Source of the DNA: Streptomyces sp. Q6 | GTDB lineage: Bacteria > Actinomycetota > Actinomycetes > Streptomycetales > Streptomycetaceae | Length of the DNA stretch: 64,000 nucleotides | Assembly (NCBI RefSeq): GCF_036967205.1 | Contig: NZ_CP146022.1 | Coordinates: 496,001 to 560,000 of the forward strand | Reading direction: 5' to 3' | Part shown: one piece after another, positions 1 through 64,000 of the stretch | Layout of the letters: each line of letters begins with the position of its first letter | How positions within the stretch are numbered: position 1 is the stretch's first letter | Notes under the pieces: generated by a model | Database searches by the model: none | Seen by the model: only the letters and a program-made list of their open reading frames with translations | Told to the model about the DNA's origin: nothing | Program-made: the position numbers and the translations under genes

Positions 1-591
1 CGGCCGGCGCCCCGTACCGACCACCAGGGCGTCCGTGTCGGTGAACGACGCGGGGAACGGCGCTCCGGCGATCTCCTCGAGCAGCGCACGCGACCGGGCG
101 AGCCCCTCGGCGGGCGGACCCGGTACGCCGGGCAGGTGGGCGATCAGGTCGAGATGGTGCAGCGTCCACTCCAGGACGTACGCGGTGAGGTAGTCCCGCA
201 CGGTCAGCACCATGCCCTGGGTGCTCACCAGGGCGTCGGGGTCGGCGAGTTCGGCGGCGCGCCCGGCGGCGGAACCGACGTCGTCGAGGTGGAAGGCCAG
301 CAGCGCCGGGTCCTCGTAGGCGGCGGCGAGCCGCACGGTCAGCGCGTCGAGCGGATCGTCACCGGTCGGCGGTTCCTGGGCCACGTGCCAGTAGCCCGCC
401 GCGTCGACGGTCGGCCTGGTGGCGGCGGGCGTGACGAGGGTGATCAGGACGTCCTGCGCGTCGATCACCAGATGACAGGCGAGGTCGCGGACGAGCCAGC
501 CGGTGCAGCCGGACGGCCGCGCGAAGTCCTGGTCCGGCAGAGCGGCGACCGCCGCGCGCAGCGCCGCCCAGGAGCGGGAGAAGAGATCCAC
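1..591 (-). CDS. DinB-fold mycothiol-dependent maleylpyruvate isomerase-like protein (3' end outside window)
   Basis: The reverse strand is open from about 591 to the window edge. It encodes a helical-bundle protein with the layout of the actinobacterial mycothiol-dependent DinB/MDMPI family: an early GCTGWLVRDLACHLVIDAQD segment holding the N-terminal metal-type histidine, then VRDYLTAYVLEWTLHHLDLIAH with the second histidine cluster. The family uses mycothiol as thiol cofactor for isomerisation or conjugation; the substrate cannot be read from sequence. No ATG is available. The GTG at 591 is the only reasonable start I see and it lacks a clear ribosome site, so the N-terminus is uncertain. 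The gene is transcribed away from the acetyltransferase starting at 636, leaving only about 45 bp for both promoters. The C-terminus lies beyond position 1. Confidence 0.72.
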   Translation of the reverse strand, partial: MDLFSRSWAALRAAVAALPDQDFARPSGCTGWLVRDLACHLVIDAQDVLITLVTPAATRPTVDAAGYWHVAQEPPTGDDPLDALTVRLAAAYEDPALLAFHLDDVGSAAGRAAELADPDALVSTQGMVLTVRDYLTAYVLEWTLHHLDLIAHLPGVPGPPAEGLARSRALLEEIAGAPFPASFTDTDALVVGTGRRP

Positions 592-635
592 GTCGGCACG
601 GTAGTCGATGCGGGGCCGTGTGGTTCGATGCCCGG

Positions 636-1136
636 ATGGAACGGACCGACGTACGGGTGAGGGCGCGGCGGCGCGACGATCTGGCCGCCTGCGTGGACGT
701 GCTCGCGCTGGTGCACGCCGCGGACGGCTACCCCGTCAACTGGCCCGCGGATCCGGCCGGTTGGCTGACCGTGCGCGGCATGACGGGGGCGTGGGTGGCG
801 CGGCGGGACGGGCGGATCGTGGGGCATGTGCTGCTGACCGCTCCGGCCGCGGGCGACGTGGCGCCCTCGCTGGTCGCGCCGGACGTCTCGACGGTCGGCC
901 GCCTGTTCGTGTCGCCCGCGGCGCGGGGCCGCCGGGTGGGCGCGGCGCTTCTGGCGCGGGCCGCGCGCGAGGCGGTCCTGCACGGCACCCGCGCGGTCCT
1001 CGACGTCGTCACGACCGACACCGCCGCCATCGCCCTGTACGAGCGGCTCGGCTGGGAGTTCCTCGGTCCGGGCCGCCAGGAGTGGGGGCCGGGCGAGTGG
1101 GTCGACGTACGGTGCTACGCGGCGCCCCGCGCGTGA
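636..1136 (+). CDS. GNAT-family N-acetyltransferase
   Basis: This 166-aa protein fills the usual length of a single GNAT domain. It has the central beta strand VGRLFVSPAARGRRVG followed by AALLARAAREAV, which forms the acetyl-CoA pyrophosphate-binding loop (RxxGxG/A type, here RGRRVG). Its end, AIALYERLGWEFLG, is the conserved ALYERxGF motif. GNAT enzymes move an acetyl group from acetyl-CoA to an amine; the acceptor is unknown. I chose the ATG at 636 (MERTDVR) rather than the in-frame start 18 bases upstream because family alignments begin close to the first strand. The gene stands alone and is divergent from the DinB-fold gene. Confidence 0.85.
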   Translation: MERTDVRVRARRRDDLAACVDVLALVHAADGYPVNWPADPAGWLTVRGMTGAWVARRDGRIVGHVLLTAPAAGDVAPSLVAPDVSTVGRLFVSPAARGRRVGAALLARAAREAVLHGTRAVLDVVTTDTAAIALYERLGWEFLGPGRQEWGPGEWVDVRCYAAPRA

Positions 1137-1346
1137 TCGTCCCGCTCCGCCCGTACCGGGGTTCCAGCCCGGCCCCCGGAGCGTGCGGAACATCCCGGAC
1201 TCGCGTGCGCGCCTGGACGCGGCGTCCGGAACCTTGTCACCCTGCACCACGACAGAACCGTCTCCGACGTGCGAGGGGTGCGGCCGCGCTTCGAACGACG
1301 CGTCGGTCCGCTCGTCGCCCGCCGGTACCGCCCCTGAGGAGGCCCC

Positions 1347-1814
1347 ATGTCACAGCCCGCGCCCGCCCGTTCGGCGAAGCAGCGCAAGCAGGACACGCTC
1401 GACCGCTTCGAGCGGGACGTCGACGCGTGGGTCGCCACGGCCGGTGCGGACGGCGGGGAGCCGCACATGATGCCGCTGTCGTTCCTGTGGCACGAGGGCG
1501 CGCTGTACGTCTCGACGCGCGCGACCAATCCCCTGGCCCGCAACCTCGTGGCGACCGGGAAGGTGCAGCTCGGCATCGGGCCCACCCGCGACGTCGTCCA
1601 CGTCGTCGGGACGAGCGAGGTGCTGCGCGACGACGAGATCTCCACCGAGTTCGGTGACGCGTTCGCGCGGCGGACCGGGTTCGATCCGCGGGCCGCCGAC
1701 GGCCCGTACCGGTACTTCCGGATCACGCCGGTCCGCATCCAGGCGTGGCGCGAGGCGAACGAGCTCGCGGGCCGCGATCTGATGCGGGACGGTCACTGGC
1801 TGGTCGCCGACTGA
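1347..1814 (+). CDS. Pyridoxamine 5'-phosphate oxidase-fold (split-barrel) flavin/F420-type protein
   Basis: This 155-aa protein has the split beta-barrel of the PPOX/F420-dependent reductase family. After a helical start (AKQRKQDTLDRFERDVDAWVAT) come the strands PHMMPLSFLWHEGALYVST, KVQLGIGPTRDVVHVVGTSEV and a C-terminal FRITPVRIQAW strand, in the order seen in actinobacterial TIGR-type PPOX proteins. Members bind FMN, F420 or haem and reduce small molecules; the cofactor cannot be assigned here. A strong ribosome site (GAGGAGG) sits just before the ATG. The gene is monocistronic and ends against a very strong inverted repeat shared with the convergent transporter gene. Confidence 0.8.
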   Translation: MSQPAPARSAKQRKQDTLDRFERDVDAWVATAGADGGEPHMMPLSFLWHEGALYVSTRATNPLARNLVATGKVQLGIGPTRDVVHVVGTSEVLRDDEISTEFGDAFARRTGFDPRAADGPYRYFRITPVRIQAWREANELAGRDLMRDGHWLVAD

Positions 1815-1820
1815 CCCGCG

Positions 1821-1869
1821 CGTGCCCCCGTCGCGCTCGGGCACGGGTGCCGAGCGCGACGGGGGCACG
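1821..1869. terminator. Bidirectional hairpin terminator
   Basis: A perfect 20-bp stem (1821-1840 pairs with 1850-1869) encloses a 9-nt loop. It lies between the ends of two convergent genes (stops at 1814 and 1890). No U-tract is present, as is normal in Streptomyces. It is symmetrical, so it should stop transcription in both directions. Confidence 0.88.
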
Positions 1870-1889
1870 GTGGCCGTGGGGGACGCCGG

Positions 1890-3620
<1,731 letters not shown>

Positions 3621-4259
3621 TCACCGCACGGCGGCCGGCCCGAGCAGGGCGCGCAGCGCGGTGAACGAGTCGCGGACGCACTCGGCGGGCCCGTCCCGGT
3701 GGTCGCGCGCCTGCGACCACCGCTTGAGTCCGCTGCGCAGCGTCGCCATGGCGATGCCCGCGAGGAGTTCGGCGGCCTCGCCGTCGGGCGGGGTGCCGGT
3801 GCGCCGGGCGATGGTCCCGGCGAGATCGCGCTCGACGGCCTCGCACTGGGCGAGGAACGTGGCGAGGACGGAGGGCACGCCTTCGGCGATGCGCAGGGTG
3901 TCCTCCAGCTCCTGGGGGCCGGGGACACCCTCCCGCAGGTGGTCGGCGAGGACATCGCCCAGGTCGCGCAGTACGGCGTCGGTGTCCTGGCCCTGTCCGC
4001 CGGCGAACCGGTCGGCGAGGGCGGGCGGCAGGCTGCCGGGCAGGGCGAAGAGGGCGGCTTCCTTGCTGGGGAAGTAGTTGAAGAAGGTGCGGGGCGAGAC
4101 CCCGACCTCCTTGCAGATCATGTCGACCGTGACGCGCGCGAAGCCCAGATCGCGGGCGAGGCGCAGCGTCGTCGCGTGCAGATCGGCGCGCGTACGGCGG
4201 CGCCTGCGCTCGCGCAGCCCCTCGTGCGGGGCGCTCTGCTGCTGGTCGGAGGGGATCAC
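3621..4259 (-). CDS. TetR-family repressor, probable regulator of the adjacent MFS exporter
   Basis: A 212-aa TetR protein with the N-terminal helix-turn-helix at about residues 20-65 (RADLHATTLRLARDLGF, then VDMICKEVGVSPRTFFNYFPSKEAAL, the most conserved part of the family). The C-terminal all-helical ligand/dimer domain ends with a Streptomyces-typical LLAGIAMATLRSGLKRW stretch. The start is the GTG at 4259. A perfect palindrome lies 12 bp upstream of it (4271-4285). Its position directly before the exporter gene on the same strand supports self- and exporter regulation by an exporter substrate. Confidence 0.9.
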   Translation of the reverse strand: MIPSDQQQSAPHEGLRERRRRRTRADLHATTLRLARDLGFARVTVDMICKEVGVSPRTFFNYFPSKEAALFALPGSLPPALADRFAGGQGQDTDAVLRDLGDVLADHLREGVPGPQELEDTLRIAEGVPSVLATFLAQCEAVERDLAGTIARRTGTPPDGEAAELLAGIAMATLRSGLKRWSQARDHRDGPAECVRDSFTALRALLGPAAVR

Positions 4260-4270
4260 GGCCGAGATTC

Positions 4271-4285
4271 TTGCACACCGTGCAA
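4271..4285. promoter_or_regulatory. Candidate TetR operator TTGCAC-N3-GTGCAA
   Basis: A perfect 6-3-6 inverted repeat, TTGCACACCGTGCAA, 12 bp upstream of the TetR start codon. It is AT-richer than its surroundings, as expected for a core promoter or operator. The left arm also resembles a -35 hexamer. It probably mediates autoregulation of the TetR/MFS pair; binding is inferred from position and symmetry only. Confidence 0.55.
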
Positions 4286-4312
4286 ACTTGCGGTCACTGC
4301 ACCCCCGCTCCG

Positions 4313-5074
4313 CTACGTGACGGCGCGCAGCAGGGCGTCGAGCCCTTCGCTCAGACCGTCCGGTCCGCCCCGCTCCGCCATCAGCGGGGCGCTCTCGCGC
4401 AGCCGGGGCAGCTCCCGGGCGGGCAGCCGGTGCAGGCCGAGCCGGAAGGCGGGGTCCGGTTCGTCGGGGTCGTCGTCCATGGCGCGCAGCTCGACGATGA
4501 GCCAGCCGAGCAGCCAGGCGGTGAACACCCGGTGCAGGCGCACCGCCTGACGGACACCCAGGTCGGCGTCGAGGAGCAGGGCGATGACCCGTTCGTCGGC
4601 GCGGAGCACGGCGGCGGGGCGGCGGGCGAGGGGCGTCGACAGGAGGCGGGTGGCCAGCAGGGGCACGACATGCGGGTGCCGGAGCGCCACGTCGTGGGCG
4701 GCGCGGGCGATCCGGTCGAGCTCCTCGCGCCAGCCGCGCGCCGCGGGACCGGCGTCCAGGGCGGTCTCCAGCTCGACGAAGAGCGCTTCCACGAGGCCGT
4801 CGAGGAGGGCGCCCTTGCCGTCGGCGTAGCGGTACAACGCCATGGCCTCGACGCCGAGTTCGGAGCCGAGTCCGCGCATGCTCAGCGCGGAGAGGCCGTC
4901 GCGGTCGACGATCTCCAGGGCGGTGGCGAGCACCCGCTCACGGCTGAGCCGCCCGTAGCGGCCCCGGTCGGCGGCGCGGCGCGCGGGGGCTTCGGCCCGG
5001 CCCGACGCGGCCTGGTCGGATACGGCCTTGCCCGATACGGCCCCGCCCCACTCGGATCGCTTCTCCTTCGCCAT
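4313..5074 (-). CDS. TetR-family regulator (TetR_C type), divergent from the glycan operon
   Basis: A 253-aa regulator. After a charged 40-residue leader it has the helix-turn-helix GRLSRERVLATALEIVDRDGLSALSMRGLGSELGVEAMALYRYADGKGALLDGL in the TetR class arrangement (about residues 40-95; MRGLGSELGVEAMALYRY is the recognition helix region). The C-terminal helical domain has LAVRLHRVFTAWLLG-like helices typical of TetR_C. The ATG at 5074 has a GAGGAG ribosome site. It is divergent from the GT2 gene at 5210. The 136-bp gap contains a long near-perfect palindrome, so it is the most likely repressor of the polysaccharide operon. The effector is unknown. Confidence 0.9.
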   Translation of the reverse strand: MAKEKRSEWGGAVSGKAVSDQAASGRAEAPARRAADRGRYGRLSRERVLATALEIVDRDGLSALSMRGLGSELGVEAMALYRYADGKGALLDGLVEALFVELETALDAGPAARGWREELDRIARAAHDVALRHPHVVPLLATRLLSTPLARRPAAVLRADERVIALLLDADLGVRQAVRLHRVFTAWLLGWLIVELRAMDDDPDEPDPAFRLGLHRLPARELPRLRESAPLMAERGGPDGLSEGLDALLRAVT

Positions 5075-5153
5075 CGACCGCTCCTCACGCCTCGCCCGTG
5101 CGTTCCGGGCCCGGAGATCGCCTCTTGACTCTGCTCCACCATAGGCGCAAAGT

Positions 5154-5178
5154 CGTACATATACGTCGTAAACGTACG
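5154..5178. promoter_or_regulatory. 25-bp near-palindrome, candidate TetR operator of the glycan operon
   Basis: Positions 5154-5178 match their own reverse complement at 10 of 12 base pairs around a central T (5166), with GTAC at both ends and TACG/CGTA flanking the centre. The site lies 32 bp before the GT2 start and 80 bp before the divergent TetR start. It is AT-richer than the flanks. Long, nearly perfect palindromes between a TetR gene and a divergent operon are the classic operator arrangement. Confidence 0.65.
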
Positions 5179-5209
5179 GCGTCAGCGTACAGCGCAGGAG
5201 CGTGCGGCC

Positions 5210-7045
5210 ATGACGCACCACGAGCCGACCTCGGCAGTTCGCATCGACCCCGCAGTGGCGGCCCACCTGGCGCGCATCTCGGACGGCAACGTCGTACGGG
5301 TCAGCGCCGAGGGCCCCGTCTTCGGACGGCCGTGCCGGGTGCGTGCGGTGCGGGAGTCGACCTTCGTACCGGCGCTCGGCCGCGGGGACCGGGCGGCGCT
5401 GCTCGCGATCGCGGTGGGCTGGGCGGTGAGTCTGGTCTGGTTCTGGGCCTGGTGGCTGCGGCCCGAGCACCGGGCGGGCTGGCCGGGCCTGATCGTGAAC
5501 AGCGCGCTGCTGCTGTACCTGACCGGTCTTCCGGCGTACTTCTTCGCCACGGCTCTGCGGCTGCGCAAGGTCGACCCGGCGCTCGCGATCCCGTCGCTGC
5601 CGGTCGCGTTCGTCGTCACGCGCGCCCCGTCGGAGCCGTGGCCTTCCGCCGTGCGCACCCTGGAGGCGATGCTCGCGCAGGACTTCCCGCACCGCTACGA
5701 CGTGTGGCTGTGCGACGAGGCTCCGACGCGCGACATCGTCTCCTGGTGCCACGTGCACCACGTGCGGCTCTCGTCGCGGCACGGCGTGGGCGCCTATCAC
5801 CGGCAGGACTGGCCGCGCCGCACCCGCTGCAAGGAAGGCAACCTCGCCTACTTCTACGACCACTGGGGCTACGACGAGTACGCGGTGGTCGCCCAGCTCG
5901 ACTGCGATCACGTGCCCGCTCCCGGCTATCTCGCCGAGATGGTGCGACCGTTCGCGGACCCGGCGATCGGTTATGTCGCGGCGCCCAGCGTGTGCGACGC
6001 GAACGGCGCCGGTTCCTGGTCGGCGCGGGGCCGGCTGCACCGGGAGGCGGTGTGGCACGGCGCCGTGCAGCTGGGCCACAGCGACGGACTCGCGCCCATG
6101 TGCATCGGCTCGCACTACGCCGTGCGCACCCGGGCGCTGCGCGACATCGGCGGGCTCGGACCGGAGCTCGCGGAGGACTTCTCGACGACGTACCTGCTCA
6201 ACTCGGCGGGCTGGCAAGGGGCGTTCGCGATCGACGCGGAGGCGCACGGCGACGGACCGCTGACGTTCGCGGACATGGTGACGCAGGAGTACCAGTGGTC
6301 GCGCAGCCTCACGACGATGCTGCTCGGCCTGCTCCCCCGGCATCTGGGCCGGCTCCCGATGGCGCTGCGGCTGCGGTTCGCGTACGCGCTGGTGTACTAC
6401 CCGCTGCTCGGCATGATGATCGTGGCCGGTCTGGTGCTGCCGCCGGTCGCCGTCGTGACCGGGCTGCCGTGGATGAACGTCGACTACTTCTCGTTCCTGC
6501 TGCACTTCTGGGTGCTGCCGGTCTGGCTGGTGCTCACGCTGTGGCTGCTGCGGCGGCGCGGGCTGCTCAGGCCGCGCCGGGCACCGCTGCTGAGCTGGGA
6601 GGTGTGGCTGTTCGCGCTGGCCCGCTGGCCGTTCGTGATCGCCGGGCTGCTCGGCGCGGTGCGCCAGCGGATACGGCCCCGGCAGGTCACGTTCAAGGTG
6701 ACGCCGAAGACCGCCGCCGGGCCGCGCCCGCTGCCCGCCCGTCTCACCGTGCCGTTCGCGCTGCTCGGGACCGTGCTCGCCGCCATCGCCGTGTTCGGCG
6801 AACTGACCAGCCCGTCGGCCGGCTATGTGTTCCTGTGCCTGGTCGCGGGGGTGACGTACACCCTGGTCGCGCTCGCGCTGCCGCTGCTGCACGTACGGGA
6901 GACGGCGCGCGCCTGCGGCGTCCCCGTCTCCTCGGCCCTCGCCACCGTGCGGGTCTCCCTGATAGCCACCGTCCCCGCGACGCTGACCGTCGTCACCGCC
7001 GTCGTCTTCTTCCCGGCCTACGCGGCCGCCGTCCTGGGCTGGTGA
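5210..7045 (+). CDS. Cellulose-synthase-like membrane glycosyltransferase (GT2)
   Basis: A 611-aa processive GT2-type enzyme. Two N-terminal membrane helices (about residues 60-115) precede a cytoplasmic catalytic domain. The catalytic domain carries DVWLCDEAPTRD (UDP-binding Asp), QLDCDHVPAP (the DxD metal site), LAEDFSTTY (the catalytic ED, normally TED) and QEYQWSRS (a variant of QxxRW). Four to six C-terminal helices follow. Such enzymes polymerise UDP-sugars into beta-glycans and extrude them. I find no C-terminal PilZ domain, so any c-di-GMP control would have to be indirect. It is the first gene of an operon that also makes UDP-galactose, UDP-glucuronate and UDP-xylose, which are plausible donors. 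The polymer itself is not predictable. Confidence 0.85.
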   Translation: MTHHEPTSAVRIDPAVAAHLARISDGNVVRVSAEGPVFGRPCRVRAVRESTFVPALGRGDRAALLAIAVGWAVSLVWFWAWWLRPEHRAGWPGLIVNSALLLYLTGLPAYFFATALRLRKVDPALAIPSLPVAFVVTRAPSEPWPSAVRTLEAMLAQDFPHRYDVWLCDEAPTRDIVSWCHVHHVRLSSRHGVGAYHRQDWPRRTRCKEGNLAYFYDHWGYDEYAVVAQLDCDHVPAPGYLAEMVRPFADPAIGYVAAPSVCDANGAGSWSARGRLHREAVWHGAVQLGHSDGLAPMCIGSHYAVRTRALRDIGGLGPELAEDFSTTYLLNSAGWQGAFAIDAEAHGDGPLTFADMVTQEYQWSRSLTTMLLGLLPRHLGRLPMALRLRFAYALVYYPLLGMMIVAGLVLPPVAVVTGLPWMNVDYFSFLLHFWVLPVWLVLTLWLLRRRGLLRPRRAPLLSWEVWLFALARWPFVIAGLLGAVRQRIRPRQVTFKVTPKTAAGPRPLPARLTVPFALLGTVLAAIAVFGELTSPSAGYVFLCLVAGVTYTLVALALPLLHVRETARACGVPVSSALATVRVSLIATVPATLTVVTAVVFFPAYAAAVLGW

Positions 7046-7050
7046 GGACC

Positions 7051-8139
7051 ATGTGCGCAGCGGAGTCCCCCTCGACCGTCCTCGTCACGGGCGGCGCCGG
7101 TTTCATCGGCAGCCACGCCTGCGTCGAACTGCTCGACCACGGCTACCAGGTGATCGTGGTCGACGACTACTCCAACAGCTGCCCGCGGGTGCTGCCCCGG
7201 GTGGAGCGGATCGCCGGACGGTTCTTCGGCGCCGTGTACGAGCTGGACATCCGCGATCGGCGCGCCCTCTCGGCCGTCTTCGACCGTCACCCAGTGGACG
7301 CCGTCGTGCACTTCGCCGCGCACAAGGCCGTGGGCGAGTCGACCCGGATGCCCGTCACGTACTACGACACGAACGTCGGCGGCACCACCGCGCTGCTGCA
7401 CACCATGCACGAACACGGTGTGCGCGACCTGGTGTTCTCCTCCTCCTGCTCGGTGTACGGCGACGCGGGCGAGGGCCCCCTCGACGAGTCGACGCCGCAC
7501 CGGCCGACCAACCCGTACGCCGCCTCCAAGTCCCTGTGCGAGCGCGTCCTGGCCGACGTGTGCGCGCACGACCCCCGCTGGCGCGTGCTGTGCCTGCGCT
7601 ACTTCAACCCGGCGGGCGCGCACCCCAGCGGCCTGCTCGGCGAGGACCCGCACGGCACACCCGACAACCTCTTCCCGTACGTCGCCCAGGTCGCCGTCGG
7701 ACGCAGGCGCCGCCTGCGCGTGCTCGGCGGGGACTGGCCGACGCCCGACGGGACCGCGATCCGCGACTACCTCCATGTGATGGACACCGTGGAGGCACAC
7801 CGGATCGCCCTCGATCACCTCGCCGACTCGCGCGGGCTGAGCGTGTTCAACCTCGGCCGCGGACAGGGGAGTTCGGTGCTCGACGTCGTCGCCGCCTTCG
7901 AGGAGGCGAGCGGCGTCAGCGTTCCGTACGAGATCACCGGCCGTCGCGAGGGCGACGTGGCCGCACTCGTGGCGGACGCGGGCGCGGTGGCGCGCGCCTG
8001 GGGCTGGCGTCCCTCCCGGGACCTGCCCGCCATGTGCCGGGACGCCTGGCGTTTCCAGCAGCTCAACCCCGACGGCTACCGGGGCTCGCCCCGCCGGCCG
8101 GGGACGAAGGACGGTCAAGGAGCGGTGCCATGCGGATGA
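7051..8139 (+). CDS. galE: UDP-glucose 4-epimerase
   Basis: A 362-aa short-chain dehydrogenase/reductase of the extended type. It has an N-terminal Rossmann loop GGAGFIGSH, then HFAAHKAVGES, the SSSCSVYGD serine strand, and catalytic Tyr156-x3-Lys160 in NPYAASKSLCE. LRYFNPAGAHPSG and AIRDYLHVMD are GalE-specific signatures. It interconverts UDP-glucose and UDP-galactose using bound NAD. The start codon follows the GT2 stop by only 3 bp with a GAGGACC site. The 3' end overlaps the next gene by 10 bp, indicating translational coupling within the polysaccharide operon. It could also act on UDP-GlcA or UDP-Xyl. Confidence 0.9.
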   Translation: MCAAESPSTVLVTGGAGFIGSHACVELLDHGYQVIVVDDYSNSCPRVLPRVERIAGRFFGAVYELDIRDRRALSAVFDRHPVDAVVHFAAHKAVGESTRMPVTYYDTNVGGTTALLHTMHEHGVRDLVFSSSCSVYGDAGEGPLDESTPHRPTNPYAASKSLCERVLADVCAHDPRWRVLCLRYFNPAGAHPSGLLGEDPHGTPDNLFPYVAQVAVGRRRRLRVLGGDWPTPDGTAIRDYLHVMDTVEAHRIALDHLADSRGLSVFNLGRGQGSSVLDVVAAFEEASGVSVPYEITGRREGDVAALVADAGAVARAWGWRPSRDLPAMCRDAWRFQQLNPDGYRGSPRRPGTKDGQGAVPCG

Positions 8140-9458
8140 CAGTCATCGGCACGGGATACGTCGGCACGGTGCACGCGGCGTGCATGGCCGACATCGGACA
8201 CGAGGTGCTCGGCGTCGACATCGACGCCGATCGGATCGCGTCCCTGGCGGCGGGCCGGGCCCCGCTGCACGAGAAGGGCCTCGACGCGCTCCTCGCGCGC
8301 GGGGTCGAGGCGGGACGGCTGCGGTTCTCGACGTCCCTGGCCGAGGCCGCCGCGTTCGCGAACCTGCACTTCGTCTGCGTGGGCACGCCGCAGCGGCCCG
8401 ATTCGGCCGCCGCCGACCTGCGGTACGTGGACGCGGTCGTCGAGGAGCTCGGGCCGCACCTGCGACCGGGTTCCCTCGTGGTCGGCAAGTCGACGGTGCC
8501 GGTGGGCACGGCCGCCCGGATCGGGCGGCGACTCGCCGACCTCGCGCCGGGCGCCGAGGTCGCGTGGAACCCGGAGTTCCTGCGCGAGGGCCGCGCGGTG
8601 GACGACACGATGCATCCGGAGCGCCTGGTCGTCGGCGTCGGGTCGGAGCGGGCGGAGGCGCTGCTGCGGGCCGTGTACCGGCCGATGAGGGAGGCGGGCG
8701 TGCCCGTGTACACCACGGACACGGCGACGGCGGAGCTGGTGAAGGTCGCCTCGAACGCCTTCCTCGCCACGAAGATCTCCTTCGTGAACGCGATGGCCGA
8801 GGTGTGCGACGCGGCCGGCGCCGACGTCACGGTCCTCGCCCGCGCGATGGGCGCCGACTCCCGCATCGGAGCGCAGTTCCTCGACCCGGGCCTCGGGTTC
8901 GGCGGCAGCTGCTTCCCCAAGGACATCCGGGCGTTCGCCGCCCGCGCCGAGGAGCTGGGCGCGGGAGAGGCCGTCGCGTTCCTGCACGAGGTCGACCGGA
9001 TCAACACGCGGCAGCGGCGGCGCACCGTCGACCGTGCCCGCGCCCTGCTCGGCGGCGCGTTCGAGGGACGCAGGATCGGCGTCCTCGGCGCCGCGTTCAA
9101 GCCGGGCAGCGACGACGTACGCGACTCGCCCGCCCTCGCCGTCGCGGCCGCCGTGCAGGCGGAGGGCGGTGCGGTGCGGGTGCACGATCCGCAGGCCCTC
9201 GACAACGCCCGTGCCGTCTGCCCCGACCTCACGTACGCCCTGGACATTCCGAAGGCGTGCGAGGGCGCGGACCTGGTGCTGCATCTGACGCAGTGGCCTG
9301 AGTACCGCGCGATCGACCCCGCCGCCCTGGCCGGTGTCGTCCGCACCCCGCTGATCCTCGACGCCCGCAACTGTCTCGACGGGCGGGCGTGGGGTGCGGC
9401 CGGCTGGGCCTTCCGGGCGCTCGGACGCCCGGCCCGCAGCACGGGAGGTGCGTCATGA
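8130..9458 (+). CDS. ugd: UDP-glucose 6-dehydrogenase
   Basis: A 442-aa enzyme converting UDP-glucose to UDP-glucuronate with two NAD+. It has the N-terminal GTGYVGTVHAACMADIGHEV Rossmann motif, FVCVGTPQRPDSAAADLRYV, STVPVGT, and WNPEFLREGRAVDD. Catalytic Cys261 lies in GFGGSCFPKD, and the third domain carries VLGAAFKPGSDDVRDSPAL. All family landmarks are present and the length is normal. It overlaps the upstream galE by 10 bp and the downstream decarboxylase by 4 bp. Its product is the substrate of that decarboxylase, which makes the order of the operon biochemically sensible. Confidence 0.94.
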   Translation: MRMTVIGTGYVGTVHAACMADIGHEVLGVDIDADRIASLAAGRAPLHEKGLDALLARGVEAGRLRFSTSLAEAAAFANLHFVCVGTPQRPDSAAADLRYVDAVVEELGPHLRPGSLVVGKSTVPVGTAARIGRRLADLAPGAEVAWNPEFLREGRAVDDTMHPERLVVGVGSERAEALLRAVYRPMREAGVPVYTTDTATAELVKVASNAFLATKISFVNAMAEVCDAAGADVTVLARAMGADSRIGAQFLDPGLGFGGSCFPKDIRAFAARAEELGAGEAVAFLHEVDRINTRQRRRTVDRARALLGGAFEGRRIGVLGAAFKPGSDDVRDSPALAVAAAVQAEGGAVRVHDPQALDNARAVCPDLTYALDIPKACEGADLVLHLTQWPEYRAIDPAALAGVVRTPLILDARNCLDGRAWGAAGWAFRALGRPARSTGGAS

Positions 9459-10426
9459 GAGTGGTGGTCACGGGAGGCGCGGGGTTCCTCGGCTCCCATC
9501 TGTGCGAGGCCCTGCTGTACCGGGGCGACACCGTCTGGTGTCTCGACGACTTCTGCACGGGCAGCCCGGCCAACGTCACGCACCTGCTGCCGGAGCCGCG
9601 GTTCCGGCTGGTGTCCTGCGACGTGACCGAGCCCTTCGACGTGCCGGGTCCGGTGCACGCGGTGGCGCATCTGGCGAGCCCCGCGTCCCCGCCCGACTAC
9701 CACCGGCTGCCGCTGGAGACCCTCGCGGCCGGCAGCCGGGGCACGGAGTACGCGCTGCGGCTGGCGCTGCGCCACGACGCCCGGTTCCTGCTGGCGTCGA
9801 CGAGCGAGTCGTACGGCGACCCCGAGGTGCACCCCCAGCCGGAGGAGTACTGGGGTCATGTGAACCCGGTCGGACCGCGCAGCGTCTACGACGAGGCCAA
9901 GCGGTACGCGGAGGCGCTGACCATGGCGTACCGCCGCTCGCGCGGCGCGAACACGGGCATCGTGCGGATCTTCAACACGTACGGTCCGCGGATGCGCCCG
10001 CACGACGGCCGGGTGGTCTCCACGTTCCTGCGCCAGGCGCTCACCGACCGCCCGCTCACGATCTTCGGCGACGGCTCGCAGACGCGGAGCTTCTGTTACG
10101 TGGACGATCTCGTCCGGGGGCTGACGGCGATGCTCGACGCGTGCGCCGAGGGTCCGGTGAACCTGGGCAATCCCGGGGAGTTCACGGTCCGGGAGCTGGC
10201 GGATCTGGTGCTGGCGGTGACCGGTTCGTCGTCGGCCGTGGAGTTCCGGCCGCTGCCGGTGGACGATCCGACGCGGCGGCGCCCCGTCATCGACCGGGCG
10301 CGCGCCGAGCTGGGCTGGGCCCCGTCGGTGTCCCTGGAGGAGGGCCTGCGCCGCATGGTCGCCTGGTCGCGGGCGCGGTCCCAGGGCCGGCAGGTGCCGC
10401 CGGTCCGTGAGCCCGTGAAGGTGTGA
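9455..10426 (+). CDS. UDP-glucuronate decarboxylase (UDP-xylose synthase)
   Basis: A 323-aa SDR protein of the UXS family. It has GGAGFLGSHLCEALL, then HLASPASPPDYHRLPLETL, which is highly characteristic of UXS and binds the glucuronate. It also has STSESYGDP, catalytic Tyr145-x3-Lys149 (SVYDEAKRYAE), and RIFNTYGPRM. It converts UDP-glucuronate to UDP-xylose and CO2. The ATG sits in an ATGA overlap with ugd. Related plant-type UDP-apiose/xylose synthases share these motifs, so a small amount of UDP-apiose or a 4-keto product is possible, but UDP-xylose is the simplest reading. Confidence 0.88.
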   Translation: MRVVVTGGAGFLGSHLCEALLYRGDTVWCLDDFCTGSPANVTHLLPEPRFRLVSCDVTEPFDVPGPVHAVAHLASPASPPDYHRLPLETLAAGSRGTEYALRLALRHDARFLLASTSESYGDPEVHPQPEEYWGHVNPVGPRSVYDEAKRYAEALTMAYRRSRGANTGIVRIFNTYGPRMRPHDGRVVSTFLRQALTDRPLTIFGDGSQTRSFCYVDDLVRGLTAMLDACAEGPVNLGNPGEFTVRELADLVLAVTGSSSAVEFRPLPVDDPTRRRPVIDRARAELGWAPSVSLEEGLRRMVAWSRARSQGRQVPPVREPVKV

Positions 10427-10431
10427 GGACG

Positions 10432-12069
10432 ATGCGCGGTGCGGCGGTCGCCACGGCGGTGGGGATGGTGGGCCTGGCCGTCATGACGACCGGATGCTCC
10501 GGCACACCGCACTATGTCCCGCCCGCGCACACGTACTACGTCGCGGCCGACGGGGACGACACGGCGGACGGCACGGCGCCGGACTCGGCGTGGCGGACGC
10601 TGGACCGCGCGGACCGCACGAAGCTGCGGCCCGGTGACCGGCTGCTCCTGGAGGGCGGGGCCCGCTTCCGCGGCACGGTGACGGTCGGGCGGGACGAGGC
10701 GGGGGATCCCGGACGGCCGGTCGTCATCGGCTCGTTCGGGTCGGGCCGGGCCGTCGTCACCTCCGCCGCCGAGCCCGCCGTCTCGGTGCACGACACGGGC
10801 GGCGTGCAGATCCGCGACCTCGTGCTGCGCGGAGCGCCCGCGTCCCGCGCGCACGACGCGGGAGTGAACCTCTACAGCGATCTTCAGAGCGGGGCGCGCC
10901 CGTCCGGGATCACCGTGTCCGGCGTGGACGTCTCCGGATTCCGCGTGGGCCTCGCCGTGGGAGCGTCCCGACACGGCGTCGGATTCCGTGATGTGACGGT
11001 GAGCCAGGCGTCGCTGCACGGGAACAAGGACATCGGCCTGCTGACGTACGGACCGGACTTCAAGCCCGCGCGGGCCGCGTACGCGCACGAGAACCTCACC
11101 CTCGACTCCGTGGCGGCGTACGGCAATCCGGGCGATCCGAACGCCCACGACCGGCACACCGGGGACGGCATCGTCGTCGGCTCGGTGCGCGGGGCGACGG
11201 TGCGGCACGTCGACGCGCACGACAACGGCGCCCGCGCGGCGAGCGACGCCCCCGAGGGCCCGGTCGGCGTGTGGGCGTACGACGCGACGCGCGTCGTGAT
11301 CGAGGAGAGCGTCTCCTACCGCAACCACACCGGTTCGACCGTCGACGGCGCGGGCTTCGGGCTCGACTCGAACGTGTCGGACTCGGCGCTGCGTCGCAAC
11401 CTGGCGTTCGACAACGACGGTCCGGGCTTCTACGCGTACCAGCGCTGGACGAACGGCGCGCACGCCCGCAACACGATCAGCCACAACATCAGCGCCGGCG
11501 ACGGGCGGGCGCTGCCCGAGCACGGGGCGGTCGCCGTCTACGGCACGGACATCCACGACCTCGCGGTCGTGCAGAACACGGTGCTGCTGTCCCGCTCCCC
11601 CGCCGGGACGGGGCCCGCGCTGCGGCTCCAGACCGGGGAGCACGGCGTCGTCGTCCGCAACAACCTCTTCGTCACCGAGGGCGTGCCGCTGGTGCTGGCC
11701 GACCGAGGTCTGACCCGGTCGGACGTCGTCCTCCAGGGCAACGACTACCGCTCCGCCGACGGCGACTGGCAGGTGTCGTGGGGCACGGAGTCCTACGGTT
11801 CGCTCGCCGCGTGGCGGGAGGCCACCGGTCAGGAGACGGCCGGTGGCAAGGCGACGGGCCTCGACGTCGATCCGTGTCTGGCCGGGGGCGCCCTGCCCGA
11901 GATCCGGTCCGTGGCCGACGCGTCGCGCACCGTGCCCACATGCCCCGCCCTGGCCGGCAAGGGCGTCGAGCCGCCGCTCCCCGGCGGTGTTCCCGCGGTC
12001 GGCCCCGTCGACTACTTCGGGCACACCGTGGCCGCTCCGCCGCAGGTCGGGGCCGTGGTCCCGCGCTGA
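10432..12069 (+). CDS. Right-handed beta-helix lipoprotein, exported
   Basis: A 545-aa protein with a lipoprotein signal. A short basic start and the hydrophobic stretch VGMVGLAVMTTGC precede a Cys that would be lipidated, so it should sit on the outer face of the membrane. The mature part begins HTYYVAADGDDTADGTAPDSAWRTL, typical of PL-6/PL-9-like or DUF1565 beta-helix proteins, and continues with many irregular short repeats (GVQIRDLVLRG, VTVSQASLHGN, LRRNLAFDNDGPGF, VVQNTVLL, VVRNNLFV). Such folds occur in polysaccharide lyases, epimerases and esterases acting on uronic-acid polymers, which fits a ugd-containing operon. Catalytic residues cannot be assigned. An in-frame GTG lies 9 bp upstream of the chosen ATG. 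Confidence 0.75.
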   Translation: MRGAAVATAVGMVGLAVMTTGCSGTPHYVPPAHTYYVAADGDDTADGTAPDSAWRTLDRADRTKLRPGDRLLLEGGARFRGTVTVGRDEAGDPGRPVVIGSFGSGRAVVTSAAEPAVSVHDTGGVQIRDLVLRGAPASRAHDAGVNLYSDLQSGARPSGITVSGVDVSGFRVGLAVGASRHGVGFRDVTVSQASLHGNKDIGLLTYGPDFKPARAAYAHENLTLDSVAAYGNPGDPNAHDRHTGDGIVVGSVRGATVRHVDAHDNGARAASDAPEGPVGVWAYDATRVVIEESVSYRNHTGSTVDGAGFGLDSNVSDSALRRNLAFDNDGPGFYAYQRWTNGAHARNTISHNISAGDGRALPEHGAVAVYGTDIHDLAVVQNTVLLSRSPAGTGPALRLQTGEHGVVVRNNLFVTEGVPLVLADRGLTRSDVVLQGNDYRSADGDWQVSWGTESYGSLAAWREATGQETAGGKATGLDVDPCLAGGALPEIRSVADASRTVPTCPALAGKGVEPPLPGGVPAVGPVDYFGHTVAAPPQVGAVVPR

Positions 12070-12173
12070 GATGCAGCTCAGCGACCCCGTGCCTACGATC
12101 AAGTACGGAGCGAGACCCGGGACCGACGCCTCGAACGCCGCCCGGTGTCCCGTACGCAGGGAGGCGGCTGCCA

Positions 12174-15100
12174 TTGCTGCGAGCACATCGGCTGATGGGC
12201 CTGTACGCCGCCCTCGTGGCGGCCGCCACCGCCGTCTACCTGACCGTCCCCGTGACGCAGTCGCCCCTGTGGTGGGCGATCGGCATGGGGTCGGTCGTCG
12301 CGCTCCTCGCGGGGGTGCGGCTGTACCGGCCCGCGCACCGCTGGCCCTGGTACGTCCTGGCGGCCGCCCTCTTCGCGTTCTCCGTCGGGGACACGTACTA
12401 CAACGTGCAGGAGCAGTACTTCGCCGCGTCGAACCCGTTCCCCTCGCCGTCCGACGCGTTCTACCTGCTGACGTATCCACTGTTCGCGATCGGCCTGTTC
12501 GGGCTCGTGCGCCACCGGTGGGCGGGGCGTGACCTGCCCGCGCTGCTCGACGCGCTGATCCTGACGGCGGGGCTCGCACTGCCCGTGTGGGTGTTCCTCG
12601 TCCAGCCGCTCACCCTCGCCGACGGCATGACCTGGGAGCAGCGCGCCATCAGCGTCGCGTACCCGCTCGGTGACGTCCTGGTGCTCGCCCTGCTGGCCCG
12701 GCTGCTCGTCTCGGGCCCGGGGCCGCGCGGCAACCGGTCGGTGCAGCTCCTCGTGGCCGGCACCCTGACGCTGCTCTGCTTCGACATCGCCTACGGGATC
12801 CTCCAGCTCAACGGCGCGTGGCAGGCCGGGACGCTGCTCGACGCGGGCTGGATCGTTTTCTACACGGCGTGGGGGCTCGCGGGAGTGCATCCGTCGATGG
12901 CCGAACTGACCGCGCGCGCTCCGCAGCCGACGCTCCTCCCGGCACGCAGGAGGGTCGTGCTGCTCGGCTTCGCGACGCTCATCGCGCCCGCCATCCTGCT
13001 GTACGAGGCCCTGTCCGGCACCACGCACGACGGCGCGGCGATCGCCGCGTTCAGCGCCGCGCTGTTCCTGCTCGTTTTGCTGCGCCTGGGCGGCATGGTC
13101 GTCGCGCACCGCAAGGCCGTGGCGCGCGAGATGGCGCTGCGCACCGCCACGGCGTCGCTGGTGTCGGCGATGGACGCGCGGGAGATCGCGGCGGCGTGCG
13201 ACACGGCCGTCGCCACGCTGTTCGGCCCGGACACGCCGCACGCCTCGACGCTGCTGCCCGCCGAGCCCCACGCCGACACCCCGCAGGGTCTGCACGAGGC
13301 GACGCGGATGATGCCGGTCGAGGAGCTCGGCCCGTCGGCCGCGTCCCGGCTGCGCGGCCTGCCCACCGCGCTGGTCTGCCCGATGGTCCCGCAGGACAGA
13401 CCGCCGGGCAGCGACCTGCCGGGCGTCCTGGTGGCGGCCGGTCCGCCCAAGGAGCTGGGCGAGATCCGGGGGCCGCTGGAGTCCCTCGCCGCGCACGCGG
13501 GGCTCGCGATGGAGCGGATCGCCCTGCGCCAGGAGATCATCAAGCGGGAGAGCGAGGCGTACTTCCGCACCCTGGTGCGCAACGCGTCGGACGTGATCCT
13601 GATCGTCGACGAGGACAACACCGTGCGGTACGCGAGCCCGTCCGCGCGGGCCGTCTTCGGCGGCGTACGGCCGGTCGGCGTCGTGCTGCCCGACCTGGTG
13701 GGGTCGCGCGACCGGGACCGGGCCACGCGGGCGCTCGCGGCGCTGCGCGTGGACGGGGCGCCCGAGACGCACGACCACTGGTGGGTGACGCAGAACGGCG
13801 GGCGCACCGAGGTCGAGGTGCGGTGCAGCGACCTGCGGGACGACCCGACCGTCGGCGGGATCGTGGTGACGCTGCGCGACGTCACCGAACAGCGACAGCT
13901 GGAACAGGAGCTGACGCAGCGGGCGTTCCACGACGCGCTGACCGGGCTGCCGAACCGGACCCTGCTCCTGGAGCGGGTGGAGCGGGCGCTGCTGCGCAGT
14001 CGCCGCGAGCCCGCCCTGACGTGCCTGCTCTTCATCGACCTCGACGACTTCAAACTGGTCAACGACACGCTGGGGCATCCGGCGGGCGACATGCTCCTGA
14101 TGGCGGTCGGCGAGCGTCTGACGGCGACGCTGCGGCGGTCCGACACGGCGGCGCGGCTCGGCGGCGACGAGTTCGCCGTGCTGATGGAGGACGCCCGCGA
14201 CCCGGTCGACGCGGAGCTGCTGGCGGCGCAGATCCTCCAGACGCTCAGCCGGCCGATCCGGCTCCTGGAGGACGCGGTCAGCGTGTCGGCGAGCGTCGGG
14301 GTGGCCACGGCCCTGGACAGCGGCAGCACGGACGAGCTGCTCCAGCACGCCGACCTGGCGCTGTACGCGGCGAAGGCGGCGGGCAAGCGGCAGTGGCGCC
14401 GCTTCAAGCCGCCGCTGCACGAACGGGTCGTGCGCCGCCACGAGTTGCAGGCCCGCCTCGACGAGGTGGTGAGCAGCGGCGGGTTCGGCCTGCGCTACCA
14501 GCCGGTCGTCGACCTCGCGACGGACGCGGTGGTGGGGTTCGAGGCGCTGGTGCGCTGGCCGGAGGACCCGCGCGGCACGGTGCCGCCGGAGACGTTCGTG
14601 GCACTCGCCGAGGAGACCGGGCACATCGCGTCGCTCGGTGCGTGGGTGCTGCGCAACGCGGCCGCGGGGGCCGCGCGCCTCCAGGCGGTCAGACCGGAGA
14701 ACCCGCCGTACGTGAGCGTGAACGTGTCGGCGCGCCAGTTCCGCGAGGCGGACTTCGTCGACCAGGTGAAGGCCGCCCTTGACACCCCGGGCCTCGCCCC
14801 CGGATCACTCCAACTGGAGCTCACGGAAACGGTGTTGATGCGCCGTGACAAACAGATCGACACGGTGGTGCAGGCCGTCAAGGACCTCGGTGTGCACATC
14901 GCGGTCGACGACTTCGGTACGGGCTTCTCCAGCCTGCGCTATCTGCGCGAGTTCCCCATCGACGTACTGAAGATCGACAAGTCGTTCATCGACGACATCG
15001 CCTCCGACACCCGGCAGGTCGCCCTGGTCGAGGGCATCGTGCGCATCGCCCGCACGCTGGGTCTCGGAGTGATCGCCGAAGGCATCGAGGACCGCGCGCA

Positions 15101-16472
15101 GCGGGACCTGCTGGCCGGCATGGGCTGTCGGTTCGGGCAGGGGTTCCTGTTCGCCCGGCCGCTCACCCCCGAGCACGCCGCCGCGCTGCTCGACAGCCCG
15201 CCACCGAAGGAGACGAGTGCCATGAGCGATACGGCGTCCCCGCCCCCGGGAGTGCGACGTGATCCGCGCTGGGGCGATCTGGAGCGGCTGCGCCGCACCA
15301 ACCCGATGAGCGACGCGGTCCTCGACGAGGTGCGCGGCCGGCACATCCGCAGCGGCGACCACTGGCTCATCGACTTCGCGTCCTGCAACTACCTGGGCTT
15401 CGACCGGGATCCGGAGATCATGGAGGCGATCGGCCCGGCGGTCGCGCAGTGGGGCACGCACCCGAGCTGGTCCCGGCTGCTCGGCTCGCCGCGCCTCTAC
15501 CCGGACATCGAGGAGCGGCTCGCGCTGCTGCTCGGCGCCCCGGACACGCTGGTGCTGCCGACGGCGACGCTGATCCACGCCTCGGTCATCCCGGTGCTCG
15601 CGGGTCAGGGGCAGGTGTTCGTCGAGGCCACCGCGCACCGCACCGTGTACGACGGGTGCGTGGTCGCGCGCGGGCAGGGCGCGACCCTGCACCGCTTCCA
15701 CGCGGAGCGCCCCGACGAGCTGGAGCACCTGCTGCGGTCGGCGCCGCCCGGCGACTCCCGGCTGGTCTGTCTGGACGGCGTGAACAGCATGAGCGGCAAC
15801 CTGCCCGACCTGCCGCGCCTGGCGCGGCTGTGCCGGTCGTTCGACGCGACGCTCTACATCGACGACACGCACGGCTTCGGCGTGATCGGCGAGCGCGGCG
15901 CCACGGAGCCGTGCCCGTACGGGAGCCGGGGCAACGGCGTCGTGCGGCACCTCGGCGAGACGTACGAGGGGATCGTGCTGGTCGGCGGGTTCTCGAAGGC
16001 GTACTCGTCGCTCCTCGCGTTCCTCGCGCTGCCGACCTGGCTCAAGGACCACCTCAAGACGTCGGCGGCGCCCTACCTGTACTCGGGGCCGTCGCCGACC
16101 GCGTCGCTGGCGACGGTCCTGGCCGGACTGGACGTGAACGACAAGCGCGGCGACACGATCCGCGCCGACCTGTACGCGAAGACCCGGCGCGTCCTCGACC
16201 AGGTGACCGCGCTCGGCCTGGACACGCCCAACCGCGACGAACTCCCCATCATCGAGATCCCGTTGGGGCGCTCCTCCGACCTGGACGCGGTGGCCCGCTT
16301 CCTGTGGGACAGCGGCATCTACGTGACGGTGGCCGCCTATCCGCTGGTCCCGCACGACCGGGTGGGCTTCCGCATCCAGCTCACGGCGCTCAACTCGGAC
16401 GAGGACATCGACCGGCTCAACGCGACGCTGGCCCGCCTCAAGGAGCGGTTCCCGCTGCGCGAGAGGGCGTGA
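12174..16472 (+). CDS. Fusion: membrane PAS-GGDEF-EAL c-di-GMP enzyme joined to an alpha-oxoamine synthase (PLP)
   Basis: One uninterrupted 1432-codon frame. Residues ~5-310 hold about eight or nine membrane helices. A GAF-like linker follows, then a PAS domain at ~459-575 (AYFRTLVRNASDVILIVDE). A complete GGDEF domain follows, with the motif at ~662 and the inhibitory-site RRSD five residues upstream. A complete EAL domain (~745-1000) has GFEALVRW, NVSARQF, DDFGTGFSSL and AEGIE. At residue 1017 a full class-II PLP enzyme begins: NYLGF, DDTHGFG, and GGFSKAY with Lys1275 as Schiff-base lysine. I read the codons across the junction (15120-15260) and found no stop. The TTG at 12174 has an AGGGAGG site; ATG 12195 does not. 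An internal ATG at 15222 has its own AAGGAG, so a separate 416-aa enzyme may also be made. Confidence 0.85.
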   Translation: MLRAHRLMGLYAALVAAATAVYLTVPVTQSPLWWAIGMGSVVALLAGVRLYRPAHRWPWYVLAAALFAFSVGDTYYNVQEQYFAASNPFPSPSDAFYLLTYPLFAIGLFGLVRHRWAGRDLPALLDALILTAGLALPVWVFLVQPLTLADGMTWEQRAISVAYPLGDVLVLALLARLLVSGPGPRGNRSVQLLVAGTLTLLCFDIAYGILQLNGAWQAGTLLDAGWIVFYTAWGLAGVHPSMAELTARAPQPTLLPARRRVVLLGFATLIAPAILLYEALSGTTHDGAAIAAFSAALFLLVLLRLGGMVVAHRKAVAREMALRTATASLVSAMDAREIAAACDTAVATLFGPDTPHASTLLPAEPHADTPQGLHEATRMMPVEELGPSAASRLRGLPTALVCPMVPQDRPPGSDLPGVLVAAGPPKELGEIRGPLESLAAHAGLAMERIALRQEIIKRESEAYFRTLVRNASDVILIVDEDNTVRYASPSARAVFGGVRPVGVVLPDLVGSRDRDRATRALAALRVDGAPETHDHWWVTQNGGRTEVEVRCSDLRDDPTVGGIVVTLRDVTEQRQLEQELTQRAFHDALTGLPNRTLLLERVERALLRSRREPALTCLLFIDLDDFKLVNDTLGHPAGDMLLMAVGERLTATLRRSDTAARLGGDEFAVLMEDARDPVDAELLAAQILQTLSRPIRLLEDAVSVSASVGVATALDSGSTDELLQHADLALYAAKAAGKRQWRRFKPPLHERVVRRHELQARLDEVVSSGGFGLRYQPVVDLATDAVVGFEALVRWPEDPRGTVPPETFVALAEETGHIASLGAWVLRNAAAGAARLQAVRPENPPYVSVNVSARQFREADFVDQVKAALDTPGLAPGSLQLELTETVLMRRDKQIDTVVQAVKDLGVHIAVDDFGTGFSSLRYLREFPIDVLKIDKSFIDDIASDTRQVALVEGIVRIARTLGLGVIAEGIEDRAQRDLLAGMGCRFGQGFLFARPLTPEHAAALLDSPPPKETSAMSDTASPPPGVRRDPRWGDLERLRRTNPMSDAVLDEVRGRHIRSGDHWLIDFASCNYLGFDRDPEIMEAIGPAVAQWGTHPSWSRLLGSPRLYPDIEERLALLLGAPDTLVLPTATLIHASVIPVLAGQGQVFVEATAHRTVYDGCVVARGQGATLHRFHAERPDELEHLLRSAPPGDSRLVCLDGVNSMSGNLPDLPRLARLCRSFDATLYIDDTHGFGVIGERGATEPCPYGSRGNGVVRHLGETYEGIVLVGGFSKAYSSLLAFLALPTWLKDHLKTSAAPYLYSGPSPTASLATVLAGLDVNDKRGDTIRADLYAKTRRVLDQVTALGLDTPNRDELPIIEIPLGRSSDLDAVARFLWDSGIYVTVAAYPLVPHDRVGFRIQLTALNSDEDIDRLNATLARLKERFPLRERA
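15206..15224 (+). promoter_or_regulatory. Internal ribosome site and start codon inside the fusion gene
   Basis: GAAGGAG at 15206-15212 stands nine bases before ATG 15222. That ATG is exactly where the alpha-oxoamine-synthase homology begins (MSDTASPPP). It implies that the PLP enzyme can be translated on its own even though no stop codon separates it from the EAL domain. Confidence 0.6.
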
Positions 16473-16479
16473 ACGGGCC

Positions 16480-17214
16480 GTGGCCGCACCGACGTTCAAC
16501 GACGACGTCGACTGGGACGGCTGGCCGGTCGACGCCTACCTCGCCGAGAACTACCGGCAGCTGCACCCCTCCGACGCGGCCGTCATCGCGCACCACAGCG
16601 CGGTCTACCGGCAGCTCGAAGCGGGCGGTGTCGAGCGGTCGGTGGAGTTCGGCGCGGGACCGAACCTGTATCCGCTGATGCTGGCCGCGGCGGTGTGCCG
16701 CCGGATCGACGCGGTGGAGGCGGGCGCCGCCAACGTCGCCTATCTGAGGCGGCAGTCGCGGCACGGACCGGACGTGAGCTGGACCCCCTTCCACGCCCTC
16801 GTGCGGGACCTCGATCCGCGGACCCCGGCGACGCCCGGCGCGGCACTGGCCGGGGTCCGGGTGGTCCACGGCGACGTACGCGCGATCCCCCCGGGGCGGT
16901 ACGGGCTCGCGTCGATGAACTTCGTCGCCGAGGGCGTCACGGAGGACTTCGCCGAGTTCACCGCGCTGTGCGGGCGGTTCGCGGGGTGCGTGGAGCCGGG
17001 CGGGCGCCTGGTCGCGGCGTTCATGGAGAACATGCCGACGTACCGGATCGGCGAGGCGACCGTGTGGCCGGGCTGCCCCGTCGACGTACCGGCCGTACGG
17101 TCCGTCTTCGCGCCGCTGACAAGGGAGTTGACGGTCACGCGCATCGACGCCGACCCGACCCTGCCGGACTACGGGGACTCGGGCATGGTGCTCCTGTCGG
17201 CGGTCGCGCGCTGA
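16480..17214 (+). CDS. SAM-dependent methyltransferase, NNMT/PNMT-like
   Basis: A 244-aa class-I methyltransferase. SVEFGAGPNLYPLMLAAAVCRRIDAVE is motif I and resembles the DxGAGPxxY form of the NNMT/PNMT/TEMT group. VRVVHGDVRAIPP supplies the post-II acid, and GLASMNFVAEGVTEDFAEF with CVEPGGRLVAAFMENMPTY form motifs IV to VI. These enzymes methylate small amines, thiols or hydroxyls. It starts with GTG 7 bp after the fusion gene stop and so belongs to the same operon. A likely reading is that it methylates the aminoketone product of the alpha-oxoamine synthase, but this is inference from adjacency only. Confidence 0.78.
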   Translation: MAAPTFNDDVDWDGWPVDAYLAENYRQLHPSDAAVIAHHSAVYRQLEAGGVERSVEFGAGPNLYPLMLAAAVCRRIDAVEAGAANVAYLRRQSRHGPDVSWTPFHALVRDLDPRTPATPGAALAGVRVVHGDVRAIPPGRYGLASMNFVAEGVTEDFAEFTALCGRFAGCVEPGGRLVAAFMENMPTYRIGEATVWPGCPVDVPAVRSVFAPLTRELTVTRIDADPTLPDYGDSGMVLLSAVAR

Positions 17215-17320
17215 GGAGCTCTGGCCCGTCCGGCACCTGTGCGACGCCATCGCCCGCGCGGCACAGTGGCATCCGGCGTGCGAGGTCCGCCGCCGATGTC
17301 GCAGGGACGAGGTGGCCGCC

Positions 17321-20300
17321 ATGGAGAGTTCCGCTCGTCGCGGATGGCTGAGCTGTGAGGTGACGTGGTCGGTCGAGCCGGACGCGCTCGACCGGGTGCT
17401 GGCCGGCGGCGAGGCGGCCCGCTTCCTGGACCTCGCGGTCACGGGCGCCCAGACCATGCGGGTCCAGGTCACCTCCCGGGCCGCACGGATCGACCTGGAG
17501 TCGGCGACCCTGTTCGGCGAGGGCGTCACCCTCGTCGACGACGGCGAACGCATCCACTGCCTCGGGCACGGTCGCGGCGAGCGACTCGTCCTGGACCGCT
17601 CCTGGGTGCCGCGCGGCCGCTGCGAGGCACCCGTCGTGGTGGTCGACGGGCCGTACGTCGAGGACTGCCCGCTGGAGGACGGCCGCGCGGGCAAGGCCGT
17701 CTCCGTCGTCCTGCGCGAACCGGGCGCGCCGGAGCGCTATCGGCAGCAGGTGTTCGTCGATCCGGAGCGCCCCGCGCACGGGCTGACGGGGCGCGTGCTC
17801 GAACTCGTCCTCGGTGACGCGGGCGTGCACCGCCCCGGTGGCTATCCGATCGGGGAGGTCGCCGCTCTGGTGGCCGAGACCGGTGTACCGGTGGGCTGCG
17901 CGGTCGACGCGCTGGGCGCGACACCCGAGTACGTCCCCCACCGGCTCGGCGGGTTCCGTATCGACCGGTGGGACTCCGGTGAGGACGACGACCTCACCCG
18001 GCAGCCGGAGCGGCGCGCCGGTGCGCCCCGGGCAGACGTACGGGACGCACCCGTCGTCGCGCCGGCGTCGCGCCGGGACCCGGACACCGCTCCGGTGACC
18101 TCGCGGATGCTCCCCCGTGACGAGGAACTGCCGGGCCACGACCCCGAGGAGGTGAGGAAGCCGCCGCCCCCGCGGCAGACGACCGACGCGCCCCTCGGGC
18201 TGCTGATCGAGCAGCGCCTGCTGTCGGACCTGACGTCCGTCGTCAACCGGGCTCTGCGCCCGCTGGCCGGAGCGAGCTTCACCTTCTCCCCACGGTCCGC
18301 GACCGTCCCCTGGCTGGCGACGGCCCGGCAGGGCGTGCTGGCCCGCGAGACCGACAAGGTGAACCACACCTTCCCGCCCGGCCTCGACATCCTCGGCTTC
18401 TGTCTGCTGCACGACCTGGTCCCGCCGTCGCCGCTGGGCGGCTACGCGGGCCCCTCGGTCGACGTCCCCGGCTGGGGCACGATCCGCGGCCGGGGCCTGC
18501 TGGACCGCGAGGCGATGAAGGCGGCGAAGGCGGCGGTCACGACCGGGACGGTGCCCGCCGCGGTGCTCGCCCGGCTGCCCGCCGACGTCACGGCGGCGCT
18601 GACGGCTGCCGGCACCGACTGGACGCTGCTCACTCCCGAGCAGAAGCTCCAACTCGCGCACGCCACGCTCCTGGAGACGTCGGGGACGCTGGTCCTGCCC
18701 ACCCTGCCGAGCACGCTCCCGTTCAACGTGTCCGACATCATCGTCGGCGAACTGTCGTCCTACACCGCCACATGGGGCCTGCCCCGGGCCCCGGACGGCA
18801 GCTGTCCGTTGATCACCTCGATGACGTGCACGGGCCGGGGCATCTACGCCCGTCTCTCGTTGGGCTCCCTCGCCCTGTCCGGCAACGTCACCCGCAGCCT
18901 CGGCACGAGGTACTGGCTGGTCCTCGCCGCGAGCGCGCTGGTGCCGCTCCTCATGCCCGGCCTCGCCTGGGTGCTCGGGGTGCTCAGCTCCGCCGCCGCG
19001 TTCGTCGTCCTGGACGCGGCCAGGGCCCGCCTGCGGATCAGCGGCCTGACCGCGGACATCGCCCTGCGCCTGTCCCCCGACACCGGGGCGCGGATCCAGC
19101 CGACGATCACCGTCAGCTGCTCGGGCCGGGTCTCCGCCGACCTCACGTCGGCCGTACCGAGCGCCCTGCACCGGATCGTGGACCTGGTCCTCGAGGCCCT
19201 CGCCCGGATCGGCGGGCCCGTGCTCCAGATCCTCGGCTCCACGCTGGGCAGGACGCTCACCACGGCGCTGCGCGACCGCGTCGGCGGTTCCGCCGACCCC
19301 GCGACCCTCTTCGGGCTCGACGTGCCGCGGACCGGCGCGAGCGTCACCGGCGGCGGGAGCAGCTTCCTCTACGTCGAATCGCAGCTGGCGGCCCCTTCGG
19401 GGTACCCGGTGGCGCTGACGACGGTCCGCGAGGCCGGTCCCTCGCCGGTCCTGTCCGACGCGTCGCGGCTCGTGGCCGCCGACGGACGGCACTACGCCTC
19501 CGTGCTCAGCTCGGAGAACACCCTCAACGTGCTGCTCGCCGCGGCGCACCGGCGCGGCGAGTTCGGCGCCCGGCTCACCACCGGGCAGCAGGGGACGCTG
19601 CGGATGCTCACCCGGCCGCCCTTCACGCCGGTCTTCTCCGGCGGCGTCACGGTCGCGGCGCTCGCGCCCCCGCGTCTCACCCTGCAACGCGCGCTGCCCA
19701 CCGCGCCGACCCCGCACGGTGTGCTGCGCACGGAGTTCGCGCTGACCGTGCAGGACTCGAAGGAGACCTGGTCGCGGCTGCTGTTCACGGCGACGGCTCC
19801 GGCCCGCGTGGTGGCCGGTTCGGCCCCCGGGTCGACGACCCCGAAGATCGACCTGTTGAGCATGGCCGTCGCCCCGCTCGACGTGCTGGTCGACCAGGCG
19901 GGCACCACGGTGCAGGTCACGCGTGTACAAGCGGTGGACCTGGTACGCCAGACCATCACCGAGGAGGTCGAGGACGTCCGGGGCAAGAAGAAGACGAAGA
20001 CCTGGGTGGAGACCTACGAGCGGGAGATCGACCAGGCCCTCACCGCCTCCGAGGCCCAGGCGCTCGCGCCGCTCGCGGTCACGGCGGCGCGGTACGGCTT
20101 CGGCGGCGTGCGCGGGCTCGGCCGGCTGCCGTACCGGGACGGCGTCCGCGCCGACGGGGCGTTCGTCGACCCGAAGGACCCGGCCGCGGGGATCGATCCG
20201 GTCACCCGGCTCACGTACACCCTGACCGGCACCGATCCGGACGATCTGCCCAACCCCCGGCCCGGGTACGCGCTGGCGGATCTCGGCTTCCGGGACGGTC

Positions 20301-20428
20301 TCGCCTTCCACCACCTCTCGCTCGCCGGTCTCGCGGCGACGGCCGTGGACCCGACCCTGGAGCAGCTCCTCGTGGCGAACTGGGCGGCGCTGTTCTACGG
20401 GGCGCTGGGGGCGCCCGACTTCACCTGA
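17321..20428 (+). CDS. Large protein of unknown function with central hydrophobic region
   Basis: I do not recognise this 1035-aa protein. Residues 1-215 form a mixed alpha/beta part with several short beta-strand segments (MRVQVTSRAARIDLESATLF). A low-complexity Pro/Arg/Asp linker at ~215-285 separates it from the rest. A hydrophobic stretch (RYWLVLAASALVPLLMPGLAWVLGVLSSA in meaning, near residues 530-560) could be one or two membrane helices. It is flanked by long amphipathic segments (ISGLTADIALRLSP; HRIVDLVLEALARIGGPVL) that recall tubular lipid-binding (TULIP/P47-like) folds, a weak guess. A lysine-rich loop GKKKTKTW lies near 890. No signal peptide is visible. I chose ATG 17321 with GAGG eight bases upstream; an in-frame GTG at 17312 is possible. 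The 3' end overlaps the convergent gene by 34 bp. Confidence 0.7.
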   Translation: MESSARRGWLSCEVTWSVEPDALDRVLAGGEAARFLDLAVTGAQTMRVQVTSRAARIDLESATLFGEGVTLVDDGERIHCLGHGRGERLVLDRSWVPRGRCEAPVVVVDGPYVEDCPLEDGRAGKAVSVVLREPGAPERYRQQVFVDPERPAHGLTGRVLELVLGDAGVHRPGGYPIGEVAALVAETGVPVGCAVDALGATPEYVPHRLGGFRIDRWDSGEDDDLTRQPERRAGAPRADVRDAPVVAPASRRDPDTAPVTSRMLPRDEELPGHDPEEVRKPPPPRQTTDAPLGLLIEQRLLSDLTSVVNRALRPLAGASFTFSPRSATVPWLATARQGVLARETDKVNHTFPPGLDILGFCLLHDLVPPSPLGGYAGPSVDVPGWGTIRGRGLLDREAMKAAKAAVTTGTVPAAVLARLPADVTAALTAAGTDWTLLTPEQKLQLAHATLLETSGTLVLPTLPSTLPFNVSDIIVGELSSYTATWGLPRAPDGSCPLITSMTCTGRGIYARLSLGSLALSGNVTRSLGTRYWLVLAASALVPLLMPGLAWVLGVLSSAAAFVVLDAARARLRISGLTADIALRLSPDTGARIQPTITVSCSGRVSADLTSAVPSALHRIVDLVLEALARIGGPVLQILGSTLGRTLTTALRDRVGGSADPATLFGLDVPRTGASVTGGGSSFLYVESQLAAPSGYPVALTTVREAGPSPVLSDASRLVAADGRHYASVLSSENTLNVLLAAAHRRGEFGARLTTGQQGTLRMLTRPPFTPVFSGGVTVAALAPPRLTLQRALPTAPTPHGVLRTEFALTVQDSKETWSRLLFTATAPARVVAGSAPGSTTPKIDLLSMAVAPLDVLVDQAGTTVQVTRVQAVDLVRQTITEEVEDVRGKKKTKTWVETYEREIDQALTASEAQALAPLAVTAARYGFGGVRGLGRLPYRDGVRADGAFVDPKDPAAGIDPVTRLTYTLTGTDPDDLPNPRPGYALADLGFRDGLAFHHLSLAGLAATAVDPTLEQLLVANWAALFYGALGAPDFT

Positions 20429-22020
20429 GGGATCAGCGCGAGCGCCGTGTCGACGAGGGCGAGGTGGCTCGCCGTGCCCGGGGCGTTGCCGAGCCGCCGT
20501 CCGGTGCGCGGGTCCCAGCGTTCGGCGAGCAGGCCCACGTCGTTCCGGGCGTCGAGGACCCGCGCGAAGACCGCCTCCGCTTCTGCGCCGCGGCCCGCGT
20601 CCGCGAGGGCGCGGGCGCGGTGCAGCGCGTCGGCGACCCGCGGCGCGGGCTCCTGCGGCGGCGCGTCGAGGACGGCGCGCACGCGCGGATCCGTGTACGG
20701 AAGGAGGCCGAGTCGCGGCAGTACGAGGTAGGCGGGGTCCGGGAGCGCATGGTCCCCGCCGCTCCCGGATCGGGCCCGGACCGCCGCGGGCAGCCCGGGA
20801 TCCGTGGCGTCGGCCCGCCCGAGCAGCCCGGCGATCCGCCGCCCCCGGTCGAGCGCCACCCAGGCCAGCGCGTCCGCATGCCCCGCGGCCTGCGGCCCCT
20901 CCTCCCGCCAGGCCCGCTCCACCGCCCGGGTCAGCTCCGCCGCGAACCGGCCCGAGTCGAGCCGGGGCACCGGTAGCCGTGCGCGCAGCGCCAGGTGGAG
21001 GGCGTCGAGGACTTCCGCGTACGCGTCGAGTCGGGGGCGGTCCGTCGGCAGCAGGCCCCGCTCGCCCGCGATGCCGTACACGCTCCGCAGCGTGCTGCCC
21101 GGCTCTCCGGCCAGCGTGCGCAGCAGCCACTCCACACGCGCGCTCGCCTCGGCGCGCAGGCCGCAGCGGAGCAGGGTGGCGAGGCTCCCGCCGAAGCCGT
21201 CGAGACGGCAGACGCGACCGTCGCCGTCGTGCTCGCCTTCGGTGCCGTACGGCACCGAGGTCGTCGGCGCGGAGAGCACCGCGCCGGTCGGGGCGTGGGT
21301 GAGGGCTTTCCACGTCAGCAGGGAGCGCACGACGGCGGGCCGCCAGGGGCCCTGGTACGTGCAGTGCGCGACCCAGCGGCGCCAGAACCCGACGGTCTCC
21401 TTCAGGAGTGTCTGGGCGGGGACGGACAGCTCGGCGGGCGGTTCGGTGCGGTGCGAGGGCGCCCAGACCAGGGTGACGGCGCAGCTCTGGCCCGCCGTGA
21501 CGGTGGCGTCGAGGGTCGAGGTGCCGGTGGCGGCATCGAGCGTCTCGTCGCCCGGCCCCTCGCTGCGCACCCAGACCGCGTCGGGCCCCGCGACGGCGAC
21601 CGTGCACGGCCCGACCCGCCGCAGCCAGGGCACGATCCGCCCCTGGTGGAAGCGCAGGCGCAGGACGCCTCGGACCGGCACGGCTCCCCGCAGCCCCTCG
21701 ACCCGCCGCACGAGACAGGGGTGGGCGGCGCGTGGTGGCATGAAATCGGTGATCCGCACGGCACCCTGCGGCGTCTCCCAGACGGTGTCGAGTACCAGGG
21801 TGTCGGGTCGGTAGGCGCGGCGGTTGCAGCGGTCGGCGCCGCGCGGGGCGAGGCGCCAGAAGCCGTTGTCAGCGTCGCCGAGGAGGGCGGCGCAGGCGGC
21901 GGGCGAGTCGAAGCGGGGCAGGCACAGCCAGTCGACGGACCCGTCCCTGCCGATCAGCGCGGCAGTTTCCAGGTCCCCGAGGAGGGCGTGGTCGTCGAGG
22001 TCCTCGCCGCGAGGTTTCAT
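20395..22020 (-). CDS. GH15-family (glucoamylase/trehalase-like) protein, probably catalytically inactive
   Basis: About 541 aa. The N-terminal half follows actinobacterial GH15 proteins closely (HALLGDLETAALIGRDGSVDWLCLPRFDSPAA, then WETPQGAVRITDFMPP), as does the end (RNDVGLLAERWDPRTGRRLGNAPGTASHLALVDTAL). The catalytic half is shortened. Where the family has a NWDYRYCWLRDA-type motif this protein reads GDGRVCRLDGF. The GIWE segment with the general acid is absent, replaced by EEGPQAAGHADALAWVALDRG. The family removes glucose from alpha-glucans or cleaves trehalose; this copy likely does neither. Three in-frame ATG/TTG starts exist (22020, 22038, 22065). Family alignment favours 22020, but none has a good ribosome site. 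Confidence 0.8.
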   Translation of the reverse strand: MKPRGEDLDDHALLGDLETAALIGRDGSVDWLCLPRFDSPAACAALLGDADNGFWRLAPRGADRCNRRAYRPDTLVLDTVWETPQGAVRITDFMPPRAAHPCLVRRVEGLRGAVPVRGVLRLRFHQGRIVPWLRRVGPCTVAVAGPDAVWVRSEGPGDETLDAATGTSTLDATVTAGQSCAVTLVWAPSHRTEPPAELSVPAQTLLKETVGFWRRWVAHCTYQGPWRPAVVRSLLTWKALTHAPTGAVLSAPTTSVPYGTEGEHDGDGRVCRLDGFGGSLATLLRCGLRAEASARVEWLLRTLAGEPGSTLRSVYGIAGERGLLPTDRPRLDAYAEVLDALHLALRARLPVPRLDSGRFAAELTRAVERAWREEGPQAAGHADALAWVALDRGRRIAGLLGRADATDPGLPAAVRARSGSGGDHALPDPAYLVLPRLGLLPYTDPRVRAVLDAPPQEPAPRVADALHRARALADAGRGAEAEAVFARVLDARNDVGLLAERWDPRTGRRLGNAPGTASHLALVDTALALIPQVKSGAPSAP

Positions 22021-22042
22021 GATCCATAGAGGTTTCATGATC
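22011..22042. repeat. 14-bp direct repeat around the start codon of the GH15-like gene
   Basis: GAGGTTTCATGATC occurs at 22011-22024 and again at 22029-22042, each copy carrying an in-frame start codon on the reverse strand. The duplicate suggests a small tandem duplication that doubled the start region, and it makes the true start ambiguous. It lies in an unusually AT-rich stretch (about 22010-22130). Confidence 0.7.
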
Positions 22043-22195
22043 GAAAACGACGCCGCCGTACACAAAGCCGCACATCCAGGATAGGCTCACTTGTCCGTAT
22101 TGCGACATACTTAACTTTTGTCGATCGATGCGGACCGGACGCCCGCACCACCGGCCCTCACCGGCCACGGACTGCAACCGACTGGGGAACCCTCG

Positions 22196-22756
22196 ATGCG
22201 CGTACGTCACGTCACGGCGGCCACCGCGGCCGCGCTCGCCCTGACCGCACTCGCCGCCCCCGCCGCCCTCGCGGGACCGTCCGGCGCGATCTCCGCGGCC
22301 CTGCCCCGCTGCGCCGAGAACGATCTCACGGTGCGCGCGACCCCCTCCGACGACAACGACGGCGTCATCAAGCTGAGCGTGCGCAACAACGCGGCGAAGC
22401 CCTGCCTCGTCGACCGCGTCCCGACGATCACGTACGGCGACCTCGACGGCGCGGCCCTGCCCCTGCCGTCCATGCCGCACGCGGGACACAAACTGGGCGG
22501 CCACGACACCGCGTACGCGGCGGTCCGCTCACTGTCCGACTCCGACGACGCCGACGAGCAGGCCCGCACCGTCATGTTCGTGACCGTCACCGCGGTGCCC
22601 GATCACGACGGCCGCCGGTTCCAGGCCCTGACGCTCGGCGCACCCGCCGGGCTGCGGGTGTGGGAGCCGGTGACGACGCTGTGGCAGGACAGCCCGGCAC
22701 GGGCCGAGCAGGTGCTCCAGGAGGAGATCACGGGCCGGGGCGCGATCGCCGCGTAG
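22196..22756 (+). CDS. Secreted DUF4232-type protein
   Basis: A 186-aa protein with a Sec signal peptide: basic MRVRH, a hydrophobic core AATAAALALTALAAPAA and a cleavage site near ALAG. The mature part is a beta-sandwich of the DUF4232 type: RCAENDLTVRAT, IKLSVRNNAAKPCLVDRVPTITYGD, ARTVMFVTVTAV. Its two cysteines may form a disulphide. These proteins are abundant outside the cell in Streptomyces and their role is unknown. ATG 22196 follows TGGGGAA at suitable spacing. The gene is divergent from the GH15-like gene across an AT-rich 170-bp region and ends at a hairpin terminator. Confidence 0.82.
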   Translation: MRVRHVTAATAAALALTALAAPAALAGPSGAISAALPRCAENDLTVRATPSDDNDGVIKLSVRNNAAKPCLVDRVPTITYGDLDGAALPLPSMPHAGHKLGGHDTAYAAVRSLSDSDDADEQARTVMFVTVTAVPDHDGRRFQALTLGAPAGLRVWEPVTTLWQDSPARAEQVLQEEITGRGAIAA

Positions 22757-22810
22757 GGCATCCGGCGGGAAATCGCTTGCCCTGAAGGGCGCGGCCTTGA
22801 ACCGTGTCCC

Positions 22811-22843
22811 CGGGGCGCCCGTGCGCCACGCGCGGGCGCCCCG
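22811..22843. terminator. Bidirectional hairpin terminator
   Basis: A perfect 11-bp stem (22811-22821 with 22833-22843) and an 11-nt loop, between the convergent stops at 22756 and 22850. Confidence 0.8.
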
Positions 22844-22849
22844 TCGCCG

Positions 22850-23158
22850 TCATCGGGCGGCGGCGGTCTCCCTGATCACGGGTTCGAACTCCCGCCGGAC
22901 GTACGCGTCGAACGGCGCCGTCAGCGCGCCGTCGATCACCCGCCGCACCCCGTGCCCGGCCGCGAACTCCTTGAGCGCCGTGCGGGAGGCGGGCTCCACT
23001 CCCCCGCCGATGATCAGCACCCCGAACCCCTCGGCCTCCAACAGCTTCCTGGCCTCCTCGTCGCTGCTCACGCCTTCCGCGTCGAACCCGTCCGCGCGCA
23101 GCGTGGCCAGCACCTCCGTCACGCGGGAGGGCGTCCTTCCCAGCACCAGCGTCCTCAT
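22850..23158 (-). CDS. Small receiver-like hypothetical protein
   Basis: A 102-aa protein starting MRTLVLGRTPSRVTEVLATL, with an alternating alpha/beta pattern: LVLG strand, helix, DGFDAEGVS, a helix EEARKLLEAEG, then FGVLIIGGGV. This resembles a degenerate receiver or Rossmann-like fold. The Asp pocket of true response regulators is not present: the strand that normally carries the phospho-acceptor reads VLIIGGGVEP. GGAGAGG precedes the ATG at 23158. It is immediately downstream of a DUF5133 gene on the same strand and may be cotranscribed. Function unknown. Confidence 0.7.
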   Translation of the reverse strand: MRTLVLGRTPSRVTEVLATLRADGFDAEGVSSDEEARKLLEAEGFGVLIIGGGVEPASRTALKEFAAGHGVRRVIDGALTAPFDAYVRREFEPVIRETAAAR

Positions 23159-23233
23159 GGCCGTTCCTCTCCGGTACGTCGACCTCGGCGCACCCGAGCG
23201 TAGAAGCTCAACCACGCTTGAGGTCAAGGCCGA

Positions 23234-23479
23234 TCAACGGCGCAGCCGGTGCATCGCGGTGATGAGGGAGTCGTCGTGGACGCGGGCGCCGGGGAGGCGA
23301 TGGCGCGCCGCGACGACGGCGGCGTCGACGTCGGCCGTGCCGGTGGCGACGCAGAGCGAGTACGCGATGTCGTCCATGCGGCGCCGGGCCGCGGCGCCGC
23401 CCTCGTCGGCGTCCAGGGCGCTGAGCGTCTCGTACTCGCGGACACGGTCGGCCAGCAGGGCGGGGTGGGCCAGCAGCAT
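23234..23479 (-). CDS. DUF5133 protein
   Basis: An 81-aa protein beginning MLLAHPALLADRVREYETL, the hallmark of the Streptomyces DUF5133 family. These are small, mostly helical proteins of unknown role, often next to regulators. The core ARRRMDDIAYSLCVATGT (a conserved helix and Cys) and the end DDSLITAMHRLRR match the family in length and order. It lies 75 bp upstream of the receiver-like gene on the same strand. Confidence 0.8.
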   Translation of the reverse strand: MLLAHPALLADRVREYETLSALDADEGGAAARRRMDDIAYSLCVATGTADVDAAVVAARHRLPGARVHDDSLITAMHRLRR

Positions 23480-23579
23480 CAGAGGGATCCTCTCCCGGTG
23501 GGGACGGCGTGGTCACTCAGCACCCCGGCTGCCCCACCCGTCCCGCAGCAAACAGGCGGACGCGGATGGATCGCAGGGC

Positions 23580-24788
23580 TCAGGCGTGTGCGCGCTCGCC
23601 CAGCGCCACCACGACGGCGCCCGCCGCGCAGGCCGCGCCGAGGGCGCAGACGCCGGGCCAGCCGGCCGCCGCCCAGACCACCGAGGCGAGGGCGGAGCCG
23701 ACGGTGCCGCCGAGGAAGAAGCTGGTGCTGAACGCGGAGTTGACGCGGTTGCGGGCCTCGGGCCGCAGCCCGTAGATGACGGTCTGGCTGCTGTTGAGGA
23801 CGGCCTGCTGGCCGATGTTCAGGGCGACGACGCCGACCGCGAGCCAGAGCAGGGAGCGCTCCCCCGCGAGCAGGGTGAGCCAGCCGGCCAGGAGCAGGAC
23901 CGTCGCACCGCGGGTGACCGCTCGCACGTGCCCCCGGTCGCTGAGCCGCGCCGCGAACGTCATCGTCAGCACCCCGACGGCGCCGACGAGCCCGAACAGA
24001 CCGATCGCCGGTGCCGACCAGCGGAACGGAGCGCCGCTCAACAGGAAGGTGAGCGCGGTGAGTTGCGTGCTGTACGAGGCCAGCGACAGGGCGCCGAGCA
24101 GCGCGCGGCGGCGCAGCACCGGCTCCTCGCGCAGCAGGACGAGCGTGGAGCGCAGGAGGGCCGGGTAGCGCAGGTCGGCCATGACCGGCAGCCGCGGGAG
24201 ACGGCGGTGGAGGGTGAGGGCGGCGGCGGCCATGAGGACGGCGAGGACCGCGTACGGGGTGCGCCAGCCGCCGAGTTCGGACAGACCGCCCGCCGCGGTG
24301 CGGGCCAGCAGGCCGCCGAGCAGGACGCCCGACATGACGAGGGCGACGGCACGGCCCCGGTTCTCGGCGGTGGCGAGGCTCGCGGCGTGCGCGACGACGA
24401 CCTGCGCGCCGACGGAGGCGAGGGCGGTGAGGACCGTGCTCGCGAGGAGGACCGGACCACTGGGGGCGAGGGCCGACACGGCGAGGAAGAGGGCCGTGGC
24501 CGAGAAGAGGGTGACCGCGAGGCGGCGGCGGTCGACGACGTCGCCGAGCGGGACGAGGAGCATCAGGCCCAGCGCGTACCCGGCCTGCGAGGCGGTGACG
24601 AGCAGGCCGGTGAGCACGCTGCCCAGGTGGAGCTCGCGGGAGATGAGGTCGAGGAGCGGCTGGGCCACGTAGTTGCCCGCGCAGGACAGGCCGGTGGCGA
24701 CGGCCAGGAGGAGGAGCAGCCCACGGCGCGGCTCGACGCCCGTGTGCGGCTGGGGTGTTGTCCGGGTCGGTCCGGTCAGCTGGGTCAT
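23580..24788 (-). CDS. MFS transporter, 12 TM (YnfM/arabinose-efflux-like)
   Basis: A 402-aa 12-helix major-facilitator protein. It has LSCAGNYVAQPLLDLISREL (helix 1), GYALGLMLLVPLGDVVDRRRLAV (motif A as GDVVDRRR), and VMSGVLLGGLLARTAAGGLSELGGWR (helix 5, motif C-like). A second A-like motif AARLSDRGH begins the C-terminal half. It most likely exports a drug or metabolite. The gene is divergent from the LysR regulator with a 71-80 bp gap, the usual arrangement of a transporter and its activator. The substrate is not predictable. Confidence 0.88.
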   Translation of the reverse strand: MTQLTGPTRTTPQPHTGVEPRRGLLLLLAVATGLSCAGNYVAQPLLDLISRELHLGSVLTGLLVTASQAGYALGLMLLVPLGDVVDRRRLAVTLFSATALFLAVSALAPSGPVLLASTVLTALASVGAQVVVAHAASLATAENRGRAVALVMSGVLLGGLLARTAAGGLSELGGWRTPYAVLAVLMAAAALTLHRRLPRLPVMADLRYPALLRSTLVLLREEPVLRRRALLGALSLASYSTQLTALTFLLSGAPFRWSAPAIGLFGLVGAVGVLTMTFAARLSDRGHVRAVTRGATVLLLAGWLTLLAGERSLLWLAVGVVALNIGQQAVLNSSQTVIYGLRPEARNRVNSAFSTSFFLGGTVGSALASVVWAAAGWPGVCALGAACAAGAVVVALGERAHA

Positions 24789-24846
24789 GGGTTCAGCCTG
24801 CGGCCGCCCCTATTCATGAGTCCAACACATCCTTGTCATGCGAATG

Positions 24847-24861
24847 ATCGTGGAACACGAT
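24847..24861. promoter_or_regulatory. LysR-type box ATC-N9-GAT
   Basis: ATCGTGGAACACGAT is a perfect 6-3-6 inverted repeat of the T-N11-A class used by LysR regulators. It lies just before the LysR start. It overlaps an ATG at 24860, which argues that translation begins at 24869. It is probably the autoregulatory and MFS-regulatory site. Confidence 0.6.
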
Positions 24862-24868
24862 GGATCGT

Positions 24869-25759
24869 ATGGAGTTGCAGCAGATGCGGTACGTCGTCGC
24901 CGTCGCCGAGACGGGCGGGTTCACCCGGGCCGCCGAGCGCTGCCTGGTGGTGCAGTCGGCGCTGAGCCATCAGATCGGCAAGCTGGAGAAGGAGCTCGGG
25001 GCCCGGCTGTTCGAGCGGACCAGTCGGCGGGTGCGGCTGACCCCGGCGGGCGAGGCGTTCCTGCCGGCGGCGCGGCAGGCCCTGGAAGCGGCGGAACGGG
25101 CGCGGGCCGAGGTGGCGGCGGCGACCGGCGAGATCCGGGGCCGGCTACGGCTCGGGGCGATCACGACGGTCACGGCGGTGGACGTGCCGGGCCTGATGCG
25201 CGCCTATCACGCGGCGTACCCGCAGGTGGCGATGCGACTGGTGGACGGGATGAGCGAAGCGCTGCTGCACGGGGTGCGGGAGGGGACGCTCGACGTGGCG
25301 TTCCTGGGGGTGCAGCCCTCGTTCCGGACGGACGAACCGGGGCTCGGCAGCCGGACGCTGGTGGTGGACCGGCACGTGGTGGTCACGGCCCCGGAGCATC
25401 CGCTGGCCCGCGCGGTGGCGGACGGAGCGGCCGCGATGGTGCCTCTGGAGCGGCTGGCGGACGAGTCGTTCGTGGACTTCCCGGCGGGCCTCGCGGCGCG
25501 GGCACAGACCGACGAGGCCTTCGCGGCCGCCGGTCTGCGGCGCGAGGTGGCGTTCGAGGCGAAGGGGCTCGACTTCGTGGCCGACCTGGTGCGCGGCGGT
25601 CTCGGCATCGCTCTGCTGCCGTCGCGTCTGGTGCCCCGGCTGCCGCGGCTCGCGGTGGTGCCGGTGCGGGACGGCCCGGTGCGGGAGGAGCGGATGGTGT
25701 GGAGCGCGGCCCGCTGCTCCCCCGCGGCGGCCGCTTTCCTTGCCTCGGTGGGGAGTTGA
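24869..25759 (+). CDS. LysR-family transcriptional regulator
   Basis: A 296-aa regulator. The N-terminal winged helix-turn-helix MELQQMRYVVAVAETGGFTRAAERCLVVQSALSHQIGKLEKELGARLFERT is textbook LysR (residues 1-55). The periplasmic-binding-type effector domain follows with PGLMRAYHAAYPQVAMRL, HVVVTAPEHPLA and LVRGGLGIALLPSRL. I chose ATG 24869 over 24860 because the family starts at MELxQLRY and the earlier ATG overlaps the probable operator. Divergent to the MFS gene, which it is likely to control. Confidence 0.9.
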   Translation: MELQQMRYVVAVAETGGFTRAAERCLVVQSALSHQIGKLEKELGARLFERTSRRVRLTPAGEAFLPAARQALEAAERARAEVAAATGEIRGRLRLGAITTVTAVDVPGLMRAYHAAYPQVAMRLVDGMSEALLHGVREGTLDVAFLGVQPSFRTDEPGLGSRTLVVDRHVVVTAPEHPLARAVADGAAAMVPLERLADESFVDFPAGLAARAQTDEAFAAAGLRREVAFEAKGLDFVADLVRGGLGIALLPSRLVPRLPRLAVVPVRDGPVREERMVWSAARCSPAAAAFLASVGS

Positions 25760-25805
25760 GCGCGTCACGGCAGCCAGGGCTGCACCCGGGCGGCAGATGA
25801 ACGGG

Positions 25806-26513
25806 CTACTCGCGCGCCGTCTCCACCGCGAGGAGTGTGGCGTCGTCCTGGAGGCGGCCCCGCGCGTGGTGCAGCAGATCGGCGGCGAGCGCGGCGGTGA
25901 AGGTGGCGAGCGGGACGGGTTCCAGCTCGGCGGCGCGCTCCGCGAGCGGGTAGAAGACGCCGTCGCCGTCGCGGGCCTCGCCGGCCCCGTCCGTGTGCAG
26001 CAGCATCCGGTCCCAGGCCGTCCGGGGTATCGGCTGCGCGGCGCACCAGCCGTGGGCCAGGTCGAGCAGGCCGAGCGGCGGCGCGGGAGCGGGCACGGCG
26101 GCCGGTACGGCGCCCCCGCCGCGCAGCAGCAGTGGCGGCGGGTGCCCGCAGCAGACGAGTTCGGCGGAGCCGTCCGGGGCGACGGTGACCAGCGTGGCGG
26201 TGACGAACCGGTCGGGTTCGTCCGAGTGCGCGACGAGCGAGTGCAGGCTCACCGCGACCGCTTCCAACGACCGCTGGTGCTGGGCGAGTCGACTCCATGC
26301 CTCCAGCACGGTGTCGGCGGTGCGGGAGAGTTCGGGGCCCTTGCCCATGACGTCGCCGATGAGCAGCCGGGTCCCGAACGGGGTCGCGACCGCCCCGTGG
26401 ACGTCGCCGCCCGAGCCGTCCGGGACGCCCGACGAGGACAGCCTGCGGACGCTGACGGTCAGCGTACCGACCGTCTCCGGCGACGGAGCGGCAGAGGTCG
26501 GACGGGTGCTCAT
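25806..26513 (-). CDS. SpoIIE-type PP2C serine/threonine phosphatase
   Basis: A 235-aa stand-alone phosphatase domain. Metal-binding acids are visible in SGGDVHGA, LIGDVMGKGPE, LLHTDGAGEARD and LQDDATLLAVE, the four acidic motifs of SpoIIE/RsbU enzymes. FVTATLVTVAPDG with LVCCGHPPPLLL are the central strands. Such enzymes dephosphorylate anti-anti-sigma factors, and Streptomyces carries dozens. No sensor domain is attached, so the input must come from elsewhere. GGAAGG precedes the ATG. The long upstream gap (26514-26807) separates it from the divergent LuxR-type regulator. Confidence 0.88.
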   Translation of the reverse strand: MSTRPTSAAPSPETVGTLTVSVRRLSSSGVPDGSGGDVHGAVATPFGTRLLIGDVMGKGPELSRTADTVLEAWSRLAQHQRSLEAVAVSLHSLVAHSDEPDRFVTATLVTVAPDGSAELVCCGHPPPLLLRGGGAVPAAVPAPAPPLGLLDLAHGWCAAQPIPRTAWDRMLLHTDGAGEARDGDGVFYPLAERAAELEPVPLATFTAALAADLLHHARGRLQDDATLLAVETARE

Positions 26514-26807
26514 GAGGGCCTTCCGAGGGGAACCGCAGGAGCGCTGCGGGGGGACGGATCGTGGCGCGACCGGCGCGATGCCCGGGAAGTGTAGTCAGCC
26601 GGACGCGGGGTGTGACGGTTTCCCCGAAGTGTGCACGCGATGCACGCGGAACCCTCGGAATCGCCGGAACGAGGGCGTAGTTTCCCACGGCTCGCGATCC
26701 GGCACCCGGTGATCAGGGGAAGCGGCGCCGAAGGTGGCCGGATCCGTCTAACGTGACGGCGCGAGAATCGCCGCAGCAGCCCGCGATCGTACGGAGTGAA
26801 GCCCCCC
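26514..26807. other. Intergenic region between divergent regulator genes
   Basis: About 290 bp without a convincing gene. It contains a 9-bp tandem repeat TGCACGCGA/TGCACGCGG near 26635 and moderately AT-rich blocks, consistent with two divergent promoters. I see no recognised operator or RNA. Confidence 0.5.
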
Positions 26808-29180
26808 ATGAACCGCAGTTCCGGCCGCCGCATGTCAGGTGAACTGCCCGCCGAGGCGACCAGTTTCGTCGGGCGGCGCCGCGAGCTGACGCAGTTGGCC
26901 GACATGTTGCGCCGGGCCCGCCTCGTCACGCTCACCGGGCCCGGCGGCGTCGGCAAGACGCGGACGGCGGTACGCGCGGCGCACGAGCTGCGCGACGCGT
27001 TCCCGTCCGGGGTGCATCTGGTGGAGCTGTCCGCGCTCACCGATCCGCAATTGCTCACGAACACGGTCGCCACGGCGCTCGACCTGCCGGAGCAGACCGC
27101 GCGGCCCGCCCTGGAGGTGATCGCCGACTATCTGGAGGACAAGGAGCTCCTGCTGCTGCTCGACACGTGCGAGCACCTGGTCGACGCGTGCGCGATGCTC
27201 TGCGACGAACTGCTGCGCGCCGCACCCGGGGTGCGCATCGTGGCGACGAGCAGGCAGCCGCTGGACGTGGCCGGCGAGCACGTCCTGGCGATCGGTCCGC
27301 TCAGCGTGCCCGATCCCGCGTACGGGGGTGACGGGCGGGACTGCGACGCGCTCGCCCTGTTCGCGGACCGGGCGTCGGCGGCGGTTCCCGGGTTCACGGT
27401 CGGCGACGACAACCGGGCCGATGTGCTGGCGCTGTGCCGTCGCCTCGACGGGATTCCACTCGCGATCGAACTCGCGGTCTCGCGTCTGCGGGTGCTGTCC
27501 CTGGAGGAGATGCTGACCCGGCTCGACGACCGGTTCCGGCTGCTCACCGGCGGTCGGCGCACCTCGGTGCCACGGCATCAGACACTGCGCACGGCGATCG
27601 GCTGGAGCCACGATCTGTCGACACCGGCGGAGCGGCTGCTGTGGGCCCGGCTGTCCGTCTTCGCCGGGGAGCTGAGTCTTCAGGCGGCCGAGGCGGTGTG
27701 CGCCGACCAGGACGAGTCCGGCGACGGGGGCGAGCTACCGGGCGACGACGTGCTGACCGCGCTGATCGGCCTGGTCGAGAAGTCGGTCGTGGTCCGGGTC
27801 GAGACCCCGGAGGGCACCCGCTACCGGATGCTCGACACGATCCGGGAGTTCGGTCTCGACCGGCTCGCGGCGCTCGGCGACGAGGATCGCGCCCGGCGCC
27901 GCCACCTCGCGTACTTCCTGGACGTGGCCCACTCCTTCGACGAGGAGTGGACGGGCGACTCGCAGATCCCGCTGCTGCGTGCCCTCGTCCGCGACCGGGC
28001 CAATGTGCGGGGCGCCCTGGAGTACTGCGTGGCCTCGCCCGCGCACCACTGCCGGGGCCTGGAGATGGCGACGGCCCTGTGGGGCTACTGGCACGCGTGC
28101 GGGCTGCTCACCGAGGGCCGCTACTGGCTGCGGCGCACCCTGGAGGGCTGCCGTGACGAGACGCCCGTACGCGTGAAGGCCCTTTGGCTGACGAGCTGGT
28201 ACATGGACCTCCAGGGCGAACGCGGCGACAACGAGGACCTGTTGAAGGAGGCCGAGCGGATCGCCGCGCGGATCGACGACAAGTCCGGTGCCGCGTGGAC
28301 GCTCGCCTTCCAGGCGCACCGCCGGTACTTCCTGGGCCGCATGGAGGACTGCGCCGCCGACTTCGAGGAGGCCCGGTCGCAGATGGCGGTCCTCGGCGAC
28401 GACACAGGGCTGCGGATGCTCGGTTTCTTCGGCGGGTTCATGCTGATCCTGGCCGGTGACCACGAGAAGGGCATCGGCTGGTGCGACGACTCGCTGGCCC
28501 GGGGCGCCGCACATCCCGCCGAGCAGTGGACGCGGGGCTGGGCGCTGTGGGTCAAGAGCGTCGGCCTGTGGCTGATGGGCGATCACGAGGCGGCCGTGGA
28601 GTGCGCCCGGGAGGGCATCCGCAGCAAGGCGGTACTGCACGACCTGATGGGGCTCGCCCAGTTCGCGGAGGGTCTGGCCTGGCACGCGGCCCGGTTGCGG
28701 CACTTCGAACGGGTCGCGGTGCTCCAGGGCGCCGCGGACGCCCTGTGGCGCAGGTCGGCGAAGGAGGCCAGGTTCGGCATCCCCGTCCTGCACGCACTGC
28801 ACCACGAGGCGGCGGCGCAGGCCCGTTCCGCGCTGGGCGCCGACGGGTACCACGACTCGTTCGAGGAGGGCGGCGGGCTGCCGCTGGACGTGGTGGTCGA
28901 CCTGGCGCTCACCGACGACTCCTCGCTCGCCCCCGACGTCCCGCCGCAGCGCTCCGGCCCCGACGACGGACTGACGCCCCGCGAGCGCCAGGTCGCCGCA
29001 CACGTGAGCGCGGGCCTGACGAACCGGGAGATCGCGGCGAAGCTCGTCGTGTCGAAGCGGACGGTCGACTCCCATGTGGAGCACATCCTCACCAAGCTCG
29101 GCTTCACCTCGCGTGCTCAGATCGCCGCCCTGCACGACAGGACCGCGGCGGACGCCCCCGTTCCGCCAGCTGAGGTGTGA
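26808..29180 (+). CDS. NB-ARC/STAND ATPase regulator with C-terminal LuxR helix-turn-helix
   Basis: A 790-aa signal-transduction ATPase. SFVGRRRELTQLADML leads to the Walker A LTGPGGVGKTRTA (residues 44-51). LLLLLDTCEHLVDAC is Walker B, IVATSRQPLDVAGEHV is the sensor segment and LDGIPLAIELA the GxP motif of AP-ATPases. Helical TPR-like repeats fill residues ~380-690. The end LTPRERQVAAHVSAGLTNREIAAKLVVSKRTVDSHVEHILTKLG (as a domain) is a complete LuxR DNA-binding domain. These proteins bind DNA after ligand-triggered, ATP-dependent assembly. ATG 26808 is preferred over GTG 26796. It is immediately upstream of the haem-type kinase gene and might regulate it or itself. Confidence 0.9.
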   Translation: MNRSSGRRMSGELPAEATSFVGRRRELTQLADMLRRARLVTLTGPGGVGKTRTAVRAAHELRDAFPSGVHLVELSALTDPQLLTNTVATALDLPEQTARPALEVIADYLEDKELLLLLDTCEHLVDACAMLCDELLRAAPGVRIVATSRQPLDVAGEHVLAIGPLSVPDPAYGGDGRDCDALALFADRASAAVPGFTVGDDNRADVLALCRRLDGIPLAIELAVSRLRVLSLEEMLTRLDDRFRLLTGGRRTSVPRHQTLRTAIGWSHDLSTPAERLLWARLSVFAGELSLQAAEAVCADQDESGDGGELPGDDVLTALIGLVEKSVVVRVETPEGTRYRMLDTIREFGLDRLAALGDEDRARRRHLAYFLDVAHSFDEEWTGDSQIPLLRALVRDRANVRGALEYCVASPAHHCRGLEMATALWGYWHACGLLTEGRYWLRRTLEGCRDETPVRVKALWLTSWYMDLQGERGDNEDLLKEAERIAARIDDKSGAAWTLAFQAHRRYFLGRMEDCAADFEEARSQMAVLGDDTGLRMLGFFGGFMLILAGDHEKGIGWCDDSLARGAAHPAEQWTRGWALWVKSVGLWLMGDHEAAVECAREGIRSKAVLHDLMGLAQFAEGLAWHAARLRHFERVAVLQGAADALWRRSAKEARFGIPVLHALHHEAAAQARSALGADGYHDSFEEGGGLPLDVVVDLALTDDSSLAPDVPPQRSGPDDGLTPRERQVAAHVSAGLTNREIAAKLVVSKRTVDSHVEHILTKLGFTSRAQIAALHDRTAADAPVPPAEV

Positions 29181-29257
29181 CGAAGCAGGTCAACACGGGA
29201 CCGGTAGCCGCTAACGTGAAGCACAGGACGTGCCACCCGAGTTCGCACGGAGGTCGG

Positions 29258-31036
29258 ATGGGCGAGGACGGTGCACAGGGTCCCGGGCCGTTGCCGCGGC
29301 TGAGGCTCGACGAACTGCTCGAAGAACTTCAGGTGCGCATCGACGCCGTGCGTGGCACCCGTAACCGCCTCCAGGGTCTTCTGGAGGCGGTCCTGTCCGT
29401 GGGACAGGAGCTGAACCTGTCGCAGGTCCTGCGCCGCATCGTGGAGGCCGCGGTGGTCCTGGTCGACGCCGAGTACGGCGCGCTCGGCGTGATCGGCGAG
29501 GACCGGCGCAAGCTGTCGCAGTTCCTGCCGGTGGGCATCAGTGACGCGCTGCGCACCGAGATCGGCGATCTGCCGTCCGGGCACGGACTGCTGGGTGAGC
29601 TGATCCGGCACCCGGAGCCGCTGCGCCTGTCCGAACTCGCGGACCATCCCGCCTCGTCGGGGTTCCCGCCGCACCACCCGCCGATGCACACCTTCGTCGG
29701 CGTCCCCATCCGGGTGCGCGACGCGGTGTTCGGCAACCTGTACCTGACGGAGAAGCGCGGTGAGGGCGACTTCGACGACGAGGACCTGGCGGTCCTCCAG
29801 ACGCTGGGCGCGGCGGCCGGCGTCGCCATCGAGAACGCCCGCCTGTACGAGGAGGTGCAACTGCGGGAGCGCTGGATGCGGTTGAGCGCCGAGTTCACCG
29901 GGAGCCTGCTGTCGGGCACCGAGGAGACCCAGGTGCTGCGGATGATGGTGGAGCGGGCCCGCGAGATCGCGACCGCGGACCTCGGGGTGGTGGCGCTCGT
30001 CGTCCCGGGCCGCGACGAACTGCACGAGTCGCTGGCGCTGGGCCGCAGCGCCGCCGCGCACCACGATGTGCGGCTGCCGCGTACGGGCACGTTCGCGGGG
30101 GCCGCGCTGGCCGCGGGCGAGCTCGTCACCTCGGACGACATCCGCAAGGATCCGCGGATCACGTACCAGCCCTCCCGCTGGGACGGGCTCGGCGCCGCGG
30201 TGGCGGTCCCCATCGGCACCAGGGACGGGATGCGCGGGGTGCTGATGCTGGCGCGCCGCGCCGAGGAAACACCCTTCTCGGCGGCCGAGTTGACGCCTCT
30301 GGTCAGCTTCGCCGGGCAGGCCGCGCTCGCCCTGGAGCTGGCGGAACGGCGCCGCGACGCGGAGCAGATGAGCCTCCTGGAGGACCGCGACCGCATCGCC
30401 CGCGACCTCCACGACCTGGCGATCCAGCGGCTGTTCGCGACGGGCATGACGCTCCAGAGCGCGCAGCGGTTCGTGCAGCACCCGGAGGCCGCGGAGCGTT
30501 TGATGCGGGCGGTGGACGATCTGGACACCACCATCAAGATCATCCGGTCGACCATCTTCGGCCTGCGCGAGCGCGAGGCGCCGAAGTCCGGTGCCGGGCT
30601 GCGGGTGCGCACGGTCCGGGCGGTGGAGGAGGCGGCCCAGGTCCTCGGCTTCACGCCGGCGCTGCGCATGGAGGGCCTGATCGACGTGGACGTACCCGGC
30701 GCGGTCGCCGACGACGTGCTGGCCGTGCTCGGCGAGGCCCTGACCAACGTGGCGCGGCACGCGGCCGCGTCGTCGGTCGAAGTGGCCCTCTCGGTGCGGG
30801 ACAGCGCCGTGACCCTGGCCGTCGAGGACGACGGCGTGGGCATCGCGGACGCGAAGGACGGGCACCGCAGCGGCCTCGCGAACCTGGCGGCGCGGGCCAC
30901 GCGGCGCGGCGGCACCCTGACCACCACGGCCCGCGACGGCGGCGGCACGCGCCTGGAGTGGCACGTGCCCCTGACCGATCCGCCCGGTCCCGCCGAGCCC
31001 ACCGCCCCGGCCGAGCAGCCTTCGGGCCCGCCCTAG
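29258..31036 (+). CDS. DevS/DosS-like GAF-GAF sensor histidine kinase
   Basis: A 592-aa cytoplasmic kinase: GAF-A (~60-200), GAF-B (~215-370), HisKA_3 with phospho-acceptor His385 in RIARDLHDLAIQRLF, and an HATPase domain with LGEALTNVARHA (N box) and EDDGVGIADA (G1). GAF-A contains HHPPMHTFVGVPIRVRD. From His140 to Tyr162 the spacing equals that between the haem-ligating His149 and distal Tyr171 of mycobacterial DevS. The protein is therefore probably a haem-based O2/NO/CO or redox sensor. ATG 29258 has GGAGG. It ends 4 bp inside the convergent regulator gene, its likely partner. S. coelicolor has a comparable pair (OsdKR). Confidence 0.87.
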   Translation: MGEDGAQGPGPLPRLRLDELLEELQVRIDAVRGTRNRLQGLLEAVLSVGQELNLSQVLRRIVEAAVVLVDAEYGALGVIGEDRRKLSQFLPVGISDALRTEIGDLPSGHGLLGELIRHPEPLRLSELADHPASSGFPPHHPPMHTFVGVPIRVRDAVFGNLYLTEKRGEGDFDDEDLAVLQTLGAAAGVAIENARLYEEVQLRERWMRLSAEFTGSLLSGTEETQVLRMMVERAREIATADLGVVALVVPGRDELHESLALGRSAAAHHDVRLPRTGTFAGAALAAGELVTSDDIRKDPRITYQPSRWDGLGAAVAVPIGTRDGMRGVLMLARRAEETPFSAAELTPLVSFAGQAALALELAERRRDAEQMSLLEDRDRIARDLHDLAIQRLFATGMTLQSAQRFVQHPEAAERLMRAVDDLDTTIKIIRSTIFGLREREAPKSGAGLRVRTVRAVEEAAQVLGFTPALRMEGLIDVDVPGAVADDVLAVLGEALTNVARHAAASSVEVALSVRDSAVTLAVEDDGVGIADAKDGHRSGLANLAARATRRGGTLTTTARDGGGTRLEWHVPLTDPPGPAEPTAPAEQPSGPP

Positions 31037-31731
31037 CGCGGCTCGGCCGGTGGCAGTCGGCTCGCCAGGACCGCCGCCTGGATACGGCGCTCGACGCCCA
31101 GCTTGGCGAGCAGCCGCGAGATGTTGTTCTTGACCGTCTTCTCGGACAGGTAGAGCCGCTGCCCGATCTGCCGGTTGGTCAGCCCCTCCCCCACGAGCGC
31201 GAGAATCTCCCGTTCGCGTGCGGTGAGTTCGGCGATCCCGTCCCCGACGGGGGCGTCGTCGGTCGGTTCGGCGTTCTCGGGTCCGCGCAGGCTGCGCATC
31301 AGCCGCGCGGTCGTCGCGGGGTCGAGCATGGACTGCCCCGAAGCGACGGTGCGGACCGCGGAGACCAGGTCGGAGCCCTTGATCTGCTTGAGGACGTATC
31401 CGGCCGCCCCCGCCATGATCGCGTCGAGCAGCGCGTCGTCGTCGTCGAACGACGTCAGCATGAGGCAGCTCAACTCCGGCAGCAGGACGCGCAGTTCGCG
31501 ACAGCAGGTGATGCCGTCGCCGTCGGGCAGACGGACGTCGAGGACGGCGACGTCGGGGCGGAGCGCGGGCCCCCGGGCGATGGCCTGCGCGGCGGTGGCC
31601 GCCTCGCCGACGACCTCCATGTCGGGTTCGGCGCCGAGGAGGTCACGCAGGCCGCGGCGGACCACTTCGTGATCGTCGAGGAGGAGGATGCGGACGGGAC
31701 GGTCCGCCGAGAAGCCACGTGACTGAGACAT
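31033..31731 (-). CDS. DevR/NarL-family response regulator
   Basis: A 232-aa response regulator. The receiver has the acidic pair DD (19-20), phospho-acceptor Asp65 in VAVLDVRLPDGDG, Ser/Thr in MLTSFDDDDALLDAIMAGA, and Lys in GYVLKQIKGSDLV. The FDDDDALLDAIMAGAAGYVLKQIKG stretch is typical of DevR/DosR relatives. The LuxR-type helix-turn-helix (LTAREREILALVGEGLTNRQIGQRLYLSEKTVKNN as a domain) covers ~168-212. The tail overlaps the kinase tail by 4 bp in opposite orientation. A DevR-box-like site lies 59 bp upstream of the start, suggesting autoregulation. Confidence 0.9.
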   Translation of the reverse strand: MSQSRGFSADRPVRILLLDDHEVVRRGLRDLLGAEPDMEVVGEAATAAQAIARGPALRPDVAVLDVRLPDGDGITCCRELRVLLPELSCLMLTSFDDDDALLDAIMAGAAGYVLKQIKGSDLVSAVRTVASGQSMLDPATTARLMRSLRGPENAEPTDDAPVGDGIAELTAREREILALVGEGLTNRQIGQRLYLSEKTVKNNISRLLAKLGVERRIQAAVLASRLPPAEPR

Positions 31732-31789
31732 ACGTCCCCCTCGGATGTGATGGTCCCTAGATCCTGAGGCCGCCGCGAGTGATCCGCCA

Positions 31790-31804
31790 GGGCCGAACGG
31801 TCCC
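31790..31804. promoter_or_regulatory. DevR-box-like site upstream of the response-regulator gene
   Basis: GGGCCGAACGGTCCC, an imperfect inverted repeat with GGGCC and GTCCC half-sites. It shares its first ten bases with two more sites in this island. The mycobacterial DevR box is built from GGGAC/GTCCC half-sites four bases apart; here the half-sites are five bases apart. Confidence 0.55.
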
Positions 31805-31836
31805 GATCGGTACGGCCGTCGGTACCGCGTGGGAGC

Positions 31837-32304
31837 TCATCCGGTCAGGGGCAGATCCGAGCCGTAGGGCGCGTAGAGGTCGAACAGCCGCGAGCGGGTG
31901 ACGCTCAGCCGGTGGGCGAGGACCCCGCCGACCCACTGGGCGACGAAAGCGCCGAGCTCGGGGTCGGAGCCGCACATCAGCCGGACCGTGACGGCGTCGA
32001 ACTCGTGGGCGCGCACCGGGGTCTCGGTCTGGGCGCCGAGCTGCCACGCGTAGGGCGGGAACATCCAGGACCAGCCGACCAGATCGCCGCGGCCGAGGGA
32101 CTCGACGACGGGCGCGCGTCGGCCGGGCACCCGCAGGTCGAGAGCCACGCTGCCGCTGCGCACGACCCAGAAGCGGTCGGCGCGCGAGCCCTCCTCGAAG
32201 AGTCGGACGCCCTGCGGAAAGGTCACCTCGCGGGCGATGCGCACCAGCCTGCCGCGGTACTCCTCGGGCAGCGCCTGGCTCATGCGCGGGGCCGTGGTGA
32301 TCAT
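31837..32304 (-). CDS. Cyclic-nucleotide-binding-domain protein (Crp-like, no DNA-binding domain)
   Basis: A 155-aa single-domain protein with the cNMP/Crp beta-roll: VTFPQGVRLFEEGSRADRFWVVRSGSVALDL (strands 1-5 with the conserved G-x-G turns), VVESLGRGDLVGWSWMF (PBC-like loop), then a helical end. The Crp helix-turn-helix is missing, so it is a sensor or partner rather than a regulator by itself. The typical Arg-Ser of the cAMP pocket is not evident (VGWSWMFPPYAWQLGA). Related small CNB proteins accompany dormancy genes in actinobacteria. GGAAGGAGG gives a very strong ribosome site before ATG 32304. Confidence 0.85.
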   Translation of the reverse strand: MITTAPRMSQALPEEYRGRLVRIAREVTFPQGVRLFEEGSRADRFWVVRSGSVALDLRVPGRRAPVVESLGRGDLVGWSWMFPPYAWQLGAQTETPVRAHEFDAVTVRLMCGSDPELGAFVAQWVGGVLAHRLSVTRSRLFDLYAPYGSDLPLTG

Positions 32305-32472
32305 GGACGGCCTCCTTCCGGAGAAGGCACGACGGCGAGGGAACGTTTCCCTCCGGCGAGATCTCCCCCTGCGGGCCTCGTGGGTCGGCGTATGGCCCTG
32401 GTGGCGGTCGGGGTGCCCGCCGGTGCCGTCGTGCACTGCTTAGACCATCGCCGGTGGCGGCCGTCCGGCACA

Positions 32473-32488
32473 GGGGCCGAACGGCTCC
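32473..32488. promoter_or_regulatory. DevR-box-like site upstream of the cNMP-domain gene
   Basis: GGGGCCGAACGGCTCC, 169 bp upstream of the cNMP-domain start and 59 bp past the stop of the Rv1733c-like gene. It lies in a 19-bp stretch (32465-32483) identical to 33187-33205. Confidence 0.5.
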
Positions 32489-32546
32489 GGCCAGGGGGCC
32501 TGTCGGATCCCGTCGGCGACCGCACACCCGGTCCGACGGCGGGACC

Positions 32547-33134
32547 TCAGGCCGGGCGCCTGCACCAGCCGGGGCCCACGCGGGCCCATTCGCGCTCCCA
32601 CGCGGCGAGCCTGCCGCGACGCAGCACACGGCGCAGGACGACCAGGGCGACACCCGCGAGTGCGGCGGTGGTCACGGTCACCAGGAAGACCGCGGCGAAC
32701 GTGTGCGTCCAGATGTCCCCGGTGTCCATGGGCGCCTTCGTGACGGCGCCGCGCGAGTCGAGCCAGACGGTGACGGCACTGCCCCGGTCGAGACCCGCCT
32801 GGACGGACGAACGGGCGGTGACGGGACGCCCCCCGCCGTCGGTCCAGCGGACCCGGACGGGGTAGGTCTGGTTGAGCTCCGCGCCGTTCGCCGCGGGCAC
32901 GGCCGCCGGTGCGTCCTCGACGAGCCGGGCCCGTACGAAGTGGCGGTCGGCGGCCTCGACGCGGGCCTGATGGACCGCGTCGGCGTGCGCGGACCAGCCG
33001 CTCGCCGCTCCGGCGACGGGGGCCACCAGGAATCCCAGGACGCCCAGGAGCAGCGCCGCCCACGCTTCGAGCACGTCGGACCTGCGGCTCAGGGGATTCC
33101 CCCGTAAGCGCCGGCCGGGCCTGATCGTCGTCAT
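32547..33134 (-). CDS. Rv1733c-family transmembrane protein
   Basis: A 195-aa membrane protein. LRGNPLSRRSDVLEAWAALLLGVLGFLVAPVAGAASG (helix 1) follows the RNPLxRxxDRLE pattern of M. tuberculosis Rv1733c. The extracellular loop has VRWTDGGGRPVTARSSVQAGLDRGSAVTVWLDSRG (same family layout), and helix 2 is TFAAVFLVTVTTAALAGVALVVL. Rv1733c belongs to the DosR dormancy regulon, so finding a relative beside a DevSR pair is a strong contextual match. Function is unknown. Leu10 is encoded by TTA (33105-33107), so translation should depend on the bldA tRNA. ATG 33134 has GGGAGG. Confidence 0.87.
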   Translation of the reverse strand: MTTIRPGRRLRGNPLSRRSDVLEAWAALLLGVLGFLVAPVAGAASGWSAHADAVHQARVEAADRHFVRARLVEDAPAAVPAANGAELNQTYPVRVRWTDGGGRPVTARSSVQAGLDRGSAVTVWLDSRGAVTKAPMDTGDIWTHTFAAVFLVTVTTAALAGVALVVLRRVLRRGRLAAWEREWARVGPGWCRRPA

Positions 33135-33186
33135 CGCCGCCTCCCGGGACTTCGGTGTACGGCTCACGCTCGCTCCACGCGGCTGC

Positions 33187-33210
33187 CCGGCACAGGGGCC
33201 GAACGACCCC
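33187..33210. promoter_or_regulatory. DevR-box-like site between the Rv1733c-like and stress-protein genes
   Basis: GGGGCCGAACGACCCC (33195-33210) with half-sites GGGCC and GACCC four bases apart, the closest of the three to the DevR arrangement. It is 61 bp before the Rv1733c-like start and 171 bp before the divergent universal-stress-protein start, so it could serve both. Confidence 0.6.
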
Positions 33211-33380
33211 GGGCGCCGGGCCGGTCCGTCCCTCCCCCCGGGGGCGCTCGGGGTGGGACGGTGCTCCCCCTCGCACCCCGCGCACGCCGGGTTCCCCGGC
33301 GGGTGTACGCGTGGGCGTCGCGGAGCGTGGCACCCGTCGCGGACACACAGCTCGTCACCCCGCCGTTCGAGAGGTTCCTC

Positions 33381-34246
33381 ATGACCAGTACGCGCGTACT
33401 GACCGTCGGCACGGACGGCTCGCCCGAGAGTCTGCACGCCGCCGACTGGGCCGCGCGCGAGGCACTGCGGCGCGGACTGCCGCTGCGGCTCGTGCACGCC
33501 GACGACGGCGGGCACCCCGCCGCGCCCGCACCCCGGGACGTGGACCTGCCGAGCCGCAGCGTCCTCGACCGGGTCGCGCTCCAACTCGCTTACAGTTACC
33601 CGCAGTTGGAGATCCTGGCGCGACGCCTTCCACCGCCCGCGATCACCGCGCTGCTCGGGGTGGCCGTGGAGTCGGAGCTCCTGGCGCTCGGTTCGCGCGG
33701 GTTCTCGGGGTACTCCGGGTTCCTCGTCGGGTCGGTCGCGCTCACGGTGACCGCGCGCTCCGTCCGCCCGGTGGTCCTGGTGCGGGCCGGCGGCCTTCCC
33801 CGGGACGAGCGGACGCCGGACGGGTCCGGGTACCGGCCCGTCGTCGTCGGCCTGGACGTGACGGAGCCCGCCGACGAACTCCTGTCGTACGCGTTCGAGG
33901 CCGCGGCCTCGCGCGGGGCTCCGCTGCACGCGCTGCACGCCTGGACGGTGCCGCCGCTGCGCGGCCGCTGGCGGGCAGCGGACTGCCCGGCGAAGCGGCG
34001 AGCCGCGAGGACGAACGCCGCAGGGCCCTGTCGGGCGCGGTACGGGCGTGGCGCGGCAAGTACCCGGAGGTGCCCGTGGTGGAGCGCCTGCTGTACGGCC
34101 AGCCGAGCCACCACCTCCTCAAGGCGTCGACGGACGCGAGCCTCACGGTCGTCGGCCGGCGCGTCGACCTGACCCGGCTCGGAGGCACGGCGCACTCGGT
34201 GGTGCATCACGTGACGAGCCCGGTGGCGGTCGTCCCGCACTCCTGA
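33381..34246 (+). pseudogene. Tandem universal stress protein, reading frame broken once (33960-33990)
   Basis: Two Usp domains. The first (TSTRVLTVGTDGSPESLHAADWA to RPVVLVRAG) has an intact ATP-type motif LGSRGFSGYSGFLVGSVA. The second starts RPVVVGLDVTEPADELLSYAFEAA in the same frame but reaches its end (GAVRAWRGKYPEVPVVERLLYG, VVGRRVDL, SPVAVVPHS) only after a shift by one base. One extra G in the GGG run at 33973-33975 would restore W-R-G-S-G-L-P-G-E across the junction. Either a 1-bp deletion has disabled the gene or the sequence has an error there. Usps bind ATP and support survival under hypoxia or stasis. ATG 33381 has GAGAGG. It is divergent from the Rv1733c-like gene across a DevR-like box. 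Confidence 0.82.
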
Positions 34247-34316
34247 GCACCGCGGGCGACAGCGGCGTACATGGGTAGGCATGCACCGACCCGTCGCCGA
34301 GAGGGAGTCGACCGCC

Positions 34317-35945
34317 ATGACCGCATTCCGCCCTGCCCCCGCCTGGCTGTCCGACGCCGTCTTCTACCAGATCTATCCGCAGTCGTTCGCCGACTCGGAC
34401 GGCGACGGCATCGGTGACCTCGCCGGCATCGCCGACCACCTGGACCATCTGGCCTGGCTCGGCGTCGACACGGTCTGGCTCAACCCGTGCTTCGCCTCAC
34501 CGTTCCGCGACGCGGGCTACGACGTGGCCGACTACCTGACGGTGGCGCCGCGCTACGGCACCGACGACGATCTCTCCAAGCTGGTGGACCTGGCCGGCCG
34601 GCGCGGCATCCGGGTGCTGCTCGACCTGGTGGCCGGGCACACCTCGGACGAGCACCCGTGGTTCCGCGCCGCGGCCGACGACCCCGCCGACCACCGCTAC
34701 ATCTGGGCGTCGCACGGCGTCCCCGACGGTTTCGTCGCCTCGCCCGGCACCCGCCCCGGCGGGTTCCTGCCGAACTTCTTCGCCTCGCAGCCCGCGCTCA
34801 ACTTCGGCTACGCGCGCGAGAGTCCGGCCGAGCCGTGGCGGCAGCCCGTCGACGCCGAGGGCCCGCGCGCCAACCGGGAGGCGCTGCGCACCGTCATGGA
34901 CCACTGGCTGCGCCGCGGCGTCGCGGGCTTCCGCGTCGACATGGCGGCGTCGCTCGTCAAGGACGATCCGGACAAGCGGGAGACGTCCGCGCTCTGGGCG
35001 GGGTTGCGCCACTGGCTGGACGGGGCCCACCCGCAGGCGGTGCTCCTGTCGGAGTGGGGCGATCCGGCGGTGTCGGTGCCCGCGGGCTTCCACGCCGACT
35101 TCTTCCTCCAGTTCGGCGGTCCGGCGAACGGGCTGGCGATGCGCTCCTTGTGGAACAACGGCGCGGGCACCCGCGACACGGCGTGGGATCCGCTGGACTG
35201 CTTCTTCGACGCGTCGGGGGCCGGTTCGCCGCGACCGTTCGTCGAGGCGTGGCGCGCGGCGCGGGCGGCGATCGGCGACGGCGGCTTCATCGCCCTGCCC
35301 ACGTCGAACCACGACTTCTCGCGCCTCAACTGCGGCCCCCGCACGGCCGACCAGCTCCCGGCGGCGTTCACCTTCCAGCTCACCTGGCCGACGCTCCCGG
35401 CGATCTACTACGGCGACGAGATCGGCATGCGGTACATGCCGGGCCTGCCCGACCGGGAGGGCAGCGTCCTCGGGCCGCACTACAACCGGGCGGGTTCGCG
35501 CACCCCGATGCAGTGGGACGACAGCCCCGGCGCGGGCTTCTCCACGGCCCCCGAGGACCGTTTCTACCTGCCGCTGGACCCCGCCCCGGACCGCCCCTCG
35601 GTCGCCGCTCAGCGCGCGGACGAGGCATCGCTGCTGCATCTCGTACGCCGTCTCGTCGCCCTGCGTACCGCAAACCCCGCATTCGGCCACGACTCCCCCG
35701 TCGACGTGCTGCACGAGGGCTACCCCTTCGTCTACGTACGAGGAGACCGCTTCCTGGTGGTCGTCAACCCGGCCCGTACGCCGACGAGTTGGTCCGCGGG
35801 CGGCACGGCGGGCCTGCTGGGCGGGGTGCGGGAGGTGGAGGTGTCCGGGGTGCGGATCGCGGCCGACGGCGCCGCGGTCGAGGCGAGCGGCTTCGGACAC
35901 GGCGTGTTCGAACTGGCCGGACCGGACGAGGGCGCCGACCGATGA
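34317..35945 (+). CDS. GH13 alpha-glucosidase/alpha-amylase-family enzyme
   Basis: A 542-aa GH13 enzyme. It starts with WLSDAVFYQIYPQSFADSDGDGIGDL, as in oligo-1,6-glucosidase and trehalose-synthase relatives. Nucleophile Asp208 is in GFRVDMAAS, the acid/base is Glu246 (LLSEWGDP), and transition-state Asp333 is in TSNHDFSR. The beta-strand motif AGYDVADY and IYYGDEIGMRYMP with a short C-terminal beta-domain are also present. It hydrolyses or transfers alpha-glucosyl units in the cytoplasm (no signal peptide). GGGAG precedes ATG 34317. It lies 70 bp downstream of the stress-protein gene. Trehalose or maltose use is possible but not resolvable. Confidence 0.88.
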   Translation: MTAFRPAPAWLSDAVFYQIYPQSFADSDGDGIGDLAGIADHLDHLAWLGVDTVWLNPCFASPFRDAGYDVADYLTVAPRYGTDDDLSKLVDLAGRRGIRVLLDLVAGHTSDEHPWFRAAADDPADHRYIWASHGVPDGFVASPGTRPGGFLPNFFASQPALNFGYARESPAEPWRQPVDAEGPRANREALRTVMDHWLRRGVAGFRVDMAASLVKDDPDKRETSALWAGLRHWLDGAHPQAVLLSEWGDPAVSVPAGFHADFFLQFGGPANGLAMRSLWNNGAGTRDTAWDPLDCFFDASGAGSPRPFVEAWRAARAAIGDGGFIALPTSNHDFSRLNCGPRTADQLPAAFTFQLTWPTLPAIYYGDEIGMRYMPGLPDREGSVLGPHYNRAGSRTPMQWDDSPGAGFSTAPEDRFYLPLDPAPDRPSVAAQRADEASLLHLVRRLVALRTANPAFGHDSPVDVLHEGYPFVYVRGDRFLVVVNPARTPTSWSAGGTAGLLGGVREVEVSGVRIAADGAAVEASGFGHGVFELAGPDEGADR

Positions 35946-36028
35946 GTACCAGCCCCGACCGGCGTCGTATGCGGTGTCGAACTCAGTGCGGAACGACCCG
36001 CTGTGAACCGCCCGCCAGGAGGCTCCCC

Positions 36029-36244
36029 ATGTGCTCCCACCAGCCGCCGTGCCCGTCCGCCGACCGCCCCGACCACGACGCGGCCCGAACCGTCGCCGCC
36101 CACCCGGAGCAGGGCTGGAGCCTGCTGTGCAACGGCACGATCGTCTTCGACGACACCGGCGAACTGCTGCCGGGCGGCGGCGCCCACGCACCCGTACGGC
36201 CGTCCTGGGCGGCGCCCGTCGCGGCCACCGCGCTCGCGGCCTGA
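36029..36244 (+). CDS. DUF5999 small protein
   Basis: A 71-aa protein matching DUF5999: MCSHQPPCPSADRPDHDAA, then HPEQGWSLLCNGTIVFDDTGELLP. Three conserved cysteines (positions 2, 8 and in LLCNG) suggest a metal or redox site. These short proteins are widespread in Streptomyces and uncharacterised. CAGGAGG precedes the ATG with good spacing. It is located between GH13 and the F420-type oxidoreductase, all rightward. Confidence 0.88.
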   Translation: MCSHQPPCPSADRPDHDAARTVAAHPEQGWSLLCNGTIVFDDTGELLPGGGAHAPVRPSWAAPVAATALAA

Positions 36245-36295
36245 AAGGATCGCCCCGCTTCGACGCCCGACTCAAGATCATCAACACTGCGGGGC

Positions 36296-37195
36296 ATGCG
36301 ATACGGCGTCAACCTCCTCAACTTCGGCTCCGGCACGACCCCCCAGAGCCTCGTCCGACAGGCCACGGAAGCCCGTGACCTCGGCTTCACCTTCGCGATG
36401 ATCTCGGACCACATCGCGGTGACCCCCGATGTGCACGCGGTGTACCCGGCCCCCTTCTACGACCAGTTCGTGCTCGCCGCCCATCTCGCGGGCCGGGTGC
36501 CGGGCCTCACCCTCGGCACCACGATCACCGTGATCCCCTACCGGCATCCGCTGCACACGGCCCGACTCGCCGCCAACATCGACCAGTTGACCGACGGCGG
36601 CTTCATCCTCGGCGCGGGGGTCGGCTGGTCCGCCGCCGAGTACCGCACGCTGGGCGTGCCGTTCGAGGAGCGCGGGGCGATCACCGACGAGTACCTCACC
36701 GCGATCCGGGCCGCGTGGACGCGGGATCCGTGCAGCTTCGAGGGCCGGTACGTGTCGTTCGACGCCGTGCGGACGGCGCCCGCGCCCGCGACACGGCCGC
36801 ACCTGCCGGTATGGGTCGGCGGCGACTCCGCCGCGGCGCTGCGCCGAGCCGCGCGGCTCGGCGAGGCCTGGCACCCGTTCCGTCCGACGCTCACGGCCCT
36901 GCGCGAGAAGCTGCCCCGGCTCGCCGAGGAGGCGGAGCGGGCCGGCCGCCCGGTGCCGGAGTTCACGCCGCGCGTCCAACTGGCCCTGGGGTCCGCCCTG
37001 CCCGACACGGCGGACCGCCCGCTGGGCCACGGCAGCGTCGACCAGGTCCGCGCGGACGTGGCGGCCCTGGAGGAGCTCGGGGCCACGCACATCCTGTTCG
37101 ACACCTATCCCGGCGATCCGGCCGCGCGGGGCACGGCCGAGGACGACCGGCGGGTGTGGGATCTCCTCAACGACAAGGTGCTCGGCCGCCGATAG
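36296..37195 (+). CDS. LLM-class F420-dependent oxidoreductase
   Basis: A 299-aa luciferase-like TIM barrel. MRYGVNLLNFGSGTTPQSLVRQATEARDLGFTFAMISDH is the N-terminal barrel half. LGTTITVIPYRHPLHTARLAANIDQLTDGGFILGAGVGW is the characteristic cofactor-binding segment. LPVWVGGDSAAALRRAARLGEAWHP marks the phosphate-binding strand. F420 is favoured over FMN because it is the usual cofactor of this subgroup in Streptomyces. The reaction is a hydride transfer on an unknown substrate. Confidence 0.88.
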   Translation: MRYGVNLLNFGSGTTPQSLVRQATEARDLGFTFAMISDHIAVTPDVHAVYPAPFYDQFVLAAHLAGRVPGLTLGTTITVIPYRHPLHTARLAANIDQLTDGGFILGAGVGWSAAEYRTLGVPFEERGAITDEYLTAIRAAWTRDPCSFEGRYVSFDAVRTAPAPATRPHLPVWVGGDSAAALRRAARLGEAWHPFRPTLTALREKLPRLAEEAERAGRPVPEFTPRVQLALGSALPDTADRPLGHGSVDQVRADVAALEELGATHILFDTYPGDPAARGTAEDDRRVWDLLNDKVLGRR

Positions 37196-37269
37196 AGGAC
37201 AGCATCTGACCTAATTCCGGCTTAGCGTGGTCTTCACCGACGGAACAGCACCACCGAAAGGCGGAGACC

Positions 37270-37818
37270 ATGACCACCGACGAGACGAACACCGCGCCCG
37301 CGACCCCGGCCGTCACCGGCGAGCGCGCCGACTGGCTGGAGGCGCTGGCCAAGCAGCGGCACTTCCTGCGCTTCACGACGCAGAACCTCACCGACGAGCA
37401 GGCCGGGCAGCGGACCACGGCGAGCGAGCTGTGTCTGGGCGGTCTCGTCAAGCATGTGACGTCGGTCGAGCGGGGCTGGGCGGATTTCATGGTGAAGGGC
37501 GCGTCGGCGATGCCGGACTTCACGACCCTGACGGAGGAGGACTACGCCCGGCGGGCCGACGAGTTCCGGATGCTGCCGGGCGAGACCCTGGCCGGCGTGC
37601 TGGCCGCCTACGAGGAGACGGCCCGCGCGACCGACGATCTGGTGGCCACGCTGCCCGACCTCGACACCGTGCACGAGCTGCCGAAGGCGCCGTGGTTCAC
37701 CGACACGCACTGGTCGGTGCGCCGGGTGCTGATGCACATCGTCGCCGAGACCGCCCAGCACTGCGGCCACGCCGACATCATTCGTGAGTCGATCGACGGC
37801 GCCAAGACCATGGGCTGA
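37270..37818 (+). CDS. DinB-family protein (DUF664), metal/mycothiol-type
   Basis: A 182-aa four-helix bundle of the DUF664 subgroup: ERADWLEALAKQRHFLRFTTQNLTDEQA, CLGGLVKHVTSVERGWADFM with the first His, and VLMHIVAETAQHCGHADIIRESIDG with the two C-terminal histidines that complete the metal triad. Members are mycothiol- or bacillithiol-dependent transferases or are uncharacterised. GGAGACC precedes ATG 37270. The gene ends at a hairpin that also covers the P450 stop. Confidence 0.88.
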   Translation: MTTDETNTAPATPAVTGERADWLEALAKQRHFLRFTTQNLTDEQAGQRTTASELCLGGLVKHVTSVERGWADFMVKGASAMPDFTTLTEEDYARRADEFRMLPGETLAGVLAAYEETARATDDLVATLPDLDTVHELPKAPWFTDTHWSVRRVLMHIVAETAQHCGHADIIRESIDGAKTMG

Positions 37819-37830
37819 GCACCGGCGTCC

Positions 37831-37852
37831 GAGAGCCGGGGTCCCGGCTCTC
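37831..37852. terminator. Bidirectional hairpin terminator
   Basis: 10-bp perfect arms (37831-37840 and 37843-37852) around a minimal loop, between the convergent stops of the DinB and P450 genes. It overlaps the P450 stop codon. Confidence 0.75.
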
Positions 37853-39098
37853 ACCACGTCACCCACAGTGCCTGCGGGCCCCGGATGAACCCCTTGCTCT
37901 GCCAGCGGGTGTCGGCCGGGTCACCCGCGAGGCGTAGCCGGGGGAAGCGGGTGAGCAGGGCACCGAGCATGACCTCGGACTCCATGCGGGCGAGCATCGC
38001 GCCGATGCAGTGGTGCGGGCCGTGCCCGAAGGAGACGTGCGCCGTGCCGGTGCGGTCGAAGTCGATCGTCTCCGGGTCGGGGAAGGTGTCGGGGTCGCGG
38101 TTGGCCGCCAGGTAGGAGGCGTACACGGCCTCGCCCGCGCGGATCAGGACACCGCCGACCTCGACGTCCTCGGTGGCGATCCGGGGCAGTCCCACGCCGT
38201 TGCGGTGCGGGATGTGCCGCAGGAGTTCGTCGACCGCCTGCGGCAGCAACGCGGGCTCGGCGCGCAGCCGTTCGGCGAGTTCGGGCCGTGTGAGCAGCGT
38301 GTAGACCATGTTCGCGCTGTTGTTGCGGACCGCGTGGGCGCCGCTGACCAGGACGGCGGTCGCCAGGGACACCGCCTCGGCCTCGCTGAGGTCGCCGGCG
38401 TCCTGGGCGCGCGCGAGCACGGAGACCAGGTCGTCGTCCATACTGCCGGTACGGGAGGCGAGCAGCTCGACGATGTACTGCCGCATCCGCTCCTTGGCGG
38501 CCTCGCTGGACTTCGGCCCGGGGCCCGCGGACAGGATCACGTCGGGCCAGTCGGCGAGGCGGTCGCGGTCCTCGGCCGGCACGCCGAGGAGGTCGCTGAC
38601 GACGGCGAGCGGGAACGGTCCGTGCAGGTGCGCGACGAGGTCGGCGGGCGGACCGGCGTCCTCCATGGCGTCGAGCAGCCCGGCCGCCGTGTGCTCGGCG
38701 AGCGGGCGCAGGCCCTTCATGGTGCGGCCGGTGAACGCCTTCGTCATCACCTTGCGCAGCCGCGTGTGCTCGGGCGGATCCGCGTAGTTGAGGCCGACGG
38801 TGGCGGCGACGCGGTGCGCCATCATCCCGTTGACCTCGCGGCCGACGAGCGCGGCCCGGCTGAAGCGCGGGTCCGAGGTCACCAGGCGCACGTCCGCGTA
38901 CCGGGTGACGAGCCAGGCGTCGCGCTCCTGCCCGAACGGCATGCGCACCCGCGCCACCGGCTCCCGGCTCAGGACGTCGGCGAGCAGCGGATCGAAGGTG
39001 AGCTCGGGCAGATCGTCCAGGGCCCAGGCCCGCACGGACGGTGCGTCGCCCGGCCCTGTCGTCGCCGTCGGGTCCTCACGTACGGTGTTGTCGGTCAC
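37851..39098 (-). CDS. Cytochrome P450 lacking the usual I-helix acid-alcohol pair
   Basis: A 415-aa soluble class-I P450. The haem loop is FGHGPHHCIG with Cys364 as thiolate ligand. The K-helix ExxR is in DELLRHIP, and YADPPEHTRLRKVMTKAFT is the typical C-helix segment. The I helix reads VLVSGAHAVRNNSAN where most P450s have A/G-G-x-E/D-T-T, so both the acid and the threonine are replaced (His, Ala). That change is seen in P450s with altered oxygen activation or peroxide or coupling chemistry. The start is GTG 39098 behind GGAAGG. No ferredoxin gene is adjacent. It is divergent from a LacI regulator that may control it. Confidence 0.9.
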   Translation of the reverse strand: MTDNTVREDPTATTGPGDAPSVRAWALDDLPELTFDPLLADVLSREPVARVRMPFGQERDAWLVTRYADVRLVTSDPRFSRAALVGREVNGMMAHRVAATVGLNYADPPEHTRLRKVMTKAFTGRTMKGLRPLAEHTAAGLLDAMEDAGPPADLVAHLHGPFPLAVVSDLLGVPAEDRDRLADWPDVILSAGPGPKSSEAAKERMRQYIVELLASRTGSMDDDLVSVLARAQDAGDLSEAEAVSLATAVLVSGAHAVRNNSANMVYTLLTRPELAERLRAEPALLPQAVDELLRHIPHRNGVGLPRIATEDVEVGGVLIRAGEAVYASYLAANRDPDTFPDPETIDFDRTGTAHVSFGHGPHHCIGAMLARMESEVMLGALLTRFPRLRLAGDPADTRWQSKGFIRGPQALWVTW

Positions 39099-39241
39099 GC
39101 GGGCATGCCTTCCCCGGGCCCGTGCCGGAGCACGCAGGGACCGGTGCCGCGCCCCCTGATCGGACGACTGACCGGAAGACCGGGCGGACGACGCGGGACG
39201 GCCTCACGGGGCCGCGACGAAGTGCCGTCAGCACGCAAACG

Positions 39242-39271
39242 GAACGCAATTCTTGCGCTAATCTTGCGTTC
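39242..39271. promoter_or_regulatory. Candidate LacI operator
   Basis: GAACGCAA (39242-39249) and TTGCGTTC (39264-39271) form a perfect 8-bp inverted repeat with a 14-bp spacer. An additional TTGCGC half-site lies within the spacer. It abuts the start codon of the LacI gene and lies in the gap to the divergent P450, so it suits autoregulation and control of the P450. Confidence 0.62.
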
Positions 39272-40285
39272 ATGACGCGCAGACTTGCACAGGTGGCGAA
39301 GAAGGTCGGAGTCAGCGAGGCCACGGTCAGCCGGGTGCTCAACAACAAGCCCGGCGTCTCGGAGGCCACCCGGCAGTCGGTCCTCACCGCGCTGGACGTG
39401 CTCGGCTACGAGCGTCCGACGCAGCTGCGCGGCGAGCGCGCCCGCCTCGTCGGTCTCGTCCTTCCCGAGCTCCAGAACCCGATCTTCCCCGCGTTCGCGG
39501 AAGTGATCGGGGGCGCGCTCGCCCAGCAGGGCCTCACGCCGGTGCTGTGCACCCAGACCAAGGGCGGCGTCTCCGAGGCGGACTACGTCGAGCTGCTGCT
39601 GCAACAGCAGGTGTCGGGTGTGGTGTTCGCGGGCGGCCTGTTCGCCCAGGCGGACGCCGAGCACGGCCACTACCAGCGGCTCGCCGAGCGCAAGGTGCCG
39701 GTGGTGCTCGTCAACGCGTCCATCGACCGGCTCGGCTTCCCGTGCGTGGCCTGCGACGACGCGGTCGCCGTCGAACAGGCGTGGCGCCACCTGGCTTCGC
39801 TCGGACACGAGCGCATCGGCCTGGTCCTCGGCCCGGAGGACCACGTGCCCTCGGGGCGCAAGCTCGCCGCGGCCCGCGCGGCGGCCCGCACGGCCGGCGG
39901 CGCCCTGCCCGACGACGCGGTGGAGCGGGCGATGTTCTCCCTGGAGGGCGGGCACGCCGCGGCCGCCCGCCTGGTGGACCGGGGCATCACCGGCATCATC
40001 TGCGCCAGCGACCCCCTCGCCCTCGGCGCCGTACGGGCCGCGCGGCGCGCCGGCCTCTCGGTCCCCCGGGACGTCTCGGTGGTCGGCTACGACGACTCGG
40101 CGTTCATGAACTGCACGGAGCCGCCCCTGACGACGGTGCGCCAGCCGATCGAGGCGATGGGCCGGGCCGCCGTCGAACTGCTCGTCGCGCAGATCCAGGG
40201 CGGCACGGTGCCACCGGGCGAACTGCTCTTCGAGCCCGAGCTGGTGGTGCGCGGCTCGACGGCGCAGGTCCCGACGGCCTCGTGA
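39272..40285 (+). CDS. LacI-family transcriptional regulator
   Basis: A 337-aa LacI protein. The N-terminal helix-turn-helix RLAQVAKKVGVSEATVSRVLNNKPGVSEATRQSV and the hinge DVLGYERPTQLRGERA precede a periplasmic-binding-type domain: LVGLVLPELQNPIFPAFAEVIGGAL, then VSVVGYDDSAFMNCTEPPLTTVRQP, the family-specific segment. The ligand is probably a sugar or phospho-sugar. ATG 39272 directly follows the operator palindrome. It is divergent from the P450, an unusual partner for a LacI regulator. Confidence 0.92.
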   Translation: MTRRLAQVAKKVGVSEATVSRVLNNKPGVSEATRQSVLTALDVLGYERPTQLRGERARLVGLVLPELQNPIFPAFAEVIGGALAQQGLTPVLCTQTKGGVSEADYVELLLQQQVSGVVFAGGLFAQADAEHGHYQRLAERKVPVVLVNASIDRLGFPCVACDDAVAVEQAWRHLASLGHERIGLVLGPEDHVPSGRKLAAARAAARTAGGALPDDAVERAMFSLEGGHAAAARLVDRGITGIICASDPLALGAVRAARRAGLSVPRDVSVVGYDDSAFMNCTEPPLTTVRQPIEAMGRAAVELLVAQIQGGTVPPGELLFEPELVVRGSTAQVPTAS

Positions 40286-40627
40286 CGGTTCACTTTTTGC
40301 GGTCCCGGGGCATGCGCGGACACAAGGCTCCGGCCCCACCCACCGACGTAGGGCCTCTACGACGTTCGGCCGGTCCCGTCTCTTCGCACGTATGAGCCCG
40401 GCATACGCCACAACCGGGCATTCGTTCGAGCGGAGAGCCTGGAATCGCCCCTCCCGAGGACAATGGCATATGCCAGAAGCACCACCGCATCGTGTATGGC
40501 GAAATGCCTTACGAGGCCAGGCGGCCTGTGCCAAAGTCGGTACCGGCCCGTCGTCACGGCCTCTTCGCCGTCGTCGTCACGGTCCTTCCGTCAGCCTTGG
40601 CCACCAGTGCCTGCATCGGAGTTCGTC
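40286..40627. other. 342-bp region without a gene; contains a 12-bp palindrome
   Basis: No convincing ORF. It includes TGGCATATGCCA at 40462-40473 (perfect palindrome) and related GGC-AT/GCC blocks nearby (GGCATACGCC about 40401, GGCGAAATGCC about 40498), probably promoter or operator elements of the phosphatase gene that follows. CGTTCGGCC near 40364 is the reverse complement of the core seen in the dormancy island, but could be chance. Confidence 0.5.
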
Positions 40628-41992
40628 ATGCCGTCCCATGTCTTCGCGGACCGCCCCGCCGGCCAGCCGCCGGAGCGCGGCCCGGTCGACGCGTTGATCT
40701 CGCAGACGCGTCGGCTGCTCGGCGATGTCGACGCGGTGCGCCGGGAATCGGTGAGCGACGAGACCGATCCCGAGGCCCGCTGGCAGCGCGCCCTGTACGA
40801 GCTGGCGGTGCATCAACTCAGCGATCTGGACCGGCACTTGGCCCAGTTGCGCGACGGCCCCGCGACCCGCACGACGCTCCCCGAGCAGCGCCCGGTCACC
40901 GACCCGCAGCCCGGGTCGCTGCTCAGCCGCGTCGGCAGCGCCGAGTGGAACCTGCTCACGGACGAGGCGAGTTGGTCGGGAGAGCTGTACCGCATCCTCG
41001 GCCGTGACCCGTCCGCCCCCGCCCTGACCCTCGACGAGCTGCCCGCCATGGTGCACGCAGACGACCAGTCGCAGCTGACCGCGATGGTCACGGACTGCCT
41101 GATCGACGGCAAGCCGATCGACGGGGAGTTCCGTGTCGTTCGCCCCGACGACACGGTGCGCACGGTGCACATGATGGGCGAGCCCGTGCTCGACGCCGAC
41201 GGTTCGACGGCCGCCATGTGGGCGGTCGTGCGTGACGTCAGCGAACTGCGGCGCAGCCAGCGCGCGGTGAGCGAGACCCGTGACTCGCTCCAGCGCCAGC
41301 GGCACATCGCGCAGACCGAGCACCGGCTCGCGGTCGAGTTGCAGGAAGCCGTGCTGCCGCCGTGGCGTGGCTCCCTGCGGCTCCCGCACGGCGGTCCCGG
41401 CGGCCTCGACGTCGCGGCCCGCCACCTCCCTTCCTCCACCGGCGCCCGGATGGGCGGCGACTGGTTCGACGCGCTGGAACTGCCCGACGGGCAGACCCTG
41501 TTGACCGTCGGCGACCTCACCGGGCACGGCGTCGCCGTCACCTCCGGCATGGCCATGCTGCTCGGCGCTGTCCGCGGCATGGCCCTGTGCGGCACGCCGC
41601 CGGCCGAGCTGCTCGGCCGCCTCGATCACCTCCTCGCCTCCTCCGCCCAGCCCGCGCTGGGCAGCGCCCTGTGCTGCCGGTACGACCCGGCGGCCCGCAC
41701 GCTGGCGTGGGCGCAGGCGGGACGCCCCACCCCGCTGCTGTTCCGCGACGGGACCGGGCGTGCGCTCACGCCACCCGAGGAGACCCTGCGCGGCGGCGAT
41801 GTCCTGCTGCTGCACACCGACGGGCTCGCCGCGGGGCACACCGAGCCGACCGCGGAGCGACTGCTCGCACTGGCACCGCGGTTGACCACCGCCCGGGACG
41901 CGCACGACGCTGTACGCGTGGTCATGGACGAGTTCGCCGCGGACGAGCGCGAGGACGACGCCTGCGTACTCATCGCCAGGATCGGATCCTGA
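40628..41992 (+). CDS. PAS-domain SpoIIE-type phosphatase
   Basis: A 454-aa protein. A coiled helical start precedes a PAS domain at ~95-205 (SAEWNLLTDEASWSGELYRILGRDP to RDVSELRRSQ). A coiled coil (SETRDSLQRQRHIAQTEHRLAVELQEAVLP) leads to the SpoIIE/RsbU phosphatase domain, with metal motifs RMGGDWFDALEL, VGDLTGHGVAVTS, LLHTDGLAAG and EDDACVLIARI. It is the Streptomyces RsbU-like layout that links a PAS-bound signal to sigma-factor regulators. No kinase domain is attached. GGAG lies before ATG 40628. It ends before a repeat-rich convergent spacer. Confidence 0.9.
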   Translation: MPSHVFADRPAGQPPERGPVDALISQTRRLLGDVDAVRRESVSDETDPEARWQRALYELAVHQLSDLDRHLAQLRDGPATRTTLPEQRPVTDPQPGSLLSRVGSAEWNLLTDEASWSGELYRILGRDPSAPALTLDELPAMVHADDQSQLTAMVTDCLIDGKPIDGEFRVVRPDDTVRTVHMMGEPVLDADGSTAAMWAVVRDVSELRRSQRAVSETRDSLQRQRHIAQTEHRLAVELQEAVLPPWRGSLRLPHGGPGGLDVAARHLPSSTGARMGGDWFDALELPDGQTLLTVGDLTGHGVAVTSGMAMLLGAVRGMALCGTPPAELLGRLDHLLASSAQPALGSALCCRYDPAARTLAWAQAGRPTPLLFRDGTGRALTPPEETLRGGDVLLLHTDGLAAGHTEPTAERLLALAPRLTTARDAHDAVRVVMDEFAADEREDDACVLIARIGS

Positions 41993-42060
41993 CGTACTGG
42001 TTCCTGTCCGGTTCCCAGGTACCTACAGCTCGTGCGTGCCTACAGCACGTACGCACCTAG

Positions 42061-42104
42061 GGCTCGTGGTTGCCATGGCTCGTGGTTGCCATGGCTCGTG
42101 GGTG
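42061..42104. repeat. 16-bp tandem repeat, 2.7 copies
   Basis: GGCTCGTGGTTGCCAT is present at 42061-42076 and 42077-42092, with a partial third copy from 42093. It sits between the convergent phosphatase and NsdA-like genes, beside a duplicated CCTACAGC (near 42022 and 42039). No hairpin typical of a terminator is obvious. A variable-number repeat between strains is likely. Confidence 0.85.
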
Positions 42105-42111
42105 AGGTGGT

Positions 42112-43602
42112 TCAGGCCTGGAGCTTCTTCCCGCTGCTCCTCGGCAGGGCCAGCTTGATCTCGTGCCGCAGGTCCTCGATCTTCGGGTAGCCCGCGTACT
42201 GACCGGTGAGCCGGTACATCTCGCGCAGCCGGTCCCAGGTGCGGTGCGAGGAGTTCGACCCCATGGACGACAGGGCCAACCGCGCGTACCGGTCCGCCTG
42301 TTCGGGGTCGTCGGCGATGAAGCACGCCGACGCCAGGGAGAGATGGTCGAAGATCTTCGACCGGTCCCGGCCACCGGCCCGCAGCGCGAGCGCCTCATGG
42401 GCGTGACGCTGTGCGATGACGGCGGCGCCCGGCTCGTGCTCGGCGAGCGTGCGGTAGGCGAGCGCCTGCATGCCGTGCATGTCCGCCTCGTCGAACATCT
42501 GCATCCAGCTCGGCGGTGGCACGTCGCCCTTGTCCGAGACGAAGAGGTCCTCCGCCTCGCCGAGCGTGCGGCGCATCGCCTGCCCCTTGCCCATGGACGC
42601 CTGTGCCCAGGCCTCGATGGTGTAGAGCATCGCCCGGGTCCGGGGCAGTACCTCGTCCCCGGAACCGGACTTGGCGAGCTTCATCAGGTCGAGTGCGTCG
42701 TCGGGCCGGCCGAGGTGCACCATCTGACGGGCGGCCCGCGAGAGGGCCTCCCCGGCGCGCGGCCGGTCGCCGCCCTCACGTGCGGCATGAGCGGCGATGA
42801 CGAAATACTTCTGGGCCGTGGGCTCCAGGCCGACGTCGTGCGACATCCAGCCCGCGAGGACGGCGAGATTGGCGGCGACGCCCCACAGGCGCCGCTGGAG
42901 ATGGTCGGGGTGTCGGTAGGAGAGCATCCCACCGACCTCGTTGAGCTGGCCCACGACTGCCTTGCGCTGCAGCCCGCCGCCGCGGGACGCGTCCCAGGCC
43001 CGGAAGACCTCGACCGAACGCTCCAGTTCCTCGATCTCCTGCGACCCGATGGGGGCGGCCTCGTAGCGGTCGAACCCAGCGGGGTCGGCGTGCAGGGGAT
43101 CGTCGGTCCTGGGAGCGTCGGCCGCGAGGGCCGGGTCGGTGTGCAGCCAGTCGTGCATGGCGCTGCTGAGTGCGGAACCCGCGGCGAGCGCGGCACCCGC
43201 GCCCACCAAGCCGCGTCGGTTGAGCATGAGGTCCATTCCCGTGAATTCGGTGAGGACCGCAGCTGTCCGCTCGGGCGCCCACGGCACTCCGTCGGGACCC
43301 TGAGGTTCCAGGCTCCCGCCGCCCTGCCGCTTCCCCGCGCGCCCGTGTCGGACAAGACCGAGATCCTCGATGGTCACGACACGGCCGAGTCGCTCGGTGA
43401 ACAGAGCCGCCAGCACCCGAGGCACCGGATCGCGCGGGATCTCTCCCATGTCGATCCAACGCCGTACCCGCGAGGTGTCGGTCGCCAGCTGTGCGTGGCC
43501 CATGGCCGCCGCCTGCCGGTTGACGAGTCGCGCGAGCTCCCCCTTGGACCAGCCGGCCAGGCCGAACAGGTCGTTCAGGCGGGTGTTGGGTTGTCCGTTC
43601 AC
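42112..43602 (-). CDS. NsdA/NsdB-like regulator of development (HTH + TPR-like)
   Basis: A 496-aa protein. The N-terminus GLAGWSKGELARLVNRQAAAMGHAQLATDTSRVRRWIDMGEIPRDPVPRVLAALFTERLG (as a domain) is the XRE-like helix-turn-helix of the Streptomyces NsdA family. A mid-protein MLNRRGLVGAGAALAAGSAL segment looks like a Tat signal but is internal. The C-terminal ~300 residues are helical TPR-like repeats (RRLWGVAANLAVLAGWMSHDVGLEPTAQKYF; ARQMVHLGRPDDALDLM). NsdA and NsdB repress sporulation and antibiotic production in S. coelicolor. Whether this is an orthologue cannot be settled from sequence memory. The promoter carries a palindrome and three 10-bp-spaced repeats. Confidence 0.8.
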   Translation of the reverse strand: MNGQPNTRLNDLFGLAGWSKGELARLVNRQAAAMGHAQLATDTSRVRRWIDMGEIPRDPVPRVLAALFTERLGRVVTIEDLGLVRHGRAGKRQGGGSLEPQGPDGVPWAPERTAAVLTEFTGMDLMLNRRGLVGAGAALAAGSALSSAMHDWLHTDPALAADAPRTDDPLHADPAGFDRYEAAPIGSQEIEELERSVEVFRAWDASRGGGLQRKAVVGQLNEVGGMLSYRHPDHLQRRLWGVAANLAVLAGWMSHDVGLEPTAQKYFVIAAHAAREGGDRPRAGEALSRAARQMVHLGRPDDALDLMKLAKSGSGDEVLPRTRAMLYTIEAWAQASMGKGQAMRRTLGEAEDLFVSDKGDVPPPSWMQMFDEADMHGMQALAYRTLAEHEPGAAVIAQRHAHEALALRAGGRDRSKIFDHLSLASACFIADDPEQADRYARLALSSMGSNSSHRTWDRLREMYRLTGQYAGYPKIEDLRHEIKLALPRSSGKKLQA

Positions 43603-43629
43603 GTAAGCCCCCAGGTTCTCGGCTGAAGT

Positions 43630-43648
43630 TGACAGTAGCCCTCTGTCA
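43630..43648. promoter_or_regulatory. TGACAG-N7-CTGTCA palindrome upstream of the NsdA-like gene
   Basis: A perfect 6-7-6 inverted repeat beginning 28 bp upstream of the start codon, with TTGACA on the opposite strand at its edge. A candidate operator or promoter element for one of the two divergent genes. Confidence 0.5.
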
Positions 43649-43665
43649 GTTGCTGAGCGACTATT

Positions 43666-43695
43666 CGCCAGGGTTCGCCAGGGTGCGCCAGCTGT
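43666..43695. repeat. Three CGCCAG repeats at exact 10-bp pitch
   Basis: CGCCAG begins at 43666, 43676 and 43686 (CGCCAGGGTT, CGCCAGGGTG, CGCCAGCTGT), one helical turn apart, in the divergent promoter of the NsdA-like and phosphotransferase genes. Such helically phased direct repeats are typical of activator binding. Confidence 0.6.
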
Positions 43696-43837
43696 TGTGC
43701 CCGTGGCCCTCGGGTGTCAGGTAGGAATGCGCCACCCCGACCCGGTCGCCGCAGGGGCATTCCCCAGGGTGTTACCGAATCGGCCGGGCCGGGCGGCGCG
43801 TGCAACTCGTCGGCACACGAAGGGATCTGTACCGCCC

Positions 43838-44986
43838 ATGTACACAGCATCGTCCTCCGTGTCCGCCCCGCCCCGGCCGCTGCGACCCGCTCGTCCGACG
43901 GTCGGCGGCGGCCCGTACCTCGACCCCGCGCGGACCGCCTCCCCGGCGCTCGGTGGCGTCGGCAGGACTCGGCGTGTGCCGGGGCTCGGCACGCAACCGC
44001 TCAGCGGGAGACTCGACTTGTCCGGCCCTCAGGGCGCCCAGCTGCGTACGGCGATCGCGTCGGTGCACCGGATCTGCCCGGAGTTCCATCCGGTGCAGGT
44101 GCTGCGCCGCAGCCCTCGCTCCGTACTCCTCGTCGGCACGACAGGACGCAGCACCGCCGTCGCCAAGTGTTTACTGGACCACTCCCCGGTGTGGGCGGAG
44201 CGGATCCGGCACGAGATAGCCGCATACCGTTCGTTCGTCCGGCACCGGCCGCCGGTGCGGGTCCCGCGTCTGATCGCGGCCGACCCGGACAACGGCACGC
44301 TGGTGATCGAGCGGATGCCCGGTCGGGTGGCGGCCCTGCAGCGCCACCCGGCCGAGGCACCGCCGCGAGCGGATGTGCGCGCCGCGCTCGGCGCGATCTG
44401 CCGGCTCAACCAGTGGCGGCCCCCGGCGGGCACCTTCGACGCGCCGCTGGACTACGCGGAGCGGATCAACCGGTTCCATGATCTGGGTCTGTTGACCGAC
44501 CGCGACATGGGAGACCTTCAGAAGCTGCTGCACGGCATCGCGCACGCGTCGGGCCGTGGCGGCATGGGCCAGTTCTGCCACGGCGACGCCCTCCTGTCCA
44601 ATGTGCTGCTCTCCCCGGCCGGTCCAGTGCTGGTGGACTGGGAGCACGCGGGCTGGTACCTGCCGGGCTACGACCTGGCGACCTTGTGGGCCGTGCTCGG
44701 CGACGCCCCGGTGGCGCGCCGTCAGATCAGCCAGCTCGCGCAGTCCGGTGGACCGGCGTCGCGTGACGCGTTCCTGGTCAACCTGATGCTCGTACTGACG
44801 CGGGAGATCCGTACGTACGAGACCGCCGTGCAGCGTTCGATGCACGAGCAGACCCCGGCGGCACCGAGTCAGGCCCACCCCGGTGCTGCGCCGTCCGGCG
44901 AGGAGCAGCGGCTGTTGCTGCGCCGCCTGCACGACGACTGCAACATGGCCAGGAAGGCGGTGCGTGCGGCAGTCGGCACTCGCTGA
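43838..44986 (+). CDS. Aminoglycoside-phosphotransferase-fold protein with a TTA codon
   Basis: A 382-aa kinase-fold protein. The Brenner-type loop is [14 protein letters not shown] (HGD...N), followed by [21 protein letters not shown] (the DxE metal site and adjacent helix). It also has an ATP-lobe segment [14 protein letters not shown] and [15 protein letters not shown] in the hinge. The family phosphorylates antibiotics, choline or other small alcohols; the substrate is unknown. The ~60-residue Pro-rich leader is unusual. Leu112 is encoded by TTA (44171-44173), so expression should require bldA tRNA. AGGGA lies 12 bp before ATG 43838. Confidence 0.82.
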
Positions 44987-45272
44987 CGGGGACGACGATC
45001 CGCGGTGCGCCCGGGAGGAAGACGGCGCGCCGCGGATCTTCGCTGTGCCGATGTTTTCCGGTCGCCCACCCACCCCTTATTGGTCTACTCCACTGACGCG
45101 CCGCAGGCGGTCGCCCCATCGGGGCGAAAACGCCCGCGGACCGTGCCTGACATGGGAAATCCCTTGCACGGCGGATGATTGACGGATCGTCGGCGAGCCG
45201 ATACCACTGACGCACGATCGGCCCGCACGCACCGCGCAGCATCTCGACACCCGTCGTTCCCAGGAGGCACCG
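44987..45272. other. Upstream region of the amidase gene
   Basis: 286 bp with no ORF of coding character. It includes two copies of CCACTGACGC (near 45088 and 45205) and an AT-richer block near 45160-45190, suggestive of a regulated promoter. No RNA structure recognised. Confidence 0.5.
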
Positions 45273-47255
45273 TTGCATCGGTCCACCCGTTCTCTCTCCG
45301 GCAGACGTCCCCGTACGGGTGCGCGTGCCGCCGGCACGCTCGCGACGGCGGCGCTGCTCCTTCCTCTGCTCGGCGCGGCCCCGCCGCAGACCGAGTCCAC
45401 CGCGCCGTCGGCCCGGTTGCAGGGTGCGTTCGCGTCGGCCGCGGCCGAGTACCAGGTACCGCAGAGTGTGCTTCTCGGCGTCTCGTACCTTCAGTCGCGG
45501 TGGGACGCGCACGGGGGCGCGCCGAGTGTCACCGGCGGCTACGGCCCCATGCACCTCACGGACGCGCGCACCGCCCTCGCGGACACCGTGGTGCACGATC
45601 ACGCCGAAGGTGACGCCCGCGGCGACGACTCGCGCGCGCCGCTGAAGGCGACCGAAGCGGACGTGCCCACGGACGCCCAACTCCCGGCCCGGCTGAAGAC
45701 GTTGGTGCGGGCGGCCGAGCTGACCGGGATCCCCGCCGACGAGCTGCGCAGCGACCCGGCGGCGAACCTGCGCGGTGGCGCGGCCCTGCTCGCCGCCGCG
45801 CAGAAGCAGCTCGGCGCACCGCTGAGCGAGGACCCCGCCGACTGGTACGGCGCGGTCGCGACGTTCTCCGGCGCGGACGACTCGGCGACCGCGGCGACGT
45901 ACGCCAACGACGTGTTCGCGGTGATCCGCGACGGCGAACAGCGCACCACGGACGCGGGCCAGCAGGTGACGCTCGCCGCCGACTCCGCCGCGCGGCCCCA
46001 GGCGTCGCAGGTCGAGGCGATGGGACTGCGCAAGGCGGACGCCTCGCAGACCGAGTGCCCGCCGACCGTGTCCTGCGAGTGGATCCCGGCGCCGTACGAG
46101 GAGTTCGGCGACGGCGACTACGGCAATCACGACCTCGCGGACCGTCCCCACGACCAGAGCATCGGCTACATCGTCATCCATGACACGGAGGCGACGTGGG
46201 AGCAGACGCTGAAGCTGGTGCAGGACAAGACGTATCTGGCCTGGCACTACTCGCTGCGCTCGACGGACGGGCACATCGTGCAGTCCATCAAGGCGAAGGA
46301 CGTCGGCTGGCACGCGGGCAACTGGTACGTGAACGCGAAGTCGATCGGCCTGGAGCACGAGGGTTTCCTCGCGCAGCCCGACTCCTGGTACACGGAGGAG
46401 ATGTACCGCTCGTCGTCGCGCCTGGTGAAGTACCTGTCGAAGAAGTACGACATCCCGCTGGACCGCCAGCACATCCTCGGCCATGACACGGTGCCGGGGC
46501 CGACGACGGCGAACATCAAGTCGATGCACACGGACCCGGGCCCGTACTGGGACTGGGCGCACTACTTCGCGCTGATGGGCAAGTCGTTCCACCGCACGGC
46601 GGGTCCCGACAGCCAGGTCGTCACCATCAACCCCGAGTTCGCCTCCAACCAGCCGGTGTTCACGGGCTGCGTGAAGGCGGGCCAGGTGTGCGCGCCGCAC
46701 GGTTCGAGCGCGGTGCGCGTCTACACGGAGCCGCGCGAGGACGCCCCGCTCGTCAAGGACATCGGTCTGCGTCCGGGCGGCCAGGCCTCGACGATCGACG
46801 TCAACGACATGGCGTCGCGGGTGTCGACGGGCCAGCAGTACGCGGTCGCCGACCGCGAGGGCGACTGGACGGCGATCTGGTACCTCGGCCAGAAGGCGTG
46901 GTTCAAGAACCCGGCGGAGCAGCCGACTGCCGTGGAGACCAAGGGACTTGTGGTCACACCGAAGGAGGGCGCGTCGGACGTCCCGGTGTACGGCAGGGCC
47001 TACCCGGAGGCCTCCGCCTATCCGGCGGGTATGACACCGCAGGCGATCTCACCGCTGCCGTACAAGCTCCTCGCGGGGCAGCGGTACGTGGTCGGCGGGC
47101 GGACGACGGGCGAGTACTTCTACTCGCCGACGTTCGACACGACGTCGCACCGGGTGGTCAAGGGCAAGGACGTGTACTACGAGATCCAGTTCGGGCACCG
47201 CGTCGCGTACGTACGGGCCGCCGACGTCCAGGTGACGCCGTCCTCGGCCTCGTGA
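45273..47255 (+). CDS. Secreted N-acetylmuramoyl-L-alanine amidase (Amidase_2/PGRP)
   Basis: A 660-aa exported protein. The signal peptide is MHRSTRSLSGRRPRTGARA plus a hydrophobic core TLATAALLLPLLGAA. The ~190-residue N-terminal part (RLQGAFASAAAEYQVPQSVLLGVSYLQSRWD) resembles lysozyme-like or transglycosylase helices without a clear catalytic Glu. The central amidase domain has GYIVIHDTEATW with the first zinc His, VGWHAGNWYVNAKSIGLEHEG, and QHILGHDTVPGP with further ligands. A C-terminal ~180-residue SH3-like tail (CAPHGSSAVRVYTEPRED and VVTPKEGASDVPVYG) probably binds the wall. It cleaves the stem peptide from glycan strands. TTG start at 45273 behind CAGGAGG. Confidence 0.88.
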   Translation: MHRSTRSLSGRRPRTGARAAGTLATAALLLPLLGAAPPQTESTAPSARLQGAFASAAAEYQVPQSVLLGVSYLQSRWDAHGGAPSVTGGYGPMHLTDARTALADTVVHDHAEGDARGDDSRAPLKATEADVPTDAQLPARLKTLVRAAELTGIPADELRSDPAANLRGGAALLAAAQKQLGAPLSEDPADWYGAVATFSGADDSATAATYANDVFAVIRDGEQRTTDAGQQVTLAADSAARPQASQVEAMGLRKADASQTECPPTVSCEWIPAPYEEFGDGDYGNHDLADRPHDQSIGYIVIHDTEATWEQTLKLVQDKTYLAWHYSLRSTDGHIVQSIKAKDVGWHAGNWYVNAKSIGLEHEGFLAQPDSWYTEEMYRSSSRLVKYLSKKYDIPLDRQHILGHDTVPGPTTANIKSMHTDPGPYWDWAHYFALMGKSFHRTAGPDSQVVTINPEFASNQPVFTGCVKAGQVCAPHGSSAVRVYTEPREDAPLVKDIGLRPGGQASTIDVNDMASRVSTGQQYAVADREGDWTAIWYLGQKAWFKNPAEQPTAVETKGLVVTPKEGASDVPVYGRAYPEASAYPAGMTPQAISPLPYKLLAGQRYVVGGRTTGEYFYSPTFDTTSHRVVKGKDVYYEIQFGHRVAYVRAADVQVTPSSAS

Positions 47256-47298
47256 TCGCTCGGTAGCAGTCCGGCACGGAGCAGAAGGAGTACGTGCA

Positions 47299-47332
47299 GG
47301 GCCCGGGACCGCGTGGTGGCGGTGCCGGGCCC
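47299..47332. terminator. Bidirectional hairpin terminator
   Basis: Arms 47299-47312 and 47319-47332 pair over 14 bp with one mismatch around GTGGTG, between the convergent stops at 47255 and 47353. Confidence 0.8.
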
Positions 47333-47352
47333 GACGCGCGTGAGGGGTTCGC

Positions 47353-47850
47353 TCAGCCCTGCTGGAAGAGCTCCGCGGGGAGCGGCTTCAGGAGCGCGTA
47401 CAGGTCGTCGGTGATCGGCCGGTCCCAGGACGCGATGGTCACCAGGACGTTGTCGCTGCGGTCGAACTGCACGCAGGAGATGCGCGTCTCGGAGAGCTTG
47501 AGACGGCGGACGATGAGGAGGTTGTCGCCCTGCATGACGGGGACGTCCTCGACGTCGGTGACGGTGACCTCCTCGTCGTTCTCCAGCGCGATCAGGAGCT
47601 GGGCGACCTCGAAGGGGATCTCGCCCTCGGCGACCTCGCGGGCCGGGGAGCCCTCGGGCAGGTTGCCGATGATCATCGCGGGGCCGCGGCCGCCGAACAG
47701 GTCGTAGCGCAGGAACACGCCCTGGCAGGTTCCGTCGGGGGCGGGCAGCAGGCCCGCGCCGAGGTTGCCCGGCCAGTCACCCGGGTCCATGGCCAGGACG
47801 TCGAAGTCGGGGCCCGCGGGGGTCGCAGCGCGGCGGCGGAGGAAGGACAT
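47353..47850 (-). CDS. Conserved Streptomyces hypothetical protein
   Basis: A 165-aa protein starting MSFLRRRAATPAGPDFDVLAMDPGDWPGNLG. It continues with compact beta-rich segments (CQGVFLRYDLFGGRGPAMIIGNLPEGS, EVTVTDVEDVPVMQGDNLLIVRRLKL, VLVTIASWDRPITDDLYALLKPLP). The regular alternation suggests a small beta-sandwich. I do not recognise a domain with known function. The family appears highly conserved in the genus in my recollection, with this start. There is no signal or membrane segment. ATG 47850 is chosen, although GGAGGG is very close to it; ATG 47859 is an alternative. Confidence 0.75.
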   Translation of the reverse strand: MSFLRRRAATPAGPDFDVLAMDPGDWPGNLGAGLLPAPDGTCQGVFLRYDLFGGRGPAMIIGNLPEGSPAREVAEGEIPFEVAQLLIALENDEEVTVTDVEDVPVMQGDNLLIVRRLKLSETRISCVQFDRSDNVLVTIASWDRPITDDLYALLKPLPAELFQQG

Positions 47851-48107
47851 GCCCTCCATCGTACGTCGACATGGAGGGGTCACCGGCCCCGGGTCCGGGG
47901 CCGCGGCCGGTCGGATCCCGGGCCCGGCCCCCGGCGTCGGGCCGGTGAGCGGGGCGGCGGCGCCCGGTACGCGCCTCGGGGCCACCGGGCCGGAAACGGG
48001 GGCGGCGGTCCGGGGCGGTGGGCGGCCCGTCTGCTCCGCGTGGGGCGTGCGGCGGTCGTGCGCGCCGAACCTCGCCGTGCAGGTCAGCAGGGGTGCGGCA
48101 CGGGATC

Positions 48108-51014
48108 TCAGTGCGGTGGTTCGTCCGCCGCGCTCCCGAGGGCGACGGGCAGGCCCGCCGGGTCCGTGCCGACCTTGCGGTAGACCGCCGAGAGGAGCCG
48201 CACCACGGTGGCCTCCTCCAGGTGCAGCTCGCTGCCGATCTCGGCGGGGCACAGGCCGCGTACGGCGCCCGCCGCCGCGGCCCGTTCCCGCGCGGTGAGG
48301 GTGTCGGTGGCGGCGCCGTGCAGCGGGCGCGGGCGCAGACCGGCGGCGGCCAGTTCGTCGCGGGCCCGCTCGACGAGGCCGTCGGCGCCGCAGGCCACGG
48401 CCGTGTCGAGGCCGCGGTAGAGCTGGTCGGCGGCGTCCTTGGCATGTCCGGTGCGGCGGAGCTCGGCGCCGAGGGCGACGAGCGAGCAGGCCAGTTCGTA
48501 GCCGGCCGGTGAGCGTTCGAGGTGGGCGACGGACTCCTCCAGGAGTTTGACGCGGCCCGCGCCGGAGGTGACGTCGGCGGCGGCGCGCAGGGCCTGGCCG
48601 ATCGTGGACGGCGCACCGAAGTGCCGGGCCCGTTCGACGGCGTCGAGGGCGGTGGCCAGGGCGCGCTCCGGGGCGTCGGGGGCTTCGGCGCGGGCAAGGT
48701 GGAGCTGCCAGGGGCACCAGGCGGGGTTGCGCATGCCGCGCGGGTCGAGCCTGCGCCCGGCGGCGGCGAGCTCGGCGGCGGCCTCCTTGGTGCGGCCGAG
48801 CGCGAGGAGCAGCTCGCCGTACACGGTCTGGGAGTCGGGGAAGACGACCGCCGAGGGGAACGGCGGCCCGAAGGCGTACGACTCGGCGACCGTGCCCGCC
48901 TCGGTGACGCGGCCGCGTGCGAGGAGGACCTGGACGAGGATGCCGACGGCGTACCAGTGGGCGGGGGTGCCGGGCCCGACGCGCTCGGCGAGGCGCAGCC
49001 CCGCGCGCACGAAGTCCTCGGCCTCGGCGAGACGGCCGCGCCGGTAGCGGACGTAGGCGAGCAGGGTGTACGCGAAGGACAGGTGGGCGCCGTGCCAGCC
49101 GGCGTGCTCGAAGTCGGCGATGCCCTCGACGAAGAGTTCCTCGGTGCGGCCCGGCCGGTCGGCGTACATGTACGAGAGGGCGACCAGGACGGGCACCTCG
49201 AAGCCGCGGTCCTCGTCGGCGGCCCAGCGCAGGCCGCCGGACAGGGCGCGCTCGGCGTGGTGGATCACGGTGTCGACGGGTTCCCCGCGCAGGGTCGCGT
49301 CCCAGGTGCGCAGGCCGATGATGTAGCGCTCGGTGAGGTCGCGGCCGGTGAGCCGGTCGGCGAGCTTCGCGAGGCGCCGGGAACGGGCCGGGGAGTCGGG
49401 TTCGTCGGCGCGGAAGGCGTCCCACATGAACTGTTCGGCCTGCATGCGCAGCCGTACGCGGGCGTCGACGGTGACCGGGATCTCGCGCGCGAGGGTCTCG
49501 GACGCCTCCACCAGCCGGTCGCTGTGGGCGAGGACCTGGGAGAGGCGGTAGACGATGCCGTGGCGCAGCGCGGGGTCGGTGATGGGTTCTTCCAGGGCGG
49601 CGCGGAGGTGGTTGACGGTGGTGGCGGGCTCGGTGAGCAGGGAGGCGCTGCCGAGTTCGTAGAGGACGACGGCGCGGTCGTCGAAGGGCGGGGGTTCGCG
49701 CAGCGCGCGGGCGAGGTAGCGGCGCGCGGCCTCGGGGGCTCCGGCGCGGACGGTCTCGCGGGCGGCGGAGCGCAGTTGCTGCACGACCCACGGGTCGCCG
49801 TCGGGGTGGGTCTCCAGGAGGTGGCGGGCGGCGGCGGACGGGCCGAGGCCCGCGTTGACGACGGTCCAGGCGGCCTGGCCGTGCAGGGCGACACGGACGC
49901 CGGGCGGGATGGCGCGGTAGACGGCGGTGGCGATCAGCGGGTGGACGAATTCGAGGGTGTCCACGCCGGTGAGGATGCGGGCGTTGCGCAACCGGTCGGT
50001 GGCGTCGGCGGCCTCCTCGGCGCCCAGCCCGGCGACGGCCGCGGCGAGTTCGGGGGAGATCTCGGTGCCGAGGACGGCGCAGGCCCAGGCGTGGCGGACG
50101 GTGGAGGCGCCCAGGCGTTCGAGGATGGCGACGAGTCCGCTGCCCTTGGCCGCGGAGGCGAGGTCGCGCAGCAGATGGGCGCCGTTCTCGGTCGGGGTCA
50201 GGCCCCGGTCGCGGACCTTCGCGGTCAGCTCGACCGCCTCGAAGGGGTTGCCCGCGGTGACGGCCCAGCACTCGCGGCAGAACGCGTCGTCGGCGTGGGC
50301 GCCGAGCGACTCGCGGACCAGGCGGGCGATGGCGGGGGCGCTGAGTGGTGCGAGGCCGAGGGCGCGGCGGCCGGAGCGACCCGGCAGACCGCGCAACGCC
50401 TCGGCGTGGCCGGGGAGTTCCTCGGGGCGGTACGCGACGACGAGCAGCAGCGGCAGTTCCTCGGCGCGGGGCGCGAACGCGGCGAGCCAGCTCAGCGACT
50501 CGGGGTCGGCCCAGTGCGCGTCGTCGAGGACGAGGACCATGGGGGCGCGCTGGACGGCGAGGTGGGTGAGCACCCAGTCGAGGCCGTCGCGCAGGCCCTG
50601 GGGGTCGGGCGGCGCTCCGTCGGACGGGGCGCACAGGCCGAGGGCGGGGCCGACGATGGCGTACCAACCGCCCAGCCTGGAGCGGAGTTCGGTGTCGGAC
50701 AGGCCGGCGAGCTGGGGCTGGACGAGCTGGCGTGCGACGTGGAAGGCGACGCCCTGCTCCTGTTCGCCGCCGCGCGCGTACAGGACGGTGCAGCCCTTGG
50801 CGGCGGCCCTGCGGCGCACTTCGGTGAGCAGGGTCGTCTTGCCGAGGCCGGCCGGGGCGGCGACGGCGAGCAGCGCGCCGTGCGGGCGGTCGGGCGGGTC
50901 GACGCCGGCCGCGCGCAACCCGGTGAGCTCGCTCAGCGCCTCCTCGACGGCGACGAGTTCACTTTCACGTTCGAACAACAGTGTCTGCCGGTCCCGGCCA
51001 CCGTGCTGCACCAT
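48108..51014 (-). CDS. Large AAA-type LuxR (LAL-like) regulator
   Basis: A 968-aa regulator. The Walker A is in LAVAAPAGLGKTTLLTEVRRRAA (~45-65), Walker B is VLVLDDAHWADPESLSWL, and RPEELPGHAEALRGLPG follows. The remaining ~600 residues are helical repeats. The C-terminal LuxR helix-turn-helix is weak: LTARERAAAAGAVRGLCPAEIGSELHLEEATVVRLLSAVYRKVG (as a domain) keeps the RER and EIGxxLHL positions but lacks the usual TVxxH motif. The family includes MalT and pathway activators of antibiotic clusters. No secondary-metabolite cluster is adjacent, so the target is unknown. Start ATG 51014. Confidence 0.87.
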   Translation of the reverse strand: MVQHGGRDRQTLLFERESELVAVEEALSELTGLRAAGVDPPDRPHGALLAVAAPAGLGKTTLLTEVRRRAAAKGCTVLYARGGEQEQGVAFHVARQLVQPQLAGLSDTELRSRLGGWYAIVGPALGLCAPSDGAPPDPQGLRDGLDWVLTHLAVQRAPMVLVLDDAHWADPESLSWLAAFAPRAEELPLLLVVAYRPEELPGHAEALRGLPGRSGRRALGLAPLSAPAIARLVRESLGAHADDAFCRECWAVTAGNPFEAVELTAKVRDRGLTPTENGAHLLRDLASAAKGSGLVAILERLGASTVRHAWACAVLGTEISPELAAAVAGLGAEEAADATDRLRNARILTGVDTLEFVHPLIATAVYRAIPPGVRVALHGQAAWTVVNAGLGPSAAARHLLETHPDGDPWVVQQLRSAARETVRAGAPEAARRYLARALREPPPFDDRAVVLYELGSASLLTEPATTVNHLRAALEEPITDPALRHGIVYRLSQVLAHSDRLVEASETLAREIPVTVDARVRLRMQAEQFMWDAFRADEPDSPARSRRLAKLADRLTGRDLTERYIIGLRTWDATLRGEPVDTVIHHAERALSGGLRWAADEDRGFEVPVLVALSYMYADRPGRTEELFVEGIADFEHAGWHGAHLSFAYTLLAYVRYRRGRLAEAEDFVRAGLRLAERVGPGTPAHWYAVGILVQVLLARGRVTEAGTVAESYAFGPPFPSAVVFPDSQTVYGELLLALGRTKEAAAELAAAGRRLDPRGMRNPAWCPWQLHLARAEAPDAPERALATALDAVERARHFGAPSTIGQALRAAADVTSGAGRVKLLEESVAHLERSPAGYELACSLVALGAELRRTGHAKDAADQLYRGLDTAVACGADGLVERARDELAAAGLRPRPLHGAATDTLTARERAAAAGAVRGLCPAEIGSELHLEEATVVRLLSAVYRKVGTDPAGLPVALGSAADEPPH

Positions 51015-51114
51015 GGCGCACCCCCTGCCGCGGTGGTGCGCCCGGCGCGGGGAGCCGGTGCGTACCGCGGGTTCCAGGTCATTCAGCGTACGCCGACGCG
51101 ACCCTACCGGGGGG

Positions 51115-51743
51115 TCATGTCGCTTTCTCGGTACGGGAGTTGTGGCGCTCGTGGTGACGGGCGACCCGGGCCCGGTTGCCGCAGGAGGGTTTGCACCACT
51201 CCTGGCGCGGGTGCTCCTTGAGGAAGTAGCGCACACAGCGCGGGGCGTGGCAGGCGCGCAGGCGGTGGCGGTCGTCGCCGGTCAGGAAGCCGATCGCGGC
51301 GCGGGCCAGGACCGCGACGAGCAGGTCGGCGTCGGAGGTCGTTCCGACGGCACCGTCCCGGGCGACGGGCGCCGGATCGCCGTCGGCCCAGTCGAGCACG
51401 GGCACGGCGGGCACCAGCGCGGCCGCCGCGTTCAGCCGGGCCAGGGCCTCGGGCACGGGCAGCAGGCGGCGCGCGTCGGCCGGGCTCGGCTCCCCGGGCG
51501 GACGGCGCGGGCGAACAGGGCGCGGACGGCGGCGCGGACCGCGCGCACCCGCTCCAACAGGGCGTCGTCGGCCGTGAAGGCCGCGTCGACGGTCAGCGCG
51601 TCGGCGTGCGCGCGCACCCAGGCGGTCAGTCCGTGCGGGGTGAGGAGGTCGTCGGCGACGCCCCCACTGCCGTCGTGGCGCAGGGTGAGCGCCATGTCGA
51701 GGACGAGGCGGGTGCCGTGCGGGCCGGTGCTGATGTCACGCAT
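51115..51743 (-). pseudogene. CGNR zinc-finger (ABATE-domain) regulator, frame broken once (51492-51498)
   Basis: An ABATE-type domain (MRDISTGPHGTRLVLDMALTLRHDG, DALLERVRAVRAAVRALFARAVRPG) is followed one base out of frame by the C-terminal half ending in the CGNR zinc finger (CHAPRCVRYFLKEHPRQEWCKPSCGNRARVARHHERH in the second frame). Adding one base in the CCCCGGG run at 51492-51498 gives the smooth sequence RPGEPSPADARRLLPVPEALARL. So either a 1-bp deletion inactivated it or the base was missed. CGNR proteins are DNA-binding regulators, and this one faces pdxH. AT-rich inverted repeats lie in the promoter. Confidence 0.8.
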
Positions 51744-51752
51744 ACCCCTGAT

Positions 51753-51796
51753 GATAGGCGATGCTAATGATAGGTTCACGCACAACCATTAAGGTT
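51753..51796. promoter_or_regulatory. AT-rich operator-like region between CGNR and pdxH
   Basis: Two ATGATAGG copies lie 18 bp apart near 51753 and 51771. Two overlapping inverted repeats follow: GGTT-N7-AACC (51773-51787) and AACC-ATTAA-GGTT (51784-51796). This is the only strongly AT-rich island nearby and separates divergent genes, so it is probably the CGNR operator. Confidence 0.5.
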
Positions 51797-51841
51797 GCGC
51801 TTCCCGCACACCGGTGAGCCCAGGAGAGGGGCCGGCACGTC

Positions 51842-52495
51842 ATGGACGATCTGCGTCGACTACTGCGCGGCATCGAGGTGTTCGCGGGCGAACTGCCCAC
51901 CTTCGACCCGGTGGCGACACCCGCCACGCCCGCCGAACTGTTCGCCGACTGGCTGGTCGGCGCGCTGGACGCGGGGGTCCCCGAGCCGCACGCGATGACC
52001 CTGTCCACGGCGGGCGAGGACGGGAACCCGCAGGCGCGCGTGCTGATCCTGAAGGCGGTGACCGCCGACGGCTGGCAGTTCGCCTCGGACGGTGGCAGCG
52101 TCAAGGCCCGCGATCTCGCCGCGCGCCCGTACGCGGCCCTGACGTTCTACTGGCCGCGGCCGGCCCGGCAGGTGCGGGTGCGCGGGCCGGTCGTCGCGGA
52201 GGCCGCCGAGGCGAGCGCGGCCGACTTCCGGGCGCGGGGTGCGGGCGCCCGCGCGGAGTCGCTGCTCGGGCGGCAGTCGCGCCCACTGGCGGACCTCGCG
52301 GAGCGGGACGCGGCGGTCGACGCGGCGCGGGCCCGGCTGGCCGAGGACCCGGAGCAGGTGGCGCCGGGCTGGACGCTGCACACGGTGCGCCCGGAGTCGG
52401 TGGAGTTCTGGCAGGGCGACAAGGAGCGCAGGCACACCCGTCTCACGTATCTGCGGACGGGCGACGGCTGGCGCAAGCAGTTGCTGTGGCCGTGA
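51842..52495 (+). CDS. pdxH: Pyridoxamine/pyridoxine 5'-phosphate oxidase
   Basis: A 217-aa PdxH-family enzyme. EPHAMTLSTAGEDGNPQARVLILKAVTADGWQFASDG carries the FMN-phosphate region. AALTFYWPRPARQVRVRGPV is the canonical YWP..RQVRVRG substrate/FMN segment, and the C-terminal WRKQLLWP resembles the RLxP tail. It oxidises pyridoxamine or pyridoxine phosphate to PLP. PLP supply is noteworthy because the window holds a PLP-dependent alpha-oxoamine synthase, but no link is proved. The ATG follows CCAGGAGAGGGG. It is divergent from the CGNR regulator and overlaps the LRR gene by 4 bp. Confidence 0.85.
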   Translation: MDDLRRLLRGIEVFAGELPTFDPVATPATPAELFADWLVGALDAGVPEPHAMTLSTAGEDGNPQARVLILKAVTADGWQFASDGGSVKARDLAARPYAALTFYWPRPARQVRVRGPVVAEAAEASAADFRARGAGARAESLLGRQSRPLADLAERDAAVDAARARLAEDPEQVAPGWTLHTVRPESVEFWQGDKERRHTRLTYLRTGDGWRKQLLWP

Positions 52496-53214
52496 CCGAG
52501 GGCACGCTCTCGTACTGGCGGGCCGGCCTGGACTCCGTGCCCGACGAGGTGTGGCGGCACCCCGCGCTGGAGGTCCTGCTCCTGCCCGACAACCGGCTGA
52601 CGGAGCTGCCCGCCCGGATCGGGACCCTGTCCCGGCTGCACACCCTGGACGTCGGCCACAATCAACTGATCTCCGTCCCGGGGCAGTTGGGTGAACTGAC
52701 CGGGCTCTCCCGCTTCCTGTACCTGCACGACAACCGGCTCACGGAGCTGCCGGACTCGCTCGGCGCGCTCACCTCGCTGGCCTATCTGAACGTCGGCGAG
52801 AACCGGCTGACGGCCCTGCCCGCGACGCTCGGCTCTTTGGCGGGTCTCGTCGAGCTGCGCGCCCAGCACAACCGGCTCACGGAGCTGCCCGACACCGTGG
52901 GCGGCCTGACGTCCCTGCGGGAGCTGTGGCTGCGCGGCAATCTTCTGACCGGACTCCCCCTGTCCGTACGGGGGTTGCACGCGCTGCGGGAGGTCGAGCT
53001 GCGGGAGAACCGGCTCGACGCGGTGCCCGAGGTGCTGCGCGGGCTGCCGCTCCTGCGCCGCCTGGATCTGCGGAGCAACGACCTGCGCGTCCTGCCGGAC
53101 TGGATCGCCGAGCTGCCCGCCCTGGACAAGCTCGACCTGCGCTGGAACGACGTACGCGTCGCGCCCGGCCTGCTCGCGGAGCTGACCGGGCGAGGTTGCG
53201 TGGTGCTGCGGTAG
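52492..53214 (+). CDS. Leucine-rich-repeat protein
   Basis: A 240-aa protein consisting almost entirely of 23-residue leucine-rich repeats. About nine are visible, with the pattern LPxxLGxLxxLxxLxxxxNxLTxLP (LEVLLLPDNRLTELPARIGTL, LHTLDVGHNQLISVP, LSRFLYLHDNRLTELP). It is like plant and Xanthomonas LRR proteins; no signal peptide or kinase is attached. Probably a protein-protein interaction scaffold. It begins with GTG in a GTGA overlap with pdxH, so the two are translationally coupled, an odd partnership. The sequence is ordinary high-GC. Confidence 0.85.
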   Translation: MTEGTLSYWRAGLDSVPDEVWRHPALEVLLLPDNRLTELPARIGTLSRLHTLDVGHNQLISVPGQLGELTGLSRFLYLHDNRLTELPDSLGALTSLAYLNVGENRLTALPATLGSLAGLVELRAQHNRLTELPDTVGGLTSLRELWLRGNLLTGLPLSVRGLHALREVELRENRLDAVPEVLRGLPLLRRLDLRSNDLRVLPDWIAELPALDKLDLRWNDVRVAPGLLAELTGRGCVVLR

Positions 53215-53222
53215 CCGGTCCG

Positions 53223-54130
53223 TCAGTCCTTGGGCTCGGCGGGCGGCACGACCGCGACCGGGGCGGCGGCGTGCAGCAGGACGGCCTGGGTGACCGACCC
53301 CAGCATCGGGGCGGGGCGGGTGAGGCGCCGGCGGTGCCGGCCGACGACGACCAGCTCCGCCTCCCGTGAGTTCTCCACCAGGTGGCCCGCGGCGTCGCCC
53401 GGCGCGACATAGAGGTCGACCTCGACCTTGGGGTGCGCTTCGCGCAACTCGGCGACGGCCGCGTTCGCCAGGGTGAGCGTCTCGTGCTCCGCGGCGGCCT
53501 GGTCCTGAGCGGTCGGCGTGAAGTCGCCGAACGCCGTCCAGGCGAGCACCGGCCACGGGTACGCGGCCACGACCTGGAGGCGCGCGCCCGTCCGGGCGGC
53601 GTGCGCGAACGCGAAGGCGAGCGTCGTCTCGTCCGGGTCGTCCGTCTGCAGCCCGACGACGACGCGCGGCCCCCGGGGACGGGGGTGTCGCCGTCCACCG
53701 TGCGCTCCGGCGGCACGACGACGACGGGGCAGGCGGAGTCGCGGGCGGCCGCCACACCGTTCGACCCGAGCAGCAGGCTGGCGAAGCCGCCGCGCCCGCG
53801 CGAGCCGAGGACGAGGAGTTGCGCCTCGGCGCTCATCTCGGGCAGCACCGCGGCGGGCAGCCCGTCGCGGCTGATGTACTCCACGGACGGCAGCCCCTCG
53901 CGGCCGTCCAGCGCCTCGCGGATCTCGCCGAGGACCCGGTCGTCCGCGGGTTCCACGGGACCGGCGACGAGGACCGCGGGCTGGAGGTAGGGCGCGTACT
54001 GCCGTACGTGCACGATGCGCAGATCGGCGCCGCGGCCGGCCGCTTCGGTGATCGCCCACTCCAGGGCGCGTCGGCTGTCGTCGGATCCGTCGACCGCGGC
54101 GACGACGGGCAGGGCGTGCGGCGTGCTCAT
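53223..54130 (-). pseudogene. Tandem universal stress protein, frame broken once (53670-53674)
   Basis: Domain 1 (MSTPHALPVVAAVDGSDDSRRALEWAITEAAGRGADLRIVHV) ends with the ATP motif LGSRGRGGFASLLLGSNGVAA and VVVVPPERTVDGDTPVPGG. Domain 2 (PRVVVGLQTDDPDETTLAFAFAHAARTGARLQVVAAY to LVVVGRHRR and SVTQAVLLHAAAPVAVVPP) continues one base out of frame. One more base in the C5 run at 53670-53674 rejoins them as GDTPVPGGPRVVVGLQ. GGAGGGA precedes ATG 54130, with a strong stem-loop just upstream. ATP-binding stress protein; either disabled or affected by a base-call error. Confidence 0.82.
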
Positions 54131-54149
54131 GAGGGTTCCCTCCGACACC

Positions 54150-54168
54150 GGGCACGGTGGCCGTGCCC
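54150..54168. promoter_or_regulatory. 8-bp hairpin/palindrome in the stress-protein leader
   Basis: GGGCACGG-TGG-CCGTGCCC, a perfect inverted repeat 20 bp upstream of ATG 54130 and just before the ribosome site. It could act as an operator or as a structure modulating translation. Confidence 0.5.
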
Positions 54169-54321
54169 TTGTTGACCGGCTGTTCCACTGGCCAGGCTCG
54201 CCGATGGACGGGCCCGAAGACAGGGTCGAAGGTCACGTGTCGGAAGAAACAGTCATGGAAAACGCGGCGACGAGCTCCCTGACGCCCCGCCGCGTCCACG
54301 CCGTGCCGCGCTCCGTCCGCG

Positions 54322-54564
54322 CTACGTCAGGTCGAACTCACCCTCGCGGGCGCCGAGCACGAACGCTCCCCATTCGGCCGGCGTGAAGATGAGCGACGGG
54401 TTCTGCGGACTCCCTCCGTTGCGCATCGCGATGAAGCCCTCCACGAAGGCGATCTGGACATCGCCCAGGCCCCGGCTGCCGGAGCGCCAGTCCGCCTTGC
54501 TCAGATCCAGGTCCGGCTTGTCCCACCCCGTGAGCGGGTGCTGGTCGATGGTGCTTTCGGCCAC
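54322..54564 (-). CDS. DUF397 protein
   Basis: An 80-aa protein with the DUF397 core: ADWRSGSRGLGDVQIAFVEGFIAMRNGGSPQNPSLIFTPAEWGAFVLGAREGEF (as a domain). The W at the start of the module and FTPAEWxAFVLGxR at the end are diagnostic. DUF397 proteins normally pair with an XRE-type regulator (BldB-like modules) and modulate development. No XRE partner is visible here, so it is an orphan. GTG start 54564 behind GGGAGGAG. Confidence 0.85.
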   Translation of the reverse strand: MAESTIDQHPLTGWDKPDLDLSKADWRSGSRGLGDVQIAFVEGFIAMRNGGSPQNPSLIFTPAEWGAFVLGAREGEFDLT

Positions 54565-54648
54565 GTCCGTGCTCCTCCCGGTTCGTCGTCCGTGCGCCAG
54601 CCTAGCGATCGGCCCCGGCCCCGGACAGGCCACGAAGGTGGCCGAGGG

Positions 54649-55827
54649 TCACCGGGTGGGCGGCTCGGCGCCGACGAGCCACATCGAGAAGAACTGGGAA
54701 CCGCCTCCGTAGGCGTGCCCCAGCACCCTGCGTGCCCCGTCCACCTGGTGTTCCCCCGCCTGCCCGCGCACCTGGAGCGCGGCCTCGGCGAAGCGGATCA
54801 TGCCGGAGGCGCCGATGGGATTCGTGGACAGGACGCCGCCCGACATGTTGACGGGGAGGTCCCCGTCGAGTTCCGTGACGCCGGACTCGGTGAGCTTCCA
54901 GCCCTCGCCCTCGTCCGCGAACCCGAGGTTCTCCAGCCACATGGGCTCGTACCAGGAGAACGGCACGTACATCTCGACGGCGTCGATCTGGCGGCGTGGA
55001 TCGGTGATGCCGGCCTGCCGGTAGACGTCGGCGGCGCAGTCCTTCCCGGCCTGCGGGGACACGAAGTCCTTGCCCGCGAAGAGGGTCGGTTCGCTGCGCA
55101 TCGCGCCGCCGAGCAGCCAGGCGGGAGGTTTCGGCGAACGGGCGGCGCCCGCGCGGTCGGTGAGGATCATGGCGCAGGCGCCGTCGGACGACGGGCAGGT
55201 CTCGGAGTAGCGGATCGGGTCCCAGAGCATGGGCGAGGCCTGGACCTTCTCCAGGGTGATGTCGTGCTCGTGGAGGTGGGCGTACGGGTTCTTCAGGGCG
55301 TTGCGCCGGTCCTTGTACGCGACGAGGGAGCCGACGCCGTCGGGCGCTCCGGTCCGCCGCATGTAGGCCCGTACGTGCGGGGCGAAGAATCCGCCGGCGC
55401 CGGCGAGCAGCGGCTGCTGGAAGGGGATCGGCAGCGACAGGCCCCACATCGCGTTGGATTCCGACTGTTTTTCGAAGGCGAGGGTGAGGACCGTGCCGTG
55501 GACGCGGCCCGCGATCAGGTTGGTGGCGACGAGCGCGGTCGAGCCGCCGACGGACCCCGCGGTGTGCACGCGGAGCATGGGCTTGCCGACGGCGCCGAGC
55601 GCGTCGGCGAGGTACAGCTCGGGCATCATGACGCCCTCGAAGAAGTCGGGCGCCTTGCCGATGACGACGGCGTCGATGTCGCCCCACGTCAACTCGGCGT
55701 CGTGCAGAGCTCGTTGGGCGGCTTCCCGGACGAGTCCCGCGAGGGAGACGTCCCGGCGGGCGGCGACGTGCTTGGTCTGGCCGATGCCGACGACGGCCAC
55801 CGGCTCCTTGTGCATCGTGGAGGTCAT
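54649..55827 (-). CDS. Thiolase-fold acyl-CoA acetyltransferase/lipid-transfer protein (392 aa)
   Basis: A thiolase-superfamily subunit. VAVVGIGQTKHVAARRDVSLAGLVREAAQRALHDA is the N-terminal segment of the SCPx/lipid-transfer group. The C-terminal GGVLSTNPIGASGMIRFAEAALQVRG is the usual NxxGG-like loop, here NPIGASG, and VLGHAYGGGSQFFSMWLV is the terminal glycine loop. The nucleophile region reads VHTAGSVGGSTAL with Ser where true thiolases have Cys. It is followed at once by a second, shorter thiolase-fold subunit (4-bp overlap) and a DUF35 protein, as in actinobacterial steroid/acyl-CoA retro-aldolase complexes. It likely acts on a branched acyl-CoA. Confidence 0.85.
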   Translation of the reverse strand: MTSTMHKEPVAVVGIGQTKHVAARRDVSLAGLVREAAQRALHDAELTWGDIDAVVIGKAPDFFEGVMMPELYLADALGAVGKPMLRVHTAGSVGGSTALVATNLIAGRVHGTVLTLAFEKQSESNAMWGLSLPIPFQQPLLAGAGGFFAPHVRAYMRRTGAPDGVGSLVAYKDRRNALKNPYAHLHEHDITLEKVQASPMLWDPIRYSETCPSSDGACAMILTDRAGAARSPKPPAWLLGGAMRSEPTLFAGKDFVSPQAGKDCAADVYRQAGITDPRRQIDAVEMYVPFSWYEPMWLENLGFADEGEGWKLTESGVTELDGDLPVNMSGGVLSTNPIGASGMIRFAEAALQVRGQAGEHQVDGARRVLGHAYGGGSQFFSMWLVGAEPPTR

Positions 55828-56894
55828 CGGGTCTCCTGGGCTGAGTCTTCGAGTACGGCGACCAGGTTCTGTTGCAGGCACGGTCCCGAGGTCGCGTGGG
55901 CGAGCGCCCGGCGGGACTCCCCGCGGTGGATGCGGGCGGCGGCCTCCCCGATGCGGATGAGCCCGGCGGCCATGACGGGGTTGGCGGCGAGCGCGCCGCC
56001 GGACGGGTTGACGCGCACGTCGTCGCCGAGCCGCAGCGCCTTGCGCAGGACGACCTCCTGCGAGGTGAACGGGGCGTGCAACTCGGCGGTGTCGACGGGC
56101 CGTTCGAAGGCTCCGGCGTTCTCGGCGGCGAGCCGTGCGGACGGCGAGTCGGTGAGGTCGCGGACGCCGAGGCTGTGCGCCTCGATGCGGTGGTCGACGC
56201 CGCGGATCCAGGCGGGCCGCTCGCACAGTTCGCGGGCGCGGTCGCCCGCGGCGAGGATCACGGCGGCGGCTCCGTCGCCGATCGGCGGGCAGTCGCCGGT
56301 GCGCAGCGGATGGACGATGTAGTCGCCGTGCGGCACGTCGCCGCCGCGCAGTTGGGCGTGCGGATTGCTCTCGGCGGACCGCCGGCTGCGGGCGGCGACC
56401 CCGGCGAGGGCCGGTTCGTCGGTGTCGCCCGCGTCGATGAGGGCCCGCGCCTGGAGCGCGGCGAGGGCGACGGAGTCGGGCCAGAGCGGGGCGACGTAGT
56501 ACGGGTCGAGCTGGCGGGTCAGCACGTCCCGCACCGACCCCGGCGACGACTTTCCGTAGGCGTAGACGAGCGCGGTGTCGGCCTCGCCGGTCAGGAGCTT
56601 GGTCCACGCCTCGTACAACGCCCAGGCGCCGTCCATCTCGACGTGCGACTCGGAGATCGGGGGCCAGGCGCCCACGCCGTCGAGCGCCATGGTGAAGGAG
56701 AAGGCGCGCCCCGCGAGATAGTCGCTCGATCCCGAGCAGGTGAACCCGATGTCACTGGTCCGCAGGCCGGTGGCGTCGAGGACCTGGTGCAGGACGGGCA
56801 TCAGCATCTCCACCTCCGACTGTTCGTCGGTGGTGCGCCGGTGGTCGGTCTGCCCGAAGGCGACCACGGCGATGTCCCGGATCGGCGGCCGCAT
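55824..56894 (-). CDS. Thiolase-fold lipid-transfer protein, second subunit (356 aa)
   Basis: The partner thiolase-fold subunit. DIAVVAFGQTDHRRTTDEQSEVEMLMPVLHQVLDATGL starts it. CSGSSDYLAGRAFSFTMALDGVGAWPP is the Ltp-type region, and GGALAANPVMAAGLIRIGEAAARI is the glycine loop. Where thiolases have the active Cys this protein has VEMDGAWAL. Its ATG directly follows the stop of the DUF35 gene (TGAATG). It probably forms a heteromeric complex with the neighbouring thiolase-fold and DUF35 proteins. Confidence 0.84.
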   Translation of the reverse strand: MRPPIRDIAVVAFGQTDHRRTTDEQSEVEMLMPVLHQVLDATGLRTSDIGFTCSGSSDYLAGRAFSFTMALDGVGAWPPISESHVEMDGAWALYEAWTKLLTGEADTALVYAYGKSSPGSVRDVLTRQLDPYYVAPLWPDSVALAALQARALIDAGDTDEPALAGVAARSRRSAESNPHAQLRGGDVPHGDYIVHPLRTGDCPPIGDGAAAVILAAGDRARELCERPAWIRGVDHRIEAHSLGVRDLTDSPSARLAAENAGAFERPVDTAELHAPFTSQEVVLRKALRLGDDVRVNPSGGALAANPVMAAGLIRIGEAAARIHRGESRRALAHATSGPCLQQNLVAVLEDSAQETR

Positions 56895-57860
56895 TCAGAT
56901 CAGCTCCTTGTACGTGTCGTAGTCGGCGTCGGGTTCACCGGTCGGCCGGTAGTGGTCGGGGTAGCGGCCGCCCTCGGTCCACACGGGTTCGACGCGCAGG
57001 CCCATGCGGACCTGGTCGTAGGGGATGCCGGCGATGCGCCCGTGCAGGGCGAGATCGGCGCCGTCGAGGGCGATGTGGGCGTAGACGTAGGGCAGTTCGA
57101 TGTCGAGGTTCTTGGCCTTGACGTTGACGATGCAGTACGTGGTGACGGTGCCGGCGGGGCCGACCTCGACCTGGTCGGTGGTGGCGACGCCGCAGGTGGG
57201 GCAGGCGCCGCGGGGCGGGACGTAGACCTTGTGGCAGGAGGGGCAGCGTTCGCCGACGGTGCGGTGCTCCGCGAGGGCGTTGATGTAGCGGCTCTGGGCC
57301 TTGCCGGGCCCGTAGGTGTAGTCGAGCCGGGCGGCGGCGACGATGCCGGTGACGGGGTTCTCGAACTCACCGGTGTGCGGGGCCGGTCGGTCCTGTCCGG
57401 GCGTGCTGTCGTCCGGTTCGAAGCAGGCGATGTCGGTGATGGCGCCGGTACGTTCCTCGGCCCAGCGGACGCGGACGCGCTGTCCGGTGCGCACCGCGTC
57501 CGGGCCCGTGGTGTCGAGGGCGTGCAGGAGGGCGGTGTCGGCGCCGTCGAGCTTGACGAGGACCCAGGCGAAGGGGGTGTCCAGCGGCTGGCCGCGGCGG
57601 GGCTCGGGGTTCCAGGCCCAGGTGGTGACGGTGCCGGTGGTGCCCACCTCCACCAGGTCGCGTAGCTCGTCGGCGGTGACCGGGTCGTACTCGACCGGGG
57701 GCACCAGGACCTCTCCGGCGGTGGTCCGTACGCCGAGGACGGTGCGGTCGCGCAGGCCGCTGAGGAAGGCGGACTGGACGGGGCCCAGGGAGCGGGTGAA
57801 GGGGAACTCCACGACCAGGGGTGCGCGGAGCACCTCCGGCGGTCGGGGGGTGGTGGTCAT
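56895..57860 (-). CDS. DUF35 (OB-fold/zinc-ribbon) acyl-CoA-associated protein
   Basis: A 321-aa protein with two OB-fold-like halves. The first half spans residues ~1-150. A rubredoxin-like zinc ribbon RCPSCHKVYVPPRGACPTCG sits at ~225, followed by an OB-fold (VEVGPAGTVTTYCIVNVKA, DLALHGRIAGIPYDQVRMGLRVEP). DUF35 proteins (ChsH2-type) bind thiolase-fold or hydratase partners and acyl-CoA. The first gene of the three-gene leftward unit, with AAGGAG before ATG 57860. It is preceded by a 166-bp gap to the crotonase. Confidence 0.88.
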   Translation of the reverse strand: MTTTPRPPEVLRAPLVVEFPFTRSLGPVQSAFLSGLRDRTVLGVRTTAGEVLVPPVEYDPVTADELRDLVEVGTTGTVTTWAWNPEPRRGQPLDTPFAWVLVKLDGADTALLHALDTTGPDAVRTGQRVRVRWAEERTGAITDIACFEPDDSTPGQDRPAPHTGEFENPVTGIVAAARLDYTYGPGKAQSRYINALAEHRTVGERCPSCHKVYVPPRGACPTCGVATTDQVEVGPAGTVTTYCIVNVKAKNLDIELPYVYAHIALDGADLALHGRIAGIPYDQVRMGLRVEPVWTEGGRYPDHYRPTGEPDADYDTYKELI

Positions 57861-58026
57861 CGGGGCTCCTTCGTGGTGCGGCTGGGGTGGGGCGGCTGCC
57901 GGGTCGGGGGTGTCGCCGGGTGCGGGTCGTCCGGGGCCGGTGGCGTCGCTGCCCGCGCCTTGAGGGCGTGCGGCTTCGGCGTCGGAGGCGGGCAGCCACG
58001 ACGCGATCCGCACCCGTGGCGCACGG

Positions 58027-58827
58027 TCACTCGCGGCGGAAGACCGCGGGCCGCCGCTCGGCGAACGCCCGGGATCCTTCCTTCGCGTCGGCCGTGTCGA
58101 AGATCGGCCACCCCCGCTTCAGCTCCGCGGCGAGACCGTCCGCCTCGCTCATCTCGGCGGCCTCGTAGACCGACGCCTTGACCGCCTCGACGGCCAACGG
58201 CCCGCAGGCGTTGATCTGTTCGGCGATCTCCAGCGCTGCGGTGAGCGCCGTGCCGTCGGGGACGACGCGGCCCACGAGCCCGATGGCCGCCGCCTCCGCC
58301 GCCGGGTAGGGGCGGCCGGTGAGGAGCATCTCCAGGGCGTGGGTACGCGGGATCTGCCGCGGCAGCCGTACGGTCGAGCCGCCGATCGGGAAGAGACCGC
58401 GCCTGACCTCGTACAGGCCGAACGTCGCCGACTCCGCGGCCACCCGGATGTCGGTGCCCTGAAGGATCTCGGTGCCGCCCGCCACGCAGTGGCCCTCGAC
58501 CGCGGCGATCACCGGCTTGCGCGGCCGGTGGTGGCGCAGCATCGCCTTCCAGTGCAGGTCGGGGTCGGCCTTCAGCCGGTCGCGGTACTGCTCCCCCGCC
58601 ATGCCCTTGCCCGCGAGGGCTTTGAGGTCCATGCCGGCGCAGAACGTCCCTCCGGCGCCGGTGAGCACGATCGAACGGATGTCGTCGTCGGCGTCGGCCG
58701 CCAGCCATCCGTCGTACAGGCCGACGAGCATCGGCAGGGACAAGGCGTTCTTGGCCTCGGGCCTGTTGAGCGTGAGGACGAGCGTCGCGCCCTCGCGCCG
58801 CACGTCGAGATGTTCGGTCCCACTCAT
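58027..58827 (-). CDS. Enoyl-CoA hydratase/isomerase (crotonase) family protein
   Basis: A 266-aa crotonase. The oxyanion-hole loops are GAGGTFCAGMDLKALAGKG and HCVAGGTEIL. The acid/base positions in the second loop are E (GTEIL) and the region FGLYEVRRGLFPIGG, both present, so it is likely active. Reaction: hydration or isomerisation of an enoyl-CoA. It lies leftward, just upstream of the DUF35/thiolase unit, and divergent from the acyl-CoA synthetase. Probably part of one catabolic pathway. Confidence 0.88.
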   Translation of the reverse strand: MSGTEHLDVRREGATLVLTLNRPEAKNALSLPMLVGLYDGWLAADADDDIRSIVLTGAGGTFCAGMDLKALAGKGMAGEQYRDRLKADPDLHWKAMLRHHRPRKPVIAAVEGHCVAGGTEILQGTDIRVAAESATFGLYEVRRGLFPIGGSTVRLPRQIPRTHALEMLLTGRPYPAAEAAAIGLVGRVVPDGTALTAALEIAEQINACGPLAVEAVKASVYEAAEMSEADGLAAELKRGWPIFDTADAKEGSRAFAERRPAVFRRE

Positions 58828-58918
58828 GCCGGTCCTCCAGTCGGTGGAAGCCTCACGACCTTCAAGTCCCTCAGGACGAGAACAGGTTGCAGGAGGGCGC
58901 GGGCCAGTTCAAGAGTTT

Positions 58919-58935
58919 TCTGACAGACAGTCAGA
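58919..58935. promoter_or_regulatory. Candidate TetR-type operator TCTGAC-N5-GTCAGA
   Basis: A perfect 6-5-6 inverted repeat in the 193-bp gap between the divergent crotonase and acyl-CoA synthetase genes. TGAC-N5-GTCA cores are used by several TetR-type fatty-acid and acyl-CoA regulators. The regulator is not in this window. Confidence 0.6.
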
Positions 58936-59020
58936 TTTCTCGTGCGAGGGCCCTTCCGCCTTGCTTCCCCGTCTGCTCTGATGACGGCCACACGAGATGC
59001 GGCCAGGGTCAGGAGGAGCG

Positions 59021-60643
59021 GTGGAGTACAACCTTGCCGACCTGTTCGAGTCGGTCGTCGACGTGGTCCCCGACCGCGAGGCGCTCGTCTACATCGACCA
59101 CCCGGGGACGGGTGCGGAGCGCCGGCTGACGTACGCGGAACTGGACGCGGCGGCCAACCGCATCGCGCACCACCTGATCGACAGCGGGATCCGGCCCGGC
59201 GAACACCTGGGCCTGCACCTCTACAACGGCATCGAGTACCTCCAGACGGTTCTCGGCTGTCTCAAGGCACGGGTCGTCCCGGTCAATGTCAACTACCGGT
59301 ATGTGGAAGAGGAGTTGGTCTACCTCTACCGGGACGCCGACCTCGCGGCCCTGGTCTTCGACGCGGAGTTCACCGAGCGTGTGGCGGCGGCGCTGCCGCA
59401 GACGCGGAAGCTGCGGCATCTGGTGCGGGTGGGGACCCCGGCGCCGGACGCGCCGCCGCTCAAGGCCGTGGACTTCACGGAGGCCGAGGCGGCCGGGTCG
59501 CCCGAGCGCGGATTCCCGGCGCGCTCGGCGGACGACCAGTTCATCATCTACACCGGCGGCACGACGGGCATGCCCAAGGGTGTGATGTGGCGTCAGGAAG
59601 ACCTGTTCTTCTCCGGGTTGGGCGGCGGAGCACCCACGGGAGAGCCGGTGTCGCGGCCGCAGGAGCTCGCGGAGCGCGTCGCGGCGGGCGGCGACGGGAT
59701 CACCTTCTTCCCCACTCCCCCACTGATGCACGGAACGTCCACCCTGACCGCCTTCATCGGCTTCAACTTCGGCCAACGCATCGTCATCCACCGCAAGTTC
59801 GCGCCCGAAGAGGTGCTGCGCACCATCGAGAAGGAGAAGGTGACCAGCATGTCGCTGGTGGGCGACGCGATGCTGCGCCCGCTGATCGACGCGCTGAGCG
59901 GACCGCTCAAGGGCACCGACTGCTCGTCGATGTTCAGCGTCTCGTCCTCGGGCGCGATCATGTCGGACACGGTGCGCGCCCAGTTCCAGGCGCTGGTCCC
60001 GACCGTGATGCTCCTCAACAACTTCGGCTCGTCCGAGTCCGGCTTCAACGGCACGGCGACCGACGACTCGGGCGCGGGCCAGGGCTTTCGCCTGCGGGTC
60101 AACTCCCGTACCCAGGTGGTGGATCCGGCGACATACGATCCGGTGGCCGTCGGTGAGGTCGGCCGGATCGCCCAGCGCGGGCACGTCCCGCTCGGCTACT
60201 ACAACGACCCGAAGAAGACCGCCGAGACGTTCTTCCAGAAGGGCGACGAGCGCTGGGTGCTGCTCGGTGACATGGCGACGGTCGACGCGGACGGCATCGT
60301 CACGGTGCTCGGACGCGGCTCGCAGTGCATCAACACCGGCGGCGAGAAGGTCTACCCCGAAGAGGTCGAGCAGGCCCTCAAGTCCCATCCGGACGTCTAC
60401 GACGCGCTCGTCGCCGGTGTCCCGGACGAGAAGTGGGGCAACCACGTGGCGGCGGTGGTCCAGCTCCGGCAGGGCGCGCCGACGTTGACCCTCGACACCC
60501 TCCAGAGCCACTGCCGCACCCATCTCGCCGGCTACAAGATCCCGCGCCAGCTGGTGGTGACGGACCGCATCCAGCGTTCGCCGAGCGGCAAGGCGGACTA
60601 TCGGTGGGCGCGGGCGGTGGCGGCCGACTCGGCCGCCGGATAG
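59021..60643 (+). CDS. Acyl-CoA synthetase (FadD-type, AMP-forming)
   Basis: A 540-aa ANL-superfamily ligase. IIYTGGTTGMPKGVMW is the AMP-binding P-loop (A3). The A5-like segment is LLNNFGSSESGFNG, LLGDMATVDADGIVTVLGRG is A7/A8, and PSGKADYRWAR provides the catalytic lysine (A10). It activates a carboxylic acid to the acyl-CoA. FadD3/FadD19-type side-chain ligases share INTGGEKVYPEEVE. GTG 59021 lies 4 bp after AGGAGGAG. It probably feeds the divergent crotonase/thiolase block; the acid is unknown. Confidence 0.9.
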   Translation: MEYNLADLFESVVDVVPDREALVYIDHPGTGAERRLTYAELDAAANRIAHHLIDSGIRPGEHLGLHLYNGIEYLQTVLGCLKARVVPVNVNYRYVEEELVYLYRDADLAALVFDAEFTERVAAALPQTRKLRHLVRVGTPAPDAPPLKAVDFTEAEAAGSPERGFPARSADDQFIIYTGGTTGMPKGVMWRQEDLFFSGLGGGAPTGEPVSRPQELAERVAAGGDGITFFPTPPLMHGTSTLTAFIGFNFGQRIVIHRKFAPEEVLRTIEKEKVTSMSLVGDAMLRPLIDALSGPLKGTDCSSMFSVSSSGAIMSDTVRAQFQALVPTVMLLNNFGSSESGFNGTATDDSGAGQGFRLRVNSRTQVVDPATYDPVAVGEVGRIAQRGHVPLGYYNDPKKTAETFFQKGDERWVLLGDMATVDADGIVTVLGRGSQCINTGGEKVYPEEVEQALKSHPDVYDALVAGVPDEKWGNHVAAVVQLRQGAPTLTLDTLQSHCRTHLAGYKIPRQLVVTDRIQRSPSGKADYRWARAVAADSAAG

Positions 60644-60759
60644 CCCGCGCGACTCTCCACGCCGCCGCGCCCGCGCCGACCGTCCGGGCGCACGACGGCG
60701 CCCCGCCCACAGGCCCTTATCCGGTTGCCGCTCCCGCGCTCCGGTGCTGAAGTGACCGG

Positions 60760-61605
60760 ATGGATCAGGACAAGGTGCTGGCGCTCTTCGACCGGCAGAT
60801 GCGGTACGAGGCGAAGCCCGACGAGCCGGGGGCGCGGGTCGAGCGGGTCGGCGACGTCGTACGCCAGGTCGCCCCCGCCGACGGCTGGAACGGGGTGCTC
60901 TGGTCGGATCTCGACGAGGGGCGCGCCGACGCGGCCATCGCCGAACAGGTGCGGTTCTACGCCGCGTCGGGGCTCGAAGTGGAGTGGAAGGCGTACAGCC
61001 ACGACCGCCCCGCCGATCTCCCGGCGCGGCTGACCGCGGCCGGGTTCGTCGCCGAGGAGACGGAGACGCTGCTGGTGGCGGAGACGGCCGTGCTCCCCGT
61101 CGATGCAGCGCCGCCGGACGGGATCCGGTTGCTGCCCGTCACCGACGAGGCACACGTGCGGCTCGTCGAGGAGGTCCACGACCGGGCCTTCGACGGCGGG
61201 CGCTCGTCGATCGGGCACCAGCTGCGCCAGCAGCTCGCGCAGGACCCGCAGACCGTGCCCGCCGTCGTCGCGCTGCACGGCGACGAACCGGTCAGCGCGG
61301 CCCGCCTCGAACTGCACCCGGGCACGGACTTCGCGAGCCTGTGGGGCGGTGGCACGGTCCCCGCGTGGCGGGGCCGCGGGATCTACCGGTCGCTCGTCGC
61401 GTTCCGGGTGAGGATCGCCGTCGCGCGCGGATTCTCGTACGTCCAGGTCGACGCGTCGTCGTACAGCAGGCCGATCCTGGAGCGGCTCGGGTTCGTGGCG
61501 CTGGGGACGACGACGCCGTACGTACGGCAGCCGTCCGGTCAGGACGCCGCCAGGAACTCCTCGACGCTCGCCACGAAGGACTCGGCGTCGTCGAGCCAGG
61601 GATAG
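60760..61605 (+). CDS. GNAT-fold acetyltransferase, two-domain type
   Basis: A 281-aa protein whose C-terminal half is a clear GNAT domain: VVALHGDEPVSAARLELH, TVPAWRGRGIYRSLVAFRVRIAVARGFSYVQVDASSYSRPILERLGF. The pyrophosphate loop is RGRGIYRSL. The N-terminal half (QVAPADGWNGVLWSDLDEGRADAAIAEQVRFYAASG) looks like a second, non-catalytic GNAT-like domain. The tail PSGQDAARNSSTLATKDSASSSQG is probably coincidental read-through, because it overlaps the end of the convergent hydrolase gene by 67 bp. ATG 60760; ribosome site weak. Confidence 0.75.
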   Translation: MDQDKVLALFDRQMRYEAKPDEPGARVERVGDVVRQVAPADGWNGVLWSDLDEGRADAAIAEQVRFYAASGLEVEWKAYSHDRPADLPARLTAAGFVAEETETLLVAETAVLPVDAAPPDGIRLLPVTDEAHVRLVEEVHDRAFDGGRSSIGHQLRQQLAQDPQTVPAVVALHGDEPVSAARLELHPGTDFASLWGGGTVPAWRGRGIYRSLVAFRVRIAVARGFSYVQVDASSYSRPILERLGFVALGTTTPYVRQPSGQDAARNSSTLATKDSASSSQG

Positions 61606-62378
61606 TGCGCGGCCCCGGGCTGCACGACGACCCGGCCGTGCGGGTAGGACGCGGCGGCGCGGTGCACCAGCTCGGGGTTCGGATTGCCGTCGAGCGCGCC
61701 CGCGAGCAGCAGGACGGGCGCGTCGAGGCGGGCGAGGGCGGCGCGGGTCGCGGCCGGGTCGAAGGCGGCGTCGACGCCGTACCGCGCCTCGGCCGTGTCG
61801 TTGGTCTGCGCGTCGGTGAGCGCGGCGTGGGCCTGCGCGCGCGTGTCCCAGCGGCCGTAGAAGAACGCGTCGTAGAGGTAGTCCACGTCGTCCTGCCCCG
61901 CGAGGAGCCGCTCGTACGTGGCGTAGGCCGCCGCGAACCACGGCTCATGGCTCCGCAGCCGCGCCGCCGCGAGCCGCTCGTCCGCCGTCGGCCTGATGCC
62001 CAGGGCCCACTGCGCGGAGGTCACGAGGACGAGCCGGGACAGGCGCCGCGGATGGCGGGCCGCGTAGAGCGCGGCGAGATTGCAGCCCGCCGAGTGGGCG
62101 AGGACGTCCATGCGCTCCAGGCCGAGGTGGACGCGGAGCGCCTCCACGTCGTCGACCTGCCGGTCGCATCGGTACGTCGACTCGTCGACCGGGATCGCGG
62201 ACGTCCCCGTCCCCCGCAGGTCGAGGAGGTGCAGGGTGCGGTGGGCGGTGAGGCCACCCAGATCGCCGAGGTACTCCGAGGCCCGCATCGGACCGCCCGG
62301 CACACAGATCAGGGGCGGTCCCGAGCCCCGTACATGACAGGCCAGTTCGGTGCCGTCCGGCGCGCTGAACGTGAACAT
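61539..62378 (-). CDS. Alpha/beta-hydrolase (proline iminopeptidase-like)
   Basis: A 279-aa alpha/beta hydrolase. PPLICVPGGPMRASEYLGDL is the oxyanion loop, HLLDLRGTGTSAIP follows, the nucleophile elbow is LAHSAGCNLAALYAA, the acid is Asp in LLLAGALDGNPNPELV, and the His is in GAAHYPW. The PGGP and DLRGTGxS motifs point to the proline-iminopeptidase/epoxide-hydrolase branch. The substrate cannot be set. I take ATG 62378 (MFTFSAPDG) as start because the homology begins there. The 3' end overlaps the convergent GNAT. Confidence 0.85.
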   Translation of the reverse strand: MFTFSAPDGTELACHVRGSGPPLICVPGGPMRASEYLGDLGGLTAHRTLHLLDLRGTGTSAIPVDESTYRCDRQVDDVEALRVHLGLERMDVLAHSAGCNLAALYAARHPRRLSRLVLVTSAQWALGIRPTADERLAAARLRSHEPWFAAAYATYERLLAGQDDVDYLYDAFFYGRWDTRAQAHAALTDAQTNDTAEARYGVDAAFDPAATRAALARLDAPVLLLAGALDGNPNPELVHRAAASYPHGRVVVQPGAAHYPWLDDAESFVASVEEFLAAS

Positions 62379-62500
62379 GGCGTGATCTTCACAGCCGTAC
62401 GGCGGCGTCGCAACGCGTTTCCCCCGCTCCCGCCCAACACGTCGCGCCTCATGTCTTGACGTCACGGGGCCCGCCTTGAATTACTGACGACAGCAGATCA

Positions 62501-62514
62501 ACCGAATGATCGGT
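62501..62514. promoter_or_regulatory. PaaR-like operator ACCG-N6-CGGT
   Basis: ACCGAATGATCGGT is a perfect 5-4-5 inverted repeat (ACCGA/TCGGT) 15 bp upstream of the phenylacetate-CoA ligase start. PaaR, the TetR-type repressor of phenylacetate degradation in actinobacteria, binds ACCG-N6-CGGT-type sites. The paaR gene is not in the window. Confidence 0.65.
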
Positions 62515-62528
62515 CGGGAGTGCAGTCG

Positions 62529-63827
62529 ATGACGGATGTGAAGGACTGGCAGGACGCGGGCGAGCGCCTCGGAGCGGCCGAGCTGCGAGAGCTCCAGCTG
62601 GAGCGGCTGCGTGCGACCCTGCACCGCGTGTACGAGCGGGTGCCGCACTACCGCGCGGCGTTCGACAAGGCGGGCGTGCGCCCGGACGACTGCGCGAGCC
62701 TCGCCGACCTCGCCCGTTTCCCGTTCACGACGAAGGCGGACCTGCGGGAGAACTACCCGTTCGGGATGTTCGCCGTGGAGAAGTCCGAGGTGCGCCGGCT
62801 GCACGCCTCCAGCGGCACGACGGGCCTGCCCACCGTCGTCGGGTACACGGAGGCCGACCTGTCGATGTGGTCCGACATGGTGGCCCGCGCGATCCGCGCG
62901 GCGGGCGGCCGGCCCGGCCACACGATCCATGTGGCGTACGGCTACGGCCTGTTCACGGGCGGGCTCGGCGCGCACTACGGCGCGGAGCGGCTCGGCTGTA
63001 CGGTCGTCCCCGCGTCCGGCGGGATGACCGCGCGCCAGGTCCGGCTCATCGTCGACCTCCGGCCCGAGATCATCATGGTGACGCCGTCGTACATGCTGAC
63101 CCTCCTCGACGAGTTCGAGCGCCAGAACATCGACCCGCGGACGACGTCGCTGAAGGTGGGCATCTTCGGCGCGGAGCCGTGGACGCAGGAGATGCGGCGG
63201 GAGATCGAGGAGCGGGCGGGCATCGACGCCGTCGACATCTACGGCCTGTCGGAGGTCGTCGGCCCCGGCGTCGCGCAGGAGTGCGTGGAGACGAAGGACG
63301 GGCTGCACATCTGGGAGGACCACTTCTACCCGGAGGTCGTCGACCCGGTCACGGGCGAGGTCCTGCCGGACGGCGAGCACGGGGAGCTGGTGTTCACCTC
63401 GCTCACCAAGGAGGCGATGCCCGTGATCCGTTACCGCACACGGGACTTGACGCGACTCCTGCCGGGGACGGCGCGCCCCGCGTTCCGCCGCATGGAGAAG
63501 GTCACCGGGCGCAGCGACGACATGGTGATCCTGCGCGGGGTGAACCTCTTCCCCACGCAGGTCGAGGAGATCGTCCTGCGCACCCCCGGCGTCGCCCCGC
63601 ACTTCCAGCTCCGCCTCACCCGCGAGGGCCGCATGGACGCCCTGACGATCCGCGCGGAGGCCCGCCCGGACGCCACCCCCACGGACCGGGACGCGGCGGC
63701 CCGCGCGATCGCGGCCGGAATGAAGGACGGGGTCGGGGTGACGGTGGACGTGGAGGTCGTGGACCCGGAGACGCTGGAGCGGTCGGTGGGCAAGATCAAG
63801 CGAATCGTGGACCTGCGGGGCAAGTAG
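62529..63827 (+). CDS. paaK: Phenylacetate-CoA ligase
   Basis: A 432-aa ligase. RLHASSGTTGLPTVVGYTEADLSMW is the P-loop, GYGLFTGGLGAHYGAERLGCTVVPASGGMTARQ and VGIFGAEPWTQEMRREIEE are diagnostic PaaK segments, DIYGLSEVVGPGVAQECVE is A5-like, and ERSVGKIKRIVDLRG contains the catalytic lysine. It activates phenylacetate (or an aryl acetate) with ATP and CoA as the first step of the paa pathway. ATG 62529 (MTDVKDW) behind GGGAG; an in-frame GTG 9 bp upstream is less likely. A PaaR-like site overlaps the leader. Confidence 0.92.
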   Translation: MTDVKDWQDAGERLGAAELRELQLERLRATLHRVYERVPHYRAAFDKAGVRPDDCASLADLARFPFTTKADLRENYPFGMFAVEKSEVRRLHASSGTTGLPTVVGYTEADLSMWSDMVARAIRAAGGRPGHTIHVAYGYGLFTGGLGAHYGAERLGCTVVPASGGMTARQVRLIVDLRPEIIMVTPSYMLTLLDEFERQNIDPRTTSLKVGIFGAEPWTQEMRREIEERAGIDAVDIYGLSEVVGPGVAQECVETKDGLHIWEDHFYPEVVDPVTGEVLPDGEHGELVFTSLTKEAMPVIRYRTRDLTRLLPGTARPAFRRMEKVTGRSDDMVILRGVNLFPTQVEEIVLRTPGVAPHFQLRLTREGRMDALTIRAEARPDATPTDRDAAARAIAAGMKDGVGVTVDVEVVDPETLERSVGKIKRIVDLRGK

Positions 63828-63858
63828 GGCGGCCGGCTCAGGCAGGGGGCGCGTCGCT

Positions 63859-64000
63859 CATGCGGTGAATCGGTCACGGAGTTCGCGTTTGAGGATCTTT
63901 CCGCTTGCGTTGCGCGGGAGTTCGTTCACGAACACGATGCGTTTGGGGGCCTTGAAGTGGGCCAGTCGGTCGCGGACGTGGGCGAGGAGTTCGGGCTCGG
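63859..64000 (-). CDS. AMP-forming acyl-CoA ligase, C-terminal fragment (gene continues beyond window)
   Basis: The last 46 codons read EPELLAHVRDRLAHFKAPKRIVFVNELPRNASGKILKREL and end RDRFTA, the A10 region of an ANL ligase with the catalytic lysine in NASGKILK. It is convergent with paaK (31 bp between stops). The substrate cannot be guessed from this fragment. Confidence 0.85.

Follow-up and report, generated by a model that had tools for sequence, protein, structure and literature searches.

The fusion gene and its surroundings

The stretch of DNA analysed here (the window) comprises 64,000 nucleotides of Streptomyces sp. Q6. A single open reading frame at 12174-16472 runs through 1432 residues without a stop codon, and joins a predicted membrane-bound c-di-GMP turnover protein to an alpha-oxoamine synthase (AOS). 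The features of the locus, numbered from the first letter of the window, are as follows:

5210-12069, + strand: polysaccharide-type genes upstream of the fusion (GT2, GalE-like, UDP-glucose dehydrogenase, epimerase, beta-helix protein)
12174-16472, + strand: fusion ORF, membrane region-PAS-GGDEF-EAL-AOS, 1432 aa (1425 aa if the start is the ATG at 12195)
12195-13170, + strand: N-terminal membrane domain of ten long helices (predicted model)
13560-13883, + strand: PAS domain (Pfam, residues 463-570)
13923-14390, + strand: GGDEF domain with GGDEF and RxxD site intact (Pfam, residues 584-739)
14454-15161, + strand: EAL domain with its catalytic residues (Pfam, residues 761-996)
15162-15221, + strand: EAL-synthase linker, variable in length among species
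15207-15224, + strand: AAGGAG and ATG, possible internal start of a free 416-aa synthase (same signal in S. longispororuber, L141)
15222-16472, + strand: AOS domain (PLP lysine codon at 15996-15998)
16480-17214, + strand: SAM-dependent methyltransferase, starting 7 nt past the fusion stop

Two starts are candidates for the fusion: TTG at 12174, with GGAGG 9 nt upstream, and ATG at 12195, with no such site nearby. All four domains (PAS, GGDEF, EAL and Aminotran_1_2) exceed their curated Pfam cut-offs, and Aminotran_1_2 spans residues 1066-1415 with 79.3 bits against a cut-off of 19.7. A previous reading of this DNA, made from the sequence alone (the sequence-only reading), had described a membrane PAS-GGDEF-EAL protein joined in frame to a complete PLP-dependent enzyme; the open frame, the order of the Pfam domains and recurrence across species bear this out. 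Its account of the junction DNA (15180-15260) also matches the sequence, with AAGGAG at 15207-15212 and ATG at 15222.

The membrane domain occupies the first 325 or so residues and was modelled with a mean pLDDT of 90.3 from 35 aligned sequences. No Pfam family exceeds its cut-off on this domain, no NCBIfam model matches it, and a fold search, in which a seven-helix receptor fold was also considered, made no family stand out clearly from the helical-bundle background. The same domain is found in GGDEF-EAL proteins with no AOS in the stretch examined, and is therefore not confined to the present system. A model of the GGDEF-EAL-AOS part, built with 17 close sequences (mean pLDDT 68.7, pTM 0.40), is of good quality over GGDEF-EAL and of poor quality over much of the AOS, and gives no reliable packing of the two halves. 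The linker falls within a low-confidence stretch, residues 441-563 of 862, that extends into the beginning of the synthase.

Fused and split loci in Streptomyces and other Actinobacteria

Relatives of the AOS were collected from 392 Streptomyces genomes, a close relative being defined at E <= 1e-80. One was present in 68 genomes, with none at that threshold in the other 324. The DNA around all 68 loci was examined, 67 by region and the last, that of Streptomyces sp. Q6 itself, in the window. Two loci were excluded from scoring and from the tree: L096, where the AOS lies at a contig edge with no scorable EAL, and L127, where the AOS is broken. The junction is fused, that is, in frame and open, in 57 of the 66 scorable loci; this count includes L126, which has an open junction though stops lie inside its AOS. 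The remaining nine loci consist of two genes, separated by an in-frame stop in five (L073, L074, L076, L077 and L085) and out of frame in four (L065, L081, L086 and L099). The sequence-only reading had proposed a search for GGDEF-EAL-AOS fusions in other Streptomyces, and the 57 fused loci answer it: they exclude the notion that homologues are always two genes with a stop between them.

The same reading had allowed for a base error as the origin of the fusion. In S. longispororuber, the nearest named relative, the AOS is 92% identical and the gap is likewise 48 nt; the junction is the same, and the fusion is therefore no base error. The recurrence of the open junction in many assemblies likewise rules out an assembly artefact. 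Fusion is prevalent at the named Streptomyces loci (32 of 37, with five split) and was found at none of 43 named loci from other genera, 24 of which have an EAL domain within 600 nt upstream. In the sister family (f3) each of the 12 loci has two separate genes that differ in frame, the AOS starting close to the stop; L140, which has no EAL upstream, was left out of this set. None of these 36 adjacent pairs outside Streptomyces (12 from the sister family and 24 named, at least three of them counted twice) is fused, so an open frame arising by chance from high GC content was also ruled out as an explanation. The in-frame fusion of a c-di-GMP protein to an AOS is thus confirmed.

Linker lengths point in the same direction. 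Of 34 distinct lengths, 31 keep the frame (62 of 66 loci, including the five split loci with an in-frame stop), which argues for selection on continuity, despite the fact that lengths are shared by descent and so are not independent. A tree of 78 loci, built from the AOS and GGDEF-EAL, requires at least six changes of the fused or split label. Streptomyces groups of 7 and 19 rows consist of fused loci throughout, as does a third group of 21 rows, and all nine split Streptomyces loci fall within the 37-row clade that contains the window. A single clade of all fused rows was rejected by the tree (57 fused versus 21 split, AU p = 1.4e-6). One fusion followed by later fissions and several separate fusions both fit, and the tree cannot tell the two histories apart.

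Internal start and free synthase

The linkers were scanned for a ribosome site followed by an in-frame start before the AOS. With a 4-base site, the signal was found in all nine split Streptomyces loci and all 12 sister-family loci (21 of 21 split loci), versus 11 of the 57 fused loci, where codon-shuffled linkers gave an expectation of 19.7. A stricter 5-base site was found in 4 of 9 split Streptomyces, 6 of 12 sister-family and 6 of 57 fused loci (4.4 expected). These scans are crude: split genes must start there, yet only 4 of 9 and 6 of 12 score, so the 5-base scan misses many true starts. From the distribution of the 4-base signal, the synthase in most species is probably produced solely in fused form. 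The sequence-only reading had taken the internal ribosome site as the source of a second, free enzyme; AAGGAG-ATG does precede the AOS in both the window and S. longispororuber, but that proposal does not extend to most fused loci. The window's lineage may make both the fused and the free synthase.

These data also bear on whether the open junction has any function. Two co-transcribed genes could simply have lost the stop between them, with the synthase still translated from its internal start. The AAGGAG-ATG kept in the window and S. longispororuber would fit such a history, as would the alternation of split and fused forms within the window's clade. It is nevertheless distinctly improbable, given that 46 of 57 fused loci have no 4-base site with an in-frame start while every split locus has one, and that nearly all distinct linker lengths are in frame.

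Conservation of active-site residues

The sequence-only reading had found GGDEF, the RxxD site, EAL and the PLP lysine intact in the window, and each is indeed present and conserved in relatives. The A-site GGDEF and the arginine and aspartate of the I-site RxxD, the motifs of a diguanylate cyclase, the kind of enzyme that makes c-di-GMP from GTP, are kept in 57 of 57 fused rows. The catalytic residues of an EAL phosphodiesterase (EAL, N, E, DD, K, E and Q) occur in the window and throughout the 57 fused rows, except for one D to A change in DDFG. The PLP lysine is present in 53 of the 56 fused rows aligned at that position and is replaced at L062 (R), L063 (N) and L066 (Q).

Over ten species pairs, dN/dS of the AOS was 0.10-0.23 in nine and 0.35 in one, and that of GGDEF-EAL was 0.03-0.25 in the same pairs. 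Both halves are therefore under purifying selection in the pairs sampled. The AOS has decayed in some lineages, with internal stops at L126, a broken copy at L127 and the three lysine replacements. That three fused rows retain the domain without the lysine, and that L062 and L063, sister loci among these three, also have no methyltransferase nearby, might suggest a non-catalytic AOS that the c-di-GMP enzyme uses for sensing or dimerisation. We regard this as highly implausible: the lysine is kept in nearly all rows, and the pair with the highest AOS dN/dS is L062/L063, as expected of decay.

Neighbouring genes at the Streptomyces loci

At 65 of the 68 Streptomyces loci a methyltransferase relative follows downstream, the exceptions being L062, L063 and L089. 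When genes from 81 loci were clustered, the methyltransferase was present in 57 and the next commonest neighbour in 30. Its best NCBIfam match is NF040568 (SCO2525 family) with 130.1 bits against a cut-off of 240, and it was therefore not assigned to that family. L066 has lost the lysine and has the methyltransferase, and L089 has kept the lysine with no methyltransferase match. Together with L062 and L063, this pattern of loss weakly fits a joint pathway that would involve the AOS and the methyltransferase, the fit being weak because only one or two loss events are involved. Past the methyltransferase, an ORF of 1022 aa at 17360-20428 has no Pfam match (E <= 0.01) and no tblastn relative at the other 80 loci examined.

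In the window, the GT2, GalE-like, UDP-glucose dehydrogenase and epimerase genes (5210-10426) run in one direction and form a polysaccharide-type set. Since c-di-GMP regulates polysaccharide in many biofilm operons, the AOS could make a lipid or modifier for an exopolysaccharide that is regulated by the c-di-GMP half, and the position of the fusion, which follows this set and the beta-helix gene in the same direction, would agree with this. However, the beta-helix gene is present at only 10 of 68 Streptomyces loci, upstream polysaccharide genes are common to a minority, and the other contexts differ. Exopolysaccharide is thus unlikely to be the general function and was set aside as such.

Enzyme family of the synthase

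Alpha-oxoamine synthases carry out the decarboxylative condensation of an amino acid with acyl-CoA. Homology to this family extends over the whole AOS domain, as seen from the Aminotran_1_2 match, PDB matches down to E 1.5e-37 and conserved residues; the positions of the PLP lysine, a histidine, Asp-x-x-His and an arginine are all conserved in the alignment. The best PDB chains, 8s1y and 7poa (BioF/KBL-type), align over residues 19-402 of the domain. The AOS scores below the cut-off of all 11 NCBIfam models that it matched, those for BioF, KBL, SPT and ALAS included; the best is TIGR00858 (BioF) with 184.6 bits against 426.45.

The sequence-only reading had pointed to CqsA/LqsA relatives, which make alpha-hydroxyketone signals. 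This assignment finds no support in the sequence, judged only from the NCBIfam model and the PDB matches: membership is rejected by NF005526 (CqsA/LqsA alpha-hydroxyketone synthases), for which the domain reaches 76.9 bits where 428 are required, and of the 49 PDB matches kept, those to CqsA chains rank near the bottom (E about 7e-11).

Apparent identity of the c-di-GMP half with CdgF

In the parts of the two papers covered, CdgF (vnz02140) of S. venezuelae is described as a 10TM-PAS-PAC-GGDEF-EAL protein of undefined function (PMC6205966, PMC13232838). It is one of ten chromosomal c-di-GMP turnover proteins of this developmental model, with the key GGDEF and EAL residues present; C-terminally FLAG-tagged CdgF was detected in the membrane fraction only and was among the least abundant of the proteins (PMC6205966). 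A cdgF deletion mutant and a C-terminally tagged strain exist, and the sections covered give colony phenotypes for four other deletions (PMC6205966). A 2026 paper states that the function of CdgF still needs defining (PMC13232838).

One Streptomyces genome (G015) has 5 EAL and 8 GGDEF places, the same numbers as the chromosomal genes in Table 1 of PMC6205966. When matched by class and order, their positions correlate with the S. venezuelae locus tags at r = 0.9998. A fit made without cdgF predicts that gene at 443 kb, and the corresponding place was found at 487 kb (residual s.d. 39 kb). This place is a fusion locus, L118, with an open frame of 1647 codons. By architecture and by genome position, L118 would be the orthologue of vnz02140, and we infer, strongly, that the c-di-GMP half of the fusion is CdgF. 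If the tagged gene is the fusion ORF, the FLAG tag of CdgF would sit behind the AOS.

In the main text of PMC6205966, as covered, no aminotransferase or transferase is mentioned, and the covered text of PMC13232838 does not mention aminotransferase, PLP or oxononanoate. No mention of an AOS half of CdgF was found in the texts covered, and no title about a GGDEF-EAL-AOS fusion was found in the part of the open-licence literature searched. The sequence-only reading knew of no described coupling of c-di-GMP signalling to aminoketone synthesis in one polypeptide; this holds for the AOS half in the texts covered, but the c-di-GMP half appears to be the published CdgF.

Linkage of the synthase to c-di-GMP genes beyond Streptomyces

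A phylum sample of 396 genomes was searched for the AOS at E <= 1e-100, and 25 genomes had it, 23 of them outside Streptomyces. An EAL or GGDEF domain was found in the stretch examined at 17 of 21 phylum-sample loci with an AOS more than 50% identical, mostly within 8 kb and in 15 cases on the same strand; L266 and L267, with an AOS 41-42% identical, were excluded. The stretches examined at L246, L255, L259 (a 3.8-kb contig) and L265 had neither domain. Only 3-11 EAL matches were found per genome in the 26 genomes tested (21 from the phylum sample and five from the sister family), so the proximity of the AOS to GGDEF/EAL genes is far above chance. In the sister family the AOS lies beside such genes at 12 of 12 loci. 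The clade is thus linked to GGDEF/EAL genes beyond Streptomyces, with counts that are not independent, as the locus sets overlap (for example, L198 with L248 and L207 with L253). The link is not universal: in a Paractinoplanes/Actinoplanes subgroup with an AOS 58-59% identical (L210, L212, L214, L217 and L218), no GGDEF or EAL was found in the stretch examined, and the AOS of this subgroup may have another function.

Outside Streptomyces, the AOS adjoins GGDEF-EAL proteins with a related membrane domain. A transporter cluster is represented at 24 of 66 named and unnamed loci, a few of them duplicates (gene calling recovered the AOS in 64), and 14 of its members begin within 114 nt past the AOS end; the one member scanned by Pfam, at L247, is MFS_3. 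A histidine-kinase cluster is represented at at least three distinct loci, L248, L251 and L252, and the one member scanned, from L248, proved to be a PAS histidine kinase that has a related membrane domain. At these three loci a histidine-kinase-cluster protein, an MFS_3-cluster transporter and a GGDEF-EAL-type protein follow the AOS, all in one direction.

By analogy with known systems, these contexts would suit a protein that is both synthase and receptor, in which an aminoketone or hydroxyketone autoinducer, produced by the AOS, is sensed by the protein's own membrane domain, with c-di-GMP as the output. The GGDEF-EAL partners with a related membrane domain, the histidine-kinase-cluster protein and the transporters adjoining the AOS all speak for it, and we consider it a possibility to be taken seriously, at well under even chances. 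Somewhat more doubtful is the wider proposal of autoinducer synthase and receptor in one polypeptide, with direct conversion of the signal into c-di-GMP, under which the two-gene forms with a transporter in other Actinobacteria would be an undescribed class of quorum sensing. Given the sensor and transporter contexts, a signal molecule competes seriously with a lipid as the product. The idea of a diffusible signal therefore draws indirect support from context (a sensor-type protein beside the AOS and some MFS transporters), not from the enzyme family; as the AOS scores outside the CqsA/LqsA subfamily, the idea is kept as a hypothesis.

Proposed function

The reading we favour, and consider probable, is that Streptomyces CdgF with its C-terminal AOS is a membrane-tethered aminoketone synthase coupled to c-di-GMP, whose product would be modified by the methyltransferase and serve as a signal or envelope lipid. 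The membrane region and PAS domain would receive an input, and GGDEF and EAL, with both sites intact, would set the local c-di-GMP level. The membrane-held AOS would give an alpha-aminoketone by condensing an amino acid and an acyl thioester, and the product of the adjacent methyltransferase gene probably modifies this aminoketone. The c-di-GMP half may either report on or control the chemistry of the AOS. We infer the enzymatic activity, the product, the membrane tethering and any control of one half by the other. Against this reading counts that fusion is dispensable for the association, since the partners are separate genes at 9 of 66 Streptomyces loci and in all scored pairs from other genera. 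The decay of the AOS in some lineages, and its absence at E <= 1e-80 from 324 of the 392 Streptomyces genomes, count against it as well. The tethered synthase is possibly a synthase-receptor signalling protein, and the favoured reading overlaps with that alternative, which specifies that the product is a signal sensed by the same protein.

CdgF, a protein whose function is still to be defined, seems to include an entire biosynthetic enzyme, one that goes unmentioned in the texts covered. If the reading is correct, CdgF gains a testable chemistry, and a link between small-molecule synthase and c-di-GMP reaches well beyond Streptomyces. In other Actinobacteria, the related two-gene pairs suggest a signalling or lipid pathway that has been overlooked.

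Comparison with known systems

The fusion resembles CdgF, as described in the parts of PMC6205966 and PMC13232838 covered, in its 10TM-PAS-PAC-GGDEF-EAL architecture and membrane location, and the genome position and gene order of cdgF match the fusion in G015; in contrast, the published architecture of CdgF ends at EAL. With the alpha-oxoamine synthases BioF, KBL, SPT and ALAS, the AOS shares the positions of the PLP lysine, histidine, Asp-x-x-His and arginine. Unlike these enzymes, it stays below all 11 NCBIfam cut-offs and has a c-di-GMP partner, and it is set apart by a THPSWSR motif that is invariant in the 19 rows of alignment A1 and nearly so in the 57 fused rows. The downstream gene has its best match in the SCO2525-family methyltransferases but falls below the cut-off of that family.

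In CqsA/CqsS and LqsA/LqsS, the ketone autoinducer synthase and its sensor are reportedly separate proteins with an output by phosphorylation. As in those systems, a PLP-dependent synthase is here genetically linked to a membrane sensor; the fusion differs in its predicted c-di-GMP output, in being one polypeptide, and in an enzyme that scores far below the NF005526 cut-off.
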